Assembly: GCF_900090305.1 (NCBI RefSeq)
Contig: NZ_LT607751.1
Span: forward strand, 3,968,001-4,032,000
Length of the DNA stretch: 64,000 bases
Direction of reading: 5' to 3'
Source: Micromonospora siamensis
GTDB taxonomy: Bacteria; Actinomycetota; Actinomycetes; Mycobacteriales; Micromonosporaceae
Both the position numbers and the translations under genes were made by a program. The notes beneath the pieces were generated by a model. It ran no database searches. It saw only the letters and a list, made by a program, of their open reading frames with translations, and was not told the DNA's origin. This document shows positions 1 to 64,000 of the stretch, in pieces (within the stretch, counting starts at the first letter, position 1; every line of letters starts with the position of its first letter).

Positions 1-1
1 C

Positions 2-478
2 ATGGCGACCACGGTCGTCCCGGGCCGATTCTCGCTGGTCTACGTCGTGTGGAACAGCATCGGGAACCTGCGTACGCAGGACGAGCAGGTGGAGTGCTTC
101 CGCAACGCCGCCCGGCACCTGTCGCCGGGCGGCCGGTTCGTGGTGGAGTTGTGGGTGCCGGGGATCCGTCGGTTCCCGCCGGGGCAGGCGGCGGTGCCGT
201 TCGCGGTGAGCGACCGGCACGTCGGATTCGACACGTTCGACATGGTCACCCAGCAGGGGACGTCGCACCACTACCGCCGGCTGGACGACGGCAGCGCCCG
301 GTACGCCTCCAGCAACTTCCGCTACATCTGGCCGGCCGAGTGCGACCTGATGGCGCGGTTGGCCGGGTTGACGCTGGAGCGGCGGTTGGCGGACTGGAGC
401 GGAGCGCCGTTCACGTCGGACAGTGAGAGCCACGTGTCGGTCTGGCGCAAGCCGCTCGACGCCTCGGACGAGGACTGA
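2..478 (+). CDS. Class I SAM-dependent methyltransferase, C-terminal part (cut by window start)
   Basis: The visible 158 residues begin inside a Rossmann-fold methyltransferase. The stretch LVYVVWNSIGNL followed by CFRNAARHLSPGGRFVVEL is the usual strand 4 / helix / strand 5 region, with the PGG turn after the helix. The SAM-binding GxGxG motif is missing and should lie upstream of base 1. The ATG at position 2 is therefore probably internal and not the true start. The substrate cannot be told from this part. The gene ends shortly before a convergent TetR gene. Confidence 0.75.
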   Translation: MATTVVPGRFSLVYVVWNSIGNLRTQDEQVECFRNAARHLSPGGRFVVELWVPGIRRFPPGQAAVPFAVSDRHVGFDTFDMVTQQGTSHHYRRLDDGSARYASSNFRYIWPAECDLMARLAGLTLERRLADWSGAPFTSDSESHVSVWRKPLDASDED

Positions 479-519
479 CGCCAGCGCGGCAGCTCCGTGG
501 CCGTCTACGGCAGCTTCGC

Positions 520-1095
520 TCAGGGCGGCGCAGCTGTGGTCAGGATCTGAAAGCACGGGCGGAGCAGTTCGACGATCTGCTCGGGTGAGGCGTCCGCGAG
601 GTGCGTGAGGCCCAGCAGATACCGTTCGGCCAGCACGCCGTGGACGATCGCGCTGAGCAGGCTGGCGCGCAGGTCGGCGTCGCGCGCGGGGATCGCTTCG
701 GCGAGCTGACGGAGCCGGGGCTCCCCGGCGGCCCGGTAACGATCGGCGGCATCGGCGTTCGTGAGCATCGAGCGCAGCACCGCCAGGGAGGCCACCGGCT
801 CGCCGGTCAGGCGCCGACCCAGGGACGTCAGCAGCGCCTCGGCCACCTCGTCCGGGGTGCCGCCGGGCAGCTCGTCGGGGGACGTCTCGACGGCCCGGGC
901 GAAGAGCAGGTCCTTGCTGCCGAAGTAATGCATGACCAGCGCGGCGTCGACGCCGGCGGCGGATGCCACGGCCCGGATCGTGGTCCGGTCGTAGCCGAGG
1001 TCGGCGAAGATCTGCCGGGCTGCGGTGAGGATCCGCTCCTCGGTCCGGAGGCGCTGTTGCGCTCTGGTGGGGCGGGCGCTCGACTCGGTCACCAA
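520..1095 (-). CDS. TetR-family transcriptional repressor
   Basis: The 191-residue protein has an N-terminal TetR helix-turn-helix (about residues 15-62: RILTAARQIFADLGYDRTTIRAVASAAGV, then the HYFGSK recognition-helix end) and a helical ligand-binding C-terminus. The length is typical of the family. It is transcribed divergently from the SnoaL-like gene at 1177. The 81-bp gap contains an inverted repeat suited to a TetR dimer. By the usual logic of the family it should repress itself and that neighbour. The ligand is unknown. Confidence 0.9.
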   Translation of the reverse strand: MVTESSARPTRAQQRLRTEERILTAARQIFADLGYDRTTIRAVASAAGVDAALVMHYFGSKDLLFARAVETSPDELPGGTPDEVAEALLTSLGRRLTGEPVASLAVLRSMLTNADAADRYRAAGEPRLRQLAEAIPARDADLRASLLSAIVHGVLAERYLLGLTHLADASPEQIVELLRPCFQILTTAAPP

Positions 1096-1140
1096 TTCAT
1101 TCTACGGCTGTTGACCGGCGGCTCCCAGGGCTCTACGCTC

Positions 1141-1162
1141 GTTCAATCAACGGGCGTTGAAC
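1141..1162. promoter_or_regulatory. Inverted repeat, probable TetR operator
   Basis: The sequence GTTCAA - 10 bases - TTGAAC is a perfect 6-bp-arm inverted repeat ending 14 bp before the ATG at 1177, in the gap between the divergent TetR gene and the SnoaL-like gene. Position and symmetry fit the operator of the adjacent repressor; this is inferred from context. Confidence 0.55.
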
Positions 1163-1176
1163 AAACGGGGGCGGCC

Positions 1177-1590
1177 ATGACCGCGGCACGCGAAGTCGTC
1201 AAGCAGCTCCTGCGCGCGAGTCGAGAACAGGACACCGAGACGTTCGTCAACCTGTTCGCGCCGGACGGATACATCGAATGGCCGTACCGACCCGCCGGTG
1301 CCCCGGGCCGCGTGGCGGGCCACGACGAGCTCCGCGAGTTCCTCACCGCGCAGGCCAACGCCCTGGTCAGATTCGACGAGTACCGCAACACGGTGATCCA
1401 TGAAACCACCGATCCGCAGGTGGTGATCGTGGAGTACGAGGCTCACGGCACGGCGCTCCGCACCGGCGCGCCACTGCACCAGACGATCATCGCCGTTCTG
1501 CGGATCAGGGACGGCCTGGTCGTTTCGTACCGCGACTACCTGGATCCATTGGTGGTGGCCGAAGCCCTGGCCGGTGCCGGCGACGCCTGA
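1177..1590 (+). CDS. SnoaL-like / NTF2-fold protein
   Basis: The 137-residue protein has the SnoaL-like pattern: an N-terminal helix (VVKQLLRASREQDTETFVNLFAPDGYIEWPY), a HDELREFL segment, and a closing IIAVLRIRDGLVVSYRDYLDP strand pair. The family includes polyketide cyclases and small ketosteroid-isomerase-like enzymes, and many members have unknown substrates. The start is the ATG just downstream of the operator. A longer in-frame reading upstream would run into the divergent TetR gene. It is likely the target of that TetR repressor. Confidence 0.85.
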   Translation: MTAAREVVKQLLRASREQDTETFVNLFAPDGYIEWPYRPAGAPGRVAGHDELREFLTAQANALVRFDEYRNTVIHETTDPQVVIVEYEAHGTALRTGAPLHQTIIAVLRIRDGLVVSYRDYLDPLVVAEALAGAGDA

Positions 1591-1624
1591 CCCTCGCGCG
1601 GTGGGCGACCGGCACCCGATGGGG

Positions 1625-2203
1625 TCAGAGCGCGGTGAGCCGGTCCACCAGGAGCTCCACCCGCGCCTCGGTGTCCCCCGGCGGCAGCCGCCCCGCCCGC
1701 GTCAGGGTGGCCAGGCCGTGCAGGGCCGCCCAGAACAGCTCGGTGAACAGCGCCGGGTGGACCCTCTCCCCGGCGACATCGTCGAGACAGTCCAGCAGGG
1801 CGGCGAAGGCGTCCTTGAGGGGTTGCGGGGTGTCCTCGTGCGCGAAGGGCAGTCCGCCGTCGAGTGCGAACAGGGCGTCGTAGACGGCCGGGTTGCGGGC
1901 GGCGAAGTCGAGGTAGGTGCGGGCCAGCGCGGTGACCCGGGCGCGCGGCCCGTCCGCGGCGGAGGTCGCGGTCCGCAGGGCGACGGCCATCTCGGCGGCC
2001 CCCTGGAGGGCGACGGCGCCGATGATCTCCCGCTTGCCGCGGAAGTGGCTGTAGAGGACAGGCTGGCTGTATTCGATGCGTTCGGCGAGCCGGCGGGTGG
2101 TGACCGCGTCCCAACCCTGCTGTTCGGCGAGTTCGCGGGCCGTCGCGACGATCAGGCGTTCGCGGTCCGCCCGTTCGCGCCCCCGGCGTTCGTGTACCGA
2201 CAT
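1625..2203 (-). CDS. TetR-family transcriptional repressor
   Basis: This 192-residue protein carries a TetR helix-turn-helix (LIVATARELAEQQGWDAVTTRRLAERI, then QPVLYSHFRGKREI) and a C-terminal regulatory domain with an aromatic/Ala-rich helix (YLDFAARNPAVYDALF) typical of the WHG/TetR_C group. It is divergent from the DUF1772-type membrane protein at 2295. The 91-bp gap holds two identical-architecture 13-bp palindromes, so it very probably represses that gene and itself. Confidence 0.9.
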   Translation of the reverse strand: MSVHERRGRERADRERLIVATARELAEQQGWDAVTTRRLAERIEYSQPVLYSHFRGKREIIGAVALQGAAEMAVALRTATSAADGPRARVTALARTYLDFAARNPAVYDALFALDGGLPFAHEDTPQPLKDAFAALLDCLDDVAGERVHPALFTELFWAALHGLATLTRAGRLPPGDTEARVELLVDRLTAL

Positions 2204-2212
2204 GAGCGAACC

Positions 2213-2225
2213 CTAGCACTGCTAG
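2213..2225. promoter_or_regulatory. 13-bp palindromic operator, copy 1
   Basis: CTAGC-ACT-GCTAG is a perfect palindrome with a 3-bp centre. It lies 10 bp upstream of the TetR start (minus strand). A second copy with the same arms is at 2264. A possible plus-strand promoter TAGACA (2223-2228) - 17 bp - TAGCGT (2246-2251) overlaps its right edge. Confidence 0.75.
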
Positions 2226-2263
2226 ACAAGCAAGCATGAGCAGGTCTAGCGTTGACTCGACAG

Positions 2264-2276
2264 CTAGCAGCGCTAG
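2264..2276. promoter_or_regulatory. 13-bp palindromic operator, copy 2
   Basis: CTAGC-AGC-GCTAG has the same arms as the copy at 2213. It sits between a -35-like TTGACT (2252-2257) and a -10-like TAGATA (2274-2279), 18 bp upstream of the ATG of the DUF1772-like gene. Bound repressor here would block polymerase. A third half-site (CTAGC, 2246-2250) lies between the two copies. Confidence 0.75.
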
Positions 2277-2294
2277 ATACAAGGAGCGGTCGTC

Positions 2295-2741
2295 ATGCTC
2301 AGCGCATTCCAGGTGCTCACCACCGTGGTCGTCGGCCTGATGGTGGGAGTGGAACTCTCCGTCGCCGTCGTCGTCAACCGGATCCTCGACGCGCTCCCCG
2401 GCGACGCCGGTCAGCTCGGCCGCGCCCACGGCGGCCGGATGCTCGGCGCCGCCATGCCGGTCTGGTACGTCGGCTCACTGGCCCTGGTCGCGGTCTGGGC
2501 CGTCGCCGGATGGGGACACCACGGCAACGCGCTCGTCGTCACCGCCGGCGGGTTGCTTGTCCTCAGCGTGGTCATGTCGGTGCTGCTGCTCGTCCCGATC
2601 AACAACCGGGGCAGGACGTGGACGCCCGACAACCGGCCCGCCGACTGGAAACAGCAGATGAAGCGCTGGGACCGCCTGCACCTCGTCCGCGTCGCGGTCA
2701 TCATCGCCGCCTTCACCCTGCTGGTCGCCGCCCTGGCGTGA
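2295..2741 (+). CDS. DUF1772-like integral membrane protein
   Basis: The protein has 148 residues and four predicted membrane segments (about 7-28, 52-72, 80-102, 125-147). The motif VPINNR followed by a W and the cytoplasmic stretch DWKQQMKRWDRLHLVRV are typical of the DUF1772 / anthrone-oxygenase-like family. The start is supported by AAGGAG at 2281-2286. It is divergent from a TetR gene with two operators in between, an arrangement often seen for stress- or ligand-inducible small membrane proteins. The function is unknown; anthrone oxygenase activity is not implied. Confidence 0.85.
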   Translation: MLSAFQVLTTVVVGLMVGVELSVAVVVNRILDALPGDAGQLGRAHGGRMLGAAMPVWYVGSLALVAVWAVAGWGHHGNALVVTAGGLLVLSVVMSVLLLVPINNRGRTWTPDNRPADWKQQMKRWDRLHLVRVAVIIAAFTLLVAALA

Positions 2742-2850
2742 CGTCCGGCGGGAGCACACTGGCCGCTCGCCCGTGCGTTCCGGATGGGGACGGGTGGCCC
2801 ACCCCACCCGGAGCGCCCGCTGGCCGGGCGGGTGCACGACGCGCGCTCGT

Positions 2851-4467
2851 TCAGGCTGGTTGTACGCCCGGGCTACCCGCCTCGACGATCCACCGCCCGG
2901 TGGTCGAGGCGGGAGCGTCGGGCGAGTCGACGGCGGCGACGGAACGCTCCTCGGTCAACCAACGCGACCGGTCGACGTCCATCCGCAGCCATCCGTGCGT
3001 CCGGCCGTTGAAGTAGCGCACCCACGGGTTGAACGCACGGTTCGACGCCTCCACCACCGGGACCAGTTCGGCCGGGAAATCCGAGGTGATCGAGGTGGCG
3101 ACGAACTCGCTGGCGACCACCGGTGAGGCCGCGTCGTCGAAGTCGAGCTTGAGGTCGCTGACCCAGGTCGAGTGAATGTCGCCGGCCAGCACGATCGGGT
3201 TCGCGGCTCCGGAGGCCCGTACCGCCGCGAGCAGCCGCGCGCGCTGCGGCGAGTAGCCGTCCCACTGGTCGAGGTTGACCGTCGACGCCGGCGGTGGCGT
3301 GACGAAGCGGGTCGCGGCCATCATCACCTGCTGGCCGAGCACGTTCCACAGCGCCGGCGACGAGCGCAGCCCGTCGACCAGCCACGCCTCCTGAGCGGGA
3401 CCGGTCAGGGTCCCGTTGGTGTTGGTGGAGCCGAGCGCCTGCGGGCCGAAGTCGGTGGGGATGCCCCCGGGCTGGTCGGTGCGGTACTGGCGGGTGTCGA
3501 GCATGTTCAGCCGCAGCAGGGTGCCGAAGTCGAACCGCCGGTAGATGCGCAGGTCCGGCGAGCCGGGCAGGTACGCGGCCCGGACCGGGGTGTGCTCGTA
3601 CCAGGCCTGGTAGGCGTGCGCCCGCTGGACCGCGAACTCCTGCCGGGCCTGGTGCCGCTGGGGGTAGGGCAGGTCGTCCTGCTCGTCGTCGAGGCCGGCG
3701 TAGTTGTTCTCGGTCTCGTGGTCGTCCCAGACCGCGACGAAGGGGAAGGCGCGGTGGGCGGCCTGCAGTTGGGGGTCGGTGCGGTAGAGCGCGTGCCGGT
3801 TCCGGAAGTCGGCCAGCGTCGACAACTGGTCGGCGTCGAGAGGTGTCCCCGAGGAGGGGTTGTGCTGCCGGACGGCGCCCGGCTTCGGGTCGTACTCGTA
3901 GATGTAGTCGCCAAGGTGCAGCACGAGGTCCAGGTCGCATTCGGCCATGTCCCGGTAGGCCGGGTAGTACCCGTTCTGCCAGTCCTGACAGTTGGCGATG
4001 CCGAACCGCAGCCGGGAGGCCACCGCGCCGCGCTCCGGCGCCGTGCGGGTCCGGCCGATCTCGCTGAGGTGGCGGCCGGCCCGGAAGCGGTACCAGTAGT
4101 CCCGGCCCGGCTGCAGGCCCCGCACGTCGACGTGGACGGAGTGCGCCCAGCCCGGCCGCGCGGTCACCGCGCCGGCGCGTACCACCCGGCGAAACGACGG
4201 GTCGGCCGCGATCTGCCACGTCACCTGCACCGGCCGGCTGCCCATCGAGGCGGCGTCGAGCGGGTCGCGAACCAACCGGGTCCAGAGCACCACGCCGTCC
4301 GGCAGCGGATCACCGCTGGCCACCCCGAGGCGGAACGGATTCCAGGACAACCCCTGCGCGTACGCCGGTGTCACGCTTCCCGTGACGGCCGCGGTCCCGG
4401 TCAGGGCGGCAGCCCCGACGAGAAGGTTACGCCGCCCGATGCCCCGCTGCTCGATCTGCTCGCCCAC
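2851..4467 (-). CDS. phoD: PhoD-type alkaline phosphatase, Tat-exported
   Basis: This 538-residue secreted phosphomonoesterase/diesterase begins with a twin-arginine signal (GRRNLLVGAAALTG, cleavage near TPAYA). An N-terminal Fn3-like PhoD_N domain (about 40-140) precedes the metallophosphatase domain. Metal-binding motifs are visible: LHLGDYIYEY, VWDDHETENNY and VLAGDIHSTW. PhoD enzymes use Fe/Ca and release phosphate from organic esters outside the cell. The start is GTG at 4467, with GGGAGG 9 bases upstream. No Pho box was recognised in the 175-bp upstream gap. Confidence 0.95.
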   Translation of the reverse strand: MGEQIEQRGIGRRNLLVGAAALTGTAAVTGSVTPAYAQGLSWNPFRLGVASGDPLPDGVVLWTRLVRDPLDAASMGSRPVQVTWQIAADPSFRRVVRAGAVTARPGWAHSVHVDVRGLQPGRDYWYRFRAGRHLSEIGRTRTAPERGAVASRLRFGIANCQDWQNGYYPAYRDMAECDLDLVLHLGDYIYEYDPKPGAVRQHNPSSGTPLDADQLSTLADFRNRHALYRTDPQLQAAHRAFPFVAVWDDHETENNYAGLDDEQDDLPYPQRHQARQEFAVQRAHAYQAWYEHTPVRAAYLPGSPDLRIYRRFDFGTLLRLNMLDTRQYRTDQPGGIPTDFGPQALGSTNTNGTLTGPAQEAWLVDGLRSSPALWNVLGQQVMMAATRFVTPPPASTVNLDQWDGYSPQRARLLAAVRASGAANPIVLAGDIHSTWVSDLKLDFDDAASPVVASEFVATSITSDFPAELVPVVEASNRAFNPWVRYFNGRTHGWLRMDVDRSRWLTEERSVAAVDSPDAPASTTGRWIVEAGSPGVQPA

Positions 4468-4642
4468 TGGCCAGTCCTCCCTGTCGACGCCGTCGAACCG
4501 ATTCGACTCGGCACATCAGAGGCCCGGGTGACCCGAAGGCCAACACGACGTGACGCTCCGGCGGCGAATGGAACCCGTAGCATACGGCGAGACATCGACG
4601 TTCTTCATCACCACCGGGCCGCCCACCGTCGTCGACGGACCT

Positions 4643-5437
4643 TCAACAGCCCCGTCCCGAGCCGGCAACCGGCGTGTCGATCTCCGCTAGGACCTGCCGC
4701 TGGAAGGCGCTGGCCTCGGCACCTCCCGGCGGGGAGCCACCCGTGCGGGCGGCGATCGCACGGCCGATCAGCTCCGGCGCGTAGCCCAGTTCGGCGAGCC
4801 GGCGGCCGGCATCGACCTTGGACAGCCACACCCCGTCGCGGACCCGGACCAGGGACCGGCAGGCGCCGAGCACGGCGTCCTCCGCGCCCGGGGCGGGCGT
4901 GTCGCCGGGTGGGAACGGTCTGGCCAGCCACCAGGTGAGCGCGTCGAGCAGCAGCCGACGCAGGTCGTCGGGGGCCAGGTCGGCGAAGGTGTCGGCAGCC
5001 GGCGGCCCGATCAGGGTACGTCCGTGCTGGTGCAGGATGCTGCGGTCCAGCGCGTACCAGAACAGGCCGTCCTCGGCGGGCCGGCCGGTCACCGACAGCG
5101 TCTGCCGGAACGGCATCCCGGCGCCGGTGTTCAGCTCCAGCTCGAAGCCCGGCTCGGGGGTGCCGGAGCGCGCGGCGGCGGCGGTGTAGGCGACGAGTTC
5201 CAGGCCGCGGGCCGGGCAGGGCAGGGTCTCGTGGCGCAGGGCGGCGACCAGGGCGGACTTCTCGGCGCCGGCGAGGGGCCGGGCGCTGACCAGCGCCACG
5301 TCGACGTCGCTGCGCCCCGGTTGGTACGCGTCGAGCGCGACCGACCCGGCGGCGTACGCCCCGGTCAGGTCCTCGCCGAGCACGGCGCGCGCAGCGGCGA
5401 CGAGCTGGTCGAGGTATCGCCGCACATCGGTGTCCAC
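4643..5437 (-). CDS. Aminoglycoside-adenylyltransferase-like nucleotidyltransferase
   Basis: The 264-residue protein has the polymerase-beta-type nucleotidyltransferase signature GSVALDAYQPGRSDVDV (about residues 24-40), where the DxD pair binds metal. A C-terminal helical domain follows, like that of ANT(3'')/DUF4111 proteins (DALTWWLARP, ACRSLVRVRDGVWLSK). Family members adenylylate aminoglycosides, but chromosomal actinomycete copies are often of unknown substrate, so resistance cannot be asserted. The start is the GTG at 5437; a longer frame exists upstream but overlaps the next gene. It lies 47 bp downstream of the membrane protein gene and is likely co-transcribed. Confidence 0.8.
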   Translation of the reverse strand: MDTDVRRYLDQLVAAARAVLGEDLTGAYAAGSVALDAYQPGRSDVDVALVSARPLAGAEKSALVAALRHETLPCPARGLELVAYTAAAARSGTPEPGFELELNTGAGMPFRQTLSVTGRPAEDGLFWYALDRSILHQHGRTLIGPPAADTFADLAPDDLRRLLLDALTWWLARPFPPGDTPAPGAEDAVLGACRSLVRVRDGVWLSKVDAGRRLAELGYAPELIGRAIAARTGGSPPGGAEASAFQRQVLAEIDTPVAGSGRGC

Positions 5438-5484
5438 CGTCCCATCCTGGCGCGACGGCGGTGCCCGGCGGCGGCCGGGGTGGC

Positions 5485-6177
5485 TCAGGCGGGCTGGTCC
5501 GCCCTGGTCGTTCCCGGTTCGTCGACGGGCGGACCGGGGATGCGGGCGGCGTCCTTGACGATGGCCACTCCCTTGGTCAGCCAGGCGGCGCCGAAGGCGA
5601 GCACCGCGACGGTCTCGCACCAGAACAGTGGCCGCAGCGCGTCCTGCGTGGAGCCGGGCAGGGCGTTGCTGGCCAGCGCCAGCCCGACGGCGGCGAGGAT
5701 GACCACCCCGCAGGTCCGGTAGATCCCGTGGTGCCCGCGCTTCTCGGCCGGTAGCCGGGGCCGGCTGGGGCTGCTGCGGGCGAAGAGGAAGCAGAAGAGC
5801 GCCAGCAGCACGAACAGCGCGGCGGCGCAGACCTGGTGGGCCCGGCCGACCAGCCGCTCGGTCGGGTCCGCGTCGGCGGGGGCGACCGGCAGCAGCGCCA
5901 CCGCGATCGCCAGCGCCCCGGCGACGGTGCTGAGCAGGTCGTCGAGGCGGGCGTAGCGGTAGCAGACCAGGAACACCCCGATGGCGCAGAGGCTGCCGAC
6001 GAAGACGTCGCGCATGCCGGTGCGGTGGTAGGCGCTGATCGAGTCGAGCACCGTGAACCGGCCGGTGAGCAGCGCGTCGCCGGCCACCAGCACGAACGGC
6101 AGGGCGATGCCGAGGACGCCGATGCCGAGGCGCAGCCGGCGTACGGTCAGCGCGTCCTGCGAAGGGATGACGGCCAT
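5485..6177 (-). CDS. Multi-pass membrane protein of unknown function
   Basis: The 230-residue protein has about six or seven hydrophobic segments (for example LGIGVLGIALPFVLVAGDAL, VFVGSLCAIGVFLVCY, VAGALAIAVALLPVAP, ALFVLLALFCFLFA). The loop after the first helix reads DSISAYHRTGMRDVFVG, a polar motif between membrane spans that looks conserved. I do not recognise the family with certainty. The start at 6177 (MAVIPSQD) is chosen over an upstream ATG because GGAAGGAG lies 8 bases before it. It is upstream of, and probably in an operon with, the nucleotidyltransferase gene. Confidence 0.75.
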   Translation of the reverse strand: MAVIPSQDALTVRRLRLGIGVLGIALPFVLVAGDALLTGRFTVLDSISAYHRTGMRDVFVGSLCAIGVFLVCYRYARLDDLLSTVAGALAIAVALLPVAPADADPTERLVGRAHQVCAAALFVLLALFCFLFARSSPSRPRLPAEKRGHHGIYRTCGVVILAAVGLALASNALPGSTQDALRPLFWCETVAVLAFGAAWLTKGVAIVKDAARIPGPPVDEPGTTRADQPA

Positions 6178-6409
6178 CCGACCGACTCCTTCCCCACGGG
6201 CACCGGACACGGTTGCGCCGGCTCGTTCCACGATACGTCCGCCGCAGGTCACCGGTCACGTACGCGGAGTCACCCGACTGTGGCGGGAGATCACCGGAAC
6301 CGGCGGACGGGACATCATGGATTGCTCGGCGGGACTACCGTGGACCCAGCTCCGCTCGTCCGCCCGGACCGCCGTCCGGGGGCGTCCACCAGCGGGTAAG
6401 GAGATCACC

Positions 6410-7171
6410 ATGTCACCCCCCACCAGTCGTGTCCGCCGCGCCGCGGCTCTGGTCGCGCTCGCGACCACCGGCGGCCTGCTGCTGCCCGTCTCGACCGCCC
6501 AGGCCGCGCCCCGGCAGCAGGCGCCGGTCGTCACGCAGGTGGCCACCCAGGTCACCACCGAGCTCGGGGCGACCGCCACCGCCCGGTACGCGCTCGCCAC
6601 GACGCAGCCCACGCTCCGGCAGGGCTCCCGCGGTGCCGCGGTGACCACGCTGCAGCGGCGGTTGGCGGCCCTGCACTACGACCTCGGCACGATCGACGGC
6701 GACTTCGGGCCGTCGACGTTCCACGCGGTCGTCGCGTTCCAGAAGGTCAACGGGCTCTCCCGGGACGGCATCGTCGGCCCGAACACCTGGGCCAAGCTCA
6801 GCAGCCCGGTGATCCCGAAGCCGCGGTACCGGCACTCAGGGCTGTCGCTGGAGGCCAACCTGAGCCGGCAGGTGCTCTACCTGGCCCGTGACGGGCAGGT
6901 GATCCGGATCCTGGACGCCTCCAGCGGCAAGGCGAGCACCCCGACCGTGCGGGGCAACTTCTCGATCACCCGCCGGATCGACGGCTGGCGGCAGAGCGAC
7001 CTCGGCATGCTGTGGAAGCCCAACTACTTCTACCGCGGGTACGCCGTCCACGGCGCCACCTCGGTGCCGAACTACCCGGCCAGCCACGGCTGCGTGCGGG
7101 TGACCATCCCGGCGATGAACCGGCTCTGGGGCACCATCAAGGTCGGCCTGCCGGTGCACGTGTACGCCTGA
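6410..7171 (+). CDS. L,D-transpeptidase with peptidoglycan-binding domain
   Basis: The 253-residue exported enzyme should make 3-3 or protein crosslinks in peptidoglycan. The signal peptide is about residues 1-37 (ending AQAAP). The PG_binding_1 domain is about 68-125 (LRQGSRGAAVTTLQRRL, IDGDFGPSTFHAVVAFQ). The YkuD catalytic domain is about 145-253, with YAVHGATSVPNYPASHGCVRV; the nucleophile is the Cys near residue 228. The start is an ATG preceded by AAGGAG at about 7 bp. A strong hairpin terminator follows directly. The next gene, a convergent Rpf lysozyme, also works on the wall. Confidence 0.95.
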   Translation: MSPPTSRVRRAAALVALATTGGLLLPVSTAQAAPRQQAPVVTQVATQVTTELGATATARYALATTQPTLRQGSRGAAVTTLQRRLAALHYDLGTIDGDFGPSTFHAVVAFQKVNGLSRDGIVGPNTWAKLSSPVIPKPRYRHSGLSLEANLSRQVLYLARDGQVIRILDASSGKASTPTVRGNFSITRRIDGWRQSDLGMLWKPNYFYRGYAVHGATSVPNYPASHGCVRVTIPAMNRLWGTIKVGLPVHVYA

Positions 7172-7181
7172 CACCGCGACG

Positions 7182-7222
7182 CGACGAACGCCCGGCCGGG
7201 AACCCCGGCCGGGCGTTCGTCG
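7182..7222 (+). terminator. Hairpin terminator
   Basis: Two 18-bp arms (7182-7199 and 7205-7222) are perfect complements around a 5-base loop. It sits 10 bp after the L,D-transpeptidase stop and before the convergent Rpf gene. There is no U-tract, as is common in high-GC actinomycetes. Confidence 0.85.
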
Positions 7223-7286
7223 TTGCTGCCACCGGACACCGCCTGACGGTGGTGTCCGACCTCGGACCGCTCGGGTCCGAGCAGGA

Positions 7287-8191
<905 letters not shown>

Positions 8192-8640
8192 GTCCGTGGT
8201 GTCCGCGAGGAGCGGACGGATTCGACGCTAGGAGCGGTTGGTGCCGATTGCCCACTTCTTGTGAAGTTCTTCACCCGGACGGGCGATCGGGAGTTTTTCT
8301 CGCCGTGGCCTGGTTCGGTCGGTGGATCCGACCGCGCAACGTCCCACCAGGACACCCGGAAAAGCGCATCTGAACTGGGAAAATGCCGGAGCGCGAGGAC
8401 CGTTGTGGACGGCGGCGAGGAGGGCCACGACCCCGCCCGGCGGGCCGGGAAGGTCTGCGGCGAACCAGCCGAGCGGGGCGGTCCGCACCGGACCTTCGGC
8501 GACCGTCGGTGACCGTTCATCGACGGCCGGCGGGACCTTCGACAACGATCGGACGACCCATTGTCCTCACCCGCGGTAACGTCACGAATACGCAGCGTCC
8601 ACCCGGGACCTGTCACCGTCGGGCCGGCGACACCGCCCGG
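8192..8640. other. 449-bp intergenic stretch with probable rpf promoter
   Basis: No convincing gene is seen; a 168-codon minus-strand ORF here overlaps the riboswitch and has no family features. A minus-strand -10-like TAGCGT (8225-8230) lies about 35 bp upstream of the riboswitch. GTGAAG-TT-CTTCAC (8261-8274), a 6-bp-arm palindrome, could be a regulator site for the Rpf gene. The remainder up to the convergent kinase-like gene holds nothing recognisable. Confidence 0.4.
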
Positions 8641-9747
8641 TCAAGGGTGGCCGGGCACGCCGGCGGCATCGGGCCAGAGCCGAGCGAGCGCCTCGGCCGG
8701 ATACGGCGTCGTCTTCGGACCGTTCACCAGCCCGGCGTAGAAGTCGTTCATCCGCTCGGCGAGCGGGCCGAAGCGGTGGATGATCCGGGCGGCTCGCTCC
8801 GAGCGTTCCGCCGCCGGGTCACCGGCCACCACGGCGCGGATCGCCGCCGCCCGCTCCTCCCCCGGCCGCAACCCGGCCACCAGCCAGTTGACCAGGTACC
8901 GGGCCGTGTCGTAGCGGTCGAAGTCGCGGTGCGCCGCAAGGAACCTCCGCTCGTCGGCACAGAGGTCGAACGACGGGTGCAGGGCCAGCCCGAAGTCGGC
9001 GACGTAGACGCCCTCGCCGTCGGTCAGGACGTTGAGCGGGTGGGCGTCGAAGTGCACCATTCCCCGCGTACGCATCTCGGCCACCGCCGCCGCCCAGCCG
9101 GCGGCGACCCGCTCGATCGCGGCGTCCGCGACCGTGCCGCCCGCACCGACCCGCGCGGTCAGCCACTCGTGCACCGTGTACGGCAGGTGCTCCATGACGA
9201 GCACCAGCCGGGCCCGCGCCTCGGCGAGCTGCCGCAGCCGTTCGGCGACGGCCGCCGAGCCGCCCCAGTAGCGCACGGAACGGTCGAGCTCCGCCGGCAC
9301 CGGCGGGGACGCCTCGGCGGGCAGCTCCCGCCAGTGGTACAGCAGCGGGAAGGCGCTCGCCTCGCCGGCCAGCACCCAACCGGTGGTCAGCGTGTGCGTC
9401 GCCAGCTCCCGCCAGGCGCCGAAGCCGGTGGAGCCGACCCCGTACTGGTAGTACAGCGGCAGCCCGAAGACGTTCGCGGTGGACCCGCGGTGAACGGCCT
9501 GCCGCTCCAGATCGGTCAGCGGCACCTGCTTGACGAAGACCGCGACGCCGTCGACGGTCGACCGTGCGGTGCGACCGCCGATGCCCGTACCCAGCGGGGT
9601 GGCCGCGTCGATCAGCCGCTCGAACCGGGCGTCGTCGAGCGCGGACAGCGCGGCCGACAGGCGGTGGTGGCGTGCGGCACGGGCGGCCACGTCCGACGGA
9701 CCGGCGGCGCCCGTCACCCCGCCGTCCCCCCGCACCCGGGCGATCAT
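8641..9747 (-). CDS. Protein-kinase-fold phosphotransferase-like protein
   Basis: The 368-residue protein has a kinase-like core. An N-lobe lysine strand (VDGVAVFVKQVPL) and a catalytic loop VHFDAHPLNVL (about 231-241; H-x-D with N five residues on) precede a metal-binding ADFGLALHPSF (DFG near 249). The VMEHLPYTVHEWL segment is hinge-like. It resembles actinobacterial Ser/Thr-kinase-like or aminoglycoside-phosphotransferase-like proteins; the substrate is unknown. The start ATG at 9747 is chosen because the upstream extension is low-complexity antisense-like sequence. It lies 53 bp downstream of a TIR gene on the same strand. Confidence 0.75.
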   Translation of the reverse strand: MIARVRGDGGVTGAAGPSDVAARAARHHRLSAALSALDDARFERLIDAATPLGTGIGGRTARSTVDGVAVFVKQVPLTDLERQAVHRGSTANVFGLPLYYQYGVGSTGFGAWRELATHTLTTGWVLAGEASAFPLLYHWRELPAEASPPVPAELDRSVRYWGGSAAVAERLRQLAEARARLVLVMEHLPYTVHEWLTARVGAGGTVADAAIERVAAGWAAAVAEMRTRGMVHFDAHPLNVLTDGEGVYVADFGLALHPSFDLCADERRFLAAHRDFDRYDTARYLVNWLVAGLRPGEERAAAIRAVVAGDPAAERSERAARIIHRFGPLAERMNDFYAGLVNGPKTTPYPAEALARLWPDAAGVPGHP

Positions 9748-9800
9748 GCCAGCCCGCTGAGGGCCGCGCTGTCCCCCCGAACGCCCGATCGGGCCAGATG

Positions 9801-10337
9801 TCAGGGCGTCGGGCTGGCGGCGTTCGGAGCGAGACCGCCGGTGGCCACCGCGGGCACCCGCCGGCCGGCCGGGCCGTCGGGCAGCAGGGTGGCCACCTCG
9901 GCGACCAGGCCGTCGAGGTCGTCGCCGACGGTCTGCGAGCACACCCGCAGGCTGCGCCGGTCGGTCAGGGCCCGGATGTCCTCGGGCAGCGCCTGCGGGT
10001 CGGGCAGCGGCGTGTCGCCCAGCAGCACCGGGATCACCGCGATCTCCCGCCGCAGCGCCCGACGGATCTCCCGCCGCACGTAGTCGCGGGGGTTGTCCAG
10101 CAGGCGGCGGCCCTGGTCGTCGGTGACGGTGAGCCAGTACGGGCCGATCAGCACCAGCAGGACGCGGCTGTCCTGGAGCCGGTGCCACAGCTCCGGCGGG
10201 AACGCGGTGCCCGGACGCAGCGCCCGGTGGTCGCGGAACACGTTGCGCGCCCCGAACTCGGTGCGCAGCCGCGCGTCGATCAGGTCGGCGCAGTACATCG
10301 CGTCCTGCGTCCGGTAGTTGAGGAAGATTCCCGTCAC
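9801..10337 (-). CDS. TIR-domain protein
   Basis: This single-domain TIR protein of 178 residues begins GIFLNYRTQDAMYCADLI (strand A, box 1-like). It continues with VFRDHRALRPG (BB loop), LQDSRVLLVLIGPYWL and the catalytic-type Glu in DYVRREIRRAL (E90), then IPVLLGDTPLP. Bacterial TIRs are often NADases in immunity or signalling; here activity is only inferred from the Glu. The start is GTG with GGAGG 7 bases upstream. Downstream on the same strand is the kinase-like gene; upstream, across about 220 bp, is an XRE regulator. Confidence 0.85.
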   Translation of the reverse strand: MTGIFLNYRTQDAMYCADLIDARLRTEFGARNVFRDHRALRPGTAFPPELWHRLQDSRVLLVLIGPYWLTVTDDQGRRLLDNPRDYVRREIRRALRREIAVIPVLLGDTPLPDPQALPEDIRALTDRRSLRVCSQTVGDDLDGLVAEVATLLPDGPAGRRVPAVATGGLAPNAASPTP

Positions 10338-10555
10338 GTTACTGCCTCCGCTCCGGCGGACGGGTGCCGCCGCCTTCCGGCCGTCGCCGGTCCGCGGCTC
10401 GGACGATTGTCGACCGTGTGAATGATCCGCCGGAGAAGGCCACTCTGCAATTACCGACGGGGTAGCCGATCGAATATGCCCATTCGGCTGCAGGGTAACC
10501 ATCCTGGCCGGTCGCGGGCCGGCGATTGAGCGAATTTTCTGCCAGCCGGAAAAGG

Positions 10556-11842
10556 TCAGCTCGCCAGCTCCGTCGGTGACGCGGGGGTGACGCGCAGCGC
10601 CGCGGTGAGCCGGGGCATCAGCTGCCGGACGGTGGCGTCGTCGCGCCACCGCCGGACCACCCGGTTGAGCTGGCCCAGGTCGTAGCGGGCGGTGGCGGAG
10701 TCCACCGACCGGACCACGTCCAGGGCCGGCCCGACCACCTCGGCGGCCCGGTCCAGCTGCCGCAGGCCGGCCAGCGACAGCGCCAGCCGCGACGCGTACC
10801 GGGCGCGGGCCCGCTGGGCGGTGGCCGGGAGCCGCTCCAGCTCGGCGTGCAGGATCTCCGCCGACTCGTCGAGGTGGCCGAGGTCGTGCAGGCACCAGGC
10901 GGTGGCGAACCGCATCGGGTCCGGTGCGGTGGTGCTGCCGAGCTGCGGCTCGTCGTCGTCGGCGGGCAGGTCGGTGAGCAGGTCGGCGGCCTCGGCCAGG
11001 GCCCGGCGGCAGCCCGCCTCGTCACCGGTCAGGGCGTACGCCTGGGCCTCCCGCTGCGCGGCCAGACCGCGGGTACGCCGGCCGCAGCGGGCCGCCCGGG
11101 CCTCCTGGGCGAGCTGCGCCGCGCCCAGCGCGTCGTCCTGGTACAGGCACAGTTCGGCGCGGCGGACCAGGGCGTACGCCCGCAGCTCGTCGTTGCCCCC
11201 GGCCACGCCCAGCTCGACCGCGTGGTCGGTCCACCACAGCGCGGCCGCGCCGTTGCCCCGCTCCTGGGCCATCCAGCCGGTGTACTCGGCGACCCGGGCG
11301 GCCAGCCGGAACGCCTGCTGGCGAGCCGGTGCGCGGGAGTCCTGCGCCAGGTCCCGCAGGAAGGCGGTGGTGGAGACGAGCATCGGACCCAGCGCCGCCG
11401 GCCGGCTGGTCTGGCCCAGCCGGCGTAGCTCCGCGAACCACGACCGCAGCAGCGGCAACGCGGCCAGCGCCTCCCCGGTCCGGTCACCGGACCGGACCCG
11501 CTCGGCACCGGTCAGTCCCGCCAGCGCGAAGGCCGACACACTCGACGGGTCGAACGCCGCCGCGTCCGCCGGTCCCACACCGTCCATCGCCACCGCCCAC
11601 GCCTTCACCCCCGGCGGGGAGGACACCCGCCGGCCGGGCCGACCGGAAACCAGCCGCGTCAACGCGCCGCCCGCCGCGAGTGCGACGTCGCAGCCCCGGG
11701 CCAGGGCGTCGCTGGGCCGTTTCGCTCCCGACTCGACCTTGCTCAGGTGCGACTTGCTGTAGCGCACCCGCTGGGCCAGATCGGTCAGCGACAGGCCGGC
11801 GGCCTCCCGGCGTCGACGCAACTCGGTGCCGAAATCATCCAT
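10556..11842 (-). CDS. XRE-family regulator with helical-repeat C-terminus
   Basis: The 428-residue protein has an N-terminal XRE helix-turn-helix (FGTELRRRREAAGLSLTDLA, YSKSHLSKVESGAKRPS, residues about 1-60). A long Ala/Leu/Arg-rich helical region with TPR-like periodicity follows (YTGWMAQERGNGAAALWWTDHAVELG, AYALVRRAELCLYQDD, CLHDLGHLDESAEIL). This architecture is common in actinomycete regulators that sense peptides or partner proteins. The start is the ATG at 11842; the 49-residue upstream extension looks non-coding. It is probably linked to the TIR and kinase-like genes downstream on the same strand. Confidence 0.85.
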   Translation of the reverse strand: MDDFGTELRRRREAAGLSLTDLAQRVRYSKSHLSKVESGAKRPSDALARGCDVALAAGGALTRLVSGRPGRRVSSPPGVKAWAVAMDGVGPADAAAFDPSSVSAFALAGLTGAERVRSGDRTGEALAALPLLRSWFAELRRLGQTSRPAALGPMLVSTTAFLRDLAQDSRAPARQQAFRLAARVAEYTGWMAQERGNGAAALWWTDHAVELGVAGGNDELRAYALVRRAELCLYQDDALGAAQLAQEARAARCGRRTRGLAAQREAQAYALTGDEAGCRRALAEAADLLTDLPADDDEPQLGSTTAPDPMRFATAWCLHDLGHLDESAEILHAELERLPATAQRARARYASRLALSLAGLRQLDRAAEVVGPALDVVRSVDSATARYDLGQLNRVVRRWRDDATVRQLMPRLTAALRVTPASPTELAS

Positions 11843-12030
11843 CGCGCAGGCCCTTCCGTCACGCGGCCGACAGCGGTTTCCCGGGCCCGGACCGAAACGG
11901 CGCGGACAACGGTCGGACGCGAACCGACCAACAGGTAACCGGAATGCTCGACGGAAAAACCGCATCGAACTGTCGCCATCACGACGCAATTACCGGCACT
12001 GGGATCATGTCCGGCCGGACGACGGTACGC

Positions 12031-12063
12031 GGGTGGCCGGCCGGCGGAACCGGCCGGCCACCC
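12031..12063 (-). terminator. Hairpin terminator of htpG
   Basis: Two 14-bp complementary arms (12031-12044 and 12050-12063) flank a 5-base loop, placed 10 bp past the htpG stop on the minus strand. Confidence 0.8.
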
Positions 12064-12073
12064 GGTCGGCGGG

Positions 12074-13975
12074 TCAGAGCGTACGGGCCAGCCGGTCGGC
12101 CAGCAGCCGGGTGAACCGGGACGGGTCGGCCAGTTCCCCACCCTCGGCGAGCAGGGCCAGACCGTAGAGCAGCTCGGCGGTCTCGGTCAGCGCCGCCGAG
12201 TCGCGGTCCGCGTCGTACGCCTGACGCAGCCCGGTCACCAGCGGGTGCCCCGGGTTCAGCTCCAGGATCCGCTTGACCTGCGGGACCTCGTGCCCCATCG
12301 CCCGGTACATCTTCTCCAGCGTGGGCGTCATGTCGTGGGCGTCGCCCACCACACAGGCCGGGGAGGTGGTCAGCCGGCTGGAGAGGCGGACCTCCTTGAC
12401 CTGGTCGGCCAGGGCGCCGCCGAGCCAGGTCAGCAGCTCGGCGTACTCCTTGCGGTCGGCCTCCTGCTTGGCCTTGTCCTCGTCGGTGTCCAGGTCGACC
12501 TGGCCCTTGGCGATCGAGCGGAGCTGCCGGCCGTCGAACTGGCCGACGCGCTCCACCCAGACCTCGTCCACCGGGTCGGTGAGCAGCAGGACCTCGTACC
12601 CCTTGGCCTGGAACGCCTCCATGTGCGGCGAGTTCTCGATCATCGACCGGGACTCGCCGGTGGCGTAGTAGATCTCCTCCTGGCCGTCCTTCATCCGCTC
12701 GACGTAGCCGGCCAAAGTGGTCAGCTCGGCCGGGTCGTGCGTGGAGGCGACGGAGACGACGTCGAGGATCGCCGACTGGTTGTCGGCGTCGTCGACCAGG
12801 CCCTCCTTGACGACCGCCCCGAACTCCTTCCAGAAGGTCAGGTAGCGCTCGGCGTCCCGCTCACGCATCTCCTTGACGGTGGACAGGACCTTCTTGACCA
12901 GCCGGCGGCGGACCACCCGGATCTGCCGGTCCTGCTGGAGGATCTCCCGGGAGATGTTCAGCGACAGGTCGTGCGCGTCCACCACGCCCTTGACGAAGCG
13001 CAGGTAGTTGGGCATCAGCGCATCGCAGTCGTCCATGATGAACACGCGCTTGACGTAGAGCTGCACGCCGCGGCGGCCCTGCGGGGAGAACAGGTCCAGC
13101 GGGGCGTGCGACGGCAGGAAGAGCAGCGCGTCGTACTCGAAGGTGCCCTCGCCCCGCATGTGGATGGTCTCCAGCGGGTCGGCCCAGTCGTGGCTGACGT
13201 GCTTGTAGAACTCGTGGTACTCGCTCTCGTCGACCTCGGCGCGCGGACGGGCCCAGAGCGCCTTCATCGAGTTGAGCGTCTGCGTCTCGGTCTCGGTCGC
13301 GCCGTCCTGCCCGGGCCGCTGCACGGTCATCCGGATCGGCCAGGCGATGAAGTCCGAGTACCGCTTGACGATCTCCCGGATCTTCCAGTCGGAGGTGTAG
13401 TCGTGCAGGTTGTCCTCGGCGTCCTCGGGCTTGAGGTGCACGGTGACCGACGTGCCCTGCGGCGCCTCGTCGACCGCCTCCACGACGTACGTGCCCTCGC
13501 CGGTGGACTCCCAGCGGGTGCCGCCGGACTGCCCGGCCCGGCGGGTGAGCAGGGTGACCTTGTCGGCCACCATGAAGGTGGCGTAGAAACCGACCCCGAA
13601 CTGCCCGATGAGCTCCTGCGACGCCCCGGCGTCCTTGGATTCGCGCAGCTTGCGCAGCAGCTCGGCGGTGCCCGACTTGGCGATCGTGCCGATCAGCGAC
13701 ACCACGTCCTCGCGGGACATGCCGATGCCGTTGTCCCGCACGGTCAGGGTGCGGGCGTCCCGGTCGACCTCGACGTCGATGTGCAGGTCGGACACGTCGG
13801 CGTCGAGGTCCTTGTCGACCATCGACTCCAGGCGCAGCTTGTCCAGCGCGTCCGAGGCGTTCGAGACCAGTTCCCGCAGGAAGACGTCCTTGTTCGAGTA
13901 GATCGAGTGCACCATCAGCTGCAACAGCTGACGCGCCTCGGCCTGGAACTCCAGCGTCTCGCTCCGGTTGCCCAC
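12074..13975 (-). CDS. htpG: Molecular chaperone HtpG (Hsp90)
   Basis: The 633-residue cytosolic ATP-dependent chaperone is of usual length. The N-terminal GHKL ATPase shows [25 protein letters not shown], and the lid segment [17 protein letters not shown]. The middle domain holds SDFIAWPI, and [21 protein letters not shown] with the catalytic-loop Arg region. A C-terminal dimer domain ends the protein. The GTG start at 13975 has GGGAGG about 6 bp before it. It is transcribed alone, divergent from the two-TM protein gene and ended by a strong hairpin. Confidence 0.97.
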
Positions 13976-14121
13976 GGCGACCTCCCTGTTACGTCACGGA
14001 TCCGCAGAGAAGGATACGAGCCGGCCCGGTGGTCGATGCAGGCGGCGGCGAGCGACGGACTGCGATACTCGGACCCCGGATGCGCCCGACCGCGGCGCCG
14101 ACGCGAACAGGGAGCCCGGAC

Positions 14122-14805
14122 GTGCGCGAGGGATGGGTCGTCAACCGTTGGGCCCGGGGAGCCACCGGCCTGCTCGTCGGCGCCGCCGCCGGCTGGCTGG
14201 TCCACCAGGCCACCCGGATGCAGGGGCCCGAGCTGTTCGTGCTCGTCGGCGCGGTGGTCGGTCTGCTGGTCGCCCTGGCCGTGCACACCTACGCCCGCAG
14301 CGTCCGGCTGACCGAGATCACGGTGACCGTGCCGCAGTTCAGCGAGCTGCGCTTCGCGGTCACCCGGGACGGCCGGCAGGTGGCGTGGAAGCTGTTCGTG
14401 GAGACCGCGACCCGGGTGTCCACGCAGGCCCTCGGGCCGGGCGACGGGCGGATGCGGGAGGCGCTCACCTCGCTGTACGGGCTGTTCGCCGTCACCCGTG
14501 ACCTGCTCAAGGAGGCGCACCCGGGGGTGCAGACCGGGCCGGAGCCGACCGTGGAGCAGCTGGGGATCGCGATGCTCAACCTGGAGCTGCGCCCGTTCCT
14601 GTCCCGCTGGCACCCGGCGCTGCACGCCTGGGAGAGCGCCCACCCGGAGGCGGACGAGAGCCAGTGGCCGGAGAACGCGGCGTGCCGGGCCGCGCTGGCC
14701 GGGGTCCAGCAGCGGCTGGCCGCGTACGTGCAGAGCTTCGGCCGGCTGGCCGGGGTGGCCCGGCCGGAGGTGCTGCTCGGCGGCCCGATCCGCGACGAGG
14801 CCTGA
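14122..14805 (+). CDS. Two-TM membrane protein with cytosolic helical domain
   Basis: The 227-residue protein has two N-terminal hydrophobic spans (about 9-28, ATGLLVGAAAGWLVHQAT; about 36-55, LFVLVGAVVGLLVALAVHTY) and a soluble alpha-helical C-terminus of about 165 residues (FVETATRVSTQALGPGDGRM, LELRPFLSRWHPALHAWE). No known family was recognised. The GTG start at 14122 has GGGAG upstream. It is convergent with, and 10 bp from, the SLOG gene, itself next to a TIR gene. Two-TM proteins are common effectors in nucleotide-signal defence systems, so a role with that pair is possible but unproven. Confidence 0.7.
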   Translation: MREGWVVNRWARGATGLLVGAAAGWLVHQATRMQGPELFVLVGAVVGLLVALAVHTYARSVRLTEITVTVPQFSELRFAVTRDGRQVAWKLFVETATRVSTQALGPGDGRMREALTSLYGLFAVTRDLLKEAHPGVQTGPEPTVEQLGIAMLNLELRPFLSRWHPALHAWESAHPEADESQWPENAACRAALAGVQQRLAAYVQSFGRLAGVARPEVLLGGPIRDEA

Positions 14806-14815
14806 GCCTGCCCGG

Positions 14816-15658
14816 TCAGCCGGTGGCCGAGTGCAGCCGACCCAGCCCGAGCCCGACCAGGCCGGCGATCTCGCTGGGCCGGTGCGTCTCGGCCAGCCGC
14901 CGGTTCTCCTGCGTGGTCAGTCCGTTGTCGGGCACGTCGCCGGCCCGGGCGGCGAGCTGGGCGATGGCGTCGCGGTAGCGCGGGTCGGGGGGCTCGGCGC
15001 CCTCGTCGGGCGGCAGCCAGTCCGGGTCGCCGAGACCGAGGACGCGCAGGATGTCCCAGGTGGTGCCGCCGAACCCACCGGCCAGGTAGAGGGGCGTGCC
15101 GTGGTCCAGGGCGAGCAGCACCTCCTCGATCAGGCCGGGCATCCGGCCGCCGAAACCACTGCGCCGGCCGCCGATGACCACCCGGCCGTCGACCCGCTCC
15201 GCCAGGTACGACCGCATGGCGGTGAGCGCCGGCGCCCGGTCCGCCTCGGCCACCGGCGCGGGCTCGTCGCCGCGCTCCCGCGCCGGGTCGACCTCGCCGC
15301 CGGCGGGATCCAGGAAGACCGTGCCCGCGTACAGCCCGGCCTCGTCGCGCAGCCGGCGCAGCTCGGGCAACGGCACCTGACGGTGGTTCTGCCAGGCCAG
15401 GGCGAGCAGCAGCGGCGGGGAGTCGAGCGGCCCGTAGCGCTGCACCTCACGCAGGAGGAAGGCGGTGTGCCCGTCGGGGCGCAGGTGCCCACCGTAGGCG
15501 AGGGTGCCGCCGCCGACCAGCACCGTACGGGCGATCTCGGCCAGGGCCAGACGGAAGTGGTTGGGCAGCAGGCCGAGCCGGGCCAGGTCGGGGCTGTCGG
15601 AGGCGGAGAGGCCGACCCGCACGCCGGCCAGCGCGTTCCCGGGCAGCAGGCTGGTCAT
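14816..15658 (-). CDS. SLOG-domain nucleotide-sensor protein
   Basis: The 280-residue protein matches the SLOG (Rossmann-like, TRPM/DprA-related) superfamily. Near the start it reads VGLSASDSPDLARLGLLPNHF, then VLVGGGTLAYGGHLRPDGHT. The second half has VVIGGRRSGFGGRMPGLIEE and PLYLAGGFGGTTWDILRVLGL. SLOG domains bind or process nucleotide-derived signals, and partner with TIR enzymes in Thoeris-like immunity. The start at 15658 (MTSLL) is preferred over the ATG 12 bases upstream because GGAGG lies 7 bases before it. It is 14 bp downstream of the TIR gene in the same operon. Confidence 0.8.
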   Translation of the reverse strand: MTSLLPGNALAGVRVGLSASDSPDLARLGLLPNHFRLALAEIARTVLVGGGTLAYGGHLRPDGHTAFLLREVQRYGPLDSPPLLLALAWQNHRQVPLPELRRLRDEAGLYAGTVFLDPAGGEVDPARERGDEPAPVAEADRAPALTAMRSYLAERVDGRVVIGGRRSGFGGRMPGLIEEVLLALDHGTPLYLAGGFGGTTWDILRVLGLGDPDWLPPDEGAEPPDPRYRDAIAQLAARAGDVPDNGLTTQENRRLAETHRPSEIAGLVGLGLGRLHSATG

Positions 15659-15672
15659 CGGGGCCTCCATGG

Positions 15673-16908
15673 TCAGCCGGCCCGCGCGGCGAGCAGCCGC
15701 GGGGTGAGCACGTCCACCCCGTCGGCGTAACCCGCGGCACGGGCCAGCTGGTCGAGGACGAGGCGCTCCTGCGGTCCCAGTGGTGGGTCCGGGTGCAGTA
15801 TCCGGACCGTACCACCGGGTGGCTGCCCGCCCGCCGGCCGCGCGCGGTGCAGCCAGTCGACGAACGTGGTGGGTTCGGGCGACCGCGGCGCCCACCAGTC
15901 GACCCGCAGGTCGGGCCGGTGGCGGTGGGCGACCCGGCGCTGCTGCTCCCAGAGCGCGCGGCTGAGACACTCGTCGACCAGCTTGCGCAGGCCCCGGCGG
16001 ATGCCGTCGTCGGGCCGGTCGCCGTGGACCCGGACCCGGGGCACATGGTCCATGAGGAAGGAGCCCCGGTCGTCGCCGCGCCGCAGGTCGTCCAGGACGA
16101 CGATCGGCACCCCGGCGCACTTGGCCAGCCGCACCTCCTCCTGGCACCACTTGCGCCCGGAGTAGTGGTCGCCGCGGACGGCCAGCAGCGCGCACCGGCG
16201 GGCGTTGTCCCGCAGCACCCGGGCCCAGTCGGAGCCCGCCTGGATGCTGTGCGCGTCGAAGAACTGGTCCAGGCGGGTGTCGGCGATCAACTCCCGGACC
16301 CGCCCGACGAGGCGGCTGGCGCGTTCCTGGTCCTCCGGATCGGCGCGGCGGCTGTGGCTGACGAAGACCGTCAGCGCCCGGCCGCCGGTGCCCCGCAGCA
16401 GTTGGGCGAGGGCCTGGCTCAGCTCCCGTCCGCGACGTTCCACCACCGTCTCCCCCGCCGGCCCGGCGACGTCCAGACGCTGGTGGCCGTCGAGCAGCGC
16501 GCCGAGCCGGGTGCGGTGCACCGCCGCCTCGGTGAGCACCATCGGGTAGACGCCGACGTGCGCCGGGTCGGCTCGGCACCCGTCGACCAGCGTCGTCAGG
16601 TAACGGTGCCACGGCCCGTCGGCCCGCTGGCAGGCCAGGGCCAGGCCCGGGCCGAGGACCGGCACCACGGCCACGAACGTCGCCGGCGCCGGGTCACCCG
16701 GGGGTACGGCGGCGGGCAGCGGGATGGGCCGCGGGACGTCGTCGCCGCCGCGCCAACCCCGGGAGCGGACGAAGACCTCGACGGCGCCGCCGATCAGGCC
16801 GGTGAACGCGTCTCCCTGGAAGTGCTCCTCGACCTGGCCGGCGATCTCGGCGCCCGCGGGGTCGTCGGGATGCCAGAGGACGTAGAGCTCGAGCACGGGC
16901 GGCAGCAT
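15673..16908 (-). CDS. TIR-domain protein with N-terminal TIR-like module
   Basis: The 411-residue protein has its TIR domain at about 178-290: ALTVFVSHSRRADPEDQE, then LDQFFDAHSIQAGSDWARVL, ALLAVRGDHYSGRKWCQEEV (WCxxE, catalytic-type Glu at 258) and VPIVVLDDL. Residues 1-170 also alternate strands and helices (LELYVLWHPDD, FVAVVPVLGPGLALAC) and may be a diverged TIR or other Rossmann-like module. An about 120-residue tail follows. TIR enzymes hydrolyse or cyclise NAD in immunity. It is the first gene of a two-gene operon with the SLOG gene. Confidence 0.82.
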   Translation of the reverse strand: MLPPVLELYVLWHPDDPAGAEIAGQVEEHFQGDAFTGLIGGAVEVFVRSRGWRGGDDVPRPIPLPAAVPPGDPAPATFVAVVPVLGPGLALACQRADGPWHRYLTTLVDGCRADPAHVGVYPMVLTEAAVHRTRLGALLDGHQRLDVAGPAGETVVERRGRELSQALAQLLRGTGGRALTVFVSHSRRADPEDQERASRLVGRVRELIADTRLDQFFDAHSIQAGSDWARVLRDNARRCALLAVRGDHYSGRKWCQEEVRLAKCAGVPIVVLDDLRRGDDRGSFLMDHVPRVRVHGDRPDDGIRRGLRKLVDECLSRALWEQQRRVAHRHRPDLRVDWWAPRSPEPTTFVDWLHRARPAGGQPPGGTVRILHPDPPLGPQERLVLDQLARAAGYADGVDVLTPRLLAARAG

Positions 16909-17019
16909 GGTCCCTGCTTATCCGATGTGGATGAATCACGGCCAGCCCGCAGGCTGCACCGGTTCACTTTCGCAAAGAGCTGGAAACTCTTTCTTCTCAC
17001 GTCTGTCCACTTGCAAGTC

Positions 17020-17048
17020 TTGAAAGCACTTTCATCGCCTCCTAGCGT
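17020..17048 (+). promoter_or_regulatory. Promoter of the subtilase gene with overlapping operator
   Basis: TTGAAA (17020-17025), a 17-bp spacer and TAGCGT (17043-17048) form a good promoter with a leader of about 45 bases. GAAAG-CA-CTTTC (17022-17033), a palindrome overlapping the -35, looks like a LacI-type operator. A related site lies by the GH16 promoter at 20105. A further GAAACTCTTTC (16983-16993) lies upstream. Confidence 0.65.
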
Positions 17049-17101
17049 GGAGCCGGCCCCGCGGTTCGCGGGGATCCGCGTCCGAGTGCGAAGGAAGACA
17101 C

Positions 17102-18886
17102 GTGTCCGTCCGTACCCCGATGCACCTCGCGGTGGCGCTCGCAACCGCCACCGCCCTGCTGCCCGCGGCCTCCGCCGCGGCGGCGGAACCCGACCCCCCG
17201 CAACGGGCAGCGCAGCCCGCCGCGCTCCCCGAATCCCCGGCGCCGACCAGCACCTTCCTGGTCGGCGTCCGTCCGGCGGCCCCCGACCGCCGCACCGCCG
17301 CGGCACCGGCGCGGCTCGCCGACGACCTGGCCGCCGTCGGCCGCGCCACCGGCCGCACCCTCACCGTGGCACGGGTGCTGGCCACCGGCGACCTGCTGGT
17401 CCGCGCGGACCGCCCGCTGGCCGCCGACCGGGCCACGACGGTGCTCGACCAGCTCCGCCGCCGCGCCGACGTCGACTGGGCGAGCGCCGACCGCAGGATC
17501 CAGGCCGGCACGGATGGAGCCGCCGAGCAGTGGGACCTCGACGATCCCGTCGGCGGCGTCTACCTCGGGCCGGCCCGGGAGAGCGGGGCGACCGGCGCGG
17601 GCGTGACCGTCGCGGTGCTGGACACCGGCATCACCGCCCACCCCGAGCTGGCCGCGAACGTGGTCCCGGGCTACGACTTCGTCAGCTCCGCGGCCGACGC
17701 CCGCGACGGTGACGGACGCGACGCCGACCCCACCGACCAGGGCGACTGGCAGGAACCCGGCGACTGCGGCGAGGAGTTCCGGCCCAGCAGCTGGCACGGT
17801 ACCCACGTCGCCGGCACCATCGCCGCCCGCGACGACCGGGCCGGCACCGTGGGCGTCGCCCCGGACGCCCGGATCCAGCCGGTCCGGGTCCTCGGCCGCT
17901 GCGGCGGCACCACCGCCGACCTGGTCGACGCCATCGTCTGGGCCTCCGGCGGCAACGTCCCCGGGGTGCCGGACAACCCGACCCCGGCGCGGGTGCTCAA
18001 CCTCAGCCTCGGCGCGCCCGGCGGCTGCGATCCGGCCACCCAGGCCGCCGTCGACGGCGCGGTGGCCCGGGGCGTCACCGTCGTGGTCTCCGCCGGCAAC
18101 GCGAGCGCCGACGCCGCCGGGTTCAGCCCGGCCGGCTGCGCCGGAGTGGTGACGGTCGCCGCCAGCGACGACGCGGGTGAGCGGGCCGGCTACTCCAACC
18201 GGGGTACGGCCGTCGAGCTGGCCGCCCCCGGCGGCGACCGGACGCGCGGGGTGCTCTCCACCGTCAACACGGGCCGCACCGTCGCCGAGGACGCCGGCTA
18301 CGCCGCGTACGCGGGCACCAGCATGGCCGCCCCACACGTCGCCGGGGCGGCGGCGCTGCTGCTCGCCATCCGGCCCGACCTCTCCCCCGACCGGATCACC
18401 GAGCTGCTGCGGCGTACCGCCCGCCCGGCCGTACGCCCCGACGACTGCGCCTGCGGCGCCGGTGTACTCGACGTGGACCTGGCCCTGCGCGCCGCCACCG
18501 GCCACCCCGGCGACACCGCCCGGGTGCTGGTCACCGCCGGCGTACGCCCCGGGGAGCCGCTGGTCGACGCCGCCGGGGTGCACCTGGCCGGCACGCTGGG
18601 CCGGCTCGGCACCGGGCTGCCCGACTGGGACCCCGCCGCCCTGCGGCTGCGCCGGGTGGGCCCGACCGGCCCGTACCGCACGGTGCTCACCGTGCCGGCC
18701 GGGGCCGAGCTGGAGTACAAGTACACCCTCGGCGGCTGGGACCACGTCGAGCAGGACTACACCGACAGCGACGCCGGCTGCTTCGACGTCGACAACCGGC
18801 ACCTCACCGTCGCCCCGGCCGGGGCCGTGCAGACCGTCGACGACCTCACCGGCAGCTTCCGCGGTCTCTGGCCGTGCGACCGGTGA
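17102..18886 (+). CDS. Secreted subtilisin-like serine protease (S8) with C-terminal CBM-like domain
   Basis: The 594-residue preproprotein has a signal peptide at about 1-26, an inhibitor-I9-type propeptide at about 50-135, and an S8 catalytic domain at about 150-470. The triad is Asp174 (VAVLDTGITAHPEL), His232 (WHGTHVAGTIAA) and Ser407 (AGTSMAAPHVAG). The last about 110 residues (GTLGRLGTGLPDWDPAALRL, VPAGAELEYKYTLGGWDHVE) resemble a starch-binding/CBM20-like beta-sandwich, which is unusual on a protease. The GTG start is preceded by GAAGGAAG. It is divergent from the TIR operon. Confidence 0.93.
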   Translation: MSVRTPMHLAVALATATALLPAASAAAAEPDPPQRAAQPAALPESPAPTSTFLVGVRPAAPDRRTAAAPARLADDLAAVGRATGRTLTVARVLATGDLLVRADRPLAADRATTVLDQLRRRADVDWASADRRIQAGTDGAAEQWDLDDPVGGVYLGPARESGATGAGVTVAVLDTGITAHPELAANVVPGYDFVSSAADARDGDGRDADPTDQGDWQEPGDCGEEFRPSSWHGTHVAGTIAARDDRAGTVGVAPDARIQPVRVLGRCGGTTADLVDAIVWASGGNVPGVPDNPTPARVLNLSLGAPGGCDPATQAAVDGAVARGVTVVVSAGNASADAAGFSPAGCAGVVTVAASDDAGERAGYSNRGTAVELAAPGGDRTRGVLSTVNTGRTVAEDAGYAAYAGTSMAAPHVAGAAALLLAIRPDLSPDRITELLRRTARPAVRPDDCACGAGVLDVDLALRAATGHPGDTARVLVTAGVRPGEPLVDAAGVHLAGTLGRLGTGLPDWDPAALRLRRVGPTGPYRTVLTVPAGAELEYKYTLGGWDHVEQDYTDSDAGCFDVDNRHLTVAPAGAVQTVDDLTGSFRGLWPCDR

Positions 18887-18930
18887 CCACCCGTACCGCC
18901 CGCCCGCGCACCCCGACCGGAAGGACTCCC

Positions 18931-19488
18931 GTGCGGACCATCCTGCGTACCCTGCTCACCGCGCTGACCCTGCTCGCCGCCGCGCTCGTCGCGCCGGCCG
19001 CCGCCAGCGCCTCACCGCCGCCCCCGCCGGAGCTCGGCGGCCTCGACCTCGGCGCGTACTGCCGGTCGGTCGGCGCGGCGGACGCCGTGCTCGACGGCGG
19101 CACCGCCTACGACTGGCACTGCCGGACCGGCGACGGGCGCCGGAACGACCTGTCCTTCGACGCGGCCTGCCGGTGGACCTACCGGACCGACGCGGCGGTG
19201 GACCGGATCGGTGACTTCTACGACCCGACCTCGGTGCGCTGCTGGCGGGTCCGGGCCGACGTGGTCACCCCGGACTTCACCCGCTGGTGCCAGGCCACCG
19301 GCCACTCCGAGGCCACGCTGGTCGGCGCCACCGCCTACGGCTGGCGGTGCGTGTCGTACAGCCGGGCCGGGGTGACCTATTCCGACATCGACGTGCTGGC
19401 GGCCTGCCGGGAGACCACCTTCGGGTACGCGACCGTCGAGCGGTTCGTCGACTTCCGCGACGCCCGCTCCTGGCAGTGCCGGGTCTGA
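18931..19488 (+). CDS. Secreted protein with two tandem Cys-rich repeats
   Basis: The 185-residue exported protein has a signal peptide at about 1-27 (ending ASASPP) and two copies of an about 65-residue module. Copy 1 begins YCRSVGAADAVLDGGTAYDW and copy 2 WCQATGHSEATLVGATAYGW. Both share YC/WC, the AYxWxC core, a later AC and a closing CW/QC-type Cys-Arg-Val end, suggesting paired disulfides. The function is unknown; similar modules occur in secreted actinomycete proteins. The GTG at 18931 with GGAAGGA upstream is preferred over one at 18874 that overlaps the protease gene. It is probably co-transcribed with the protease. Confidence 0.8.
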   Translation: MRTILRTLLTALTLLAAALVAPAAASASPPPPPELGGLDLGAYCRSVGAADAVLDGGTAYDWHCRTGDGRRNDLSFDAACRWTYRTDAAVDRIGDFYDPTSVRCWRVRADVVTPDFTRWCQATGHSEATLVGATAYGWRCVSYSRAGVTYSDIDVLAACRETTFGYATVERFVDFRDARSWQCRV

Positions 19489-19569
19489 CCCGCCGACCAC
19501 CCGCCGGCGCCGGTGCCCACCGGCGCCGGCGGGTATCCTGCTTCCGGCGCACGGCATGGGAGGTGGGGC

Positions 19570-20064
19570 GTGGCCAGGGAGAACGGGCGCAAGCTCATCG
19601 CCTCGAACAAGAAGGCACGGCACGACTACGAGATCCTCAAGACCTACGAGGCGGGGCTGGTGCTGGCCGGCACCGAGGTGAAGTCGCTGCGTGAGGGGCG
19701 GGTGTCGCTGGTCGACGCGTTCGCCCAGGAGCACGACGGCGAGCTGATGCTGCACGGGCTGCACATCGCCGAGTACGGCTTCGGCAGCTGGACCAACCAC
19801 GCGCCCCGGCGTACCCGCAAGCTGCTGCTGCACCGGGTGGAGATCGGCCGGATCCTGGAGAAGCTGCGCGAAGGCGGCTTCGCCCTGGTGCCGCTGTCGA
19901 TGTACTTCGCCAACGGCTGGGCCAAGGTCGAGTTGGGGCTGGCCCGGGGCAAGAAGTCGTACGACAAGCGGCAGGCGCTCGCCGAGCGGGACGCCAAGCG
20001 GGAGATCGCCCGGGAGCTGGGCCGCCGCCTCAAGGGCCGTAGCCCCGCCCGCCCCCGGTCCTGA
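19570..20064 (+). CDS. smpB: SsrA-binding protein SmpB
   Basis: The 164-residue tmRNA partner for ribosome rescue has family landmarks throughout: [34 protein letters not shown], the [21 protein letters not shown] core, [29 protein letters not shown] and the basic C-terminal tail. The GTG start at 19570 has GGGAGG about 7 bp before it. The tmRNA gene (ssrA), often adjacent in other bacteria, is not found in the downstream gap. It is a second translation-rescue gene in this window besides prfH. Confidence 0.97.
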
Positions 20065-20104
20065 CCCACCGACAGTCAGACCGTCCGGGTGGACGGCTGC
20101 CCGT

Positions 20105-20146
20105 GAAAGCGCTCTCTTGACAAGCGTCACCCTTCGTTCATAGCTT
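20105..20146 (+). promoter_or_regulatory. Promoter and operator of the GH16 glucanase gene
   Basis: A LacI-type box GAAAGCGCTCTC (20105-20116) directly abuts a consensus -35 TTGACA (20117-20122). An 18-bp spacer leads to TAGCTT (20141-20146), giving a leader of about 90 bases. The box resembles GAAAGCACTTTC at the subtilase promoter and cre/CebR-like operators in general. Control by a sugar-responsive LacI protein is inferred. Confidence 0.65.
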
Positions 20147-20241
20147 TATTGAAGTTCGTCGCTTTATCCCCGCACCGCTCTCCGCCGGTGCCCTCCCCGC
20201 CCCGGCGGAGCCACCCCCCACCACCGCAGGGAGGCACCACC

Positions 20242-21474
20242 GTGCGCAGCATCCGTACCATCGCCGCCGTGGCGCTGGCGAGCGTCGGCCTGACCGTCGC
20301 GCTCACCGCCACCACCGCCGCACCGGCCGCGGCCGGCCCCGGCGCCGTCACCTGGTCCGACGACTTCACCGGCGCCGCCGGCTCACCCCCCGACGCCGGC
20401 CGCTGGCGCTACGACACCGGCGGCAGCGGCTGGGGCAACAACGAGCTGCAGTACTACACCACCAGCACCCGCAACGCCGCCCTCGACGGCAACGGCAACC
20501 TGGTCATCACCGCCCGCAAGGAGAACCCGTCCGGCTACGGCTGCTGGTACGGCAGCTGCCAGTACACCTCGGCGCGACTGCTGACCCGCGGCACCTTCGC
20601 CCAGGCGTACGGCCGGTTCGAGGCGCGGATCAAGATCCCCCGCGGCCAGGGCCTGTGGCCGGCGTTCTGGATGCTCGGCAACGACATCGCCACCAACCCG
20701 TGGCCCAACAGCGGCGAGATCGACATCATGGAGAACGTCGGCTACCAACCGTCCACCGTGTACGGCACCATCCACGGACCCGGCTACTCCGGCGCCGGCG
20801 GGCTCGGCGGCAACACCTCACTGCCCGGCGGGCAGGCCCTCGCCGACGCCTTCCACACCTACACCGTCGACTGGGCGCCGGACTCCATCACCTGGTACCT
20901 CGACGGCGTCACGTACTCCCGCAAGACCCCCGCCGACGTAGGCGGCAACAAGTGGGTCTTCGATCACCCGTTCTTCATGCTGCTCAACGTCGCCGTCGGC
21001 GGCAACTGGCCCGGCTCCCCGGACGCCAGCACGTCCTTCCCGCAGACCATGGTCGTCGACTACGTCCGGGTCCAGGCGTGGGACACCGGCGGCAGCACCA
21101 CCGGCCCGATCGTCGGATACGGCGGCAAGTGCGTCGACGTGGCCGGCGCCAACCCGGCCAACGGCACCGCCGTACAGCTCTGGACCTGCAACGGCACCGC
21201 CGCGCAGGCGTGGACCTGGGCGTCCGACGGCTCGGTCCGCGCCCTCGGCAAGTGCCTGGACGTCACCGCCGGGTCGACCGCCAGCGGGGCCAAGGTGCAG
21301 CTCTACGACTGCAACGGCACCGGCGCCCAGAAGTGGGTCTTCAGCTCGGCCGGGGACATCGTCAACCCGCAGGCCAACAAGTGCCTCGACGCCACCGGGG
21401 TCAGCTCCGCCGACGGCACCCGCCTGCAGATCTGGGACTGCACCGGCGGCGCCAACCAGAAGTGGGGACGCTGA
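20242..21474 (+). CDS. Secreted GH16 beta-glucanase with ricin-type lectin domain
   Basis: The 410-residue exported enzyme has a signal peptide at about 1-32 and a GH16 domain at about 36-275. The catalytic motif is GEIDIMENVG (nucleophile E159, acid/base E164), preceded by GLWPAFWMLG. A C-terminal CBM13/ricin-B domain spans about 285-410 with two or three repeats (GKCVDVAGANPANGTAVQLW, GKCLDVTAGSTASG, NKCLDATGVSSADGTRLQIW, each closing with QxW). GH16 members with this sequence type cut beta-1,3-glucans such as laminarin. The start is GTG with GGGAGG upstream. Confidence 0.95.
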   Translation: MRSIRTIAAVALASVGLTVALTATTAAPAAAGPGAVTWSDDFTGAAGSPPDAGRWRYDTGGSGWGNNELQYYTTSTRNAALDGNGNLVITARKENPSGYGCWYGSCQYTSARLLTRGTFAQAYGRFEARIKIPRGQGLWPAFWMLGNDIATNPWPNSGEIDIMENVGYQPSTVYGTIHGPGYSGAGGLGGNTSLPGGQALADAFHTYTVDWAPDSITWYLDGVTYSRKTPADVGGNKWVFDHPFFMLLNVAVGGNWPGSPDASTSFPQTMVVDYVRVQAWDTGGSTTGPIVGYGGKCVDVAGANPANGTAVQLWTCNGTAAQAWTWASDGSVRALGKCLDVTAGSTASGAKVQLYDCNGTGAQKWVFSSAGDIVNPQANKCLDATGVSSADGTRLQIWDCTGGANQKWGR

Positions 21475-21488
21475 CGCCGCACACGCCA

Positions 21489-21519
21489 GGGGCCCGGCTC
21501 GGTGAGCGAGCCGGGCCCC
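21489..21519. terminator. Bidirectional hairpin terminator
   Basis: 13-bp complementary arms (21489-21501 and 21507-21519) with a 5-base loop lie exactly between the convergent GH16 and RTX genes, which end at 21474 and 21530. Confidence 0.85.
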
Positions 21520-21529
21520 GACGTGTCGC

Positions 21530-24500
21530 TCAGTCGGTACAGGACGGACCGTCGAAGTGCCCCGGGGTGGTCGGGAACGCCGCCCCGGCCCCCTGGTCCG
21601 GGTTGTCCCGCGGATAGACGTAGGACAGCTCGATGAAGGCCGAGGTGCCCGCCGTGGTGACGTCGGACGGGCTGCGGCCCGCCCCGGTCGCCCAGGCCAG
21701 CCTGGTCAGGAAGTCCTGCATGGCCGGGCTGTGCTGCCGTACGTCGTTGAACCCGCCGTACGCCGCGTTGCAGTGGGTGAACAGGTTGTACGCGCCGTTC
21801 CAGTCGAAGAGCCGGTCACCGTTGTTCGGCCCGTTCTGCGTCACGTCGCCCTGCAGCACGTCCCGGTCCCAGCCGCCGTACATCCAGTCGGTGCCGTGGT
21901 GGTGCTGGTTGTCGGCCGGGTCGTCGTTGTCCAGGCCGGTCAGCTCGAACCAGCGGCACGGGTCGATCGTGCCGGACGTGGTGTCCACCGGCCAGGCGCC
22001 GGCCGCGCAGTTGCCCGGGTAGGCGCCGCGCGGGCGGAAGTCCAGCAGGTCGGCGCCGAGCATCGCGGTCACCGCCGGGCCGCTGGTGGCCCCGGCGCCA
22101 CCGAAGAGGTGGTCGACGTACTGGTCGTGGTCGCCCCGGGCGGCGGCGCTGAACACGCCGGCGACCAGGCACTGCGGGTTGGCCGCGTCCAGCACCCGGT
22201 CGCAACCCTGGCCGCCCCAGAGCACGTCCGCGCCCTCGCCGCCGAACACCTCGTCACCGCCGCTGTCACCGTTGGCGATGTCGTCGCCGAAGCCGCCGTG
22301 GATGTTGTCCGCGCCGGGCCCGCCCCGCAGGACGTCACCGGCACCGGAGGTCAGTCCGGCGTACGGCATGGGCGCCGACGTCGCCGACCCGATCCAGGCG
22401 TCCCCGTCGGTGTCGTGCAGCAGGTCCACCCGCCGGTCGTAGTCGCCGGCCCGGAAGCCGGTGTACGTCTCCTGCGGGGTGGACGACAGCGTGGTGGTGA
22501 AGCCCAGCGCCGCCACGTCGTCGGCGTTGAGGTACTGGTTCACCACGCCGCCCCGGTCGCCGAGAATGGCGTCCCGGCCGTCGTCGCCGTACACGGTGTC
22601 CGCACCGAGTTCGCCGAGGAGGTCGTCGTCGCCGGCCCCGCCCCGGATGGTGTCGTCGCCGTCCTGGCCCCAGACCCCGTCGTTGCCACCGTCACCGTAG
22701 AGCTGGTCGGCGCCGAACGCCCCGGCCGGCTCGCAGGTGGGTTGGGCGGTGGTGCAGAACCGGGTGGACGGGCCGGGCAGCGCCGGGTCGTGGGTCCGGA
22801 CCACCGTGGCGTCGGCCGGCACCGCGCCGGTCGGGTACCGCTCGGTGTAGACCCGCTCCACCTGCCTACCCGCGACCGTGGACACGGTCCGCAGCAGCGA
22901 GCCGTTGTCGCCGAGCACCACGTCGTCGCCCCCGTTGCCCTCGATCACGTCACCGGTGTCCCGGAACCCGGCGGCCGCGCTGCCGCCGATCAGGTCGTCC
23001 TGCCCGGCCGGCGCGCCCGCGCCCACCAGGTCGGCCGCCGCCGACGGCTCACCCGGCCAGCCCGGATCCGGCAGCGGAGTGACCGTGGACCGGCCGGCCG
23101 CGCCGAGCGGGCTGTCGCCGCGTAGCGCGTCCGCGCCGCCGTTGCCCTCCAGGTAGTCGCCGTCACCGTCACCGGTCAGCGCGTCGTCGCCGTCCTGGCC
23201 CCAGAGGGTGTCGACGCCGTCGCCGCCGCTGATCCGGTCGGCGCCGTACCGGTTGGCGGTGGCCGCCGCCCGGTCCAGCAGCACCACGATCCGCGGGCCG
23301 AACGCCGTCGCGTCGGCCGCCGCCCGCACCGTCACCGGGGTGGGCTGCTCGCCGGCCAGCGGGCGGAGCACCGCGCCGTTGTCGCCGATCACCGCGTCGG
23401 AGCCGGGTCCGCCGAAGACGGCGTCCGCGGCATCCGGCTGGCCCGTCGTGGCCGCTCCGGTCCCGTCGTACGCGGTGCTCGAACCGCCGACCAGGTCGTC
23501 GTCACCGGAGTCGCCCTCGACCCAGTCGGAGCCGGGACCGCCCTCGGCGAAGTCGGCACCGCCGTCGCCGCGTACCCGGTCCGGTCCGCCCTGACCGAAG
23601 AGCACGTCGTCGGCGTCGCCACCGGAGATCAGGTCACCGCCGCTGGTGCCGGCCGCCGGGGTGAACCCGAGGTCGAGCAGGGTGACCCTGCGCTGCGGGC
23701 CGGTTCGCCCCTGGGTGACCCGGGTCGCGTCGGTGGTGGCCGGCGCGAACCGGGCGTTGTCCCCGGCGATCAGGTCGGTGTCGGCGTCGCCGTAGAGCTG
23801 GTCGCCGCCGTCGGGCCGGCCGGTCCCGGCGGTCGGCTCCTGGCCGGAGCCGCCGACGATCTCGTCCCGGCCGAGGTCGCCGTGGACCAGGTCGGCGCCG
23901 TTGTTCCCCTCGATCTGGTCGTTGCCGCCGTCGCCGTTGATCCGGTCGTCGCCGAGGCCGCCGTAGGCCACGTCGTCGTCCCCGCCGCCGGAGATCACGT
24001 CCCCGGCGCCGGCGCCGGCCACGTCACCGGCCAGGTCCAGCGGGTACGGCCCGACGTCGCCGACGCGCGCGGTGCCGTTGTCGCCGACGATCCGGTCGGC
24101 GCCCTCCTCGCCGTAGAGGAAGTCCCGGCCGTCGGTGAGCCCGGCGGCGCGTCCGCCGCCGTAGAGCACGTCGGCGTCAGGGCCACCGAAGACCTGGTCG
24201 CCGCCCTCGTCGCCCTCGGCCGTGTCGACGCCGGGGCCACCGAAGAGGCCGTCGTCGCCGGCGTTGCCGAAGAGCAGGTCGTCACCGTCGTCGCCGAGCA
24301 GCTGGTCGACGCCGGGGCCACCCCAGGCCCGGTCGGCGTCGCCGCCCAGGTGCAGGGTGTCGTCGCCGAGCTGGCCGCAGGCGCGGTCGGCGCCGCCGCC
24401 CAGGTCGGCCCGGTCGTTCCCGCCGCCGGCCGAGACCACCTCGACCCCGGAGCCGCCGAGGATCAGGTCGGCCGCGCCCTGGTCGGCGGGGGTCGGCTGG

Positions 24501-27500
24501 GCGTCGGCGGAGGTGGCGTCGGCGCAGGTCTCCGCCGGCAGGTGCCGGTCGCCGAAGACCGTCGCCCCGCCGTCGCCGCCGATCACGTGGTCGCTGCCCA
24601 GGCCGCCGACGAGCAGCTTGGCCTGCGACTGCGTGCCGGACGGCAGCGGCTGGTGGGTCACCTCGCGGTACGGCCCGTACCCGTCGGAGGCGCCCGGCGC
24701 CCCCACCGAGGAGGGTTCGGCGATCACGTAGTCGTCGGCCGGGCCACCGAAGATCTGGTCGGTGCCGTAGCCGCCGACGAGCACGTCCTCGCCGCCGTAG
24801 CCGTACAGGTGGCCGGTCTGGCCGTTGGCCGAGTGCGAGACCACCAGGTCGGTGCCCGCGCTGCCGTACACGGTGTCCTGGCCGGCGCCGGTGTCGACCT
24901 GGTTGACCAGGCCCACGTCGCCGGCGCCGGTCTGGTCGGCGTCCGCCGGGACCGTGCTGTCGTACGCGTGGATGGTGTCGTCGTTCTTCCCGCCGTTGAC
25001 CGTGTCGCCACCCGGCCCACCGACCAGCGTGTTCTTCCCGTTGGGCCGGTCGTCGAGGACGACGCCGAGCACGTCGTCGCCGCCGTTGCCGTAGACGGTG
25101 CTGGCGCCGTGGCCGACGGTGACGTGGTCGGTGTCGCCGGTGGCGCCCTCACCCGGGGCGGTCAGCGTCGTCCAGTCGATCAGCCCGCTGAGGCTCGTGG
25201 AGCCCACCCCGGTCTGCACCGGGGTCGCCGGGCGGTCGGTGCCGCCGAGCGTGCTGTCGCCGGCCACCACGTCGTTGCCGTCGCCGGTGGTGACGGTGTC
25301 CTGGCCCGGGCCGCCGGCGACCCGGGCGACCTGGCCGGCAGCCTCGGCGGTGACGATGACGTCGTCGCCGCCCCGGCCGTCCACCCAGGCCGGTCCGGTG
25401 CCGGTACGGATCTGGTCCCTGCCGTCGGAGCCGATGACCACGGCCTCCTTGTCGAACGTGGAGGTCTTCGTCCCGTCGCCGCCGGTGTCGCCGTCGCCGA
25501 GCATCAGCACCGACATCGACGTCTTGGCCGCGTCGGCGACCTGGTATCCACGACCGTCGACGACCACCCGCTCGAGGTTCGGGTCGAGGAACTCCTGCTT
25601 GCGGCCGAGGGCCTCCACCGCGAAGCCGTCGAAGCCGGCGTCGCCCGTGGCGTAGTGCAGCGCGTACACCTTGATCACGTCACCGGCGTAGGTCGGCTTG
25701 GTGTTGTCCCAGGCGCTGTTGCCACGCTGCGCGTCCTTGCCGAACCTGCCGGCGAAGACCACCAGGGTGTCCCCCACCGTGCCGCCCAGCTCGGGTGGCT
25801 TGGGTTTGCAGTCCGGTTGTGCCCGGAAGTCCAGCAGGGTGGCGTCGACCAGGGTGAAGTCGAAGGTCTTGCTGAACAGGAACAGGTCGATGGTGATGTA
25901 GACCTTGAGGAACACCGACAGCTGCCCGCTGGTGGTGAACAGGCAGATCGGGTTGACCAGCAGCGCCTGGAGGAACTCGCTGGTGCGGAACTTGCCGTCG
26001 TTGTTCGGGTCGTTCCAACTGAACCCGACGGTGAGCCGGATGCCGCCCTGGATGCCGGCCTTGACGATGAGCACGCTCACCTCGGCCCCGGCGGCGATCT
26101 CACCGCGCAGGGTGACCACCGGCACGGCCTTGCCGGTGCTGTCGGCGGTCTTGAAGTAGAGGCCGTCGAGGAGGCTGACCGCGTCGACGGCGGTGCCGTC
26201 GTTGGCCGCCTCGATGGCGTGCCGGATGCCGGCGGTGTCCAGGCCGGCGATGAACCGGGCGGTCACCGAGGCGCTGCCGGCCAGGGTGATCATGACCGGC
26301 GGCGGCGCGTAGACCGGGCCGAAGGACTGCCGCCAGCTGAAGCCCAGCGTGAGCGGGCCGGAGTCGAAGCTGACCAGCTCGACGTCCTGCCCCATCAGCA
26401 GCCCGAACAGGGAGCCCGGGTTGTCGAAGATCGGGAAGCTGAAGCCGGTCTTCTCCGCGGTCGACTTCGTCTCGCCCGCCTTGGGGGTGAACAGCTTGTC
26501 CCCGTCGCCACCGGCGGCGTTGTCGATGGCCTGCTTGACCGTGGTGTCGGACGGCGCCTTGGTCAGGTCGGAGGCCCGGTCGATCAGGCTCTCCGCCGAC
26601 GCCGGGGACGCCTCGGTGGTGAGGGCCTTCGCGGGGTCGACCAGGAACTGGCCGAGCGGGATGGCGCAGCCGGTGTCGCAGTCCAGGTCCTTGTTGACGA
26701 AGTTGATCACCTCGCGGACGGTGTCGACGAACCTCAGGTCCGGGCCGCCGCTGAGCGTGCTGAACGTCTTGGCCAGCCAGACCAGGGTGATGTCGGGACC
26801 GCCGGTGGCCTTCGACAGGTCCGACAGGACCGGGATCGGCGCGTACAGGGTGTCGAGCACCGGCTGGAGGGGGCCGGTGACCGTCTTGAGCTTGGCCACC
26901 ACCGGCTTGAGGATCTTGTCGAAGAAGGCCCCGGCGTCCAGCTCGATCTCGGTGAAGGTGACCTTCAGGCCCTGGTCGACGCCGGCACCGGTCGCCTCCA
27001 GCTGGCCCTGCTTGTGGGTGAGCGCCCAGCTGAGCCCGAAGCGGGCGCTGATCCCCGGCAGCGCGGAGCCCGCCTCGTCGCCGGTGTTCACCACCGCCTT
27101 GAGCTTCCAGTCGATGTCGACCTTCGCGGTGAGGTCGGTGGCGAGCAGTTCGCCGAGGTCACCGAACTCCGCGAGGGTCAGCTTCGCCCCCGGGTCGCCC
27201 GCGCAGGCGACGGTGTCCGTGGGGTCGAAGCAGCTCTTCTCCTCGGGTGAGCCCTTCAGGTCGACGCCGAAGTACGCCTTCACCAGCGGGTCGGTCTTCT
27301 GCTTGGTCGCGTTGACCTGGATGAAGGCGAGCTGCGCGGCGAGGTCACCGGTCATGTCGAAGTTCGCGCCGATCTGCACCTCGGGCGTGGTGTCGCCGTC
27401 GTGGGTGGGGACGTAGAAGCCCTCCTCCCGGTCCAGCACCAGGTCCAGGTGCAGCTTCCAGCCGAGCTTGGCCTGGATGCCGTCGGTGGCGCCCTTCTTG

Positions 27501-30500
27501 GCCTTCAGGGACAGGCCGGGGATGCCGAGATCGAGCGGCACGTTGACGCCGAGGCAGCCGTTGTCGGTGACGTCCGTGCAGCCATCGGCAACGGTTGGCG
27601 CGCCGCGCGAGGTGGTCAGCTTGATCCTGATCGACTGGAAGTCCTCCGGCTTGCACGGCACGGTCACCCCCGAGCGGCAACCGACCACCACGCTGACCCC
27701 GGAATCGAGGTCGGCGAGCACGTCGTTGAGCGCGGCCTGCATGCCGGCGCTGTCCAGCGTGGCGTTCGCCAGCACCGGGCCGATCGCCGCCTTGACGTCC
27801 GCGCGCAGCTGCGCGACGAACTTCTGGCCCTGGGCCAGGTCGTCGCCGACCAGGGGTAGCTTGCCGTCGAAGCTGGCCAGCCGCAGCGCCTCCTCCACCT
27901 TCGCCAGGTAGCCGTCGATGCCGACGTTGAAGTCGGTCAGCTTCATGGCCAGGTTGGCGAAGCAGGAGTCCAGGTTCGGGGTGCCCGCCGTCGGGGTGAG
28001 GTCCAGGCCCATGGTGAAGGTGAACAGGTTGGTGGCGTCGGCCGGCTCGCAGTTGTTGACGTACAGCGGGGCCCGGGCGCAGATCGGTACGGTCGTGCCA
28101 CCCACCCCGCCGCCGCAGTCGGTGCCGGTGGTGGTGAACTGCGGGGTCACCGCGAGCAGGTTGCTGATCGGCCCGTCCTCGGTCAGCCCGCCGAGGCCCA
28201 CGCTGAGGTTGGCCCTGACGGTGGCCGGGTCGGTGTCCTTCTTGCCCAGGTCCAGGGCGAGCGGGCCGACCCGGGCGGCGATGGCCCCGTTGGTGATGCC
28301 GCCGGAGACGGTCACCCCCGCGGAGGAGGTGTGGTCCAGCAGCGGCGCGGAGTCCAGCCGCAGCGGCAGCAGCAGCCCCAGCTTGGCGTTGGCGCTGACG
28401 TCGAGGGCGAACGTGCCGGAGCTGTCCAGGCTGACCAGGTCCCGGCCGCCGCCGAAGCCGACGTTGATCGGGCCGCCGGTGTGGAAGTCCCGCTTCCAGT
28501 CCAACCCGATGCGCAGGAACGGGCCGCCCTCGCGCTGGTCGAGGGTGAAGCTGACGCCGCTGCCCGTGCCGATGGCGCGGTTGAGCACGTCGAGGGCGTC
28601 CTGGAGGTTGTCCGGCGGGGCGGCGAGCAGCGTGTCCAGCGCGTCGGCCAGTTCCGGCCGCAGGGCGTACGCGGTGCCGTCGGTCGGCTTCGGGGTGCCG
28701 GCCGCGTCGATGCGCAACGTCTGCCCGTCGATCCGGTCCAGCACCCGGTACGCCTGGCTGCCGATCACGATGGTCCGCCCGGCGAGCTTCGGGTCGAACG
28801 CCGAGTCGCTGTCGCGGGTGCCGTCGTGCAGCGTGAAGTTCGCCCCGTCGGCGGCGTACGTGACGTCGCCGCCGACGCCGCTCTCGTCGGCGCCGAGCAG
28901 CTGCCGCGCGGAGCGGCCGATCAGCGGGATCTCCTTGTCCAGCGGGCCGCTGCCGCCGGCGGGCTGGGACAGCGCGCTGTTGACCAGGCGCAGCGCCTCG
29001 ACCACCACCGCGAAGAGCGCCTTCGGGTCGTCGGGGTCGAAGTCGACGGCGAACAGGCCGCTCAGGCCGGAGGTGTTCACCACCGGCTGCTGGCCGGCGA
29101 TCCAGCTCACGTCCACGCCGATGCCCTGCCCGAGGGGGCCGGTGTCGCCGGGGACGCCGACCTTGACCCGGCCGGTGGTCTTCACCGACGAGGAGACGGC
29201 GAACAGGCTGCCCGGCTCGGACCGCAGCTTCGAGAACAGGGTGCCGAGGCTGATGTCCTGGGCCTGCTTGAAGGAGACCTGGAGCATGCGCTGCCCGGCG
29301 GTGGCCGGGCCGACGGTCAGGTCGCCGCCCAGCTTGACCTTGAGGAAGCCGGCGGTGGCGTAGAAGTCGACGCCCGTGGCGATCGGGAAGTCGGCGGTGA
29401 ACAGCGGCACCGCCGGGTCGGTACGCAGAAGCACCCGGTCGGCGTTCGCCGCCGGGCTGCCCAGGTCGTCGCGCAGGTCCAGCACGAGGGTGACCGCGGC
29501 GCTGTAGCGGGGCTTCACCCTGGCGAGGCTGGCCTGGGCGTTGGCCACCCGCAGGCCGACCTTCCTGTTGTCGTCGACCGGGTCGGTGAACGCGCTGGCC
29601 AGCTCCACCGCGCCGATGTTCGGGCTGGAGCCGCTGATCACCCAGACGCTGTCGTTGGTGGGCTGCCCACCGATCCAGGGCTGGGCGAGGGTCACCGAGT
29701 TGGCGGTGTTGGCCTGCACGGTGCCGGCGGAGGTGCCGGCGACCACCCGCTGTCCGACCAGGGCGCCCGGGGTGAACCGGTCGCCGGCGACGGTGAAGCC
29801 GTTCGCGGTGTACGTCGCGCCGCGCCCGGACGTCGAGGCGGCACCCGGGTCCAGCGGCACCTCCACGGTGGACTCGCGCTCCAGCTTCACCCGGAACGTC
29901 AGCTTGTCGCCGGCGAAGGCGAGGCCGTCCACCGGCAGGCCCTCGGCGGCGAGCAGCGCGACCAGTTCCTGGATGGAGGAGAACGTCGGCTGCCCGGCCT
30001 GGGCCGGGTCGTCCTTGCTCGGGTCGAACGCGGGATCGTCGGGGCGGGGGTGGACGTGCTTCTTCAGGAACGCGGTCAGCTTCTCGTTGACCTGCACCGC
30101 GTCGGCGAAGGTGCCCTTGAGGAAGGGCAGGTCGAGGTTGCCGGCCGGACCGCTGCGCTGCACCCCGGAGAGCAGGGTGGCGAGCTGGGCCAGGCCGGAG
30201 GCGAGGTCCAGCGGGCTCATGTTGCGGAACTTCGCGATGGTCTCGTCGAGGCCGGTGGTGGTCACGGTCGGGGCGCCGGCGGCGATGTCGTTCCAGTCGA
30301 CGGCGACGGTGGCCGCGATGGCGGGCAGCGCGAACGGTGCGCCGGAGGTGGCCGCGCCGAGCTTGATCACGCCGTGCACCGAGCCGGGACCCGCCTCGGT
30401 CTCGGTGTCGGAGATCCGGCCGCCGCCGGAGCCGTCGAGGGACGCCTGGACCAACCCGGCCAGCGAACCGGTCGCGCCCAGCTCACCGGTGTTCGCCCCG

Positions 30501-31201
30501 GCGGCGGTGTCGAACGCCAGCTTGCCGTCACCGTTGGGGTCGGTGAGGGTGACCTTCACGTGGGTGCGGGCGGTCAGCGAACTGCCGGCGGTGAGGGTGA
30601 CCCCGAGGATGCCGTACGCGGCGGTGGCCTTGTCCAGGTCGGCGCGCAGCCGCGCCGCGGCGTCGATGTCGATGCGCGGGGTGTCCCCGTCGCGCACCAG
30701 GTACGTCTCGCCGGCGGCGGTGTGCCGGGCCCGCAGGTGCAGGGTGGCCCAGCCGGTGACGGTCGCCGCCTTGTCCAGCGTGACCCCGCCGACGGCGAGG
30801 TCCCGGTCGGCGACCTCCCGTTTCGTGGTCAGCAGCACGTCCAGCAGGTGGTCGCCGCCGCTGGTGGTGACCTGGCTGGTGAGCCGCGTGCCCCCGCCCA
30901 GGTCGACGTCGTCCCTGTTCAGGCCGGTCGCCAGCGCGTCGGAGGCGGCGCGGGCCAGATGGTCCGCGTCGACCAGCGAGCCGGGGCTCACCCCCAGCAG
31001 CGGCAACGGCTGGGCCAGCAGGCCCACCCGGTCCAGGCCGCCCTCGCTCCAGGTGGCGGTCCGGGCCATCAGGTTCTTCAGCGCGGTCTCCCACGCCTCG
31101 TCCGCGTGGGCCGGCGCCGCCGTCCACACCAGAGCCATCGCGGCTGTCACCACCGTGGCGGTCGCCGCCGCGAGCAGTCTCCGTAGAGCCACCTGAGCCA
31201 C
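21530..31201 (-). CDS. Giant secreted RTX (hemolysin-type calcium-binding repeat) protein, 3,223 aa
   Basis: The signal peptide (about 1-33, ending APAHA) is followed by an about 1,890-residue region rich in beta strands and Asp/Gly/Thr. No catalytic motif was recognised there; two related modules occur near residues 457-520 and 780-845. Residues about 1925-3005 hold dozens of GGxGxD-type RTX nonapeptides (such as [17 protein letters not shown] and [17 protein letters not shown]) that would fold as calcium-binding beta-rolls. A unique tail of about 200 residues follows. A surface, adhesin or extracellular-matrix role is likely. The start is GTG 31201; a GTG three codons later has a better-spaced AAGGTGG. 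No type I exporter gene is adjacent, and the Sec signal fits. Confidence 0.88.
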
Positions 31202-31409
31202 CTTTCTCGGACGGCCGTCACCGACGGCGCGGCGTCAGCACATCGGCCACTCAGGAAACTCTCAACAACTGTGTCGGCAGCGTGACACCGCGTCAGGACG
31301 AACGGCCGAGCCGGACCGCCGGGACGGGCCAACACACTGGTCCCGCGGGTCGCTCCGTGCCCGTCGCACCGCGCCCGAACCCGTCCACCGAGCCCTGCCG
31401 GGAGGCACC

Positions 31410-33368
31410 GTGCCGCGTCGGATCCCCACCCTCTGCGCCGCGCTGCTCGGCGGCGCCGCCCTGCTGGCCAGCGCCACCGCCGCCGCCGGCGCGCCCGTCG
31501 ACCCCGGTCCGCGCGCCGCCGCCACCGCCGACCCGGACGCCGCCGCGCCGTACCGGGTCACCCATCTCAAGAGCCAGGCCGACGTCGACGCGGTGGCCCG
31601 CACCGGCGCGGCCATCGACCACGTCGAGCACGGCGAGCTGACCGTCAGCGCCACCCCCGCCGAGGTACGCGCCATCACCCGCCTCGGCCTGCGCACGGTG
31701 GCGCTGTCCACCGCGCCGGAGGTGGGCACGATGGCGTTCCCGGCCGCCGACGCGGCGTACCACGACCACGCGGAGACCATCGCGGCCGTGGACGCGATCG
31801 TGGCGGCCCACCCGACGATCGCCAGCAAGCAGGTCATCGGCACCTCGTACGAGGGTCGGGACATCGTGGCGTTGAAGATCTCCGACAACGTCGGCGCCGA
31901 CGAGCCCGAGCCGGAGGTGCTGTTCACCGCCAACCAGCACGCCCGCGAGCACCTCACCGTCGAGCAGGCGCTCTATCTGGCCGACCAGCTCACCGGCAGG
32001 TACGGCGCCGACGCCCGGGTCACCCGGCTGGTGGACAGCCGGGAGTTCTGGATCATCCCGATGGTGAACCCGGACGGGGTGGAGTACGACATCGCCACCG
32101 GGACGTACCGCAGCTGGCGCAAGAACCGGCAGCCCAACAGCGGCAGCACCGCCGTCGGCACCGACCTGAACCGCAACTGGGGCTACAAGTGGGGCTGCTG
32201 CGGCGGCTCGTCGAAGTACCCGTCGTCGGACACCTACCGCGGGCCGTCCGCCTTCTCCGCCCCCGAGACGAAGGCGGTGCGTGACTTCGTGCTCGGCCGC
32301 CGGATCGGCGGTGTCCAGCAGATCAAGGCGGCCATCGACTTCCACTCCTACTCGGAGCTGGTGCTCTGGCCGTTCGGCTACACCAGCGCCGGGGTGGTCA
32401 CCGGGATGACCGCGGACCAGAACCTGATGTTCAAGACCATCGGGCAGCAGCTGGCCGCCACGAACGGCTACACCGCCGAGCAGGCCAGCGCCCTCTACGT
32501 CACCGACGGGTCGATCGACGACTGGCTCTGGGGCGACCAGGGCATCGTCAACTTCACCTTCGAGCTGTATCCCACCGACCCGACCGTCGGCTTCTATCCG
32601 CCCGCGTCGGTGATCCCGACGGAGACCGCCCGCAACCGGGAGGCCGTGCTGCTGCTCTCCGAGTACGCCGACTGCCCGTACCGGGCGATCGGCAAGGCGG
32701 CCACGTACTGCCCGTCGCCCGACGACTTCACCATGGCCGCCAGCCCCTCCACCGGCACCGTCGCCGCGGGCGCGTCGGTCACCACCACCGTCACCACCAC
32801 GGTCAGCGCCGGCAGCGCGCAGCAGCTCACGCTGAGCGCCAGCGGCCTACCGGCGGGGGCCAGCGCAATCTTCTTCCCGCCGACCATCACGGCCGGGCAG
32901 AGCGCCACGATGACCGTCACCACCGCGCCCGGCACCACCCCGGCCAGCTACGCGGTCACCGTCACCGGCACGGGCAGCGTCGTCACCCGCTCCACCACGT
33001 ACGGGCTGGACGTCGACGGTCGGCCGGGCTGCACGGCGAGCAACGACACCGACCTGACCATCCCCGAGCTGGCCAGCGCGGCCAGCCCCGTGACGATCGG
33101 CGGCTGCGCCGGCAACGCCACCGCCACCAGCAGCGTCGAGGTGCACATCGTGCACCCGTACATCGGTGACCTGGTGGTCAGTCTGATCGCGCCCGACGGC
33201 ACCGAGTACGTGCTGCACGACCGGGCCGGCGGCGGTGCCGACAACATCGACCGGACCTTCCCGGTCGACCTGTCCAGCGAGGTCGCCAACGGGACCTGGA
33301 ACCTGAGGGTCTCCGACGAGTCCTTCGGCGACAGCGGTTACCTGGACCGCTGGTCGCTGTCGCTGTGA
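31410..33368 (+). CDS. Secreted M14 zinc carboxypeptidase with P-domain
   Basis: The 652-residue exported peptidase has a signal peptide at about 1-28 and an M14 domain at about 110-430. Zinc ligands are in [12 protein letters not shown] (H177, E180) and [13 protein letters not shown]. The substrate-site motif [14 protein letters not shown] is present, and the catalytic Glu is in FTFELYP (about E385). A linker or Ig-like segment follows (about 445-540). The C-terminal P/Homo-B domain is about 543-652 ([47 protein letters not shown]). The GTG start has GGGAGG 5 bp before it. It is divergent from the RTX gene. Confidence 0.95.
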
Positions 33369-34414
33369 GCGTGTGGAGGGACCCCCGAGCCGGGGTCCCT
33401 CCACACCGTCCCGCCCGTCCGGGGCAGCATCGGGCAGCGCGGCCGGGTGAGCCGCTCGTAGCCGACCACCGCCCGGCCCAACGCGACCCCCCAACCGAGG
33501 AAGACCAGCTCGGTGCCGGCCACCGCCCACCCACGCCCCAGCTCCGCCCAGGTGGTCCGGCCCCCGGCCAGCGCCGCGCTCATCAACCACACCCCGATCA
33601 GGCCGTACGAGGTGAGCGCCGACGCCACCACACCGGCCGGGGCGAGCACCAGCGCCCGGGGCACCGGACGGCCCGCCCACGGCGTCCAGCGGGGGAACTC
33701 CTGCCCCCACCGGTGGGCGAGGCCGAGGGTGAGCAGCCCGCCGAGGGCCGGCCCGGCGGTGACCGCCACGGCGATCGCCGGGGACAGGTCCCGGCGGGCG
33801 GCGGCGAGCACGTCGGCCGGGACACCCAGCGGTACGCCGCCCAGCCACAGCAGGTGCGGCAGGGTGAACCCGAGCAGCGGCAGCGCCGCGGCCGCGTACA
33901 CCCAGCCGCGCAGCGGGACCGGGACGGGGCGCGGTCCGGCGGCGTCGGGATGGCCGCACCCGGGCCGGCGCGCGGCCACCGCGACCCGCGCGAAGAGCAG
34001 ACCCCCGGCGAGCAGGAGCAGCCGGTTGCCGACGTCCCGCCAGTCGGTGGGGTGGCCGGCCGCGGCGGCGGGCAGCTCGAAGAGCAGGTGTCCCGGGAAG
34101 GAGAGCACGACCAGCGCCAGCGCGGCGACCGAGGCCGGCCAGGCGACGAGCGGCCCCCGGCGCCGCAGCGCGACCACGGCCACCAGCGCGAGCAGTCCGC
34201 AGAGGACGACCGCCACCCGGCCCTCCACCGCCGACAGGCTCACCACCCGGTCGGCGTCGCAGCCGGTGGCCAGGTCGGCACGAGCGGGTGGCCGGGTCCG
34301 GTCGCAGGCGGTCCAGCCCCACCGGCCGCCGCACGCCCAGTAGAGCCGGACCGTGCCGTAGCCGGCGGCGAAGCAGAGGGCGGCCCGGGCACGTCGTCGC
34401 TGTCTCGTCAGCAC
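33338..34414 (-). CDS. Multi-pass membrane protein of unknown function
   Basis: The about 358-residue protein has eight or so hydrophobic segments (for example [70 protein letters not shown]) and the N-terminal motif [12 protein letters not shown] seen in some actinomycete membrane proteins. No function can be given. The start GTG at 34414 is uncertain because its upstream GGAGG is very close. Oddly, the last codons run through a strong hairpin terminator (33371-33406) and overlap the end of the convergent M14 gene by 31 bp, so the true stop or its use may differ between strains. Confidence 0.7.
33371..33406 (+). terminator. Hairpin terminator after the M14 gene
   Basis: 15-bp perfect arms (33371-33385 and 33392-33406) with a 6-base loop start 2 bp after the M14 stop. 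The same bases encode part of the tail of the opposing membrane protein. Confidence 0.85.
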
Positions 34415-34439
34415 CCCTCCACCGTCCCGGCCGGACGAT

Positions 34440-34877
34440 GTGCCGCCCTGGCCCGGCGGCGGGATCCGCCTCCCCACCGGGAGGGACGGCCCCGGCCAGG
34501 TGGGCCTGCTCGGCGCGCTGGCCTGGGTGGCGTTCCTGCTGATCGGGCGCCTGGTGGGCCGGCTGGCTCGGCATCGGCCAGCTCTACGCGGTCGGGGCCT
34601 CGGTGGCGTCCTGGTGCAGCTGCTCACCGCACCGGTGTCGCTGGCCGTGAACGTCGTCGCGCACCTGGTCTCGGCCGCGGGGCTGACCCGCGTCCCGGCC
34701 CGGCCCGCGGCCGGACTCGACGGGCCGGCCCAGCCCGGCCACCCGCTGAGCACGGTTACCCCGCTGTTACGCCACGGCGAAGCTCCTGCCGTACGCGCGG
34801 CGCACCGTCGAGCTCGGAGGCCACCCTGGACGGCCGTCGTCGGGTGGCTCCACCGACGGGAGGGAGCACGACCATGA
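34440..34877 (+). CDS. Doubtful small membrane ORF
   Basis: This 145-codon frame fills the otherwise empty 34415-34873 gap. It has high GC at third positions in its first two thirds and two possible membrane spans (LLGALAWVAFLLIGRLVGRL and LLTAPVSLAVNVVAHLVSAA). It has no clear ribosome site, no recognised family, a low-complexity tail, and it overlaps the start of the next gene. It may be a small membrane protein, a gene remnant or a chance ORF. Apart from this frame the gap shows only the promoter region expected for the downstream gene. Confidence 0.25.
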   Translation: MPPWPGGGIRLPTGRDGPGQVGLLGALAWVAFLLIGRLVGRLARHRPALRGRGLGGVLVQLLTAPVSLAVNVVAHLVSAAGLTRVPARPAAGLDGPAQPGHPLSTVTPLLRHGEAPAVRAAHRRARRPPWTAVVGWLHRREGARP

Positions 34878-35431
34878 GGATCAGAAGGACGCTGCTGGCG
34901 GCGGCGCTGCTGCTGGCCGCGCTGGTTGCCGGGGGCCCCGGCACCGCGTCCGGGGCGACGGCGTACTGCGGGATCACCTGGGGCAGCGGGGCGAAGGCGG
35001 CCGGCACGCTCAGCGGGGCACCGCTGGTCGAGGTCCGGGCCGGGCAGGACACCTGCTGGGACCGGGTGGTGTTCGAGTTCGACGGGCCGGTGACCGGCTA
35101 CTCGGTGGCCTACGGCGAGACGTACACCGAGGGGCAGGGGGCGGCGATGTCGCCGTACACCGCCGGAGGGGCGCTGATCAGCGTGTCGCTGCGCGCCCCC
35201 GCGTACGACGCCACGCACCTGGCGACCGTGCCGTACCGGGTGGGCGACCACGCGGTGAACGCGTTCGGGTACCGGACCCTGCGCGACGTGGTGTTCGGCG
35301 GCAGCTTCGAGGGTTACACCACCTTCGCCGTCGGGGTGCGGGCGCAGCTGCCGTTCCGGGTGTTCGTGCTGTCCGGACCGGACAGCCACAGCCGGATCGT
35401 GCTGGACGTCGCCCACCAGTGGCAGGCGTGA
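34874..35431 (+). CDS. Secreted AMIN-like domain protein
   Basis: The 185-residue exported protein has a signal peptide at about 1-27 (ending TASGA). The rest is one beta-rich domain: CWDRVVFEFDGPVTGYSVAY, YEVRY-like strands, LRDVVFGGSFEGYTTFAVGV, FRVFVLSGPDSHSRIVLDVAH. This matches the AMIN-like domain of actinobacterial (lipo)proteins, thought to bind the envelope. No lipobox cysteine is present. The ATG has AGGGAG 7 bp upstream. It precedes the two-component operon on the same strand, but an about 90-bp gap and its own signal suggest separate transcription. Confidence 0.82.
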   Translation: MRIRRTLLAAALLLAALVAGGPGTASGATAYCGITWGSGAKAAGTLSGAPLVEVRAGQDTCWDRVVFEFDGPVTGYSVAYGETYTEGQGAAMSPYTAGGALISVSLRAPAYDATHLATVPYRVGDHAVNAFGYRTLRDVVFGGSFEGYTTFAVGVRAQLPFRVFVLSGPDSHSRIVLDVAHQWQA

Positions 35432-35520
35432 TCGACGCCGGCGCCGAGGGCCCGCCCGGCCCCTCGGCACCGGCCGTTCCGGCAGGTCCGCCCAGGTGAC
35501 GACGGGCCTACGCTGGGGTG

Positions 35521-36198
35521 ATGGAGGGCCGCGTGCTGGTCGTCGAGGACGATGCCGCCATCCGGGAGGTGACCGCCCTCGGCCTGCGCCGGGCCGGTTT
35601 CCGGGTCGGCACCGCCGCCGACGGGCGGGCGGCGCTCGCCGCGTGGCGCGCCGGACCGGTCGACCTGATCGTGCTGGACGTGATGCTGCCCGGGCTCGAC
35701 GGCTTCGAGGTCTGCCGGGAGATCCGCCGCACCAGTCAGGTGCCGATCCTGATGCTCACCGCCCGCACCGACACCATCGACGTGGTGGTCGGGCTGGAGT
35801 GCGGCGCCGACGACTACCTGCGCAAGCCGTTCGACCTGCCGGAGCTGGTGGCCCGGGTACGCGCCGTGCTGCGCCGAGCCACCGTCCCGACCGAGGAGAC
35901 CGCCCTGGTGGTGGGGCGGCTGGAGGTGGACCCGGCCCGGTTCATCGCCCGCCGCGACGACCGTGACCTGCCGCTGACCGCCACCGAGTTCCGGCTGCTG
36001 CTGGAGCTGGCCCGCCACCCCGGCCGGCTGTTCACCCGGGAGGTGCTGCTGGACCGGGTGTGGCAGCACTCCCACCTGGGCGACACCCGGCTGGTGGACG
36101 TGGCGGTGCAGCGGCTGCGGGCCAAGGTCGAGGACGACCCCGCCCACCCGGTCCTGATCCGCACCGTCCGGGGCGCCGGCTACAAGCTGTGCCCGTGA
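35521..36198 (+). CDS. OmpR-family response regulator (CseB-like)
   Basis: The 225-residue regulator has a receiver domain (VLVVEDDAAIREV, phospho-acceptor D53 in LIVLDVMLPG, Thr in LMLTART, Lys in LRKPFD) and a C-terminal winged helix (LTATEFRLLLELARHPGRLF, DTRLVDVAVQRLRAKVE). The segment TIDVVVGLECGADDYLRKPF closely matches CseB, the cell-envelope-stress regulator of Streptomyces. The ATG at 35521 is used; a GTG lies one codon earlier. It is first gene of a three-gene operon with a sensor kinase 10 bp downstream and a lipoprotein. Confidence 0.93.
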   Translation: MEGRVLVVEDDAAIREVTALGLRRAGFRVGTAADGRAALAAWRAGPVDLIVLDVMLPGLDGFEVCREIRRTSQVPILMLTARTDTIDVVVGLECGADDYLRKPFDLPELVARVRAVLRRATVPTEETALVVGRLEVDPARFIARRDDRDLPLTATEFRLLLELARHPGRLFTREVLLDRVWQHSHLGDTRLVDVAVQRLRAKVEDDPAHPVLIRTVRGAGYKLCP

Positions 36199-36208
36199 GG
36201 GAGCACCG

Positions 36209-37600
36209 ATGGCCACCACCGCCGTCCCGCCGGGCCGCCTGCGCCGGCGGCTGGTGGTGGCCTTCGTGCTGGTCGCCGGGGTGTCGGCCGGGGTGCTGGC
36301 CATCGGGTCGTACCTGCTGCTGCGGCAGGCGCGCCTCGACGGCTCGGTGCAGCGGGCCGCCGCCGACACCCGCTACGAGCTGGTGCTGGCCGCGCAGTTC
36401 GTGCCGCTGACCGACGCCCGCCGCGCCGACCTGCTGGCCAGCTTCGCCGGCAGCGGCCGGCAGGTGCTGCTCGTCGACGACGACAACGGCCCGGCCGCCG
36501 GCCCGGGCCCGACGCCGGGGCCGCCCTTGCGGTCCGCGGTCACGGCCGGTCAGCTGGGGTACGAACGCCGCCGCGACCACGGGCGGCAGCTGCTGCTGGT
36601 GGGCGGCCGGATCCCAGGCTCGACCGCGCAGCTGTACTCGGTCACCGTCGAGGACGACCTCGTGGCCGACCTGCACCAGTTGCGCGTGGCGCTCGGCGTG
36701 GGCTGGGCGGCGACGGCGCTGCTCGCCGCCGCTGTCGGGCACACCCTGGCCCGGCGCACGTTGGAGCCGGTGGGCCGGGCCAGCCGCGCCGCCCGGGCAG
36801 TAGCCGAGGGCCTGCTCGACACCCGCCTGCCGGTACGCGGCCGGGACGAGTTCAGCGACTGGTCCGCCGCGTTCAACGAGATGGCGGCGGCGTTGCAGGC
36901 GAAGATCGAGGAGCTGTCCCGGGCACAGGCGAGGGAGCGGCGGTTCACCGCCGACGTGACGCACGAGCTGCGTACCCCGGTGACCGCCCTGGTGGTCGCG
37001 GCCTCGCTGCTGCGCGAGCACCTGGACGCGCTGCCCGCCGAGGCCCGTCGGGAAGCTGAGCTGCTGGTCACCGACGTGGTCCGGCTGCGTCGGCTGGTCG
37101 AGGAGCTGATGGAGATCTCCCGGTTGGACGCCGGCCGGGAGACCCTGGAAGCCCGACCGGTGGACGTGCCCGCCCTGCTGCGCGCGATCGTCGACGGCCG
37201 GGGCTGGCGGGACCGGGTGACCGTCGCGGGCGCGGGCCGGCGGTTCGTGGCGCACACCGATCCGCGTCGGCTGGAGCGGGTGCTGGCGAACCTGGTCGGC
37301 AACGCCGTCGAGCACGGCACCGGCGAACGGCGGGCAACCGTGCGCCGGGACGGCGACCTGCTGGTCGTGACGGTGACCGATCAGGGGCCGGGCATCCCCG
37401 CCGATCACCTGCCGCACCTGTTCGACCGCTTCTACAAGGCCAACCCGGCCCGGGCGGGCGCGGGCAGCGGGCTGGGCCTGGCCATCGCCCGGGAGAACGC
37501 CCGGCTGCTGGGCGCCCGGCTGACGGTAAGCAGCGAGGTCGGTGTGGGCACCGGGTTCCGGCTGGAGCTGCCAATCGACCCGGACGGGGGTGACCGATGA
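36209..37600 (+). CDS. Sensor histidine kinase (CseC-like)
   Basis: The 463-residue membrane kinase has TM1 at about 14-36 (VVAFVLVAGVSAGVLAIGSYLLL), an extracellular sensor of about 120 residues and TM2 at about 162-182. HAMP is at about 183-235. The HisKA domain holds FTADVTHELRTPVTAL (phospho-acceptor H252), and the HATPase domain LVGNAVEHG, TDQGPGIP and GSGLGLAIARENARLLG. It should phosphorylate the regulator encoded upstream. Its stop overlaps the start of the lipoprotein gene (ATGA), indicating tight co-expression. The signal is unknown; envelope stress is inferred from the CseB-like partner. Confidence 0.94.
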   Translation: MATTAVPPGRLRRRLVVAFVLVAGVSAGVLAIGSYLLLRQARLDGSVQRAAADTRYELVLAAQFVPLTDARRADLLASFAGSGRQVLLVDDDNGPAAGPGPTPGPPLRSAVTAGQLGYERRRDHGRQLLLVGGRIPGSTAQLYSVTVEDDLVADLHQLRVALGVGWAATALLAAAVGHTLARRTLEPVGRASRAARAVAEGLLDTRLPVRGRDEFSDWSAAFNEMAAALQAKIEELSRAQARERRFTADVTHELRTPVTALVVAASLLREHLDALPAEARREAELLVTDVVRLRRLVEELMEISRLDAGRETLEARPVDVPALLRAIVDGRGWRDRVTVAGAGRRFVAHTDPRRLERVLANLVGNAVEHGTGERRATVRRDGDLLVVTVTDQGPGIPADHLPHLFDRFYKANPARAGAGSGLGLAIARENARLLGARLTVSSEVGVGTGFRLELPIDPDGGDR

Positions 37601-38577
37601 ACCGGGCTCCCGCCGCGCTGCTGGTCACCGCGCTGCTGCTGGCCGGGTGCGCCGACGACCGGTCGGGCACGCTCGGGCCGGCGCCCACGCTGCCGGCACC
37701 GGCCGCACCCGCCACCTCGACCGCCGCACCGGCGGTCACCCCGGTCACCTCGGGCACCGCCGCGCCGGGACCGGTTCGGACCGGGCCGACTCCCACCGGC
37801 TCGACGGCGGCCAGCCCGGCTGCCACCCACCCGGCTCCCCGCGGCTCGACTCCTACCGGCTCGACTCCTACCGGCTCAGCTTCCACCGGGTCGGCTCCGG
37901 ACGGCACCGTGACCGTGCAGCTGTGGTTGGTGCGCGACGGCCGGCTGTCGCCGGCCACGCGTACCCGACCGCAGACGCCGGCCACCTCCGCGCTGGCGCT
38001 GGACGAGCTGGCCGCCGGACCGTCGGCGGCCGAGGCGTCGGCCGGGCTCACCAGCGTGGTGCCCGAGGGCGTGCGGATGGTCCGGATCAACGACGGCACC
38101 GCCACCGTCGCCGCGCCGCCCGCCTTCACCGACGGGCCGGTCGCCACGGTACGGCTGCGGCGGGCGCAGGTGGTCTGGACGCTGACCCAGTTCCCGGCGG
38201 TGCGTCGGGTCGACCTCGGCGACGGCCGGGCCCCGACCGGCCGCGCCGACTACGCCGACCTGCTGCCGCCGATCGTGGTCACCGGCCCGTCGATCGGACA
38301 GCAGGTCGGCAGTCCGGTCACGGTCACCGGCACCGCGCAGGTCTTCGAGGCCACGGTGAGCGTCCGGGTCCTCGACCGCGACGGTCACGTGATCGGCGCC
38401 GGCTTCACCACCGCCACCTGCGGCACCGGCTGCCGCGGCGACTATCGGGTGGCCGTGCGCTACCGCCTGGCCGCGACCGGTCCGGGCAGCGTCGAGGCGT
38501 ACGAGGTGTCGGCGCGGGACGGCTCCCGGATCAACGTGGTCTCGGTGCCCGTCCTGCTCAACGCCTCCACGGCCTGA
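37597..38577 (+). CDS. GerMN/Gmad2 lipoprotein of the two-component operon
   Basis: The 326-residue lipoprotein has a lipobox LLLAGC with acceptor Cys18, then a Pro/Thr/Ser-rich linker to about residue 105. The linker includes DNA-level repeats of the PTGST type near 37850-37890. A GerMN domain follows at about 106-215 (VQLWLVRDGRLSP, ALDELAAGPSAAEASAGLTS, WTLTQFPAVRRVDL), then a Gmad2 Ig-like domain at about 225-320 (VTGPSIGQQVGSPVTVTGTA). A GerMN lipoprotein after a histidine kinase parallels LpqB of MtrAB-LpqB and CseA of the Cse system, where it modulates the sensor. Confidence 0.88.
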   Translation: MNRAPAALLVTALLLAGCADDRSGTLGPAPTLPAPAAPATSTAAPAVTPVTSGTAAPGPVRTGPTPTGSTAASPAATHPAPRGSTPTGSTPTGSASTGSAPDGTVTVQLWLVRDGRLSPATRTRPQTPATSALALDELAAGPSAAEASAGLTSVVPEGVRMVRINDGTATVAAPPAFTDGPVATVRLRRAQVVWTLTQFPAVRRVDLGDGRAPTGRADYADLLPPIVVTGPSIGQQVGSPVTVTGTAQVFEATVSVRVLDRDGHVIGAGFTTATCGTGCRGDYRVAVRYRLAATGPGSVEAYEVSARDGSRINVVSVPVLLNASTA

Positions 38578-38588
38578 GAACCGGTCGG

Positions 38589-38801
38589 TCAGTGGCCGCG
38601 CAGGGGTGGCGCCTCGTAGATCCAGCCCTCGCCGTCCGGGTCCCGCCCGACCAACTGGTAGACGAACGTCTCCGCGCCCTCGTGCGGCCCGTGCAACTTC
38701 AGGTCGTACGTCTTCGGGGGGCTGTCCCCGTCCGGGACGTCCCAGCGGACGCGCTGCCCGTCGTACGGTCCGCCACGCAGGCGCAGGTTCACCTCGGCCA
38801 T
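38589..38801 (-). CDS. Small conserved hypothetical protein
   Basis: A 70-residue acidic soluble protein reads MAEVNLRLRGGPYDGQRVRW at its start and has YDLKLHGPHE and WIYEAPPL further on. The composition and high third-position GC fit a real gene, and the GGPYDGQ motif recurs in short actinomycete proteins of unknown function. It is convergent with the lipoprotein gene, 11 bp away. The ATG start lacks a strong ribosome site and may be leaderless. Confidence 0.65.
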   Translation of the reverse strand: MAEVNLRLRGGPYDGQRVRWDVPDGDSPPKTYDLKLHGPHEGAETFVYQLVGRDPDGEGWIYEAPPLRGH

Positions 38802-38983
38802 GTCCCGGACGCTAGTCGAGGCGGCGGGGCGCCGTGAGCGCCTCGGCCAACCATCCGCCCGCAGGTGTGAGCTCTCGACGAGCCGGTCGGATCGAGCTTG
38901 ATGCCGTCAGAGGGCCTGGTGGCGCGCTTGTCGGCCCGGTTTGGTTGGCACGGTTGCTGTACTTGACAGCTGTACTACTGGAG

Positions 38984-39157
38984 TCACACGAGGCGCTGGA
39001 CCCGGACCTTCGGGCGCTCGTTCTTGAGGTGGCCTTGTTTGTGCTGGCGGACCTGTTCGTCCCAGATTTCCTGGTCGTAGTCCGGGTCCGGCGGGATCCA
39101 TTTGTGAGAGCCGTCGCTGTAGTGGAACTTCTCGTCGCCGCGTCGCAGGATGCTCAT
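38984..39157 (-). CDS. Small hypothetical protein, third of an overlapping cassette
   Basis: A 57-residue, charged protein (MSILRRGDEKFHYSDGSHKW, then PPDPDYDQEIWDEQVRQHKQ). No family is recognised. Its ATG overlaps the stop of the preceding small gene (ATGA), so translation is coupled. It is the last of three such genes divergent from a mini-GntR regulator. Base composition here is less GC-rich than the flanks. Confidence 0.55.
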   Translation of the reverse strand: MSILRRGDEKFHYSDGSHKWIPPDPDYDQEIWDEQVRQHKQGHLKNERPKVRVQRLV

Positions 39158-39372
39158 CGAGTCCAGCCGAGGAATCGGTGGTGCAGGTGGCCGGCGGGGA
39201 CGTGGGCCAGGTCGTGGGCGGCGTCGACGAGTTGGGCGGCGAGGTAGAGGGCCAGGGAGACCGGGGTTCGGTCGTACTCGGCTCGCAGCTCGCGCCGCCG
39301 GGTCTGGCAGGGCCACTCCCCCGCGCAACCTCCGCACGTCCAGGTCGGCTTGATCGGGTGGTGAGTGGTCAT
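39154..39372 (-). CDS. Small Cys-containing protein, second of an overlapping cassette
   Basis: The 72-residue protein has an N-terminal WTCGGCAGEWPCQTRRREL motif: C-x2-C with a later W-P-C, possibly a half zinc finger. A helix follows (PVSLALYLAAQLVDAAHDLA). Proteins with the WTCxxCxxxWPC start are frequent beside small GntR genes in actinomycetes and are sometimes mis-named flavin reductases. The function is unknown. It overlaps both neighbours by ATGA, showing coupled translation. Confidence 0.65.
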   Translation of the reverse strand: MTTHHPIKPTWTCGGCAGEWPCQTRRRELRAEYDRTPVSLALYLAAQLVDAAHDLAHVPAGHLHHRFLGWTR

Positions 39373-39557
39373 CGCGGGTCGTCCTGGCTGGGCCAGTGGC
39401 TGCGGTTGATGGGGATGCGGTGGCGGCTTCGGCAGGGCAGGGTCGCGCCGCATCGGCAGACGTATCTCCAGAGGCGCCAAGACCAGACGGGCCGGTGGCG
39501 GCGGGCGAGGGTGAGCGCTGCCGCCAGGACGTACTCGTCGAAGGAGACCCGCTTCAT
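39369..39557 (-). CDS. Small Arg/Trp-rich protein, first of an overlapping cassette
   Basis: The 62-residue basic protein (MKRVSFDEYVLAAALTLARR, RPVWSWRLWRYVCRCGATLPC) has a CRC...C cluster. The start at 39557 is chosen because the larger frame upstream runs into the divergent regulatory region. Its stop overlaps the next ATG. The ribosome site is weak. No family is recognised. Confidence 0.5.
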   Translation of the reverse strand: MKRVSFDEYVLAAALTLARRHRPVWSWRLWRYVCRCGATLPCRSRHRIPINRSHWPSQDDPR

Positions 39558-39646
39558 GGGCTCACTGCAGACGTCGGGGTCACGGATCCCCGAGCGGGGG
39601 AACTGGTAGGGAGCACTGCCGCCTCCTCGTGCCGCAGGTGTCCGGA

Positions 39647-39691
39647 GGCGTGGATGCCCGATCGCGGGGAATGCGTCCGGGCATCCACGCC
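39647..39691. repeat. 14-bp perfect inverted repeat
   Basis: Arms 39647-39660 and 39678-39691 (GGCGTGGATGCCCG and its complement) flank a 17-base spacer between the small-protein cassette and the divergent GntR gene. It may be an operator pair or the stem of a structured leader RNA. Confidence 0.6.
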
Positions 39692-39815
39692 GGCGAGGAC
39701 GTCCCACAGCGCCAACCGGGGGATCAACCTCCTCGGCAACCTCCCATAGGTACCGTTGGGTAGTCAAGGGCTGAGGTAGGTGGTCTACTCGTGTTGCCAA
39801 CCGAGGGGAACCACC

Positions 39816-40031
39816 GTGCCACCGCGTTACCGCTACGAGCAGATCGCCGACGACCTCGCCGAACGCATCGCGTCCCGCGAGTTCCCACCGGGCTCCAAGC
39901 TGCCCAGCCGACGGGAGTTGATCGAGCACTACGGCGTTACCGAGCCGGTGATCGACCGCGCCATGCAGGTGCTACGGATCAAGGGGATGACCGAGACCCT
40001 GCCTGGCGTGGGCGTTTTCGTCGCCGAATAG
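39816..40031 (+). CDS. Minimal GntR-family winged-helix regulator
   Basis: The 71-residue protein consists only of the GntR DNA-binding domain: YRYEQIADDLAERIASREFP, KLPSRRELIEHYGVTEPVID, AMQVLRIKGMTETLPGVGVF. The ligand-binding half of normal GntR proteins is absent. The start is GTG with GAGGGG upstream. HTH-only GntR proteins occur near integrative elements (such as KorSA-type regulators) and small-protein cassettes in actinomycetes. It likely controls the divergent cassette. Confidence 0.8.
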   Translation: MPPRYRYEQIADDLAERIASREFPPGSKLPSRRELIEHYGVTEPVIDRAMQVLRIKGMTETLPGVGVFVAE

Positions 40032-40203
40032 ACCCCCTGCTGTCAGCCGGTAGTGCGGATCCCTCGCTTGCAATCTCTGTGGAGGCCGTTCGTGCACTTC
40101 TATCCTGGTCCGTGGCCTCGGTCCGGCATCCGCCCCGGCCCGTCACCGACCTTGGTGGCTGGGCCCGTTGCTGTCAGCAGCCTCCGCCCGCGTCGGGTTG
40201 CCA

Positions 40204-40389
40204 TCAACGAGCAGGCGGTAGTGGCGCAACCGCCGTGCAGGCAGCGATAGGAGCGTCGGGCTCCTCGTGGTCGATCTCGTACTGGCACTCGCTGCATGGC
40301 TCCGGCGGCTGGTGCTCGCGCCAGTCATGTCCGCAACCGGGACAGTCGCCATACCAGCGCGGTCTCCGTCGCAACTTCACGGTTCGCAT
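40204..40389 (-). CDS. Small zinc-ribbon-like protein
   Basis: A 61-residue frame with CPGCGHDWREHQPPEPCSEC: two CxxC pairs 13 residues apart, suitable for one zinc ion, followed by an acidic EIDHEEPD stretch. The motif argues for a real gene, but there is no good ribosome site, and the frame lies in a lower-GC region with few genes. The role is unknown. Confidence 0.5.
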   Translation of the reverse strand: MRTVKLRRRPRWYGDCPGCGHDWREHQPPEPCSECQYEIDHEEPDAPIAACTAVAPLPPAR

Positions 40390-40641
40390 TGTCGGCGCCG
40401 AGCGTAGAGGTAGACCGCCGTCGGGAGATGTGGTCTCCCCCTGCCGGTTGCCGCCAGGCCGTAACGGCCAGCGTCAATGAGCAGGGGCCTGGACGCAACG
40501 GTTGACGTTCCGCACCGACCCTCATCGTGGCTATCGCTGCCTCCTTGCTGCGCTGACTGAATCCGCAACGCCGGTCGGCTAACCTACACCCGCACAGTTC
40601 GGGGCTGACGAGTTCTCGGGCAGGAGCGGTAGCCTCCGCCA

Positions 40642-41631
40642 ATGATCCGACCATTTGACCTGTGGGGCCAGCGAGGCTGGTGCAACCAGGAGGTCGTAGG
40701 CGAGTCCAACTACGCCAAGGAAATCCGAGGGGTACTCGGCGCAGACTTCAAGCCGTACGGGTCTGAGGTCGAGAAGGACGTGCGCCTCATCCCGGAGCCC
40801 ACCAACCGCTTCGACCCGCACGCCGTCAGGGTCGTCCATGGCGAGCAAACCCTTGGGTATCTGCCCAAAGACCAGGCCAAGGTCTACTCGCCGCCCCTCA
40901 CGGCGCTCGTCAACCAGGGCTGGACCCCCCAGGTTCGAGCCCGCATCTGGGGACGGCAAGACGAAAACTGGGACGGTCGACGCCGACCCCAGTTCGTGGG
41001 ATCGGTGGCCCTGGACCTCGCTGACCCGCACATGATCGTTCCAGCGAACATGCCGCCAGCCGACCTGCACGTGATGCTTCCCCAAGGCCGCGCCGTCCAG
41101 GTGACGGGCGAAGAGAAACACATGACTCACTTGGCTCAGCTGGTGAGTCCTCAGGGCGAGTGCTGGATCTATGTGACGTTGCACCAGGTTGAGCAGCAGC
41201 GGGCGCGATCGACGCGAACGCTGGTAGAGGTTCGAGTCAACGGGGAGCCCGCTGGCACCTTGAGCCCAGCGACATCGGCCGAGATGTTGCCGGTACTCGC
41301 CCACCTTTCGGAACTTGGCATGTTGACGGCCGCCCGTGCAGTCCTGAAGGGCAACCGGGTCAAGGCCGACGTCACGCTGAACGTGTGCAAGGCCAGCTCG
41401 CTGACTGATGCGTGGTTGGATGCGCCGCCAGCGGCTGAGGGAGCCCGGCCGGCACAGCAGCCCACCACAGGAAGTCCCGGGCGCGATGTTGCCCCAGTGC
41501 AGCAGTGGCGGTTCGTGGTTCCGCCGGGATGGCCGCCTCCGCCCCCAGGTTGGGTCCCACCCCAGGGTTGGCGTCCCGATCCGTCCTGGCCTCCTGCACC
41601 TGATGACTGGCAGTTTTGGGTAGGAGCCTGA
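40642..41631 (+). CDS. HIRAN-domain protein with Pro/Trp-rich tail
   Basis: The 329-residue protein has a HIRAN domain at about 15-90: VVGESNYAKEI, VRLIPEPTNRFDPHAVRVV, TLGYLPKDQAKVYSPPL. HIRAN modules recognise damaged or 3'-ended single-stranded DNA in repair and stress proteins. The middle part (about 130-250) has no known domain. The last about 45 residues repeat Pro/Trp/Gly (PPGWPPPPPGWVPPQGWRPD), a low-complexity adapter-like tail. GC content is clearly below the window average, suggesting transfer. No helicase or nuclease partner is adjacent. Confidence 0.82.
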   Translation: MIRPFDLWGQRGWCNQEVVGESNYAKEIRGVLGADFKPYGSEVEKDVRLIPEPTNRFDPHAVRVVHGEQTLGYLPKDQAKVYSPPLTALVNQGWTPQVRARIWGRQDENWDGRRRPQFVGSVALDLADPHMIVPANMPPADLHVMLPQGRAVQVTGEEKHMTHLAQLVSPQGECWIYVTLHQVEQQRARSTRTLVEVRVNGEPAGTLSPATSAEMLPVLAHLSELGMLTAARAVLKGNRVKADVTLNVCKASSLTDAWLDAPPAAEGARPAQQPTTGSPGRDVAPVQQWRFVVPPGWPPPPPGWVPPQGWRPDPSWPPAPDDWQFWVGA

Positions 41632-41952
41632 GGGGCCCCTACCCGGCCAGTCGCCCGACGAGGCCGGGAGAGAGCCCGAGGTGGCAGGATCGTGCGGCTC
41701 ATAGAAGCCGCCACCCTCATCACGAACTCAGAGTGGCCAACATCCGTAGTCGTCCATAACCTTGATCAGCACCACGTCAGGCTACGTCGAGGAGTCGAAG
41801 CCGAACTTAGAACCACCGCGGCCTAACATGCGTCAAGCTGCTCAAAACCCTGTTCACGGCCCCTCCGGGGCCCAAGCCGACGGATGTGCTGGTCGCCGGC
41901 GCTTGACGCACTCCTGTACGCCATGTGGACACTACCGCCTGCATCCGTCGGG
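41632..41952. other. 321-bp gap without recognisable gene
   Basis: This lower-GC stretch lies between the HIRAN gene and the convergent YcaQ-like gene. I see no ORF with family features, no strong hairpin and no tRNA or att-like repeat. It may be a remnant of the same acquired segment. Confidence 0.4.
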
Positions 41953-43050
41953 CTACTGCCGGACAACGTCGAGTCGCAGCCAGCTCGCCAGGGCCGCGAT
42001 CTCGGTGTCGACGGCGTCGGCCTCCTCCGCCGTGAACGGCTCGTCCTGGTGCACCGCGTCCACCCGCAGCACGCCCGCCTTCCGGTCGGCGGTGGCGTCG
42101 AGCTTGCCGACCAGGCGGTCGGCGTGCAGTATCGGCAACGCGTAGTAGCCCCACCGCCGCTTGCCGGCGGGCTTGTACATCTCCAGCCCGTACTCGAAGC
42201 CGAAGAGTTCCAGGGCGCGCCGGCGGTCGTGGATCAGCCGGTCGAACGGCGACAGCAGGACGGTACGCCCGGTGAAGGGCTGCCCGAGTTGCGCTGGATC
42301 GACCCGCCACTGCCCCTTGACGCCCGCCACCACGGCCGGCTCGCCGGCCTCGCCGACGTCGTACGGCTCGATCGGCACCTTGGTCGTGCGGGCCCGGGCG
42401 ATGCCCAACGCGCGGAGCCGGCGCTCGTCGCGGCGGCGCAGCGCCTCGGCCGGCGGCACCACCGGGTCGTCGGGGTAGACCCGCTCGGCGAGGTCCCACA
42501 GCCGCTCCCGACCCGACCGCCCGGCGACCGCGACCTCACCGCGCGCCGACATCGCGTCCAGCAGCCGGATGACGTTCTGGTCGTTGGTCCATCCGGTCGA
42601 CCGCCATGGCACCGCACAGGTGTCCGGCAGCCGGCGCGAAGGCAGCGGCCCCTCGGCGGTCAACCGGGCGAGGATGTCGCGGCGGCACGCGTCGTTGGCC
42701 TGCACCCACTCCCGCTGCCGGGCCAGCCAGCCGACCGCCGGCCCGTCCCGCCGCTCGGCCATCTCGGCCCGGTACAGGGCCAGGTCCTCCGCCGGTCGGA
42801 TCGTCGCCGCCAGCTCGATCAGCGCACGGCTTCCCAGCGCCGCGACCAGGTCGGCCGGCGCGTACGCCGGGCCGAGCCGGCTCCAGGAGACCAGGTCGGC
42901 CGTCGGCGCGACCGCCGCCGTCGGGTCGATCTGCAGCAGAGTCAGGTGCCGCACCGCCTCGACCAGCCCGGCCGGCCGCGCCGCGTCCAGCAGTTGCGCG
43001 CGGACGGCGATGCGACGGGCGTCTGCGAGGGAGAGCTGGTGGACGGTCAT
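41953..43050 (-). CDS. YcaQ/AlkZ-type HTH_42 DNA glycosylase
   Basis: The 365-residue protein belongs to the winged-helix HTH_42 family. The essential Q-x-D motif is present (TLLQIDPTAAVAP, Q40-I41-D42). Further landmarks are SWSRLGPAYAPADLVAAL, the central GEVAVAGRSGRERLWDLAERV, LLSPFDRLIHDRRRALELFG and RRWGYYALPILHADRLVGKL. Members such as E. coli YcaQ and Streptomyces AlkZ unhook DNA interstrand crosslinks and alkylated bases, sometimes as self-resistance to azinomycin-like compounds. It is divergent from the RtcB-PrfH operon, placing DNA and RNA repair side by side. Confidence 0.9.
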   Translation of the reverse strand: MTVHQLSLADARRIAVRAQLLDAARPAGLVEAVRHLTLLQIDPTAAVAPTADLVSWSRLGPAYAPADLVAALGSRALIELAATIRPAEDLALYRAEMAERRDGPAVGWLARQREWVQANDACRRDILARLTAEGPLPSRRLPDTCAVPWRSTGWTNDQNVIRLLDAMSARGEVAVAGRSGRERLWDLAERVYPDDPVVPPAEALRRRDERRLRALGIARARTTKVPIEPYDVGEAGEPAVVAGVKGQWRVDPAQLGQPFTGRTVLLSPFDRLIHDRRRALELFGFEYGLEMYKPAGKRRWGYYALPILHADRLVGKLDATADRKAGVLRVDAVHQDEPFTAEEADAVDTEIAALASWLRLDVVRQ

Positions 43051-43245
43051 GCCCGGAGGCTAGCCGGATGGTGATGCCGAGGCTGACCGGTGGGCGCCGG
43101 CGAAATCCGTTTGCCGGGCGCGCCGGGGCCCGGCAGGGTGTCGGCATGACGTTCTGACGGCCCGCCTTCGGTCCTCCCGCACGCCACGGCGCCCATCGGT
43201 GCCGTGCCGCCGTCCGTCCACCCGTCCCACGAGAAGTGAGCCTTC

Positions 43246-44403
43246 TTGTCCGCGTACCCCACGCTGCCCGGATCCGCCGCCAGTGTCACCGTGTTCGCCT
43301 CCCCCACCAGTTGGATCGAGTCCGACGCCGTCGACCAGTGCCGGCAGGTGGCCGCCCTGCCCGGCATGGTCCACGTGGCCGGCATGCCGGACCTGCACCC
43401 CGGCAAGGGCGCCCCGATCGGCGCCGCGATGACCTCGACCGTGCTCTACCCGCTGTTGGTCGGCTCCGACATCGGTTGCGGCATCGCCGTGTTCCCGATC
43501 CGGCTCAAGCGGGCCGTCCCGGAGCGACTCGCCGCCCGGTTCCCCGACCTGGACCGGGCCCTGCACCCGGAACGGGACGCCGACGACCCGGCCTGGGCCG
43601 TCGTCGAGGGCGACGTGCCCGCCGGTCACCTCGACGGGCTGGGGACGGTCGGTCGTGGCAACCACTTCGTCGAGCTGGCCCGGATCGGCACTGTCCTCGA
43701 CCCGTCGCACGCGCAGCGACTCGGCCTGGAGACCGGAGACCTCGTGCTCGTCGTCCACAGTGGCTCCAGGGGCCTCGGTGAGCGGATCCTGCGCGACCAC
43801 ACCGAGGTTCACGGCGCGGGCCCCGCCCCCGATCCGGCCGCCTACCTGACCCGGCACGACGAGGCCGTACGGTGGGGTGCGCTGAACCGGCGGGTGCTGG
43901 CCGCCCGCGTCGCGTACGCCATCGGGGCGGAGCCCACCGCCCCGGTCGTCGACCAGTGCCACAACCTGGTCGAGGTACGCGACGGGCACTACCTGCACCG
44001 CAAGGGCGCGGCGCCGGGTGACGGCCGGGACGTGCTGGTCGCCGGCACCCGGGGCACACCGTCCTACCTGGTCGCCGCCCACGCCGGGTCGGCGGCGAAC
44101 CACTCGGTGGCGCACGGCGCCGGGCGCAAGATGTCCCGCGCCGACGCCCTGCGCCGGGGTCGGGCCAAGCACACCGTCGAGGAGCTGCGCCGCACCCCGC
44201 TCGGGTCGGTGGTGGTGTGCGGCGAGCGGCAACTGCTGTTCGAGGAGGCGCCGACGGCGTACAAGCGGATCGAGCAGGTGATCGGCGATCTGGTCGACCA
44301 CGGTCTGGCCACCCCGGTGGCCACCACCGTTCCGCTGGTCACCTACAAGACGCCCGACGCCGCTCCCGGGTCGCGGCCGGACCGGCGGCCGGGGCGGCGA
44401 TGA
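43246..44403 (+). CDS. RtcB-family RNA ligase, PrfH-linked paralog
   Basis: The 385-residue ligase joins 2',3'-cyclic-phosphate or 3'-phosphate RNA ends to 5'-OH ends with GTP and Mn. Metal and active-site motifs are intact: GSDIGCGIAV, GRGNHFVEL, VVHSGSRGLG, DQCHNLVEV and VAHGAGRKMSRADALRRGRAKHT, with the guanylated His. It is shorter than canonical RtcB and coupled to prfH (ATGA), the hallmark of the RtcB2-PrfH repair pair reported to mend ribosomal RNA cut in the decoding centre. The start is an unusual TTG: an in-frame stop two codons upstream and the absence of any other nearby start decide it. Confidence 0.92.
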   Translation: MSAYPTLPGSAASVTVFASPTSWIESDAVDQCRQVAALPGMVHVAGMPDLHPGKGAPIGAAMTSTVLYPLLVGSDIGCGIAVFPIRLKRAVPERLAARFPDLDRALHPERDADDPAWAVVEGDVPAGHLDGLGTVGRGNHFVELARIGTVLDPSHAQRLGLETGDLVLVVHSGSRGLGERILRDHTEVHGAGPAPDPAAYLTRHDEAVRWGALNRRVLAARVAYAIGAEPTAPVVDQCHNLVEVRDGHYLHRKGAAPGDGRDVLVAGTRGTPSYLVAAHAGSAANHSVAHGAGRKMSRADALRRGRAKHTVEELRRTPLGSVVVCGERQLLFEEAPTAYKRIEQVIGDLVDHGLATPVATTVPLVTYKTPDAAPGSRPDRRPGRR

Positions 44404-45008
44404 GCGTCCACCTGCTGCTGTCGGCCGGACGCGGTCCGCAGGAGTGCGCCTGGGCACTCGCCCGGCTGCTGCGCAGGCTGGAGGCCGACGCCGCCCGGCA
44501 CGCCGTGACCGTCCACCGGCTGGAGACCGTCCCCGGGGAGCGGCCCGGCACCCACCGCTCCGCCCTGCTCCGGCTCGACGGCACCGGCGCCGAGGCGTTC
44601 GCCGCCGGCTGGACCGGCACCCTGTGCTGGCAGGCGCCCAGCGCCTACCGCGCCGGCGTCGGCCGGAAGAACTGGTACGTGCTGGCCCGACCGTACGAGC
44701 CGGACGCACCGACGACACCGTTCTCCGAGGCCGATGTGGAGGTGGTCCCCTGCCGCACCGGCGGGCCCGGCGGGCAGCACCGCAACAAGGCCAGCACGGC
44801 GGTACGCGCCACGCACCGACCGTCGGGTCTCGTCGTCGTGGTGGACACCGAGCGGCAGTTCAGCCTGAACCGGCGCCTGGCGGTGCAGCGGCTGCGGGAG
44901 CGGCTCGCCGACGGCGACGACGCGGCGCGGGCGGCGCTCGACAGCGCGCGCTGGCAGGTCCACGACGACCTGGTGCGCGGCGACCCGGTCCGGGTCGAGC
45001 GCCCCTGA
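44400..45008 (+). CDS. prfH: Peptide chain release factor homolog PrfH
   Basis: The 202-residue release-factor homolog keeps the peptidyl-hydrolase domain with RTGGPGGQHRNKASTAVRATH (GGQ about 124-126) but lacks the stop-codon-reading domain of RF1/RF2. The N-terminal about 75 residues (LLLSAGRGPQECAWALARLL) are the PrfH-specific part. It should free nascent chains on ribosomes with damaged decoding centres so that the coupled RtcB can religate the RNA. The ATG overlaps the stop of the ligase gene by the ATGA arrangement. Confidence 0.93.
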   Translation: MSVHLLLSAGRGPQECAWALARLLRRLEADAARHAVTVHRLETVPGERPGTHRSALLRLDGTGAEAFAAGWTGTLCWQAPSAYRAGVGRKNWYVLARPYEPDAPTTPFSEADVEVVPCRTGGPGGQHRNKASTAVRATHRPSGLVVVVDTERQFSLNRRLAVQRLRERLADGDDAARAALDSARWQVHDDLVRGDPVRVERP

Positions 45009-45221
45009 CCGGCCCGGGCCGCCGCCCGACGTGACAACCGTCAGTGGCGCCCCCAGCGGCCGACCGCCGCCGCCCCACCACCCGGCGGGCCGGTTCGGCG
45101 GCGGCGACCAACCGGCCGTCCGGCCCCCTTCCGCTCGGCGCCTTCGGCGACTACGGTCGCTCTCACCTGTGCAAGCGTCCACTCCGGTCGCCGTACCGGC
45201 CCGGCGGAAGGGATCGCCACC

Positions 45222-45974
45222 ATGATCGGTCACGTCAGCGTCGGTGACGGGCCACACCGGGTACTGGCCCTGCACGGCTGGTTCGGCTCGGCGCGCGGCT
45301 GGGGCTGGCTGCCAGAGCTGGTCGACGGCGAGCGTTTCACCTGGGCGTTCCTCGACTACCGGGGCTACGGCGAGCGGATGTCCGTCGCCGGCGAGCACAG
45401 CATCGCCGAGATCTCCGCGGACGCGCTGGCGCTCGCCGACTCCCTCGGCTGGGACACGTTCTCGGTGGTCGGGCACTCCATGGGTGGCAGCGCCGCCCAG
45501 CGGGTGCTCGCCGACGCCCCCGACCGGGTGGAACGCCTGGTCGGCATCAGTCCGGTGCCGGCCGGCGGCGTCCCCTTCGACCTGCAGAGCTGGGCGCTCT
45601 TCGACGGAGCGGCCGGCAACCCGGACAACCGGCGGGCGATCATCGACCTGACCACCGGCAACCGGCTCGGCGGGCACTGGCTGGACCAGATGGTCCGGTT
45701 CTCCCTCGACCAGTCCACCCCGGAGGCGTTCGGCGCGTACCTCACCGCCTGGGCGCGGACCGACTTCACCGACGAGGTGAAGGGCAATCCGGTGCCGGCA
45801 CTGGCCGTGGTCGGCGCGCACGACCCGGCGTTGGGCGCGGACACCATCCGCGAGACGTGGATGCGGCACTATCCCAACGCCGCCCTGGAGGTGCTGGCCG
45901 AGGCCGGGCACTACGCGATGTACGAGACTCCGGTCCGGCTGGTCACGGTGGTCGAGGAGTTCCTCGGCCGGTGA
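45222..45974 (+). CDS. Alpha/beta hydrolase
   Basis: The 250-residue cytosolic hydrolase has the oxyanion strand LALHGWFGSARGWG, the nucleophile elbow VVGHSMGGSAAQ, the acid Asp in VVGAHDPALG and the His in AEAGHYAMYETP. The fold covers esterases, lyases and haloperoxidase-like enzymes; the substrate is unknown. The ATG has GGAAGGGA about 10 bp upstream. Its stop overlaps the start of the cytochrome P450 gene (GTGA), so the two probably act on one pathway. Confidence 0.9.
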   Translation: MIGHVSVGDGPHRVLALHGWFGSARGWGWLPELVDGERFTWAFLDYRGYGERMSVAGEHSIAEISADALALADSLGWDTFSVVGHSMGGSAAQRVLADAPDRVERLVGISPVPAGGVPFDLQSWALFDGAAGNPDNRRAIIDLTTGNRLGGHWLDQMVRFSLDQSTPEAFGAYLTAWARTDFTDEVKGNPVPALAVVGAHDPALGADTIRETWMRHYPNAALEVLAEAGHYAMYETPVRLVTVVEEFLGR

Positions 45975-47311
45975 CCGTCGACCCGACGCCGCTGGTCGAC
46001 CCGCGCACCTATCTCCACGGCGTGCCGTACGACCTGCTCGCCGAACTGCGGGCGGCCGGGCCGGTGGCGTGGGTGGACGAGCCGCCGCTGCTGGGGCTGC
46101 CCGGCGGCCCGGGCTTCTGGCTGGTGCTCCGGCACGCCGAGGTGACCGAGGTGCTCAAGCAGCCGCGGGTCTTCTCCTCCCGGCTCGGCGCCACCCAGGT
46201 CCGTGACCCGGCCACCCCCGACGACCTGGCCTACGTACGCCGGATGATGCTCAACATGGACCCGCCGGAGCACGGCCGGCTGCGCCGCCCGGTGGCCCGC
46301 TCCTTCACTCCACGGGCGGTGGCCGCGCTGGAGGCGTCGATCCGCGCCAACGCGGTGGCGCTGGTCGAGCGGGTGCTCGGTGAGGCGGCCGAGGGCAGTT
46401 TCGACTTCGCCCGGGACCTGGCCGCCGACCTGCCGCTGCTGACCCTCGCCGACGTGCTCGGCGTGCCGGAGCCGGACCGTTGGCTGCTCTACGACTGGTC
46501 GAACCGGGTGATCGGCTTCCAGGATCCCGAGTACGCCGGGTCGGCCGTGTTCGACCCGGGCGCCGGCACCGCCATGGCGCGCCAGGCGCTGCGGCACCGC
46601 CCCGCCCCGGACGCGCAGGGGCGGATGCCGGACCCGCGTACCCGGGCCGGGATGGCCGACCTGTACGCGTACGCGCACCTGCTGGCCGAGTCCAGGCGCC
46701 GCGACCCGGGGCCGGACGTGATGTCGGTGCTGCTCGCCGAGCGGGGCGACGAGCGGCTGTCGGTGGCCGAGTTCGAGAACATGTTCTGGCTGTTCGCGGT
46801 GGCCGGCAACGAGACGGTCCGCAACGGCCTGCCGGGCGCGATGATCGCCCTGCTGGACCACCCGGCCGAGCTGGCCCGGCTTCGCCGCGACCCGGGGCTG
46901 TTCGACACGGCGGTCGACGAGCTGCTGCGCTGGTGGACACCCGTGATGGTGTTCCGGCGTACGGCGACGCGGGACACCGAGGTCGGCGGGCGGGCGGTGC
47001 GCGCCGGCGACAAGGTGGTGGTGTCGTTCGCGTCGGCGAACCGGGACGGGCGGGTGTTCGCCGAGCCGGACCGGCTGGACGTGGGCCGCCGACCGAACCC
47101 GCACCTGACCTTCGGGCACGGGCCGCACTTCTGCCTCGGCGCGCACCTGGCCCGCTGCCAGCTGCGGTCGCTGTTCGAGGCGCTGCTCGCCCGCACGACC
47201 GACCTCGGGTACGCGGGCGAGCCGGCCTACCTGCGATCGAGTTTCCAGCGTGGGGTGAAGCGGCTGCCGGTGCGCTGGCGTCGCGCTGCGGAGCGGCCGT
47301 CGCTCCCCTAG
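45971..47311 (+). CDS. Cytochrome P450
   Basis: The 446-residue soluble bacterial P450 has an I-helix AVAGNETVRNG, ExxR in DELLRWW, and a heme loop TFGHGPHFCLGAHLAR with Cys388 as iron ligand. The AGNET I-helix and heme loop are closest in pattern to CYP125/CYP142/CYP124-type lipid and sterol hydroxylases; the exact substrate is unknown. The GTG start overlaps the hydrolase stop. No ferredoxin gene is adjacent, so redox partners are elsewhere. One region (about residues 195-215, FDPGAGTAMARQALRHRPAP) is longer than in many relatives. Confidence 0.93.
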   Translation: MTVDPTPLVDPRTYLHGVPYDLLAELRAAGPVAWVDEPPLLGLPGGPGFWLVLRHAEVTEVLKQPRVFSSRLGATQVRDPATPDDLAYVRRMMLNMDPPEHGRLRRPVARSFTPRAVAALEASIRANAVALVERVLGEAAEGSFDFARDLAADLPLLTLADVLGVPEPDRWLLYDWSNRVIGFQDPEYAGSAVFDPGAGTAMARQALRHRPAPDAQGRMPDPRTRAGMADLYAYAHLLAESRRRDPGPDVMSVLLAERGDERLSVAEFENMFWLFAVAGNETVRNGLPGAMIALLDHPAELARLRRDPGLFDTAVDELLRWWTPVMVFRRTATRDTEVGGRAVRAGDKVVVSFASANRDGRVFAEPDRLDVGRRPNPHLTFGHGPHFCLGAHLARCQLRSLFEALLARTTDLGYAGEPAYLRSSFQRGVKRLPVRWRRAAERPSLP

Positions 47312-47321
47312 GTTCATCGGC

Positions 47322-47534
47322 ATGCCACCCTCCACCCCGGACTCCTCAGGCGCGCTGATCAAGAGCCGAACGGCGTTCCACGTCATTCTCGTCCTGGAGG
47401 CCCTGTTCATCGGCTACCTGGCGACGCAGGCGTTCGTCGCCGACCGGCACCGGCTGCTCTACGCGCTGGGCGCCGCCGGGCTCGCGCTGGTGGTCGGCGC
47501 GGTCGCCTGGGCGAGGCTGCGCCCGCCCCGCTGA
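47322..47534 (+). CDS. Small two-TM membrane protein
   Basis: The 70-residue protein has two hydrophobic helices (about 19-39, FHVILVLEALFIGYLATQAF; about 46-64, LYALGAAGLALVVGAVAWA) joined by a short DRHR loop, with a basic end. It starts 10 bp after the P450 stop with no clear ribosome site. It probably depends on readthrough from the P450 operon. The function is unknown. Confidence 0.65.
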   Translation: MPPSTPDSSGALIKSRTAFHVILVLEALFIGYLATQAFVADRHRLLYALGAAGLALVVGAVAWARLRPPR

Positions 47535-47542
47535 CCAGGGCC

Positions 47543-47578
47543 CCGGTCGGCGCCCGCCCCCCGACGGGCGCCGACCGG
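47543..47578. terminator. Bidirectional hairpin terminator
   Basis: 14-bp arms (47543-47556 and 47565-47578) with an 8-base loop lie between the small membrane protein gene and the convergent rtcB gene, which ends at 47581. Confidence 0.85.
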
Positions 47579-47580
47579 TG

Positions 47581-48780
47581 TCACCCCTTGACGCAGACCA
47601 CCTGCTTGAGGTGCGCCACCACCTCGACCAGGTCCTCCTGCTGCGCCATCACCTCGGTGATGTCCTTGTACGCGCCGGGGATCTCGTCGACCACCCCGGC
47701 GTCCTTGCGGCACTCCACCCCGGCGGTCTGCCGCTCCAGGTCCTCGGTGCTGTACGTCCGCTTCGCCTGTCCCCGGGACATCCGCCGGCCCGCGCCGTGC
47801 GACGCCGAGCAGTACGCGTCCGGGTTGCCCTTGCCCCGCACGATGTACGACCCGGTGCCCATCGAGCCGGGGATGATGCCGAGGTCCCCCGTGCCGGCCC
47901 GGATCGCCCCCTTCCGAGTGACCAGCACCTCCACCCCGTCGTAGCTCTCCTCCGCCACGTAGTTGTGGTGGCAGGAGATCGGCGCGTCGTAGCTGACCTG
48001 CGGGAACTGCTCACGCACCACCCCGCAGAGGACTGCGAGCATGACCGCCCGGTTGCGGCGTGCGTACTCCTGCGCCCACCACAGGTCCCGCCGGTAGGCG
48101 TCCATCTCCGGGGTGCCGGTGAGGAAGACCGCCAGGTCCCGGTCGGGCAGGTCGGTGTTGTGCGGCAGCGCCTGCGCCACCCGGATGTGCCGCTCGGCCA
48201 GCTCCTTGCCGATGTTGCGCGACCCGGAGTGCAGCATCAGCCACACCCGGCCGGCGTCCGGACCGTCCTGCTCCAGGCACACCTCGATGAAGTGGTTGCC
48301 GCCGCCGAGCGTGCCCATCTGGTGCCGGGCGCGGCTCTCCAGCTGCCGGACCCGGCGGTCCAGGTCACCGAAGCCGGTCCAGAAGGCGTCCCAGCCGCCC
48401 TGCTCCAGGCCGCGTACCCGCCGCGGGTCGACCGGGTCGTCGCGCTTGGCGAAGCCGACCGGGATGGCCGCCTCGACCGCCGAGCGCAGCGCCGCCAGGT
48501 CGTCGGGCAGGTCGGCCGCGGTCAGCGAGGTCCGCACCGCGGACATCCCGCAGCCGATGTCGACGCCGACCGCGGCCGGCGAGACCGCCTGCCGCATCGC
48601 GATCACCGAGCCGACCGTCGCGCCCTTGCCGAAGTGCACGTCGGGCATGACGGCGACGCCCTGCACCCAGGGCAGGGCGCCGATGTTGCGCAGCTGCTTC
48701 GCCGCCTGCGGCTCGATGGCGTACGGGTCGGTCCAGACCCGTACCGGGGCCCGGGTGCCGGGCAGCGGGGTGAAACCCAT
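47581..48780 (-). CDS. rtcB: RNA ligase RtcB (canonical)
   Basis: The 399-residue tRNA/RNA ligase has all metal and guanylation motifs: GVDIGCGMSAVR, GTLGGGNHFIEVCL, LMLHSGSRNIG, ISCHHNYV, and SASHGAGRRMSRGQAKRTY with the His-GMP site. The tail (CRKDAGVVDEIPGAYKDITEVM) is standard. It seals 2',3'-cyclic phosphate and 5'-OH ends left by anticodon nucleases and ribotoxins. The ATG has GAGGAGA 6 bp upstream. Only about 35 bp separate it from a tRNA-like RNA on the same strand, itself behind a leader ORF and terminator, so expression is probably set by attenuation. Confidence 0.96.
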   Translation of the reverse strand: MGFTPLPGTRAPVRVWTDPYAIEPQAAKQLRNIGALPWVQGVAVMPDVHFGKGATVGSVIAMRQAVSPAAVGVDIGCGMSAVRTSLTAADLPDDLAALRSAVEAAIPVGFAKRDDPVDPRRVRGLEQGGWDAFWTGFGDLDRRVRQLESRARHQMGTLGGGNHFIEVCLEQDGPDAGRVWLMLHSGSRNIGKELAERHIRVAQALPHNTDLPDRDLAVFLTGTPEMDAYRRDLWWAQEYARRNRAVMLAVLCGVVREQFPQVSYDAPISCHHNYVAEESYDGVEVLVTRKGAIRAGTGDLGIIPGSMGTGSYIVRGKGNPDAYCSASHGAGRRMSRGQAKRTYSTEDLERQTAGVECRKDAGVVDEIPGAYKDITEVMAQQEDLVEVVAHLKQVVCVKG

Positions 48781-48815
48781 GATCGTCTCCTCGTGCGGGG
48801 GTGTGTCGGGTCGGG

Positions 48816-48887
48816 CGGGGGCGGCAGGATTCGAACCTGCGACCGTCGGGTCTGGAATCCGGTGCTCTTCCGTTGAGCTACGCCCAC
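48816..48887 (-). tRNA. tRNA-Trp(CCA)-like RNA with defective anticodon stem
   Basis: The 72-base minus-strand RNA folds as a cloverleaf. The D-stem GCTC/GAGC is perfect. The T-arm is perfect: GCAGG-TTCGAAT-CCTGC. The acceptor stem (GTGGGCG with CGCCCCC) has one mismatch at pair 2-71. In the anticodon arm only the three central pairs form (CGG/CCG), while 27-43 and 31-39 are C/A and A/C. The loop places CCA at 34-36 after U33, with G instead of A at 37. No CCA end is encoded. It may be a poorly charged or non-decoding tRNA, a decoy, or an RtcB substrate; an ordinary tRNA is less likely. Confidence 0.7.
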
Positions 48888-48906
48888 GGGGTGGGAGCCG
48901 GGTGAC

Positions 48907-48944
48907 GAAAAAGCCGCCCGGACCCGTCGTGCGGGTGGGCGGCT
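48907..48944 (-). terminator. Rho-independent terminator upstream of the tRNA-like RNA and rtcB
   Basis: On the minus strand AGCCGCCC-ACCCG pairs with CGGGT-(CC)-GGGCGGCT around a 5-base loop, then a run of T follows. It lies 18 bp after the leader ORF stop and 19 bp before the tRNA-like RNA. It is the only terminator I noted in this window with a clear U-tract. Confidence 0.85.
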
Positions 48945-48962
48945 GCGCGTGTAGCGCGGGCG

Positions 48963-49091
48963 CTAGGAGCGCCGCCACCCGGGTCGGTACCGCTGCCACG
49001 AGCAGCGGTCGGAGTTTCGTTCGCCGGCTGGCAGCCGGACACCGCCGCGCGGCATGGACCGCGGGGTCTCGGTGTGGGCGTGCTGCGTCAC
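48963..49091 (-). CDS. 42-codon leader peptide with two Trp codons
   Basis: A GTG ORF with AGGGAG 6 bp upstream encodes a basic 42-residue peptide ending CSWQRYRPGWRRS (Trp at 32 and 39). It lies between a probable promoter (49135-49163) and the terminator at 48907-48944, ahead of the tRNA-like RNA and rtcB. A perfect 8-bp hairpin (48989-48996 with 49002-49009) covers the first Trp codon. The bases over the second Trp codon (48971-48981) can pair, with one bulge, with the terminator 5' arm (48932-48943). These are features of a translating-ribosome attenuator. Confidence 0.6.
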   Translation of the reverse strand: MTQHAHTETPRSMPRGGVRLPAGERNSDRCSWQRYRPGWRRS

Positions 49092-49134
49092 GGCGTACTC
49101 CCTGGGGGTGGTCTCGGATGACCTTGCGGCATTG

Positions 49135-49163
49135 ACGGTAGGGCCACCGCGGGACCACCGCAA
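49135..49163 (-). promoter_or_regulatory. Probable promoter of the leader - rtcB transcript
   Basis: On the minus strand TTGCGG (49158-49163), a 17-bp spacer and TACCGT (49135-49140) fit a vegetative actinomycete promoter. Transcription would start near 49128, about 37 bases before the leader ORF. Confidence 0.55.
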
Positions 49164-49227
49164 TCGATATCGCGGAGCATCGGGTCGATGGGTGGGGACG
49201 GTTCGGCGGGCGCCGAAGAGTGGATCA

Positions 49228-49260
49228 CCTACCCTGATCTGCGGAAACGATCAGGGTAGG
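49228..49260. promoter_or_regulatory. 12-bp inverted repeat before the DUF6058-like gene
   Basis: CCTACCCTGATC (49228-49239) and its exact complement GATCAGGGTAGG (49249-49260) flank a 9-base spacer, ending 11 bp before the GTG at 49272. It could be an operator or an mRNA hairpin near the ribosome site; it also lies upstream of the divergent rtcB leader promoter. Confidence 0.65.
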
Positions 49261-49271
49261 GGGGTCGGAGA

Positions 49272-49865
49272 GTGGAGTTGCGGCACCAGGTGGCGGAGCG
49301 GTTCCGTGCGGTGAACGGGGAGCACCCGATGTCGGCCGCGGACGACGCGTACGTCGACGGGCAGTTCGTGGTGCTCGACGAGTTGTGCGCGGCCCACGGC
49401 CGGGACACCGACGACGTACGCCGGATGATGCTGGACCGGCGGCTGCCGCTGCCGGGCTACCTGCGCTCGGACGGCGCGCAGATGGTCCCGGCGGACCTGT
49501 TCGCCCTGGCGGAACGGGCCGGCGGGGTGGCGGCGCTGCCGGCCTGGTTCGCCGGGCACTGGGACGACCCGGCGGTCGGCGCGGCGGAGTGGGACGCCTA
49601 CCTCACCGGCCGGTACGTGTGCCTGCACTCGGTGACCCCGGCCAACATCCTTCGCAAGGACGCGCTGACCGGGGCGATCCGGGCGGCGCCCGACGAGCCG
49701 GACGCCGGATCGCCGGCCTGGCTGACCCGACTGCACGCGTGGGTCGACGAACTGGACGCGCTGGAGCCGGCCTTCACCGCATACGACCGGCTCCGGTTCG
49801 GCGGCCCGACGTCCCGGGACACCTGCGTGGACGCGGTACGAGCCCGCTGGCCGCGGCCGAGCTGA
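49272..49865 (+). CDS. DUF6058-like protein
   Basis: The 197-residue soluble protein has the conserved order YVDGQFVVLDELCAAHG, VRRMMLDRRLPLPGYLRSDG, AQMVPADLFALAERAGG, LPAWFAGHW, EWDAYLTGRYVCLHSVTP, ILRKDALTGAIR and RLHAWVDELDALEPAF, ending YDRLRFGGPTSRDTCVD. This matches the DUF6058 family, sometimes listed near natural-product genes; the function is unknown. The start GTG is close to a 12-bp inverted repeat, and its Shine-Dalgarno spacing is poor. Its 3' end overlaps the convergent M56 gene by 92 bp. Confidence 0.75.
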   Translation: MELRHQVAERFRAVNGEHPMSAADDAYVDGQFVVLDELCAAHGRDTDDVRRMMLDRRLPLPGYLRSDGAQMVPADLFALAERAGGVAALPAWFAGHWDDPAVGAAEWDAYLTGRYVCLHSVTPANILRKDALTGAIRAAPDEPDAGSPAWLTRLHAWVDELDALEPAFTAYDRLRFGGPTSRDTCVDAVRARWPRPS

Positions 49866-50790
49866 CCGGCCCCGACACGGCGGTCGATTTTCCGGCGCCG
49901 GCCCGTTCGAAGAGGCGCTCGCCCTGATGCTGGACGATGGCGGAGCCCAGCGTGACCAGGGTGAGGACGACGGCGAGCACGGCGAGCGCCGGGCCGCGCC
50001 GGGTGGCGGGCGGATCGAGCAGGGCGCGTACCCGGTCGGGCACGTCCCCGCCGGTGGCCGCGGGCAGCGGGCCGACGCCGTGCCGGTGGCGGGCCAGCGC
50101 GGCGCGGGCCAGGGCCCGGGCGACCACCCGGCGGTCCCCCAACCGGGCGGCGGCGTCCTCGTCCGCCCACCGCTCGACGGCGTTGCGCAGCGATCGGGCG
50201 GTGCGGCCGAGGGTGGGGTTGGTGGCGGCGGCCAGGTCGATCGCGGCGATCCACCAGGCGTGCCGGTGGGCCAGGTGGGAGCCCTCGTGGGCCAGCAGCG
50301 CCGAACGCTCGTCGGCCGGCAGGGCGCGCAGCATGCCCCGGGTGACCACGATGCGCCCGGTCGCCTCGGGGGTGGTGAAGGCGTCGGGCCGGTCGGTGTC
50401 GAGCACCACCAGTGCGCCCGGCTCGCCGAGGCGCCCGCAGTCGCGGTGGGCGGCCCGCAGGGCGGCGGCCCGCCGGACCAGGAACACACCGGTGCGGGCG
50501 GCGACGGCGGCGAGCACCGTCAGGGCCACGGCCGCGACGGGCCAGGGCAGCGGTGCCTGCGAGCGCAGCGCCTGGGCGGACCAGGCGCCGGCGGCGGCCA
50601 CCTCGGCGTCCTGTCCGACCCAGGTGGCGGCCGTGACGGCAGCGGCGAACCAGAGCGCCGCGGTGACCAGCAGCCCGGTGGGCGCGAGCAGGCGCACCGC
50701 GAGGGCCGGTCGGAGGGTACGGCTGAGCCACGGTCCGCAGCCGGCGTACGCCGCGGCGGAGGCCAGCACCACCAGCAGGGCGATGATCAC
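49774..50790 (-). CDS. BlaR1-like M56 membrane metallopeptidase
   Basis: The 338-residue membrane protease has TM helices at about 2-18, 33-55, 83-107 and 283-303, and a zinc motif LLAHEGSHLAHRH (H168, E169, H172). A further Glu ligand is likely in AVERWADEDAA. It lacks the C-terminal penicillin-sensor domain of BlaR1, as usual for actinomycete copies. It probably cleaves or inactivates the BlaI repressor encoded just upstream, whose stop overlaps its GTG start. The final about 30 residues overlap the convergent DUF6058-like gene. Confidence 0.9.
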   Translation of the reverse strand: MIIALLVVLASAAAYAGCGPWLSRTLRPALAVRLLAPTGLLVTAALWFAAAVTAATWVGQDAEVAAAGAWSAQALRSQAPLPWPVAAVALTVLAAVAARTGVFLVRRAAALRAAHRDCGRLGEPGALVVLDTDRPDAFTTPEATGRIVVTRGMLRALPADERSALLAHEGSHLAHRHAWWIAAIDLAAATNPTLGRTARSLRNAVERWADEDAAARLGDRRVVARALARAALARHRHGVGPLPAATGGDVPDRVRALLDPPATRRGPALAVLAVVLTLVTLGSAIVQHQGERLFERAGAGKSTAVSGPVSSAAASGLVPRPRRCPGTSGRRTGAGRMR

Positions 50791-51158
50791 GACGGCTCCG
50801 GCTCGGTGCGTTGGAGCAGGGCGACCAGGAGCGCCTCGTCCTCCGGGGTGAGCGCGCCGACGAAGCGGGTCAGCACGGCGGAGCGGTCGGCGTCGTCGTC
50901 GAGGAGCCGGCGCATCTGGTGCGCGACCACCTGGGCCCGGTCGCGTACCGCCTGGTAGGCGTAGCCACGCCCGGCGGACACCCGGGTGACCCGCCCCTTG
51001 TCGTGCAGCCGGCCCAGCACGGTGGTGACGGTGTTGTAGGCGAGGCCGGGGTCGAGGCGCTCCCGGACCGCGGCGGGGGCCAGCGGCCCCTCGGCGGCGG
51101 CGAGCACGGCGATGACCTCCTGTTCGAGGTCGCCGTGCCCGCGGCGTCTGCTCTTCAC
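50787..51158 (-). CDS. BlaI/MecI-family repressor
   Basis: The 123-residue regulator has a winged helix (GDLEQEVIAVLAAAEGPLAP, YNTVTTVLGRLHDKGRVTRV, GRGYAYQAV) and a C-terminal dimer region (LTRFVGALTPEDEALLVALL). Family members repress wall-stress genes until cleaved by an M56 protease, here the next gene (GTGA overlap). The start GTG at 51158 follows GGGGGA. Two 15-bp boxes of the BlaI type lie between it and the divergent PAP2 gene, so it likely controls both directions. Confidence 0.93.
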   Translation of the reverse strand: MKSRRRGHGDLEQEVIAVLAAAEGPLAPAAVRERLDPGLAYNTVTTVLGRLHDKGRVTRVSAGRGYAYQAVRDRAQVVAHQMRRLLDDDADRSAVLTRFVGALTPEDEALLVALLQRTEPEPS

Positions 51159-51171
51159 CCATCCCCCAGAA

Positions 51172-51186
51172 CTACGCATCTTGTAG
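51172..51186. promoter_or_regulatory. BlaI-type operator, copy 1
   Basis: CTACGC-ATC-TTGTAG shares the TTGTAG arm with the perfect copy at 51201 and lies 13 bp upstream of the BlaI start codon. BlaI/MecI sites have TACA-N7-TGTA cores; this copy has a diverged left arm. Confidence 0.65.
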
Positions 51187-51200
51187 GAGTACGCTGCGAA

Positions 51201-51215
51201 CTACAAACATTGTAG
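51201..51215. promoter_or_regulatory. BlaI-type operator, copy 2 (perfect)
   Basis: CTACAA-ACA-TTGTAG is a perfect 6-bp-arm palindrome with the TACA-N7-TGTA core of BlaI/MecI operators, 19 bp before the ATG of the PAP2 gene. Confidence 0.8.
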
Positions 51216-51234
51216 GTGCGACCCAGGGAGTGTG

Positions 51235-51888
51235 ATGGACGTCGGAGTGTTCGACGAGGTCAACCGGTTCGCCGAGGCAACCCCGTGGCTGCACACGGCG
51301 GTGACCGGATACGCCGCCTACGGCGTGGCACTCTTCGGGTTCCTCATGCTGGTCGGGTGGTGGGACGCCCGCGCGAGCGGCAACCCGGGGCGGGTGGCGG
51401 TCGCCCTCCTGGCCCCGGTGGCCACCGGGGTGGCGATCGGGGTCAACCAGCCCCTGGTGGCCCTGTTCCACGAGCCGCGCCCCTACACCGACCACCCCGG
51501 CATCCTGGTGCTCGCCACCCGCAGCACGGACTTCTCGTTCCCGTCCGACCACTCCGTCATGGCCGGCGCGGCGGCGGCCGCCCTGTGGTTCGTCTCCTGG
51601 CGTCTGGGGCTGGTCACCGCGGTGGCCGCGGCGCTGATGGGGTTCTCCCGGGTCTACATCGCCGCGCACTACCCGCACGACGTGCTGGCCGGCCTGGCAC
51701 TGGGAGCCGTCGTGGCGATCGTCGTCGTGCCGCTCACCCGGCCGCTGGCCACCCGGCTGGTCACGGCCGCCGGCCACACCCCGCTACGACCCCTGGTCAC
51801 CGCCGGCTCCCGGGCGGTGCCCGCTCAGCTCACCGCCGGCGCACCCGGCGGCACCGGCCGCACCCCGCCCGGCGCCGCCGGCCCGTGA
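51235..51888 (+). CDS. PAP2-family phosphatase, probable undecaprenyl-pyrophosphate or lipid phosphatase
   Basis: The 217-residue membrane phosphatase has the three PAP2 motifs: HEPRPYTDHPG (motif 1), FSFPSDHSVMAGA (motif 2) and SRVYIAAHYPHDVLAG (motif 3). Five to six TM helices are present, with a Pro/Gly-rich disordered tail. Such enzymes recycle the lipid carrier for wall synthesis and can give bacitracin tolerance. Divergence from BlaI/M56 with BlaI boxes in its promoter suggests induction by cell-wall stress. ATG 51235 is chosen over GTG 51232 for spacing to AGGGAG. Confidence 0.92.
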   Translation: MDVGVFDEVNRFAEATPWLHTAVTGYAAYGVALFGFLMLVGWWDARASGNPGRVAVALLAPVATGVAIGVNQPLVALFHEPRPYTDHPGILVLATRSTDFSFPSDHSVMAGAAAAALWFVSWRLGLVTAVAAALMGFSRVYIAAHYPHDVLAGLALGAVVAIVVVPLTRPLATRLVTAAGHTPLRPLVTAGSRAVPAQLTAGAPGGTGRTPPGAAGP

Positions 51889-51928
51889 TCCCCCCTGACG
51901 CGCCCGCACCGGTCCCGCGTCACGACGA

Positions 51929-51954
51929 GGCCCCGGCGCGCTCGCGCCGGGGCC
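51929..51954. terminator. Hairpin terminator
   Basis: GGCCCCGGCGCG pairs with CGCGCCGGGGCC; the innermost pairs must open to make the loop. It lies 40 bp after the PAP2 gene and 23 bp before the end of the convergent hypothetical gene. Confidence 0.7.
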
Positions 51955-51977
51955 GGTCGGACGGTCGTTCGGGCCGG

Positions 51978-52349
51978 TCAGTCCTTCTTGCACTTCAGGA
52001 ACGAGAAGCGGGTGGCCAGTTCGGGCAGCTCGGTCCCGCCGCACCAGGCCTGCGCCAGCTCGGCGATCGGCAGCAGGTCGCAGGCGTCGCCGTAGGCGCG
52101 GGCCCGACCACCCTCGGAGATGTCGACCATGAAATAGCGGGCCTCCCGGGCGACCCGGATCCGGACCACACCCCGTTCGCAGGCGATCTCGGCGTGGGCG
52201 TACCGCCCGGGGCCCGCTTCGGGGCCGGTGACCCGGCCGATCGACAGGCCGTGCCGGTCGGCACACTCGGTGAGCGCGGCGGCGAGCCCGTCGTGCTCGG
52301 CCAGGTCCGGATAGAGACGGACACCCAGCGCGGTGGACGCGTCGCTCAT
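51978..52349 (-). CDS. Conserved hypothetical protein
   Basis: The 123-residue soluble protein (LYPDLAEHDGLAAALTECAD, YAHAEIACERGVVRIRVARE, YFMVDISEGGRARAYGDACD, LATRFSFLKCKKD) looks like a mixed alpha/beta fold ending in a Cys-Lys-Lys tail. A loose resemblance to small DUF6193-type proteins is noted but not firm. The start ATG at 52349 has GGGAG 8 bp upstream. It is convergent with PAP2 and divergent from the esterase gene. Confidence 0.6.
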   Translation of the reverse strand: MSDASTALGVRLYPDLAEHDGLAAALTECADRHGLSIGRVTGPEAGPGRYAHAEIACERGVVRIRVAREARYFMVDISEGGRARAYGDACDLLPIAELAQAWCGGTELPELATRFSFLKCKKD

Positions 52350-52527
52350 GACTGACTCCCACTTCCTCGTGACAGAGACCAGCAGCGCGCAGGTTACGGG
52401 GATGTTTCCGGCGCGCCTGGTCATCCTGTCCCTCGCGTACGCCCCTGGGCAATAGGAACCGTCGATTTGCCTCCGCGCGGAGGACGAACGCCCCGGGCCG
52501 ATCGGTCCCCGCGTACGATCCACGCCC

Positions 52528-53295
52528 ATGGCGCGGATCCGTTGTGACTTCTTCTCCGAGGCCCTCGGCATGGGCACGTCCATGACGGTGCTGCTGCCCG
52601 ACCCGGCCGGCGCCGGGATCGGCATGGCCGGTGGCGCGCCGGCCGGCGACCCGCCCGTGCTGTACCTGCTGCACGGCCTGACCGACGACGACACGGCCTG
52701 GACCCGGCGCACCTCGATCGAGCGGTACGTCGCGCCGCTGGGGCTGGCCGTGGTGATGCCGAACGCCGGGCGCAGCTTCTACACCGACGAGGCGAACGGC
52801 AACCGGTACTGGCAGTTCCTCAGCGAGGAGCTGCCGCAGGTCTGCCGGTCGTTCTTTCGGCTGTCGGACCGCCGGGAGGACACCTTCGTCGCCGGCCTCT
52901 CGATGGGCGGCTACGGCGCGCTGAAGTGGGCGCTGCGCCAACCCGGGCGGTTCGCCGCCGCCGCCAGCCTCTCCGGCGCCCTCGACCTGGCCAACCGGCG
53001 CGACCACCCGACCAACCCGCTGAACCCGGCGGTCTGGCACACCGTCTTCGGTGACCGGCCGGTGGCGCCGGACGACGACACCATCGCCCTGGTGGAGGCC
53101 GCCGGCGCCGACCTGCCGGCCCTCTACCTCGGCTGCGGCACCGAGGACCACCTGCGCGAGGACAACGAACGGTTCCTGGCCGCCGCCCGGCGCCGGGGCG
53201 TACCGGTGGAGGCGCGCTGGTCCCCCGGCGCCCACGACTGGGACTACTGGGACGCGGCCATCCGCGACGTGCTGGCCTGGCTGCCGCTGCGCTGA
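52528..53295 (+). CDS. Esterase of the tributyrin-esterase / esterase D fold
   Basis: The 255-residue alpha/beta hydrolase has VLYLLHGLTDDDTAW (oxyanion region), the nucleophile motif VAGLSMGGYGALKWAL, the acid Asp in GCGTEDHLREDN and the His in GAHDWDYWDAAI. The closest known types are EstA tributyrin esterases and S-formylglutathione hydrolases. No signal peptide is seen, so it is cytosolic. The residues HGLTDDD and YWQFLSEELPQV fit short-chain acyl ester substrates. It is followed by a hairpin terminator. Confidence 0.9.
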   Translation: MARIRCDFFSEALGMGTSMTVLLPDPAGAGIGMAGGAPAGDPPVLYLLHGLTDDDTAWTRRTSIERYVAPLGLAVVMPNAGRSFYTDEANGNRYWQFLSEELPQVCRSFFRLSDRREDTFVAGLSMGGYGALKWALRQPGRFAAAASLSGALDLANRRDHPTNPLNPAVWHTVFGDRPVAPDDDTIALVEAAGADLPALYLGCGTEDHLREDNERFLAAARRRGVPVEARWSPGAHDWDYWDAAIRDVLAWLPLR

Positions 53296-53299
53296 GCGT

Positions 53300-53329
53300 G
53301 GGCCCGGCCGGTCGCCGCCGGCCGGGCCC
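53300..53329. terminator. Hairpin terminator
   Basis: 12-bp arms (53300-53311 and 53318-53329) with a 6-base loop lie 5 bp after the esterase stop. It may serve the convergent DinB gene too, although that stop is 118 bp away. Confidence 0.75.
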
Positions 53330-53446
53330 GAGGCTCTGCGGTGCCGGCCCGCCACCTGGCGGGCGCGCAGCCAGCGGCGCACCGGGACCGGGTACGCGAC
53401 CACCGCGGCGAGGGCGGCCACCCGGGCAGGGGTCGCCGAGCAGGCG

Positions 53447-53953
53447 TCAAGCGCCGACGCTGCCGTCGATCGCCTCGCGCAGGAAGTCGGCGTGGCCGTT
53501 GTGCCGGGCGTACTCGTGCATCATGTGCAGCATCACCAGCCGCAGCGACACGTCCTCGCCCCAGCGCGCCTGGTGGCCGGTGACCTCCAGCGACTCGGCC
53601 TCCCGCTCGATGCGGCGGGCGTGCTCCACCTCGGCCTGCCACACCGCGAACGCCTCCGCGCCGGTCGACCCGTCCGGGTCGTACGCGGCCTGGAAGTCGC
53701 CGGTCGGTGACCAGATCAGCCCGATCTCCTCGCCGGCGATCACCCGCCGGAACCAGGTCCGCTCCACCTCGGCCAAATGCCTCAGCAGGCCGAGCAGGCT
53801 CAGCGTGGACGGTGGCGAGGAGCGGCGGCGCAGCTCCTCGTCGCCGAGCCCGGCGCACTTCATGGCCAGGGTGGCGCGGTGGAAGTCGAGGAAGGCGCGC
53901 AGGGTCTCGCGCTCCCCCGCGCGCAGCGGCGGCCCGATCCGGTCGATCTCCAT
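53447..53953 (-). CDS. DinB-family (DUF664) protein
   Basis: The 168-residue four-helix protein of the DinB/YfiT superfamily has likely metal ligands in LGLLRHLAEVERTWF and MLHMMHEYARHNGHADFLRE (H-x3-H pattern). Actinomycete members include mycothiol- or bacillithiol-dependent S-transferases, but many are uncharacterised. The ATG at 53953 has GGGAGG 8 bp upstream. It is divergent from the secreted metalloprotease gene. Confidence 0.88.
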   Translation of the reverse strand: MEIDRIGPPLRAGERETLRAFLDFHRATLAMKCAGLGDEELRRRSSPPSTLSLLGLLRHLAEVERTWFRRVIAGEEIGLIWSPTGDFQAAYDPDGSTGAEAFAVWQAEVEHARRIEREAESLEVTGHQARWGEDVSLRLVMLHMMHEYARHNGHADFLREAIDGSVGA

Positions 53954-54059
53954 GTGAGGTCCCTCCCGTGCGGGCGCCCGGCCCGCTGGTCCGAGGTATT
54001 GGCAGCGTCCGACGGGGAGCCTAGTGTCGGCGAATCGATCCACCCTCGAAGGGACGATC

Positions 54060-55097
54060 ATGAACCCCCAGATCCGACGTTCCGCGCTGCTCGCCTCGGC
54101 GGTCACCGCGGCGCTGGTCGCCGGCGGCACCACCGTGCAGGCGGCCGGCGATCCCTACTCCGGCACCGCCGGCGCGACGGTGTTCGCGCCGAACCCGGTG
54201 CAGCAGCTCGGCGACCAGACGCTGACCGACGCCAAGGACGCCGACTACCCGGCGCTGGCCGGCGCGTACCGGCCGGTGACCCTGACCAACCTGGACGGCT
54301 CCGGCACCCTCACCGGCCGCTACGTCCGGGTCAAGAGCGACACCGGCACGCCCGCCCGGGCGGTCGACGGCTCCTTCCCCGCCTGGCACCGCGACGCCGA
54401 CCAGTTCGAGCAGGTCATGGGCTACCACTGGGTCAACACCGCCCAGGCTTACCTCCAGTCGCTCGGCTTCGGCAGCACGCTGCGCCCGGTCAACCAGCGG
54501 CAGATCGAGCTACGGGTCAACCAGTACGGCGGCGACAACTCGTTCTTCCGCGACGACAAGGCCAACATCACCCTCGGTAAGGGCGGGGTGGACGACGCCG
54601 AGGACGCCGAGGTGATCGTGCACGAGTACGGCCACTCGGTGCAGGACGGCCAGGTCCCCGGCTTCGGCACCAACCTGGAGTCCGGCTCGATCGGTGAGGC
54701 GTTCGGCGACTACCTGGCCGTCGCCGTGACCAGCTGGGCCACCGGCGTGCCGACGAAGACCCCGGAGGCGTGCGTCGCCGACTGGGACTCGGTGTCGTAC
54801 ACCAGCAGGACGCCGCACTGCCTGCGCCGGCTCGACGGCACCAAGGTCTACCCGACCGACGTGCGCGGCGAGGTGCACGCCGACGGGGAGATCTGGTCCC
54901 GCGCCCTGTGGGACATCCGGACCGCCCTCGGCGACCGCAAGGCCAGCACCCTGATCGTCGAGGCCCAGTTCGACTTCGCGCCGGACACCTCGTTCCGGGA
55001 CGCCGCACTGGCCACCGTGGCCACCGCCGAGCGCCTCTACGGCGCCTCCGCCGCCACGGCGACCCGCTCGGCGTTCGCCGCCCGCGGCATCCTCTGA
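54060..55097 (+). CDS. Secreted zinc metallopeptidase (M36 fungalysin-like)
   Basis: The 345-residue exported peptidase has a signal peptide at about 1-29 (ending VQAAG). The zinc motif is VIVHEYGHSVQD (H188, E189, H192), with the downstream Glu ligand in GSIGEAFGDYLAV (E213). It carries helical and loop segments typical of M36/M4-like gluzincins (EIWSRALWDIRTALG). It is short for the family, with no large FTP propeptide. The start is ATG 13 bases after GAAGGGA. It probably degrades extracellular protein. Confidence 0.85.
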   Translation: MNPQIRRSALLASAVTAALVAGGTTVQAAGDPYSGTAGATVFAPNPVQQLGDQTLTDAKDADYPALAGAYRPVTLTNLDGSGTLTGRYVRVKSDTGTPARAVDGSFPAWHRDADQFEQVMGYHWVNTAQAYLQSLGFGSTLRPVNQRQIELRVNQYGGDNSFFRDDKANITLGKGGVDDAEDAEVIVHEYGHSVQDGQVPGFGTNLESGSIGEAFGDYLAVAVTSWATGVPTKTPEACVADWDSVSYTSRTPHCLRRLDGTKVYPTDVRGEVHADGEIWSRALWDIRTALGDRKASTLIVEAQFDFAPDTSFRDAALATVATAERLYGASAATATRSAFAARGIL

Positions 55098-55206
55098 CGG
55101 CCCGACCTGCTCACCTTCGGGTTTGCGAGGTGGCGGCGAGGGTAGCGGTGGCGGTGCACCCGGCCGCGTCCGCGCGCCGCCACCTGCGTACCCCTGGAGG
55201 CCGCTG

Positions 55207-55893
55207 ATGTCCTCGATCCTCGCGTCGCCCGCCGCAGGCCCGGGCCTCCTCGCCCCCGAGTCGCTGATCTCGACGTTCGGGCTGATCGGCATCCTCGCGG
55301 TCGTCTTCGCCGAGTCCGGGCTGCTGATCGGGTTCTTCCTGCCCGGCGACTCGCTGCTGTTCACCGCCGGCCTGCTGGTGGCCGGCGGCCGCTACCTGAG
55401 CCAGCCGCTCTGGCTGGTCTGCCTGCTGGTGGCGGTCGCCGCGATCGCCGGTGACCAGGTGGGCTACCTGTTCGGCAAGCGGGTCGGCCCGGCGCTGTTC
55501 CGCCGGCCCGACTCCCGGCTGTTCAAGCAGCAGAACGTGGAACGGGCCAACCGGTTCTTCGCCCGGCACGGCGCCCGGTCGGTGGTGCTGGCCCGGTTCA
55601 TCCCGGTGGTACGCACCTTCACCCCGATCATCGCCGGGGTGAGCCGGATGCGGTACCGCACGTTCCTGACCTACAACGTGATCGGCGGGGCGCTGTGGGG
55701 CACCGGCGTCACGGTGCTCGGCTTCTACCTGGGCCGGATCCCGTTCGTCCGGGACAACATCGAGTTCATCCTGATCGGCATCGTGCTGGTCTCCGTCGTG
55801 CCGATCGGGATCCAGCTGCTGCGCTCCCGCCACGCGGGTCACCGCGACGACGCCGACCGGGCGCGGAGGGCCGCGACGCCGCAGGACGCCTGA
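55207..55893 (+). CDS. DedA-family membrane protein
   Basis: The 228-residue protein has the DedA/SNARE-associated hallmarks: VVFAESGLLIGFFLPGDSLL, a reentrant helix, VGYLFGKRVG, and the conserved ARFIPVVRTFTPIIAGVSRM, then two C-terminal TM helices. Family members flip undecaprenyl phosphate or other lipids and support membrane potential and wall stress tolerance. The ATG has GGAGG 6 bp upstream. It is the second lipid-carrier-related gene in this part of the window, besides PAP2. Confidence 0.94.
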   Translation: MSSILASPAAGPGLLAPESLISTFGLIGILAVVFAESGLLIGFFLPGDSLLFTAGLLVAGGRYLSQPLWLVCLLVAVAAIAGDQVGYLFGKRVGPALFRRPDSRLFKQQNVERANRFFARHGARSVVLARFIPVVRTFTPIIAGVSRMRYRTFLTYNVIGGALWGTGVTVLGFYLGRIPFVRDNIEFILIGIVLVSVVPIGIQLLRSRHAGHRDDADRARRAATPQDA

Positions 55894-55915
55894 GCTGGCC
55901 GCGCCGGCCGAGCGG

Positions 55916-56755
55916 TCAACCGGGGCGCAGCGCGGAACGGGCCACCGGGAAGTCGAAGTACGTCTCCGGGTACGGCTCGGTCGTCCACCGGTAGTGCCAC
56001 CACTCGCGCGGGTAGTTCTCGAAACCCTGTGCGGTCATCAGCCGCCGCAGCCGGTCCCGTTCCACCCGGGGCGTGCCGGTGACCCGGGGGTCGTCGGTGT
56101 GCGCGAGCGGGTCGAAGCAGTCGAAACCGGTGCCCATGTCGACGCTGTCGTCACCGAAGCGGCGGTCGGCCGGCGCGGTGCAGGCGACCAGCGGCTGCCC
56201 GGGCGAGTAGCCGGGCTGCGCCGGGGTGGGCACCGGGACCAGGGTCAGGTCCAGGGTGCTGCCCCGGCTGTGCGCGGTGGGCGCCCCGATGTACCCGTCG
56301 GCGAACAGCCGCGACTTCGGCACCGTCGGATAGAACTCGGCCTTCATCCGCTGCTCGCCGGGCTGCTTCGCCCAGGTCACGAAGTCGTCCACGGCGCGGC
56401 GGGGGCGGTAGCAGTCGTACACCTTGAGGCTGCGGCCCTGCGCGAGCGCGGCGGCCTGCACCCGACGCAGCGCGTCGGCGGCTCCCCGGGTGAGCAGGCA
56501 GAGCGGCTCGGCGTAGCCGGCGATCGGCCGGCCGACGAAGTTGTGCGGGCCGGCGTAGCGGATGTCGGCGCGGATGCTCGGGTCGACGTCGGTGAGCACC
56601 ACGAAGTCGGCCGGGGCGCGCGGGCCGGTCGCGCTGGGGGTGGGGGTGGGCGGCGGCGGTGTCGGGGCGGGCCGCTGGCAGCCGGCGACCAGCGCGGCGG
56701 CCACGACCGCCAGGGCCGCCAGCCGCCGGGCGATGCTGGGCGGCCCGGACCTCAC
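55916..56755 (-). CDS. VanX-like D-Ala-D-Ala dipeptidase lipoprotein (M15D)
   Basis: The 279-residue lipoprotein has a signal with lipobox ALVAGC (about residue 26) and a Pro/Thr linker. An M15 domain follows, with YDCYRPRRAVDDFV, zinc ligands in GAPTAHSRGSTLDLTL, DMGTGFDCFDPLAH and EWWHYRW (catalytic Glu and His). VanX enzymes hydrolyse D-Ala-D-Ala. This exported form, without vanH/vanA neighbours, is more likely a wall-recycling peptidase than a glycopeptide-resistance gene. The GTG start follows AAGG at 5 bp. Confidence 0.88.
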   Translation of the reverse strand: MRSGPPSIARRLAALAVVAAALVAGCQRPAPTPPPPTPTPSATGPRAPADFVVLTDVDPSIRADIRYAGPHNFVGRPIAGYAEPLCLLTRGAADALRRVQAAALAQGRSLKVYDCYRPRRAVDDFVTWAKQPGEQRMKAEFYPTVPKSRLFADGYIGAPTAHSRGSTLDLTLVPVPTPAQPGYSPGQPLVACTAPADRRFGDDSVDMGTGFDCFDPLAHTDDPRVTGTPRVERDRLRRLMTAQGFENYPREWWHYRWTTEPYPETYFDFPVARSALRPG

Positions 56756-56820
56756 CTTGCCTTGTCTACCGCACGACCGGGCGGCCGGAGCGGGCAACGG
56801 CCACAGCGTGACCTCGCCGG

Positions 56821-57786
56821 TCAGGGGGCGAGCGCCGCACGCAGAAAGGTGAGCGCCGCCGCGTCGTCGTCGATACCGCCGGCCTCGTGGCCGTTGTACC
56901 GCCACACCGCCAGCTCCGCCGGCCCCCGGTAGGCGTTCACCGCCGCGTAGACCGTCGACGGCGGCACGATCTCGTCCATCAGGGCGACCGAGAACCGGGC
57001 CGGGACGGCGGCCCGGCGGGCGAAGGCCACCCCGTCGACGTACCCGAGGGTGCGCAGCGCCTGCTCCTCCGCGTCGCGGTGCACGGCCAGCCAGTCGCGG
57101 ATCTCCCGGTACGGGTGGGCGTCGGTGACCAGCACCGCCCGGGGGATGTCGCAGAGGAACGGCACGTACGACACCAGCGCCCGGACCTCCGGCACCAGGG
57201 CGGCCACAGCCAGGGCGATCCCGCCGCCCTGGCTGTGGCCGAGCACCGCCACCCGCTGCGGGTCCAAGGCCGGTAGCGTGCGGGCCGCGTCGACGGCGCG
57301 GACCGCGTCGGTGATCAACCGCCGGTAGTAGTAGCGGCGGGGGTCGCCGAGGCCGCGGGTGACCACGCCGGGCGCCTCCGGGCCGGCCGCCGCCGGATCG
57401 GGGGTGTCGCCACGGCTCCACCCCGACCCCTGGCCCCGGGTGTCCATCTGGAGGTGGGCGAAGCCCGCGCACGCCCACAGCAGGTTCTCCAGCGGGTGAC
57501 CGCGGCCGCCGCCGTAGCCGACGTACTGCACCACGGTGGGCAGCGGACCGCGCGCCGCGGCGGGTACCCGCAGCCAGGCCCGCACCGGCTGCCCGGCGAA
57601 GCCGGGAAGGGTCACGTCGTGGACCTCGACGGCGGCCAGCGCGGTCTCCACCGGGACCGACCGCACGGTGTCGTCGCAGGCCCGCGCCTCGGCGAGCGTC
57701 TCGGTCCAGAACCGGTCGAAGTCCGCCGGCTCCCGCAGCGCGCTGTGGTAGCCGCGCAGCTGCTCCTCGGGCAGGTCGGTGTGCAC
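56821..57786 (-). CDS. Acetylxylan esterase / cephalosporin-C deacetylase family
   Basis: The 321-residue AXE1-type alpha/beta hydrolase contains the N-terminal LREPADFDRFW motif and VVQYVGYGGGRGHPLENLLW. The RGQGSGW loop, nucleophile VLGHSQGGGIALAV, acid Asp in MDEIVPPSTVYAAVNAY and His in YNGHEAGG are also seen. It has no signal peptide, so it acts inside the cell on imported acetylated xylo-oligosaccharides. The GTG start at 57786 lies 18 bp after the end of a GH10 remnant on the same strand. It fits the adjacent LacI, ABC importer and GH3 genes. Confidence 0.92.
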   Translation of the reverse strand: MHTDLPEEQLRGYHSALREPADFDRFWTETLAEARACDDTVRSVPVETALAAVEVHDVTLPGFAGQPVRAWLRVPAAARGPLPTVVQYVGYGGGRGHPLENLLWACAGFAHLQMDTRGQGSGWSRGDTPDPAAAGPEAPGVVTRGLGDPRRYYYRRLITDAVRAVDAARTLPALDPQRVAVLGHSQGGGIALAVAALVPEVRALVSYVPFLCDIPRAVLVTDAHPYREIRDWLAVHRDAEEQALRTLGYVDGVAFARRAAVPARFSVALMDEIVPPSTVYAAVNAYRGPAELAVWRYNGHEAGGIDDDAAALTFLRAALAP

Positions 57787-57803
57787 CCTCGGCCCGCCGG
57801 CGC

Positions 57804-58013
57804 CTACCGGTGCGGCCGCTGCGGCACGCGCGGCAGCACGAAGGGTGGCCCGGAGTAGACCAGCTCGGCCTTCAACTCCTGGTACGCCAGCACGTGCCCG
57901 CGTACCCGCTGGTGGTGCGCGGTGGCGAAGGCGACCAGTTGGTCGGCCGGCCCCCAGTCGTAGCTGCCGCGGGTGGTCTCCAGGCTCTCCCACTTCATCT
58001 CGTTCTCGACCAT
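57804..58013 (-). pseudogene. GH10 xylanase remnant
   Basis: A 69-codon ORF keeps about 45 residues of a GH10 xylanase N-terminal region: MVENEMKWESLETTRGSYDW, then QRVRGHVLAYQ, matching the family pattern VTPENEMKWD... and QRVRGHTLVWH. The sequence then turns into an unrelated 24-residue tail and a stop. The catalytic Glu pair and most of the barrel are missing. It is clearly a deletion remnant between the LacI regulator and the acetylxylan esterase. Its upstream region still carries operator-like palindromes. Confidence 0.75.
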
Positions 58014-58059
58014 CGGGACTCCTTCTCGGGTCGACTCCTCCGGAGTCGGTCCGCCGCCA

Positions 58060-58075
58060 GGTTTTCCGGAAAACC
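58060..58075. promoter_or_regulatory. 16-bp perfect palindrome upstream of the GH10 remnant
   Basis: GGTTTTCC-GGAAAACC is perfectly symmetrical. Nearby are CGACTCC-TCC-GGAGTCG (58032-58048) and two similar boxes, GGAAGTTTCGGAA (58081-58093) and GGAACTTTCGGAG (58189-58201). The boxes resemble the CGAAA-N-TTTCG sites of xylanolytic LacI regulators in Streptomyces. They probably served the lost xylanase gene. Confidence 0.55.
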
Positions 58076-58223
58076 AGCGCGGAAGTTTCGGAATCCCGCT
58101 CACCGTAGCGGCTCACGGCGGCCATGAAAAGAGCCCAGTCGATGGCAGAAGCCGTTCGCCCCGGTGCCACGAATTCCGGACCCGCGCCGGAACTTTCGGA
58201 GACGCGGCGGGGCCGCTCCGGGG

Positions 58224-59228
58224 TCAGCGGCAGGGACGGCAGGAAGAACGGACGACCAACTCGGTCGGGAGCCGGATGTGGGTGTCGCGTTCGACGCCGC
58301 CGATCAGGTCGATGAGCAGGCGCAGCGCTTCCGCGCCCATGCTCTGCAACGGTTGCCTGATCGTCGTCAGCGGCGGGTCGACCAACGCCGACTCGGGGAC
58401 GTTGTCGAAGCCGATCACCGACAGGTCGTCGGGGACCGCGATCCCCATCCGCCGGGCGACGTCCATGGTGGAGATCGCCGAGAGGTCGTTGCCCGCGAAG
58501 ATGGCGGTCGGCCGGTCGGCGAGGCCGAGCAGTTCCGCCGCGGTGCCGGCGGCGCTCTCGATCCGGTAGCCGCCGACGCGCACCAGCCGCTCGTCCACCG
58601 GTACGCCGGCATCGGCCATCGCCCGGCGGAAACCGGCCTCGCGCAGCCGGGACGACTCGAGGTCCGGCCGCCCGCTCATGTGCCCGATCCGCCGATGGCC
58701 GAGCGACAGCAGGTAGGTGGTCGCCAGGACGGCGCCGGCGAAGTTGTCGGAGTCGACGGTGGGCAGGCCGGACGGGCCGGTGTGCGGGTCGACGGCCACC
58801 ACGTGGAAGCCGTGCTTGGTCTCCACGACGGTCGGCGTGACGATGACGGCGCCGTCGATCAGGGTGCCGGAGAGGCGGGCCAGCGAGCGGCGTTCCCATC
58901 CGACGGCGGCGCCCTCGCCGTCGCCGCTGGAGTAGGCGAGCAGCTGGTAGCCGCTGCCGGCGACCTCCCGGGACGCCCCCTTGAGCAGCTCGGTGGAGAA
59001 CGGCTCGAACTCGGCGACCAGGATGCCGAGCACGTTCGTCCGGTGGCTGCGCAGGCTCTGCGCGCCCAGGCTGGCCTCGTAACCGAGGTCGCGGATGACC
59101 TGCTCGACGCGCTCCACGGTCGCCTGCGCCACGCCGTAACGCCCATTGACGACCTTCGAGACGGTCGCCACCGAGACGCCGGCCGTACGTGCCACGTCCG
59201 ACATCTTGACGCGTTCCGGGAACACCAC
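58224..59228 (-). CDS. LacI-family sugar-responsive repressor
   Basis: The 334-residue regulator has a LacI helix-turn-helix (MSDVARTAGVSVATVSKVVN, YGVAQATVERVEQVI) with hinge, then a periplasmic-binding-like sugar domain (VLGILVAEFEPFSTELLKGA, IGHMSGRPDLESSRLREAGF, AIFAGNDLSAISTMDVAR, PPLTTIRQPLQSMG). The start GTG 59228 lies 6 bases after a -10-like TACACT (59235-59240) preceded by TGACCT (59258-59263), so the mRNA is probably leaderless. It is divergent from the ABC importer, with a 14-bp palindrome between them; xylo-oligosaccharide or a related glycoside is the likely inducer. Confidence 0.93.
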   Translation of the reverse strand: MVFPERVKMSDVARTAGVSVATVSKVVNGRYGVAQATVERVEQVIRDLGYEASLGAQSLRSHRTNVLGILVAEFEPFSTELLKGASREVAGSGYQLLAYSSGDGEGAAVGWERRSLARLSGTLIDGAVIVTPTVVETKHGFHVVAVDPHTGPSGLPTVDSDNFAGAVLATTYLLSLGHRRIGHMSGRPDLESSRLREAGFRRAMADAGVPVDERLVRVGGYRIESAAGTAAELLGLADRPTAIFAGNDLSAISTMDVARRMGIAVPDDLSVIGFDNVPESALVDPPLTTIRQPLQSMGAEALRLLIDLIGGVERDTHIRLPTELVVRSSCRPCR

Positions 59229-59277
59229 GCGACGAGTGTAGAGCCGGCGCGGGGCAAAGGTCACGACGGATCGAAAA

Positions 59278-59320
59278 CGTTATCGATAACGATTGACATC
59301 GAGTTACGTGACTGTAAAAC
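59278..59320 (+). promoter_or_regulatory. Operator and promoter of the sugar ABC operon
   Basis: CGTTATC-GATAACG (59278-59291) is a perfect 14-bp palindrome of LacI type. It abuts a consensus -35 TTGACA (59293-59298), followed after 16 bp by TAAAAC (59315-59320). The repressor encoded divergently would occlude the -35. Confidence 0.8.
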
Positions 59321-59359
59321 TCCCCCCGACAACCCGACTGACTGGTCGAGGAGACATCG

Positions 59360-60670
59360 ATGACTACGAAGCGTCATGTGGGCGCACTCCTGGCACTGTT
59401 GCTGACCAGCGCTTCCCTCGTAGCCGGCTGCGGCGGCGGGGGCGAGGACGAGGCGGCCCCACCGGGCGAGCTGTACAAGAACCCGGTGACCCTGACCTGG
59501 TGGCACAACGCCCCCCAGGACGGTCCCGGCAAGACCTACTGGGCGAAGGTCGCCAAGGACTTCTCCGCCCTCCACCCGAGCGTCACGATCAAGATCGAGG
59601 CGATCGAGACCAACCAGCTCCAGCGGACCCGGATCCCGGCAGCCCTGCTGAGCAACGACCCACCCGACGTCTTCATGTCCTGGGGCGGCGGCGAGCTGCG
59701 CGAGCAGGTCGAGGCCGGCTACCTCAAGGACATCACCGACCAGGTCAGGACCGAGGTCGGCACCATCGGCAGCGCCGCCGAGATCTGGCAGGTGGATGGC
59801 AGGCAGTACGGTCTGCCGTTCCGGATGGGCATCGAAGGCGTCTGGTACAACAAGGAACTCTTCGCGAAGGCCGGCATCACGGCGCCGCCGACCACCTTCG
59901 AGGAACTCAACACCGCGGTCACCAGGCTCAAGGCCATCAACGTCACGCCGATCGCGGTGGGCGCCGGCGACAAGTGGCCCGCCGCGCACTGGTGGTACAA
60001 CTTCGCGCTGCGCGACTGCTCGGTCGACACCCTCAAGAAGGCGACCAGGGACAAGGTCTTCGACGACCCGTGCTTCGTCAAGGCCGGCCAGGACCTGAAG
60101 GCCTTCATCGACACCAGGCCGTTCCAGAACAACTTCATCGCCACGCCCGGCCAGAACGACCCCACCAGCGCGAACGGTCTGCTCGCCAACGGCAAGGCGG
60201 CGATGGAGCTGATGGGCGACTGGAACCGGGGCACGCTGGACAACGTCGCCACCGACAAGGCCAGGCTCGCCACGTTCATCGGCTGGTTCCCCGTACCGGC
60301 GATCGCCGGCTCCGCCGGTGACCCGAAGGCGGCCCTCGGTGGCGGCGACGGCTTCGCCTGCGCCAAGGCCGCCCCCGCCGAGTGCGTCGAGTTCCTCAAG
60401 TACATCGCCAGCCCCGACGTCCAGAAGGGCTACGCCGAGACCGGCACCGGCCTGCCCGTCGTCAAGGGCGCCGAGGCCGGCATCAAGGACCCGGCCCTGA
60501 AGTCCATCCTCCAGGCCACCGCCGACGCGAGCTACGTGCAGCTGTGGCTGGACACCGCCTACGGCAGCACCGTCGGCACCGCGATGAACGACGCGATCGT
60601 CGCCATCTTCTCGGGGAACGGGACGCCGGAGAAGGTCGTCTCGGCCATGAAGGCAGCTGCGAGCAAGTGA
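59360..60670 (+). CDS. Sugar ABC transporter substrate-binding lipoprotein
   Basis: The 436-residue extracellular solute-binding protein of family 1 has a lipobox LVAGC (Cys24) and a Gly/Asp/Glu linker. The core contains VTLTWWHNAPQDGPGKTYW, PPDVFMSWGGGELREQVEAG, GLPFRMGIEGVWYNKELFAKAG and GKAAMELMGDWNRG. It resembles BxlE (xylobiose) and CebE-type proteins, so a xylo- or gluco-oligosaccharide ligand is likely. The ATG is 13 bases after GAGGAGA. Its stop overlaps the first permease gene. Confidence 0.94.
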   Translation: MTTKRHVGALLALLLTSASLVAGCGGGGEDEAAPPGELYKNPVTLTWWHNAPQDGPGKTYWAKVAKDFSALHPSVTIKIEAIETNQLQRTRIPAALLSNDPPDVFMSWGGGELREQVEAGYLKDITDQVRTEVGTIGSAAEIWQVDGRQYGLPFRMGIEGVWYNKELFAKAGITAPPTTFEELNTAVTRLKAINVTPIAVGAGDKWPAAHWWYNFALRDCSVDTLKKATRDKVFDDPCFVKAGQDLKAFIDTRPFQNNFIATPGQNDPTSANGLLANGKAAMELMGDWNRGTLDNVATDKARLATFIGWFPVPAIAGSAGDPKAALGGGDGFACAKAAPAECVEFLKYIASPDVQKGYAETGTGLPVVKGAEAGIKDPALKSILQATADASYVQLWLDTAYGSTVGTAMNDAIVAIFSGNGTPEKVVSAMKAAASK

Positions 60671-61671
60671 CGTCGGCCAACCAGACCCGCGACCCCGCCG
60701 GCGGCGTCGCCACGCCGCCGGCGGCCCGCCGGCCCGCCGCACCCGCGTCCTCCCGCCGCGCCGAGACCCGCCGCAAGTGGTACGAGATCATCGGGCTCAC
60801 CACGCCGGCGCTCGTCGTCTACGTGATGTTCGTGCTGGTGCCGATGGGCTTCGCCGTCTACTACAGCCTGTTCCGGTGGCGCGGCGTCGGGCCACCCACC
60901 GAGTACGTGGGCCTGCGGAACTACGTCCTCGCCTTCGGCGACCCGATCTTCCTCGACGCGCTGCGCAACAACGCGATCATCGTCGCCGGATCGCTGCTGA
61001 TCCAGGGACCGCTCGCCCTGGGCGTCGCCCTGCTGCTCAACCGCCACTTCCGCGGGCGCGCGCTGTTCCGGCTGCTGGCGTTCGTGCCGTACGTGCTGGC
61101 CGAGGTCACCGTCGGCATCATGTGGAAGCTGATCCTGACCGACGGCGGCACCGTCGACGCGCTGCTGCGGTCGGTCGGCCTGGGCGGTCTGGTGCAGGCG
61201 TGGCTCGCCGACCTCGACGTCGTCATCTGGACGCTGCTGTTCGTGCTCACCTGGAAGTACGTCGGCTTCGCGATCATCCTGCTGCTCGCCGGCCTGTCGA
61301 ACGTGCCGCAGGAGCTGACCGAGGCCGCGGCGATCGACGGCGCGGGGTGGTGGCAGACCCAGCGGCACGTCACGCTCCCGCTGCTCGGCCCGACGATCCG
61401 GATCTGGATGTTCCTGTCGATGATCGGTTCGCTGCAGGTCTTCGACGTGGTCTGGGTGACCTCGGTGCCCGCGGTGCGCTCGCTCGGTGCGTCGGGAACC
61501 ATGGCGACCTACATGGTGGACAACGGGTTCTTCGCCCGGCTGTGGGGCTACGGCAACGCGGTCGCCGTGATCCTCTTCGTCATCTCCTTCGTCGCGGCGC
61601 TGCTGTTCCAGCGCTTCATCCTGCGCCGGGACATCGAGGGCGCCATCACCGGAAGGGCGAACCGACCGTGA
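60667..61671 (+). CDS. Sugar ABC transporter permease 1
   Basis: The 334-residue MalF-like permease has six main TM helices after a Pro/Ala-rich cytosolic start: LTTPALVVYVMFVLVPMGFA, a long loop, then VVIWTLLFVLTWKYVGFAII. The EAA loop ELTEAAAIDGAGWWQTQRHV contacts the ATPase. The GTG start overlaps the binding-protein stop (GTGA), and the next permease overlaps its own stop. No ATPase gene is present; actinomycete CUT1 importers usually share the MsiK ATPase encoded elsewhere. Confidence 0.94.
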   Translation: MTSANQTRDPAGGVATPPAARRPAAPASSRRAETRRKWYEIIGLTTPALVVYVMFVLVPMGFAVYYSLFRWRGVGPPTEYVGLRNYVLAFGDPIFLDALRNNAIIVAGSLLIQGPLALGVALLLNRHFRGRALFRLLAFVPYVLAEVTVGIMWKLILTDGGTVDALLRSVGLGGLVQAWLADLDVVIWTLLFVLTWKYVGFAIILLLAGLSNVPQELTEAAAIDGAGWWQTQRHVTLPLLGPTIRIWMFLSMIGSLQVFDVVWVTSVPAVRSLGASGTMATYMVDNGFFARLWGYGNAVAVILFVISFVAALLFQRFILRRDIEGAITGRANRP

Positions 61672-62528
61672 CCACGCACCCCGTCCACTCCCGGTCCGCC
61701 GGGCGCCGCCCGGTGTCCTGGGGCACGCCGCTGACGTACGCGCTGGCGCTCGCGGTCGCCGCCGTGTCGATCGCCCCGATCCTCTACGTGGTCGTCGGCG
61801 GTTTCCGCACCACGCCGCAGATCGTGGCCGACCCGGCCGGCCTGCCCGACCCGTGGGTCTTCGACAACTACGCCCGGGTGCTGACGCAGAGCAACTTCTG
61901 GCGGCAGGCGTTCAACAGCGCGGTGGTCGCCCTCGGCACCACGCTCGGCGTCGTGGTGCTCGGGTTGTCCGCCGCCTTCGTGCTCGCCCGGTACGCCTTC
62001 CGCGGACGGGAGGCGCTGCACACCTTCTTCACCCTCGGCCTGCTCTTCCCGGCCGGGGCGGCGATCCTGCCGCTCTATCTCATGCTGCGCGACCTGAACC
62101 TGGTCAACTCCTACTACGCGGTGATCCTCCCGCAGGTCGCGTTCCAGCTGCCGCTGACGATCGTGATCCTGCGGCCCTTCCTCGCCGCCATCCCCCGCGA
62201 GCTGGAGGACGCGGCGGCGATCGACGGCGCGGGCCGGATCGGCTTCCTCTGGCGCGTCGCGCTGCCGCTGTCGCGTCCCGCCCTGGTCACCGTCGGGGTC
62301 CTCGCGTTCGTGGCCAGTTGGAACGCGTTCCTGCTGCCGCTGCTGGTCCTCGGCGACGTCAACCTGCACACCCTGCCGCTCGGCGTGCAGAACTTCTCCA
62401 GCCAGTTCTCCACCGACACCGCGGGCGTCCTCGCCTTCACCTCACTGGCGATGCTGCCCGCGCTGCTCTTCTTCACCCTCGCCGAGAAGCACATCGTCGG
62501 CGGCCTCCAGGGCGCGGTCAAGGGCTGA
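61668..62528 (+). CDS. Sugar ABC transporter permease 2
   Basis: The 286-residue MalG-like permease has six TM helices (TYALALAVAAVSIAPILYVV, LGTTLGVVVLGLSAAFVLAR, FFTLGLLFPAGAAILPLYLM) and the EAA loop ELEDAAAIDGAGRIGFLWRV. It pairs with permease 1 in the membrane to import the bound oligosaccharide. The GTG overlaps the stop of permease 1, giving one operon of binding protein, two permeases and probably the GH3 gene 36 bp downstream. Confidence 0.94.
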   Translation: MTTHPVHSRSAGRRPVSWGTPLTYALALAVAAVSIAPILYVVVGGFRTTPQIVADPAGLPDPWVFDNYARVLTQSNFWRQAFNSAVVALGTTLGVVVLGLSAAFVLARYAFRGREALHTFFTLGLLFPAGAAILPLYLMLRDLNLVNSYYAVILPQVAFQLPLTIVILRPFLAAIPRELEDAAAIDGAGRIGFLWRVALPLSRPALVTVGVLAFVASWNAFLLPLLVLGDVNLHTLPLGVQNFSSQFSTDTAGVLAFTSLAMLPALLFFTLAEKHIVGGLQGAVKG

Positions 62529-62564
62529 GTGGCAGCGGTACGCGCACAACCAGAAAGGCACACC

Positions 62565-64000
62565 ATGACTGAGGTCCACGCGGTGGTGGACGGGCCGGCC
62601 CCGGCCCGGGCGACACCCGACCACGACCGGCCGGCCGGGCCGGCCGGCGAGGCACGCGTACGCGAACTGCTCGGCCGGATGACGCTCGAGGAGAAGGTCG
62701 CCCAGCTCGTCGGCTTCTGGGAGAAGGAGGACGGTGAGGCGGTCGCGCCCCTGCAGGGCGAGTTCGGCGAGGCCGTGCGGCTCGAGGACTTCGCCCGGCA
62801 CGGGCTCGGCCACGTCACCCGGGCGTACGGCACCCGCCCGGTCGACCCGGTGGCCCGCGCGGAGGAGCTGTGGCGGTTCCAGCGGAACCTGGTCACCGAC
62901 ACCCGGCTGGGCGTCCCCGCCATCGTCCACGAGGAGTGCCTCACCGGGCTCTCGGCGTGGCGGGCCGCCACCTTCCCCACCCCACTGGCCTGGGGCGCCG
63001 CGTGGCATCCCGAACTGGTCGGCGAGATGGCCGCGGCGATCGGGGCCTCGATGCGGGCGCTCGGCGTCCACCAGGGTCTCGCCCCGGTGCTCGACGTGAT
63101 CCGGGACCCGCGCTGGGGCCGGGTCGACGAGTGCATCGCCGAGGACCCGTACCTGGTCGGCACGATCGGCACGTCCTACGTGCGGGGCCTCCAGTCGCAG
63201 GGGGTGCACGCCACCGTGAAGCACTTCGCCGGCTACTCCGCCTCGCGCGCCGGACGCAACTTCGCCCCGGTGCACGCCGGTCCCCGGGAACTCGCCGACG
63301 TGCTGCTCCCCCCGTTCGAGATGGCGGTCCTCGACGGCGACGTCCGCAGCGTCATGCACTCCTACGCCGAGATCGACGGGGTGCCGGTCGCCGCCGACCC
63401 GACGATGCTGACCGGCGTGCTGCGGGACCGGTGGGGCTTCGAGGGCACGGTGGTGGCCGACTACTACGGCGTCGCGTTCCTGCACCTGCTGCACCACGTG
63501 GCGGCGGACCACGCGGAGGCGGCCGGGCAGGCGCTCACCGCCGGTGTCGACATCGAACTGCCCACCGGCGACGCCTACCTCACCCTGCCGGCGGCGGTCC
63601 GCGCCGGCCGGGTCGACGAGGCGCTGGTCGACCGGGCGGTGCTCCGGGTCCTGCGCCAGAAGCTGGACCTGGGGCTGCTCGACGCCGACTTCACCGACGA
63701 GCCGCCCCGGGCGGTCGACCTCGACTCCCCGGAGCACCGGTCGATCGCCCGCCGGCTCGCGGAGGAGTCGGTCGTGCTGGTCGCCAACCGCGACGTCCTT
63801 CCGCTGCCCGCGGGCCGGCGGCTGGCGGTCGTCGGGCCGAACGCCGACCGGCAGGGCGCGCTGTTCGGGTGCTACTCGTTCCTCAACCACGTACTCGTCC
63901 AGCATCCCGGCGTGGCGACCGGCATCGACGTGCCGACCGTCCTCGACGCGGTCCGCGCCGAGTTCGGGACCGACCTGGTCACCTGGGCGGGCGGCTGCGA
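62565..64000 (+). CDS. GH3 beta-glycosidase (cut by window end)
   Basis: The first 478 residues of a family 3 glycosidase are visible. The (beta/alpha)8 domain has ELLGRMTLEEKVAQLVGFW, PTPLAWGAAWHPELV, GLAPVLDVIRDPRWGRVDEC, GVHATVKHFAGY and the nucleophile in GTVVADYYGVAFL (Asp299). The second domain begins at RRLAEESVVLVANRDVLPLP. No signal peptide is present, so it acts in the cytosol on imported oligosaccharides, as a beta-xylosidase or beta-glucosidase. The ATG follows AAAGG; the gene is the fourth of the importer operon. Confidence 0.93.
   Translation, partial: MTEVHAVVDGPAPARATPDHDRPAGPAGEARVRELLGRMTLEEKVAQLVGFWEKEDGEAVAPLQGEFGEAVRLEDFARHGLGHVTRAYGTRPVDPVARAEELWRFQRNLVTDTRLGVPAIVHEECLTGLSAWRAATFPTPLAWGAAWHPELVGEMAAAIGASMRALGVHQGLAPVLDVIRDPRWGRVDECIAEDPYLVGTIGTSYVRGLQSQGVHATVKHFAGYSASRAGRNFAPVHAGPRELADVLLPPFEMAVLDGDVRSVMHSYAEIDGVPVAADPTMLTGVLRDRWGFEGTVVADYYGVAFLHLLHHVAADHAEAAGQALTAGVDIELPTGDAYLTLPAAVRAGRVDEALVDRAVLRVLRQKLDLGLLDADFTDEPPRAVDLDSPEHRSIARRLAEESVVLVANRDVLPLPAGRRLAVVGPNADRQGALFGCYSFLNHVLVQHPGVATGIDVPTVLDAVRAEFGTDLVTWAGGC

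Follow-up and report, generated by a model that had tools for sequence, protein, structure and literature searches.

The leaders of whiB7 and wblC combine a translated leader ORF (uORF) with an intrinsic terminator and with an antiterminator that forms when translation of the uORF fails, according to the available text of PMC11550727 and PMC13236596. The WblC regulon includes six tRNA genes and translation factors, behind promoters of the form GAAAWY, 3 bp, TKGMNN, 16-19 bp, TANNNT (PMC7157823), and the terms 'rtcB' and 'RNA ligase' are absent from the main texts of PMC7157823 and PMC10727445. In Anabaena, a silent array of 26 tRNAs called trn, together with rtcB and an HNH gene, is under one repressor, TrcR, and trn is induced by translation-targeting antibiotics (PMC10272220). 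The tRNA array units of mycobacteria, phages and plasmids contain many consecutive tRNAs, with an HNH endonuclease as their most widespread gene, and the main text describing them never mentions rtcB, a promoter, a terminator or the anticodon loop (PMC5966550). Phage tRNAs show changes in the anticodon loop relative to housekeeping tRNAs (PMC10264068).

The locus that we compared to these systems lies in a 64,000-nucleotide stretch of the Micromonospora siamensis genome (the window), where the minus strand of positions 47581-49170 carries, in order, a leader ORF, an antiterminator, a terminator, a tRNA-Trp-like gene and rtcB. A sequence-only reading of this DNA had proposed a promoter-like pair, a 42-codon ORF, a terminator, a tRNA-like RNA and an intact rtcB, and we found all of them where it had placed them. 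The parts are as follows.

49166..49170, minus strand: AT-rich motif ATATC (GAATAT in most relatives), directly 5' of the -35 element in alignment A1; candidate WhiB7/WblC-type promoter element, by geometry compared with that given in PMC7157823
49158..49163, minus strand: -35 element TTGCGG, with a 17-nt spacer to the -10 element (alignment A1)
49135..49140, minus strand: -10 element TACCGT, fitting TANNNT (alignment A1)
48963..49091, minus strand: leader ORF (uORF) of 42 codons plus TAG, with a GTG start, Shine-Dalgarno (SD) sequence GGGAG and two Trp codons
48971..48980, minus strand: arm A, GGGTGGCGGC, with codons ..G-W-R..; 3' end of the uORF and 5' arm of the antiterminator
48933..48943, minus strand: arm B, GCCGCCCACCC, common to antiterminator and terminator by the A:B pairing analyses
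48908..48943, minus strand: predicted intrinsic terminator, a GCCGCCC/GGGCGGC stem plus an inner stem, then TTTTT (sequence evidence only)
48813..48888, minus strand: degenerate tRNA-Trp(CCA), called by ARAGORN and by Rfam (54.9 bits), at the place of an array tRNA-Trp in relatives
47581..48780, minus strand: rtcB, RNA 3'-phosphate/5'-OH ligase family, 399 aa (PF01139; RtcB relatives in PDB)

Domain PF01139 spans residues 29-399 (424 bits), so rtcB is full-length. An RtcB2-PrfH operon, a type described in PMC6514570, lies 3.2 kb away in the window on the opposite strand. Its RNA ligase shares the Pfam family but belongs to another RtcB subfamily, and the uORF leader does not precede it. A generic scan for sigma-70 promoters and terminators gave no entry within 48700-49300, because the terminator stem is not continuous and the promoter departs from the E. 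coli type; the calls of the promoter-like pair and the terminator therefore rest on comparison with relatives.

We consider it probable that the leader works as a ribosome-controlled transcription attenuator like those of whiB7 and wblC, standing behind a WhiB7-type promoter and driving a translation-resilience regulon. During normal translation, a ribosome at the uORF stop would hide arm A, and arm B would pair with the 3' arm of the terminator, ending transcription. If initiation failed or a ribosome stalled early in the uORF, arm A would pair with arm B first and RNA polymerase would read through. The outputs would be rtcB, tRNA arrays or both, with RtcB resealing cut RNAs and the array tRNAs, their anticodon loops altered, standing in for tRNAs that were cut. 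In the window, the array would have been reduced to a single decaying tRNA-Trp ahead of rtcB.

To locate other copies we used a covariance model, R1, that extends from the end of the uORF to the terminator and includes neither tRNA nor rtcB. It matched 95 places in 70 of 101 genomes of the genus, and when all 95 were traced, 65 lay before rtcB, 21 before tRNA arrays, six before an HNH gene that is also found in arrays, and three before none of these. Seen from the other side, 65 of the 92 rtcB genes in the genus are preceded by an R1 match in the same orientation, which in 64 cases is no more than 525 nt away; the leader and terminator are kept next to rtcB in these relatives, a point on which the sequence-only reading had made itself depend. 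Among the 27 matches inspected in 13 other genera of the family, 26 are before tRNA arrays and one is before the HNH gene; the chance of a tRNA within 700 nt downstream is about 0.3% in the window's genome. The earlier proposal of an attenuator ahead of the tRNA and rtcB thus stands as far as a conserved leader-ORF attenuator is concerned, but not as a switch special to rtcB, since tRNA arrays and the HNH gene lie behind the same leader. There is no R1 match at 27 of the 92 rtcB genes. Inspected by eye, 20 of these loci comprise four with a diverged uORF and terminator, six with mainly the promoter, three with an SD-led ORF whose promoter region falls beyond the 360 nt viewed, and seven with nothing recognisable. 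R1 is nearly absent beyond the family, matching 6 of 296 genomes of the class under stricter filters that lose weak matches; three of the six are members of the genus, and the other three matches (L088-L090) score 31-33 bits.

The window promoter (ATATC/TTGCGG/17/TACCGT) has counterparts in these relatives. A WhiB7-like motif is present in 26 of 38 upstream regions, whereas tiles from other parts of these loci gave 2 of 1516 and the two strand controls 0 of 38 apiece. A stricter regular expression matched 19 of the 38 loci and neither strand control, and the looser one was unmatched in 12 of 38. With an AT-rich motif a few bp before a TKGM -35 element and a TANNNT -10 element, the promoter appears to be of the WhiB7/WblC type, and the leader is predicted to depend on WhiB7. 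The WhiB7 protein of this genome carries an AT-hook, and its gene, as judged by eye, has a similar promoter, uORF and terminator with the parts in the same order. The anatomy of our leader matches that of the whiB7/wblC leaders, but in place of the transcription factor its output would be tRNA arrays, rtcB or the HNH gene; the likeness to the genome's whiB7 leader is one of order of parts. Compared with the WhiB7/WblC regulon as presented in the available text of PMC7157823 and PMC10727445, the promoter geometry is alike, the WhiB7 site being a predicted one, and a second, RNA-level switch would be added here.

Several features of the uORF are signs that it is translated. Its TAG stop occupies the same alignment column in 21 of 21 aligned loci, and its length (114-129 nt) is a multiple of three in all of them, compared to an 8/7/6 split among the three length classes for the non-coding spacer. 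GC content by codon position in frame is 0.70/0.64/0.87. In 33 of 37 non-training loci our rule found an ORF of 25-60 codons that follows an SD sequence and stops at the equivalent position, and in four it found none; the 37 were drawn from 59 non-training leaders, the remainder being omitted blind to the result.

What the uORF encodes bears on two other explanations. In a classical charged-tRNA attenuator, a stall at Trp (or Arg) codons whose tRNA is cut or uncharged would prevent the terminator from forming, which is how the sequence-only reading had understood the leader. Trp codons do occur in all 21 aligned leaders, several Arg codons accompany them, and the first tRNA of the arrays is usually Trp. 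However, the number of Trp codons (one to four per leader) and their places vary, there is no run of one amino acid, and leaders from other genera (L102, L103, L106 and L107) end in ..GRRRR or ..GGRRR, with no Trp at the end. The conserved Trp-Arg codons are moreover inside arm A (48980-48971). A ribosome stalled there would hide arm A, and therefore favour termination, which is the opposite of the placement needed for a stall to free the antiterminator. We set this reading aside as highly unlikely. Arrest leaders of the erm/cat type are known for drug resistance genes, and a nascent peptide of that type, sensing one drug class through its specific sequence, could draw on the genus leader peptides, which have PRGG in 21 of 21 and end in GW(R/W)R in 19 of 21. 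Against it, peptides from other genera have little in common beyond the last codons, and these overlap arm A. Variability is also higher at codon positions 1 and 2 than at position 3 (entropy 0.64/0.69/0.48 in the 21 aligned loci). Apart from the last codons, peptide conservation is confined to the genus; we regard an arrest peptide as having little probability and have also put it aside.

The terminator is the most invariant part of the leader. Its outer stem of seven pairs is identical in 21 of 21 aligned loci, the T-rich tract after it contains a single C in some loci, and the terminator together with a hairpin at the stop codon is paired in 99% of cells, nearly without variation. For the complete window segment, the terminator fold is the best (-41.4 kcal/mol, compared to -34.8 for the antiterminator), so the switch must depend on the order of transcription. 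In the four leaders that we folded, arm A pairs with arm B ahead of synthesis of the terminator 3' arm, in a shifted register in the window and with only 8 pairs in L031.

In the training alignment, arms A and B are paired in 97.0% of 230 cells, and in at most 63.8% when slid against each other. Outside the training set, native A:B duplexes over 38 loci were stronger than 5000 of 5000 permutations, with relatedness among the loci left in. That test anchored arm B on CCGCC and was designed after a first version had failed: the first gave no signal at the 38 loci (native -16.6, permuted -16.2, 254 of 2000 as good), because its folding rule for arm B often chose the wrong hairpin. Both permutation tests and the promoter test used 38 of the 59 non-training leaders, the others being dropped blind to the result. 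Covariation, expected in both hairpins, gave a divided answer. The terminator helix has none in the alignment. The antiterminator has few both-side changes in the training set (2 pairs and 3 cells; 122 and 36 of 500 shuffles, respectively, did as well, and 10 of 500 matched its covariation score), with the permutation result on its side. An intrinsic terminator after the uORF, and a mutually exclusive antiterminator built from the end of the uORF, are thus both predicted, as in whiB7/wblC leaders.

The invariance of the terminator and its rank as minimum-energy fold would also suit a plain terminator of a short transcript, with the ORF untranslated and the tRNA and rtcB driven from elsewhere. 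We consider this very unlikely, as A:B pairing potential is kept despite base changes, the uORF has in-frame lengths and a high GC3, and three kinds of cargo lie behind 92 of the 95 matches in the genus. A strong promoter below the terminator, which would have spoken against attenuation, was not found by a strict consensus scan of 48700-49300.

The tRNA-like RNA of the window is defective, as first noticed, with broken pairs in its acceptor and anticodon stems, and an intact housekeeping tRNA-Trp exists elsewhere in the genome (L124). Being degenerate and placed between the terminator and rtcB, it could itself be the regulator, as a decoy, a sensor, an RtcB cofactor or a T-box-like element. 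In relatives, however, its place is taken by an ordinary tRNA, usually Trp, at the head of an array, and Micromonospora mirobrigensis (L047), the nearest relative by rtcB, retains leader, terminator and rtcB with no tRNA-like RNA. Six further loci (L098, L151, L153, L164, L166 and L167) also have leader and rtcB with no called tRNA. Rfam searches of 48700-49400 at E up to 1 returned a tRNA and one sub-threshold plastid match, and no T-box leader structure. The special role once suggested for this RNA is thus extremely improbable, and we rejected the decoy and T-box readings. It is probably a decaying remnant of the first tRNA of an array.

With one tRNA, the window lacks the many tRNA genes at high density that define a tRNA array unit, but relatives have them (for example, 33 tRNAs in L050), and a second copy of the leader, about 50 kb away and just outside the window, precedes a small array of four tRNA-like genes. 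Arrays behind the leader mostly have an rrn-type boxA, and many have an HNH gene. Their anticodon loops differ from those of housekeeping tRNAs in 53 of 53 comparisons for rtcB-linked arrays and 434 of 730 for other arrays. These changes resemble those of phage tRNAs (PMC10264068), except that most of the genes here are chromosomal, in bacteria, and follow a regulated leader; nuclease resistance is putative. The Anabaena trn system differs in having a protein repressor and a chromosomal rtcB with trn on a megaplasmid, and no uORF attenuator is described in the available text of PMC10272220.

A common switch for rtcB and for spare, altered tRNAs suggests that attacks on protein synthesis are answered in a coordinated way, in bacteria of a group rich in antibiotic makers. 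We know of no settled physiological role for either bacterial tRNA arrays or bacterial RtcB, and the shared switch links the two, with a testable trigger (translation failure) and output (nuclease-resistant tRNAs and repair). From its make-up, the system would be induced by translation stress and may protect against anticodon nucleases. If so, the WhiB7 response would gain a further layer at the RNA level, and the anticodon-loop logic proposed for phage tRNAs would extend to bacterial arrays. More tentatively, and at somewhat less than even confidence, we propose a two-layer regulon, WhiB7-type promoter plus attenuator, in which nuclease-evading tRNA arrays and RtcB repair form a kit that is carried on mobile elements and dismantled in various ways in chromosomes, with the window close to the end of that process.

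Searches of an open-access literature library pointed to the Anabaena work for RtcB with tRNA arrays, gave nothing for RtcB with a pseudo-tRNA, and for RtcB with WhiB7 led only to a study of feather degradation. A plasmid search returned rtcB homology only, among the matches listed. An IMG/VR contig (L352) has the leader, about 33 tRNAs, an HNH gene and rtcB adjoining a gene of the phage integrase family; one Pfam model found no terminase in the record, which may not be a phage. In two loci from another family (L234 and L235), a WhiB gene, a tRNA-Arg gene and rtcB are consecutive.

On the minus strand of the window, a promoter, a leader ORF (uORF), a terminator, a tRNA-Trp-like gene and rtcB follow one another in this order:

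49170-49166, minus strand: WhiB7-type AT-rich motif ATATC, part of the promoter
49163-49158, minus strand: -35 element TTGCGG, 17 nt from the -10 element
49140-49135, minus strand: -10 element TACCGT, part of the promoter
49091-48963, minus strand: uORF, 42 codons, GTG start
48943-48908, minus strand: terminator
48888-48813, minus strand: tRNA-Trp-like gene
48780-47581, minus strand: rtcB

The sequence-only reading had proposed a regulatory unit of these parts, apart from the AT-rich motif, and the unit is real: all of them were found, in order. The tRNA-Trp-like gene has the anticodon loop TTCCAGA rather than CTCCAAA, and stem mismatches besides. We consider it likely that the unit is a whiB7-like attenuator with a WhiB7-type promoter, serving a regulon that comprises tRNA arrays, RtcB and a protein of the HNH kind; our confidence is very slightly reduced because the pairing between the uORF 3' end (arm A) and the terminator 5' arm (arm B) is shifted in register in the window. 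All that concerns induction and escape from nucleases is inferred. The kinds of component are already known; in the open-access literature searched we found no description of them combined into a switch that senses ribosomes and controls tRNA arrays and an RNA ligase.

We searched 81 Micromonospora genomes at the DNA level and fetched 20 regions. Three kinds of cargo follow the same leader in these regions: long arrays of 17-33 tRNAs (L043-L046, L048-L050), short arrays flanking rtcB (L031-L033, L037-L041; for example Trp-Pro-Glu-Gly-rtcB-Arg(ACG)-Gln-Leu-Leu-Arg-Cys in L039), and a single tRNA-Trp or Trp-like gene with rtcB (L034-L036, L042). This cargo is no independent evidence, because the regions were picked by tRNA or rtcB similarity. 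The closest relative of the rtcB gene (97%) is in Micromonospora mirobrigensis DSM 44830 (NZ_FMCX01000002.1), where promoter, uORF, terminator and rtcB are kept and the tRNA is absent. One array tRNA (L046 10170-10245) has a called anticodon TTA, which would read the ochre stop codon.

The 20 regions and the window gave 21 rows, from which we built two alignments and a covariance model, R1, whose 92 positions start at the end of the uORF, extend to the T tract and exclude tRNA and rtcB. R1 matches 176 of 300 genomes sampled from the family, 70 of 101 genus genomes (95 places), and only 6 of 296 genomes of the class, three of which are genus members. We fetched 59 distinct non-training places, chosen non-randomly by rank and place, in three lots of 20 (one place twice), scoring from 107.8 down to 30.5 bits. 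Every place in the first lot had tRNAs and/or rtcB downstream (20/20). The second (n = 20) had 13 tRNA arrays, five cases of rtcB alone, one HNH gene and one transposase-like ORF, and the third had 11 further tRNA arrays, six HNH genes and two places with neither, which are the lowest-scoring (30.5 and 31.2 bits). Together, 49 places lead to tRNA or rtcB, seven to the HNH gene and three to neither; the random expectation for a tRNA within 700 nt downstream is about 0.3% in the window's genome. At the transposase-like ORF (L150), the fetched stretch contains no tRNA or rtcB. All 95 genus places comprise 65 with rtcB, 21 with tRNA arrays (seven of them training loci), six with the HNH gene and three with neither, and the 27 places inspected in 13 other genera comprise 26 tRNA arrays and one HNH gene (L148).

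Seen from the other side, rtcB is present in 92 of the 101 genus genomes, and for 65 of these 92 genes R1 matches upstream in the same orientation, at most 525 nt away in 64 cases and 2531 nt away in one. For 20 of the 27 others we fetched the upstream DNA and judged it by eye. Four have a diverged uORF and terminator (L173, L174 and L177, scoring 28.7, 17.9 and 25.5 bits with R1, and L183, with no score listed), six mainly a promoter (L172, L176, L179, L181, L184, L185), and three a Shine-Dalgarno-led ORF, with the promoter region beyond the stretch examined (L182, L186, L187). No leader parts were recognisable by eye in the remaining 7 of 20.

In the 21 aligned loci the uORF has 38-43 codons and a nucleotide length always divisible by three, starts with GTG (20) or ATG (1), and ends with TAG in a single column (21/21), while the spacer after the stop has lengths in all three phases. 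GC content by codon position (0.70/0.64/0.87) is typical of translated reading frames in genomes of this kind. Codon positions 1 and 2 are more variable than 3 (entropy 0.64/0.69/0.48) and the peptides differ almost wholly between genera, so translation seems to be kept and the peptide not. In addition, 33 of 37 further loci have a Shine-Dalgarno-led ORF, 25-60 codons long, that stops at the equivalent position.

The last uORF codons, GGG TGG CGG C, can pair with arm B over 10-11 bp. This antiterminator is paired in 97.0% of 230 cells, compared with 33-64% when slid. In the antiterminator both bases differ at two pairs, a count reached by 122 of 500 shuffles (its covariation score by 10 of 500); the terminator and stop-codon hairpin, paired in 99% of cells, give no covariation because they scarcely vary. 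Among 38 non-training loci, native A:B duplexes average -20.7 against -19.5 (sd 0.32) for shuffled ones, beating 5000 of 5000 shuffles, with the kinship of these related loci uncorrected; an earlier version of this test, with badly placed arms, gave no signal. In the four leaders folded, A pairs with B as long as the 3' arm of the terminator has yet to be transcribed, with a shifted register in the window and only eight pairs in L031. For the complete window segment the terminator (-41.4 kcal/mol) beats the antiterminator (-34.8 kcal/mol). A ribosome at the uORF TAG would cover arm A and leave the terminator to form. Such a logic is described for whiB7/wblC, where full uORF translation leads to termination and disturbed translation to read-through (PMC11550727), and for ilvB1 of M. 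tuberculosis (PMC13236596).

According to PMC7157823, WblC promoters of S. coelicolor have the form GAAAWY, 3 bp, TKGMNN, 16-19 bp, TANNNT, and six tRNA genes are directly controlled by WblC. We scanned the upstream windows of 38 non-training loci for a comparable pattern, in which an AT-rich hexamer is separated by 1-5 nt from TTGS and a suitably spaced TANNNT follows. It matched 26 of the 38, compared with 0/38 reversed windows, 0/38 reverse-complemented windows and 2 of 1516 tiles taken from these loci; among the 12 without a match, several look correct on visual inspection. The window's genome encodes a WhiB7 with an AT-hook (L056), and upstream of this gene TAAATC-GT-TTGCCC can be seen by eye, as can a uORF and a terminator. 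Two loci from another family of the class (L234, L235) have in a row a gene for a WhiB protein with an AT-hook (RGRPR close to the C-terminus), tRNA-Arg(GCG) and rtcB; tRNAs lie beside rtcB in 3 of 28 class loci outside the family. In L221-L233 and named Streptomyces loci, a promoter-like AT-rich/TTGCCG site and a short conserved ORF starting MCIAR were recognised by eye ahead of rtcB; a regular expression found the MCIAR-ORF DNA in 26 of 69 loci (L281-L349), some of them non-Streptomyces.

We compared loops 32-38 of array-locus tRNAs to the housekeeping isoacceptor of the same genome (50 tRNAs, ARAGORN). The loops are altered in 53 of 53 tRNAs from nine rtcB-linked arrays, and in 434 of 730 from other array loci, a comparison that may include a few tRNAs outside the arrays proper. 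Because the anticodon is matched by definition, the differences sit at 32, 33, 37 or 38. Housekeeping loops among the tRNAs fetched are identical to those of the window's genome in 21 of 22 cases in genome G067 and 20 of 21 in G132; array loops match their own genome in 0 of 6 and 7 of 17, respectively. Such changes are of the kind reported for phage tRNAs, which PMC10264068 explains by escape from anticodon nucleases.

Most arrays have, after the first tRNA, a boxA form, (TTGAGA or TTCTCA)ACTCCACAGYGGATGG, and the genome's own rRNA operons have TTTGAGAACTCAACAGGGTG 142-147 nt ahead of a 16S start motif (4/4 pattern matches). A regular expression built from these same array and rRNA-operon sequences matches 35 of 43 array loci and none of the 14 loci in which rtcB comes first or follows no more than one tRNA, by our own sorting of loci; two further loci had no match. 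The boxA would suit antitermination, of the rRNA type, along a lengthy RNA that is not translated. In the genus, the array boxA lies in a spacer apparently closed by GTCCCGG/CCGGGAC.

The HNH gene belongs to family PF14279. By tblastn it was found in 31 of 81 sources, seven standalone and the others in arrays (one locus twice, a few partial), usually with Gly(GCC) on one side and Gln(CTG) on the other. In L148 and L203-L208 this endonuclease gene, which arrays also contain, is all that follows the leader.

A 104-kb IMG/VR contig, L352, carries the leader, which scores 40.0 bits with R1, together with 33 tRNAs (ARAGORN), the HNH gene and rtcB (80%); inspection by eye adds a promoter-like site. 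It has a phage-integrase-family gene (PF00589, 88 bits), and one terminase model had no match in its record; it may be a phage or another element. Among viral rtcB loci, 12 of 80 have tRNAs within about 1.5 kb.

The window's genome has a second R1 match (73.3 bits) at 3967074-3967163 of the contig, roughly 0.8 kb outside the window on its left. It is followed by Leu(GAG), Met(CAT)-like, Leu(CAG) and Arg(ACG) genes (ARAGORN), three of the four also reported by Rfam:

3967074-3967646 of the contig (9074-9647 of locus L094): second leader and four tRNA-like genes

The system is therefore in two pieces in this genome, rtcB and this small array, with a leader before each. Elsewhere in the window are:

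43246-44403, plus strand: RtcB2 gene (NF007153, TIGR03073)
44400-45008, plus strand: PrfH gene (TIGR03072)
8025-8196, minus strand: c-di-AMP riboswitch RF00379, 64.5 bits

The RtcB2 and PrfH genes overlap by ATGA; they are another pair for RNA repair, at a distance of 3.2 kb from the leader-linked rtcB.
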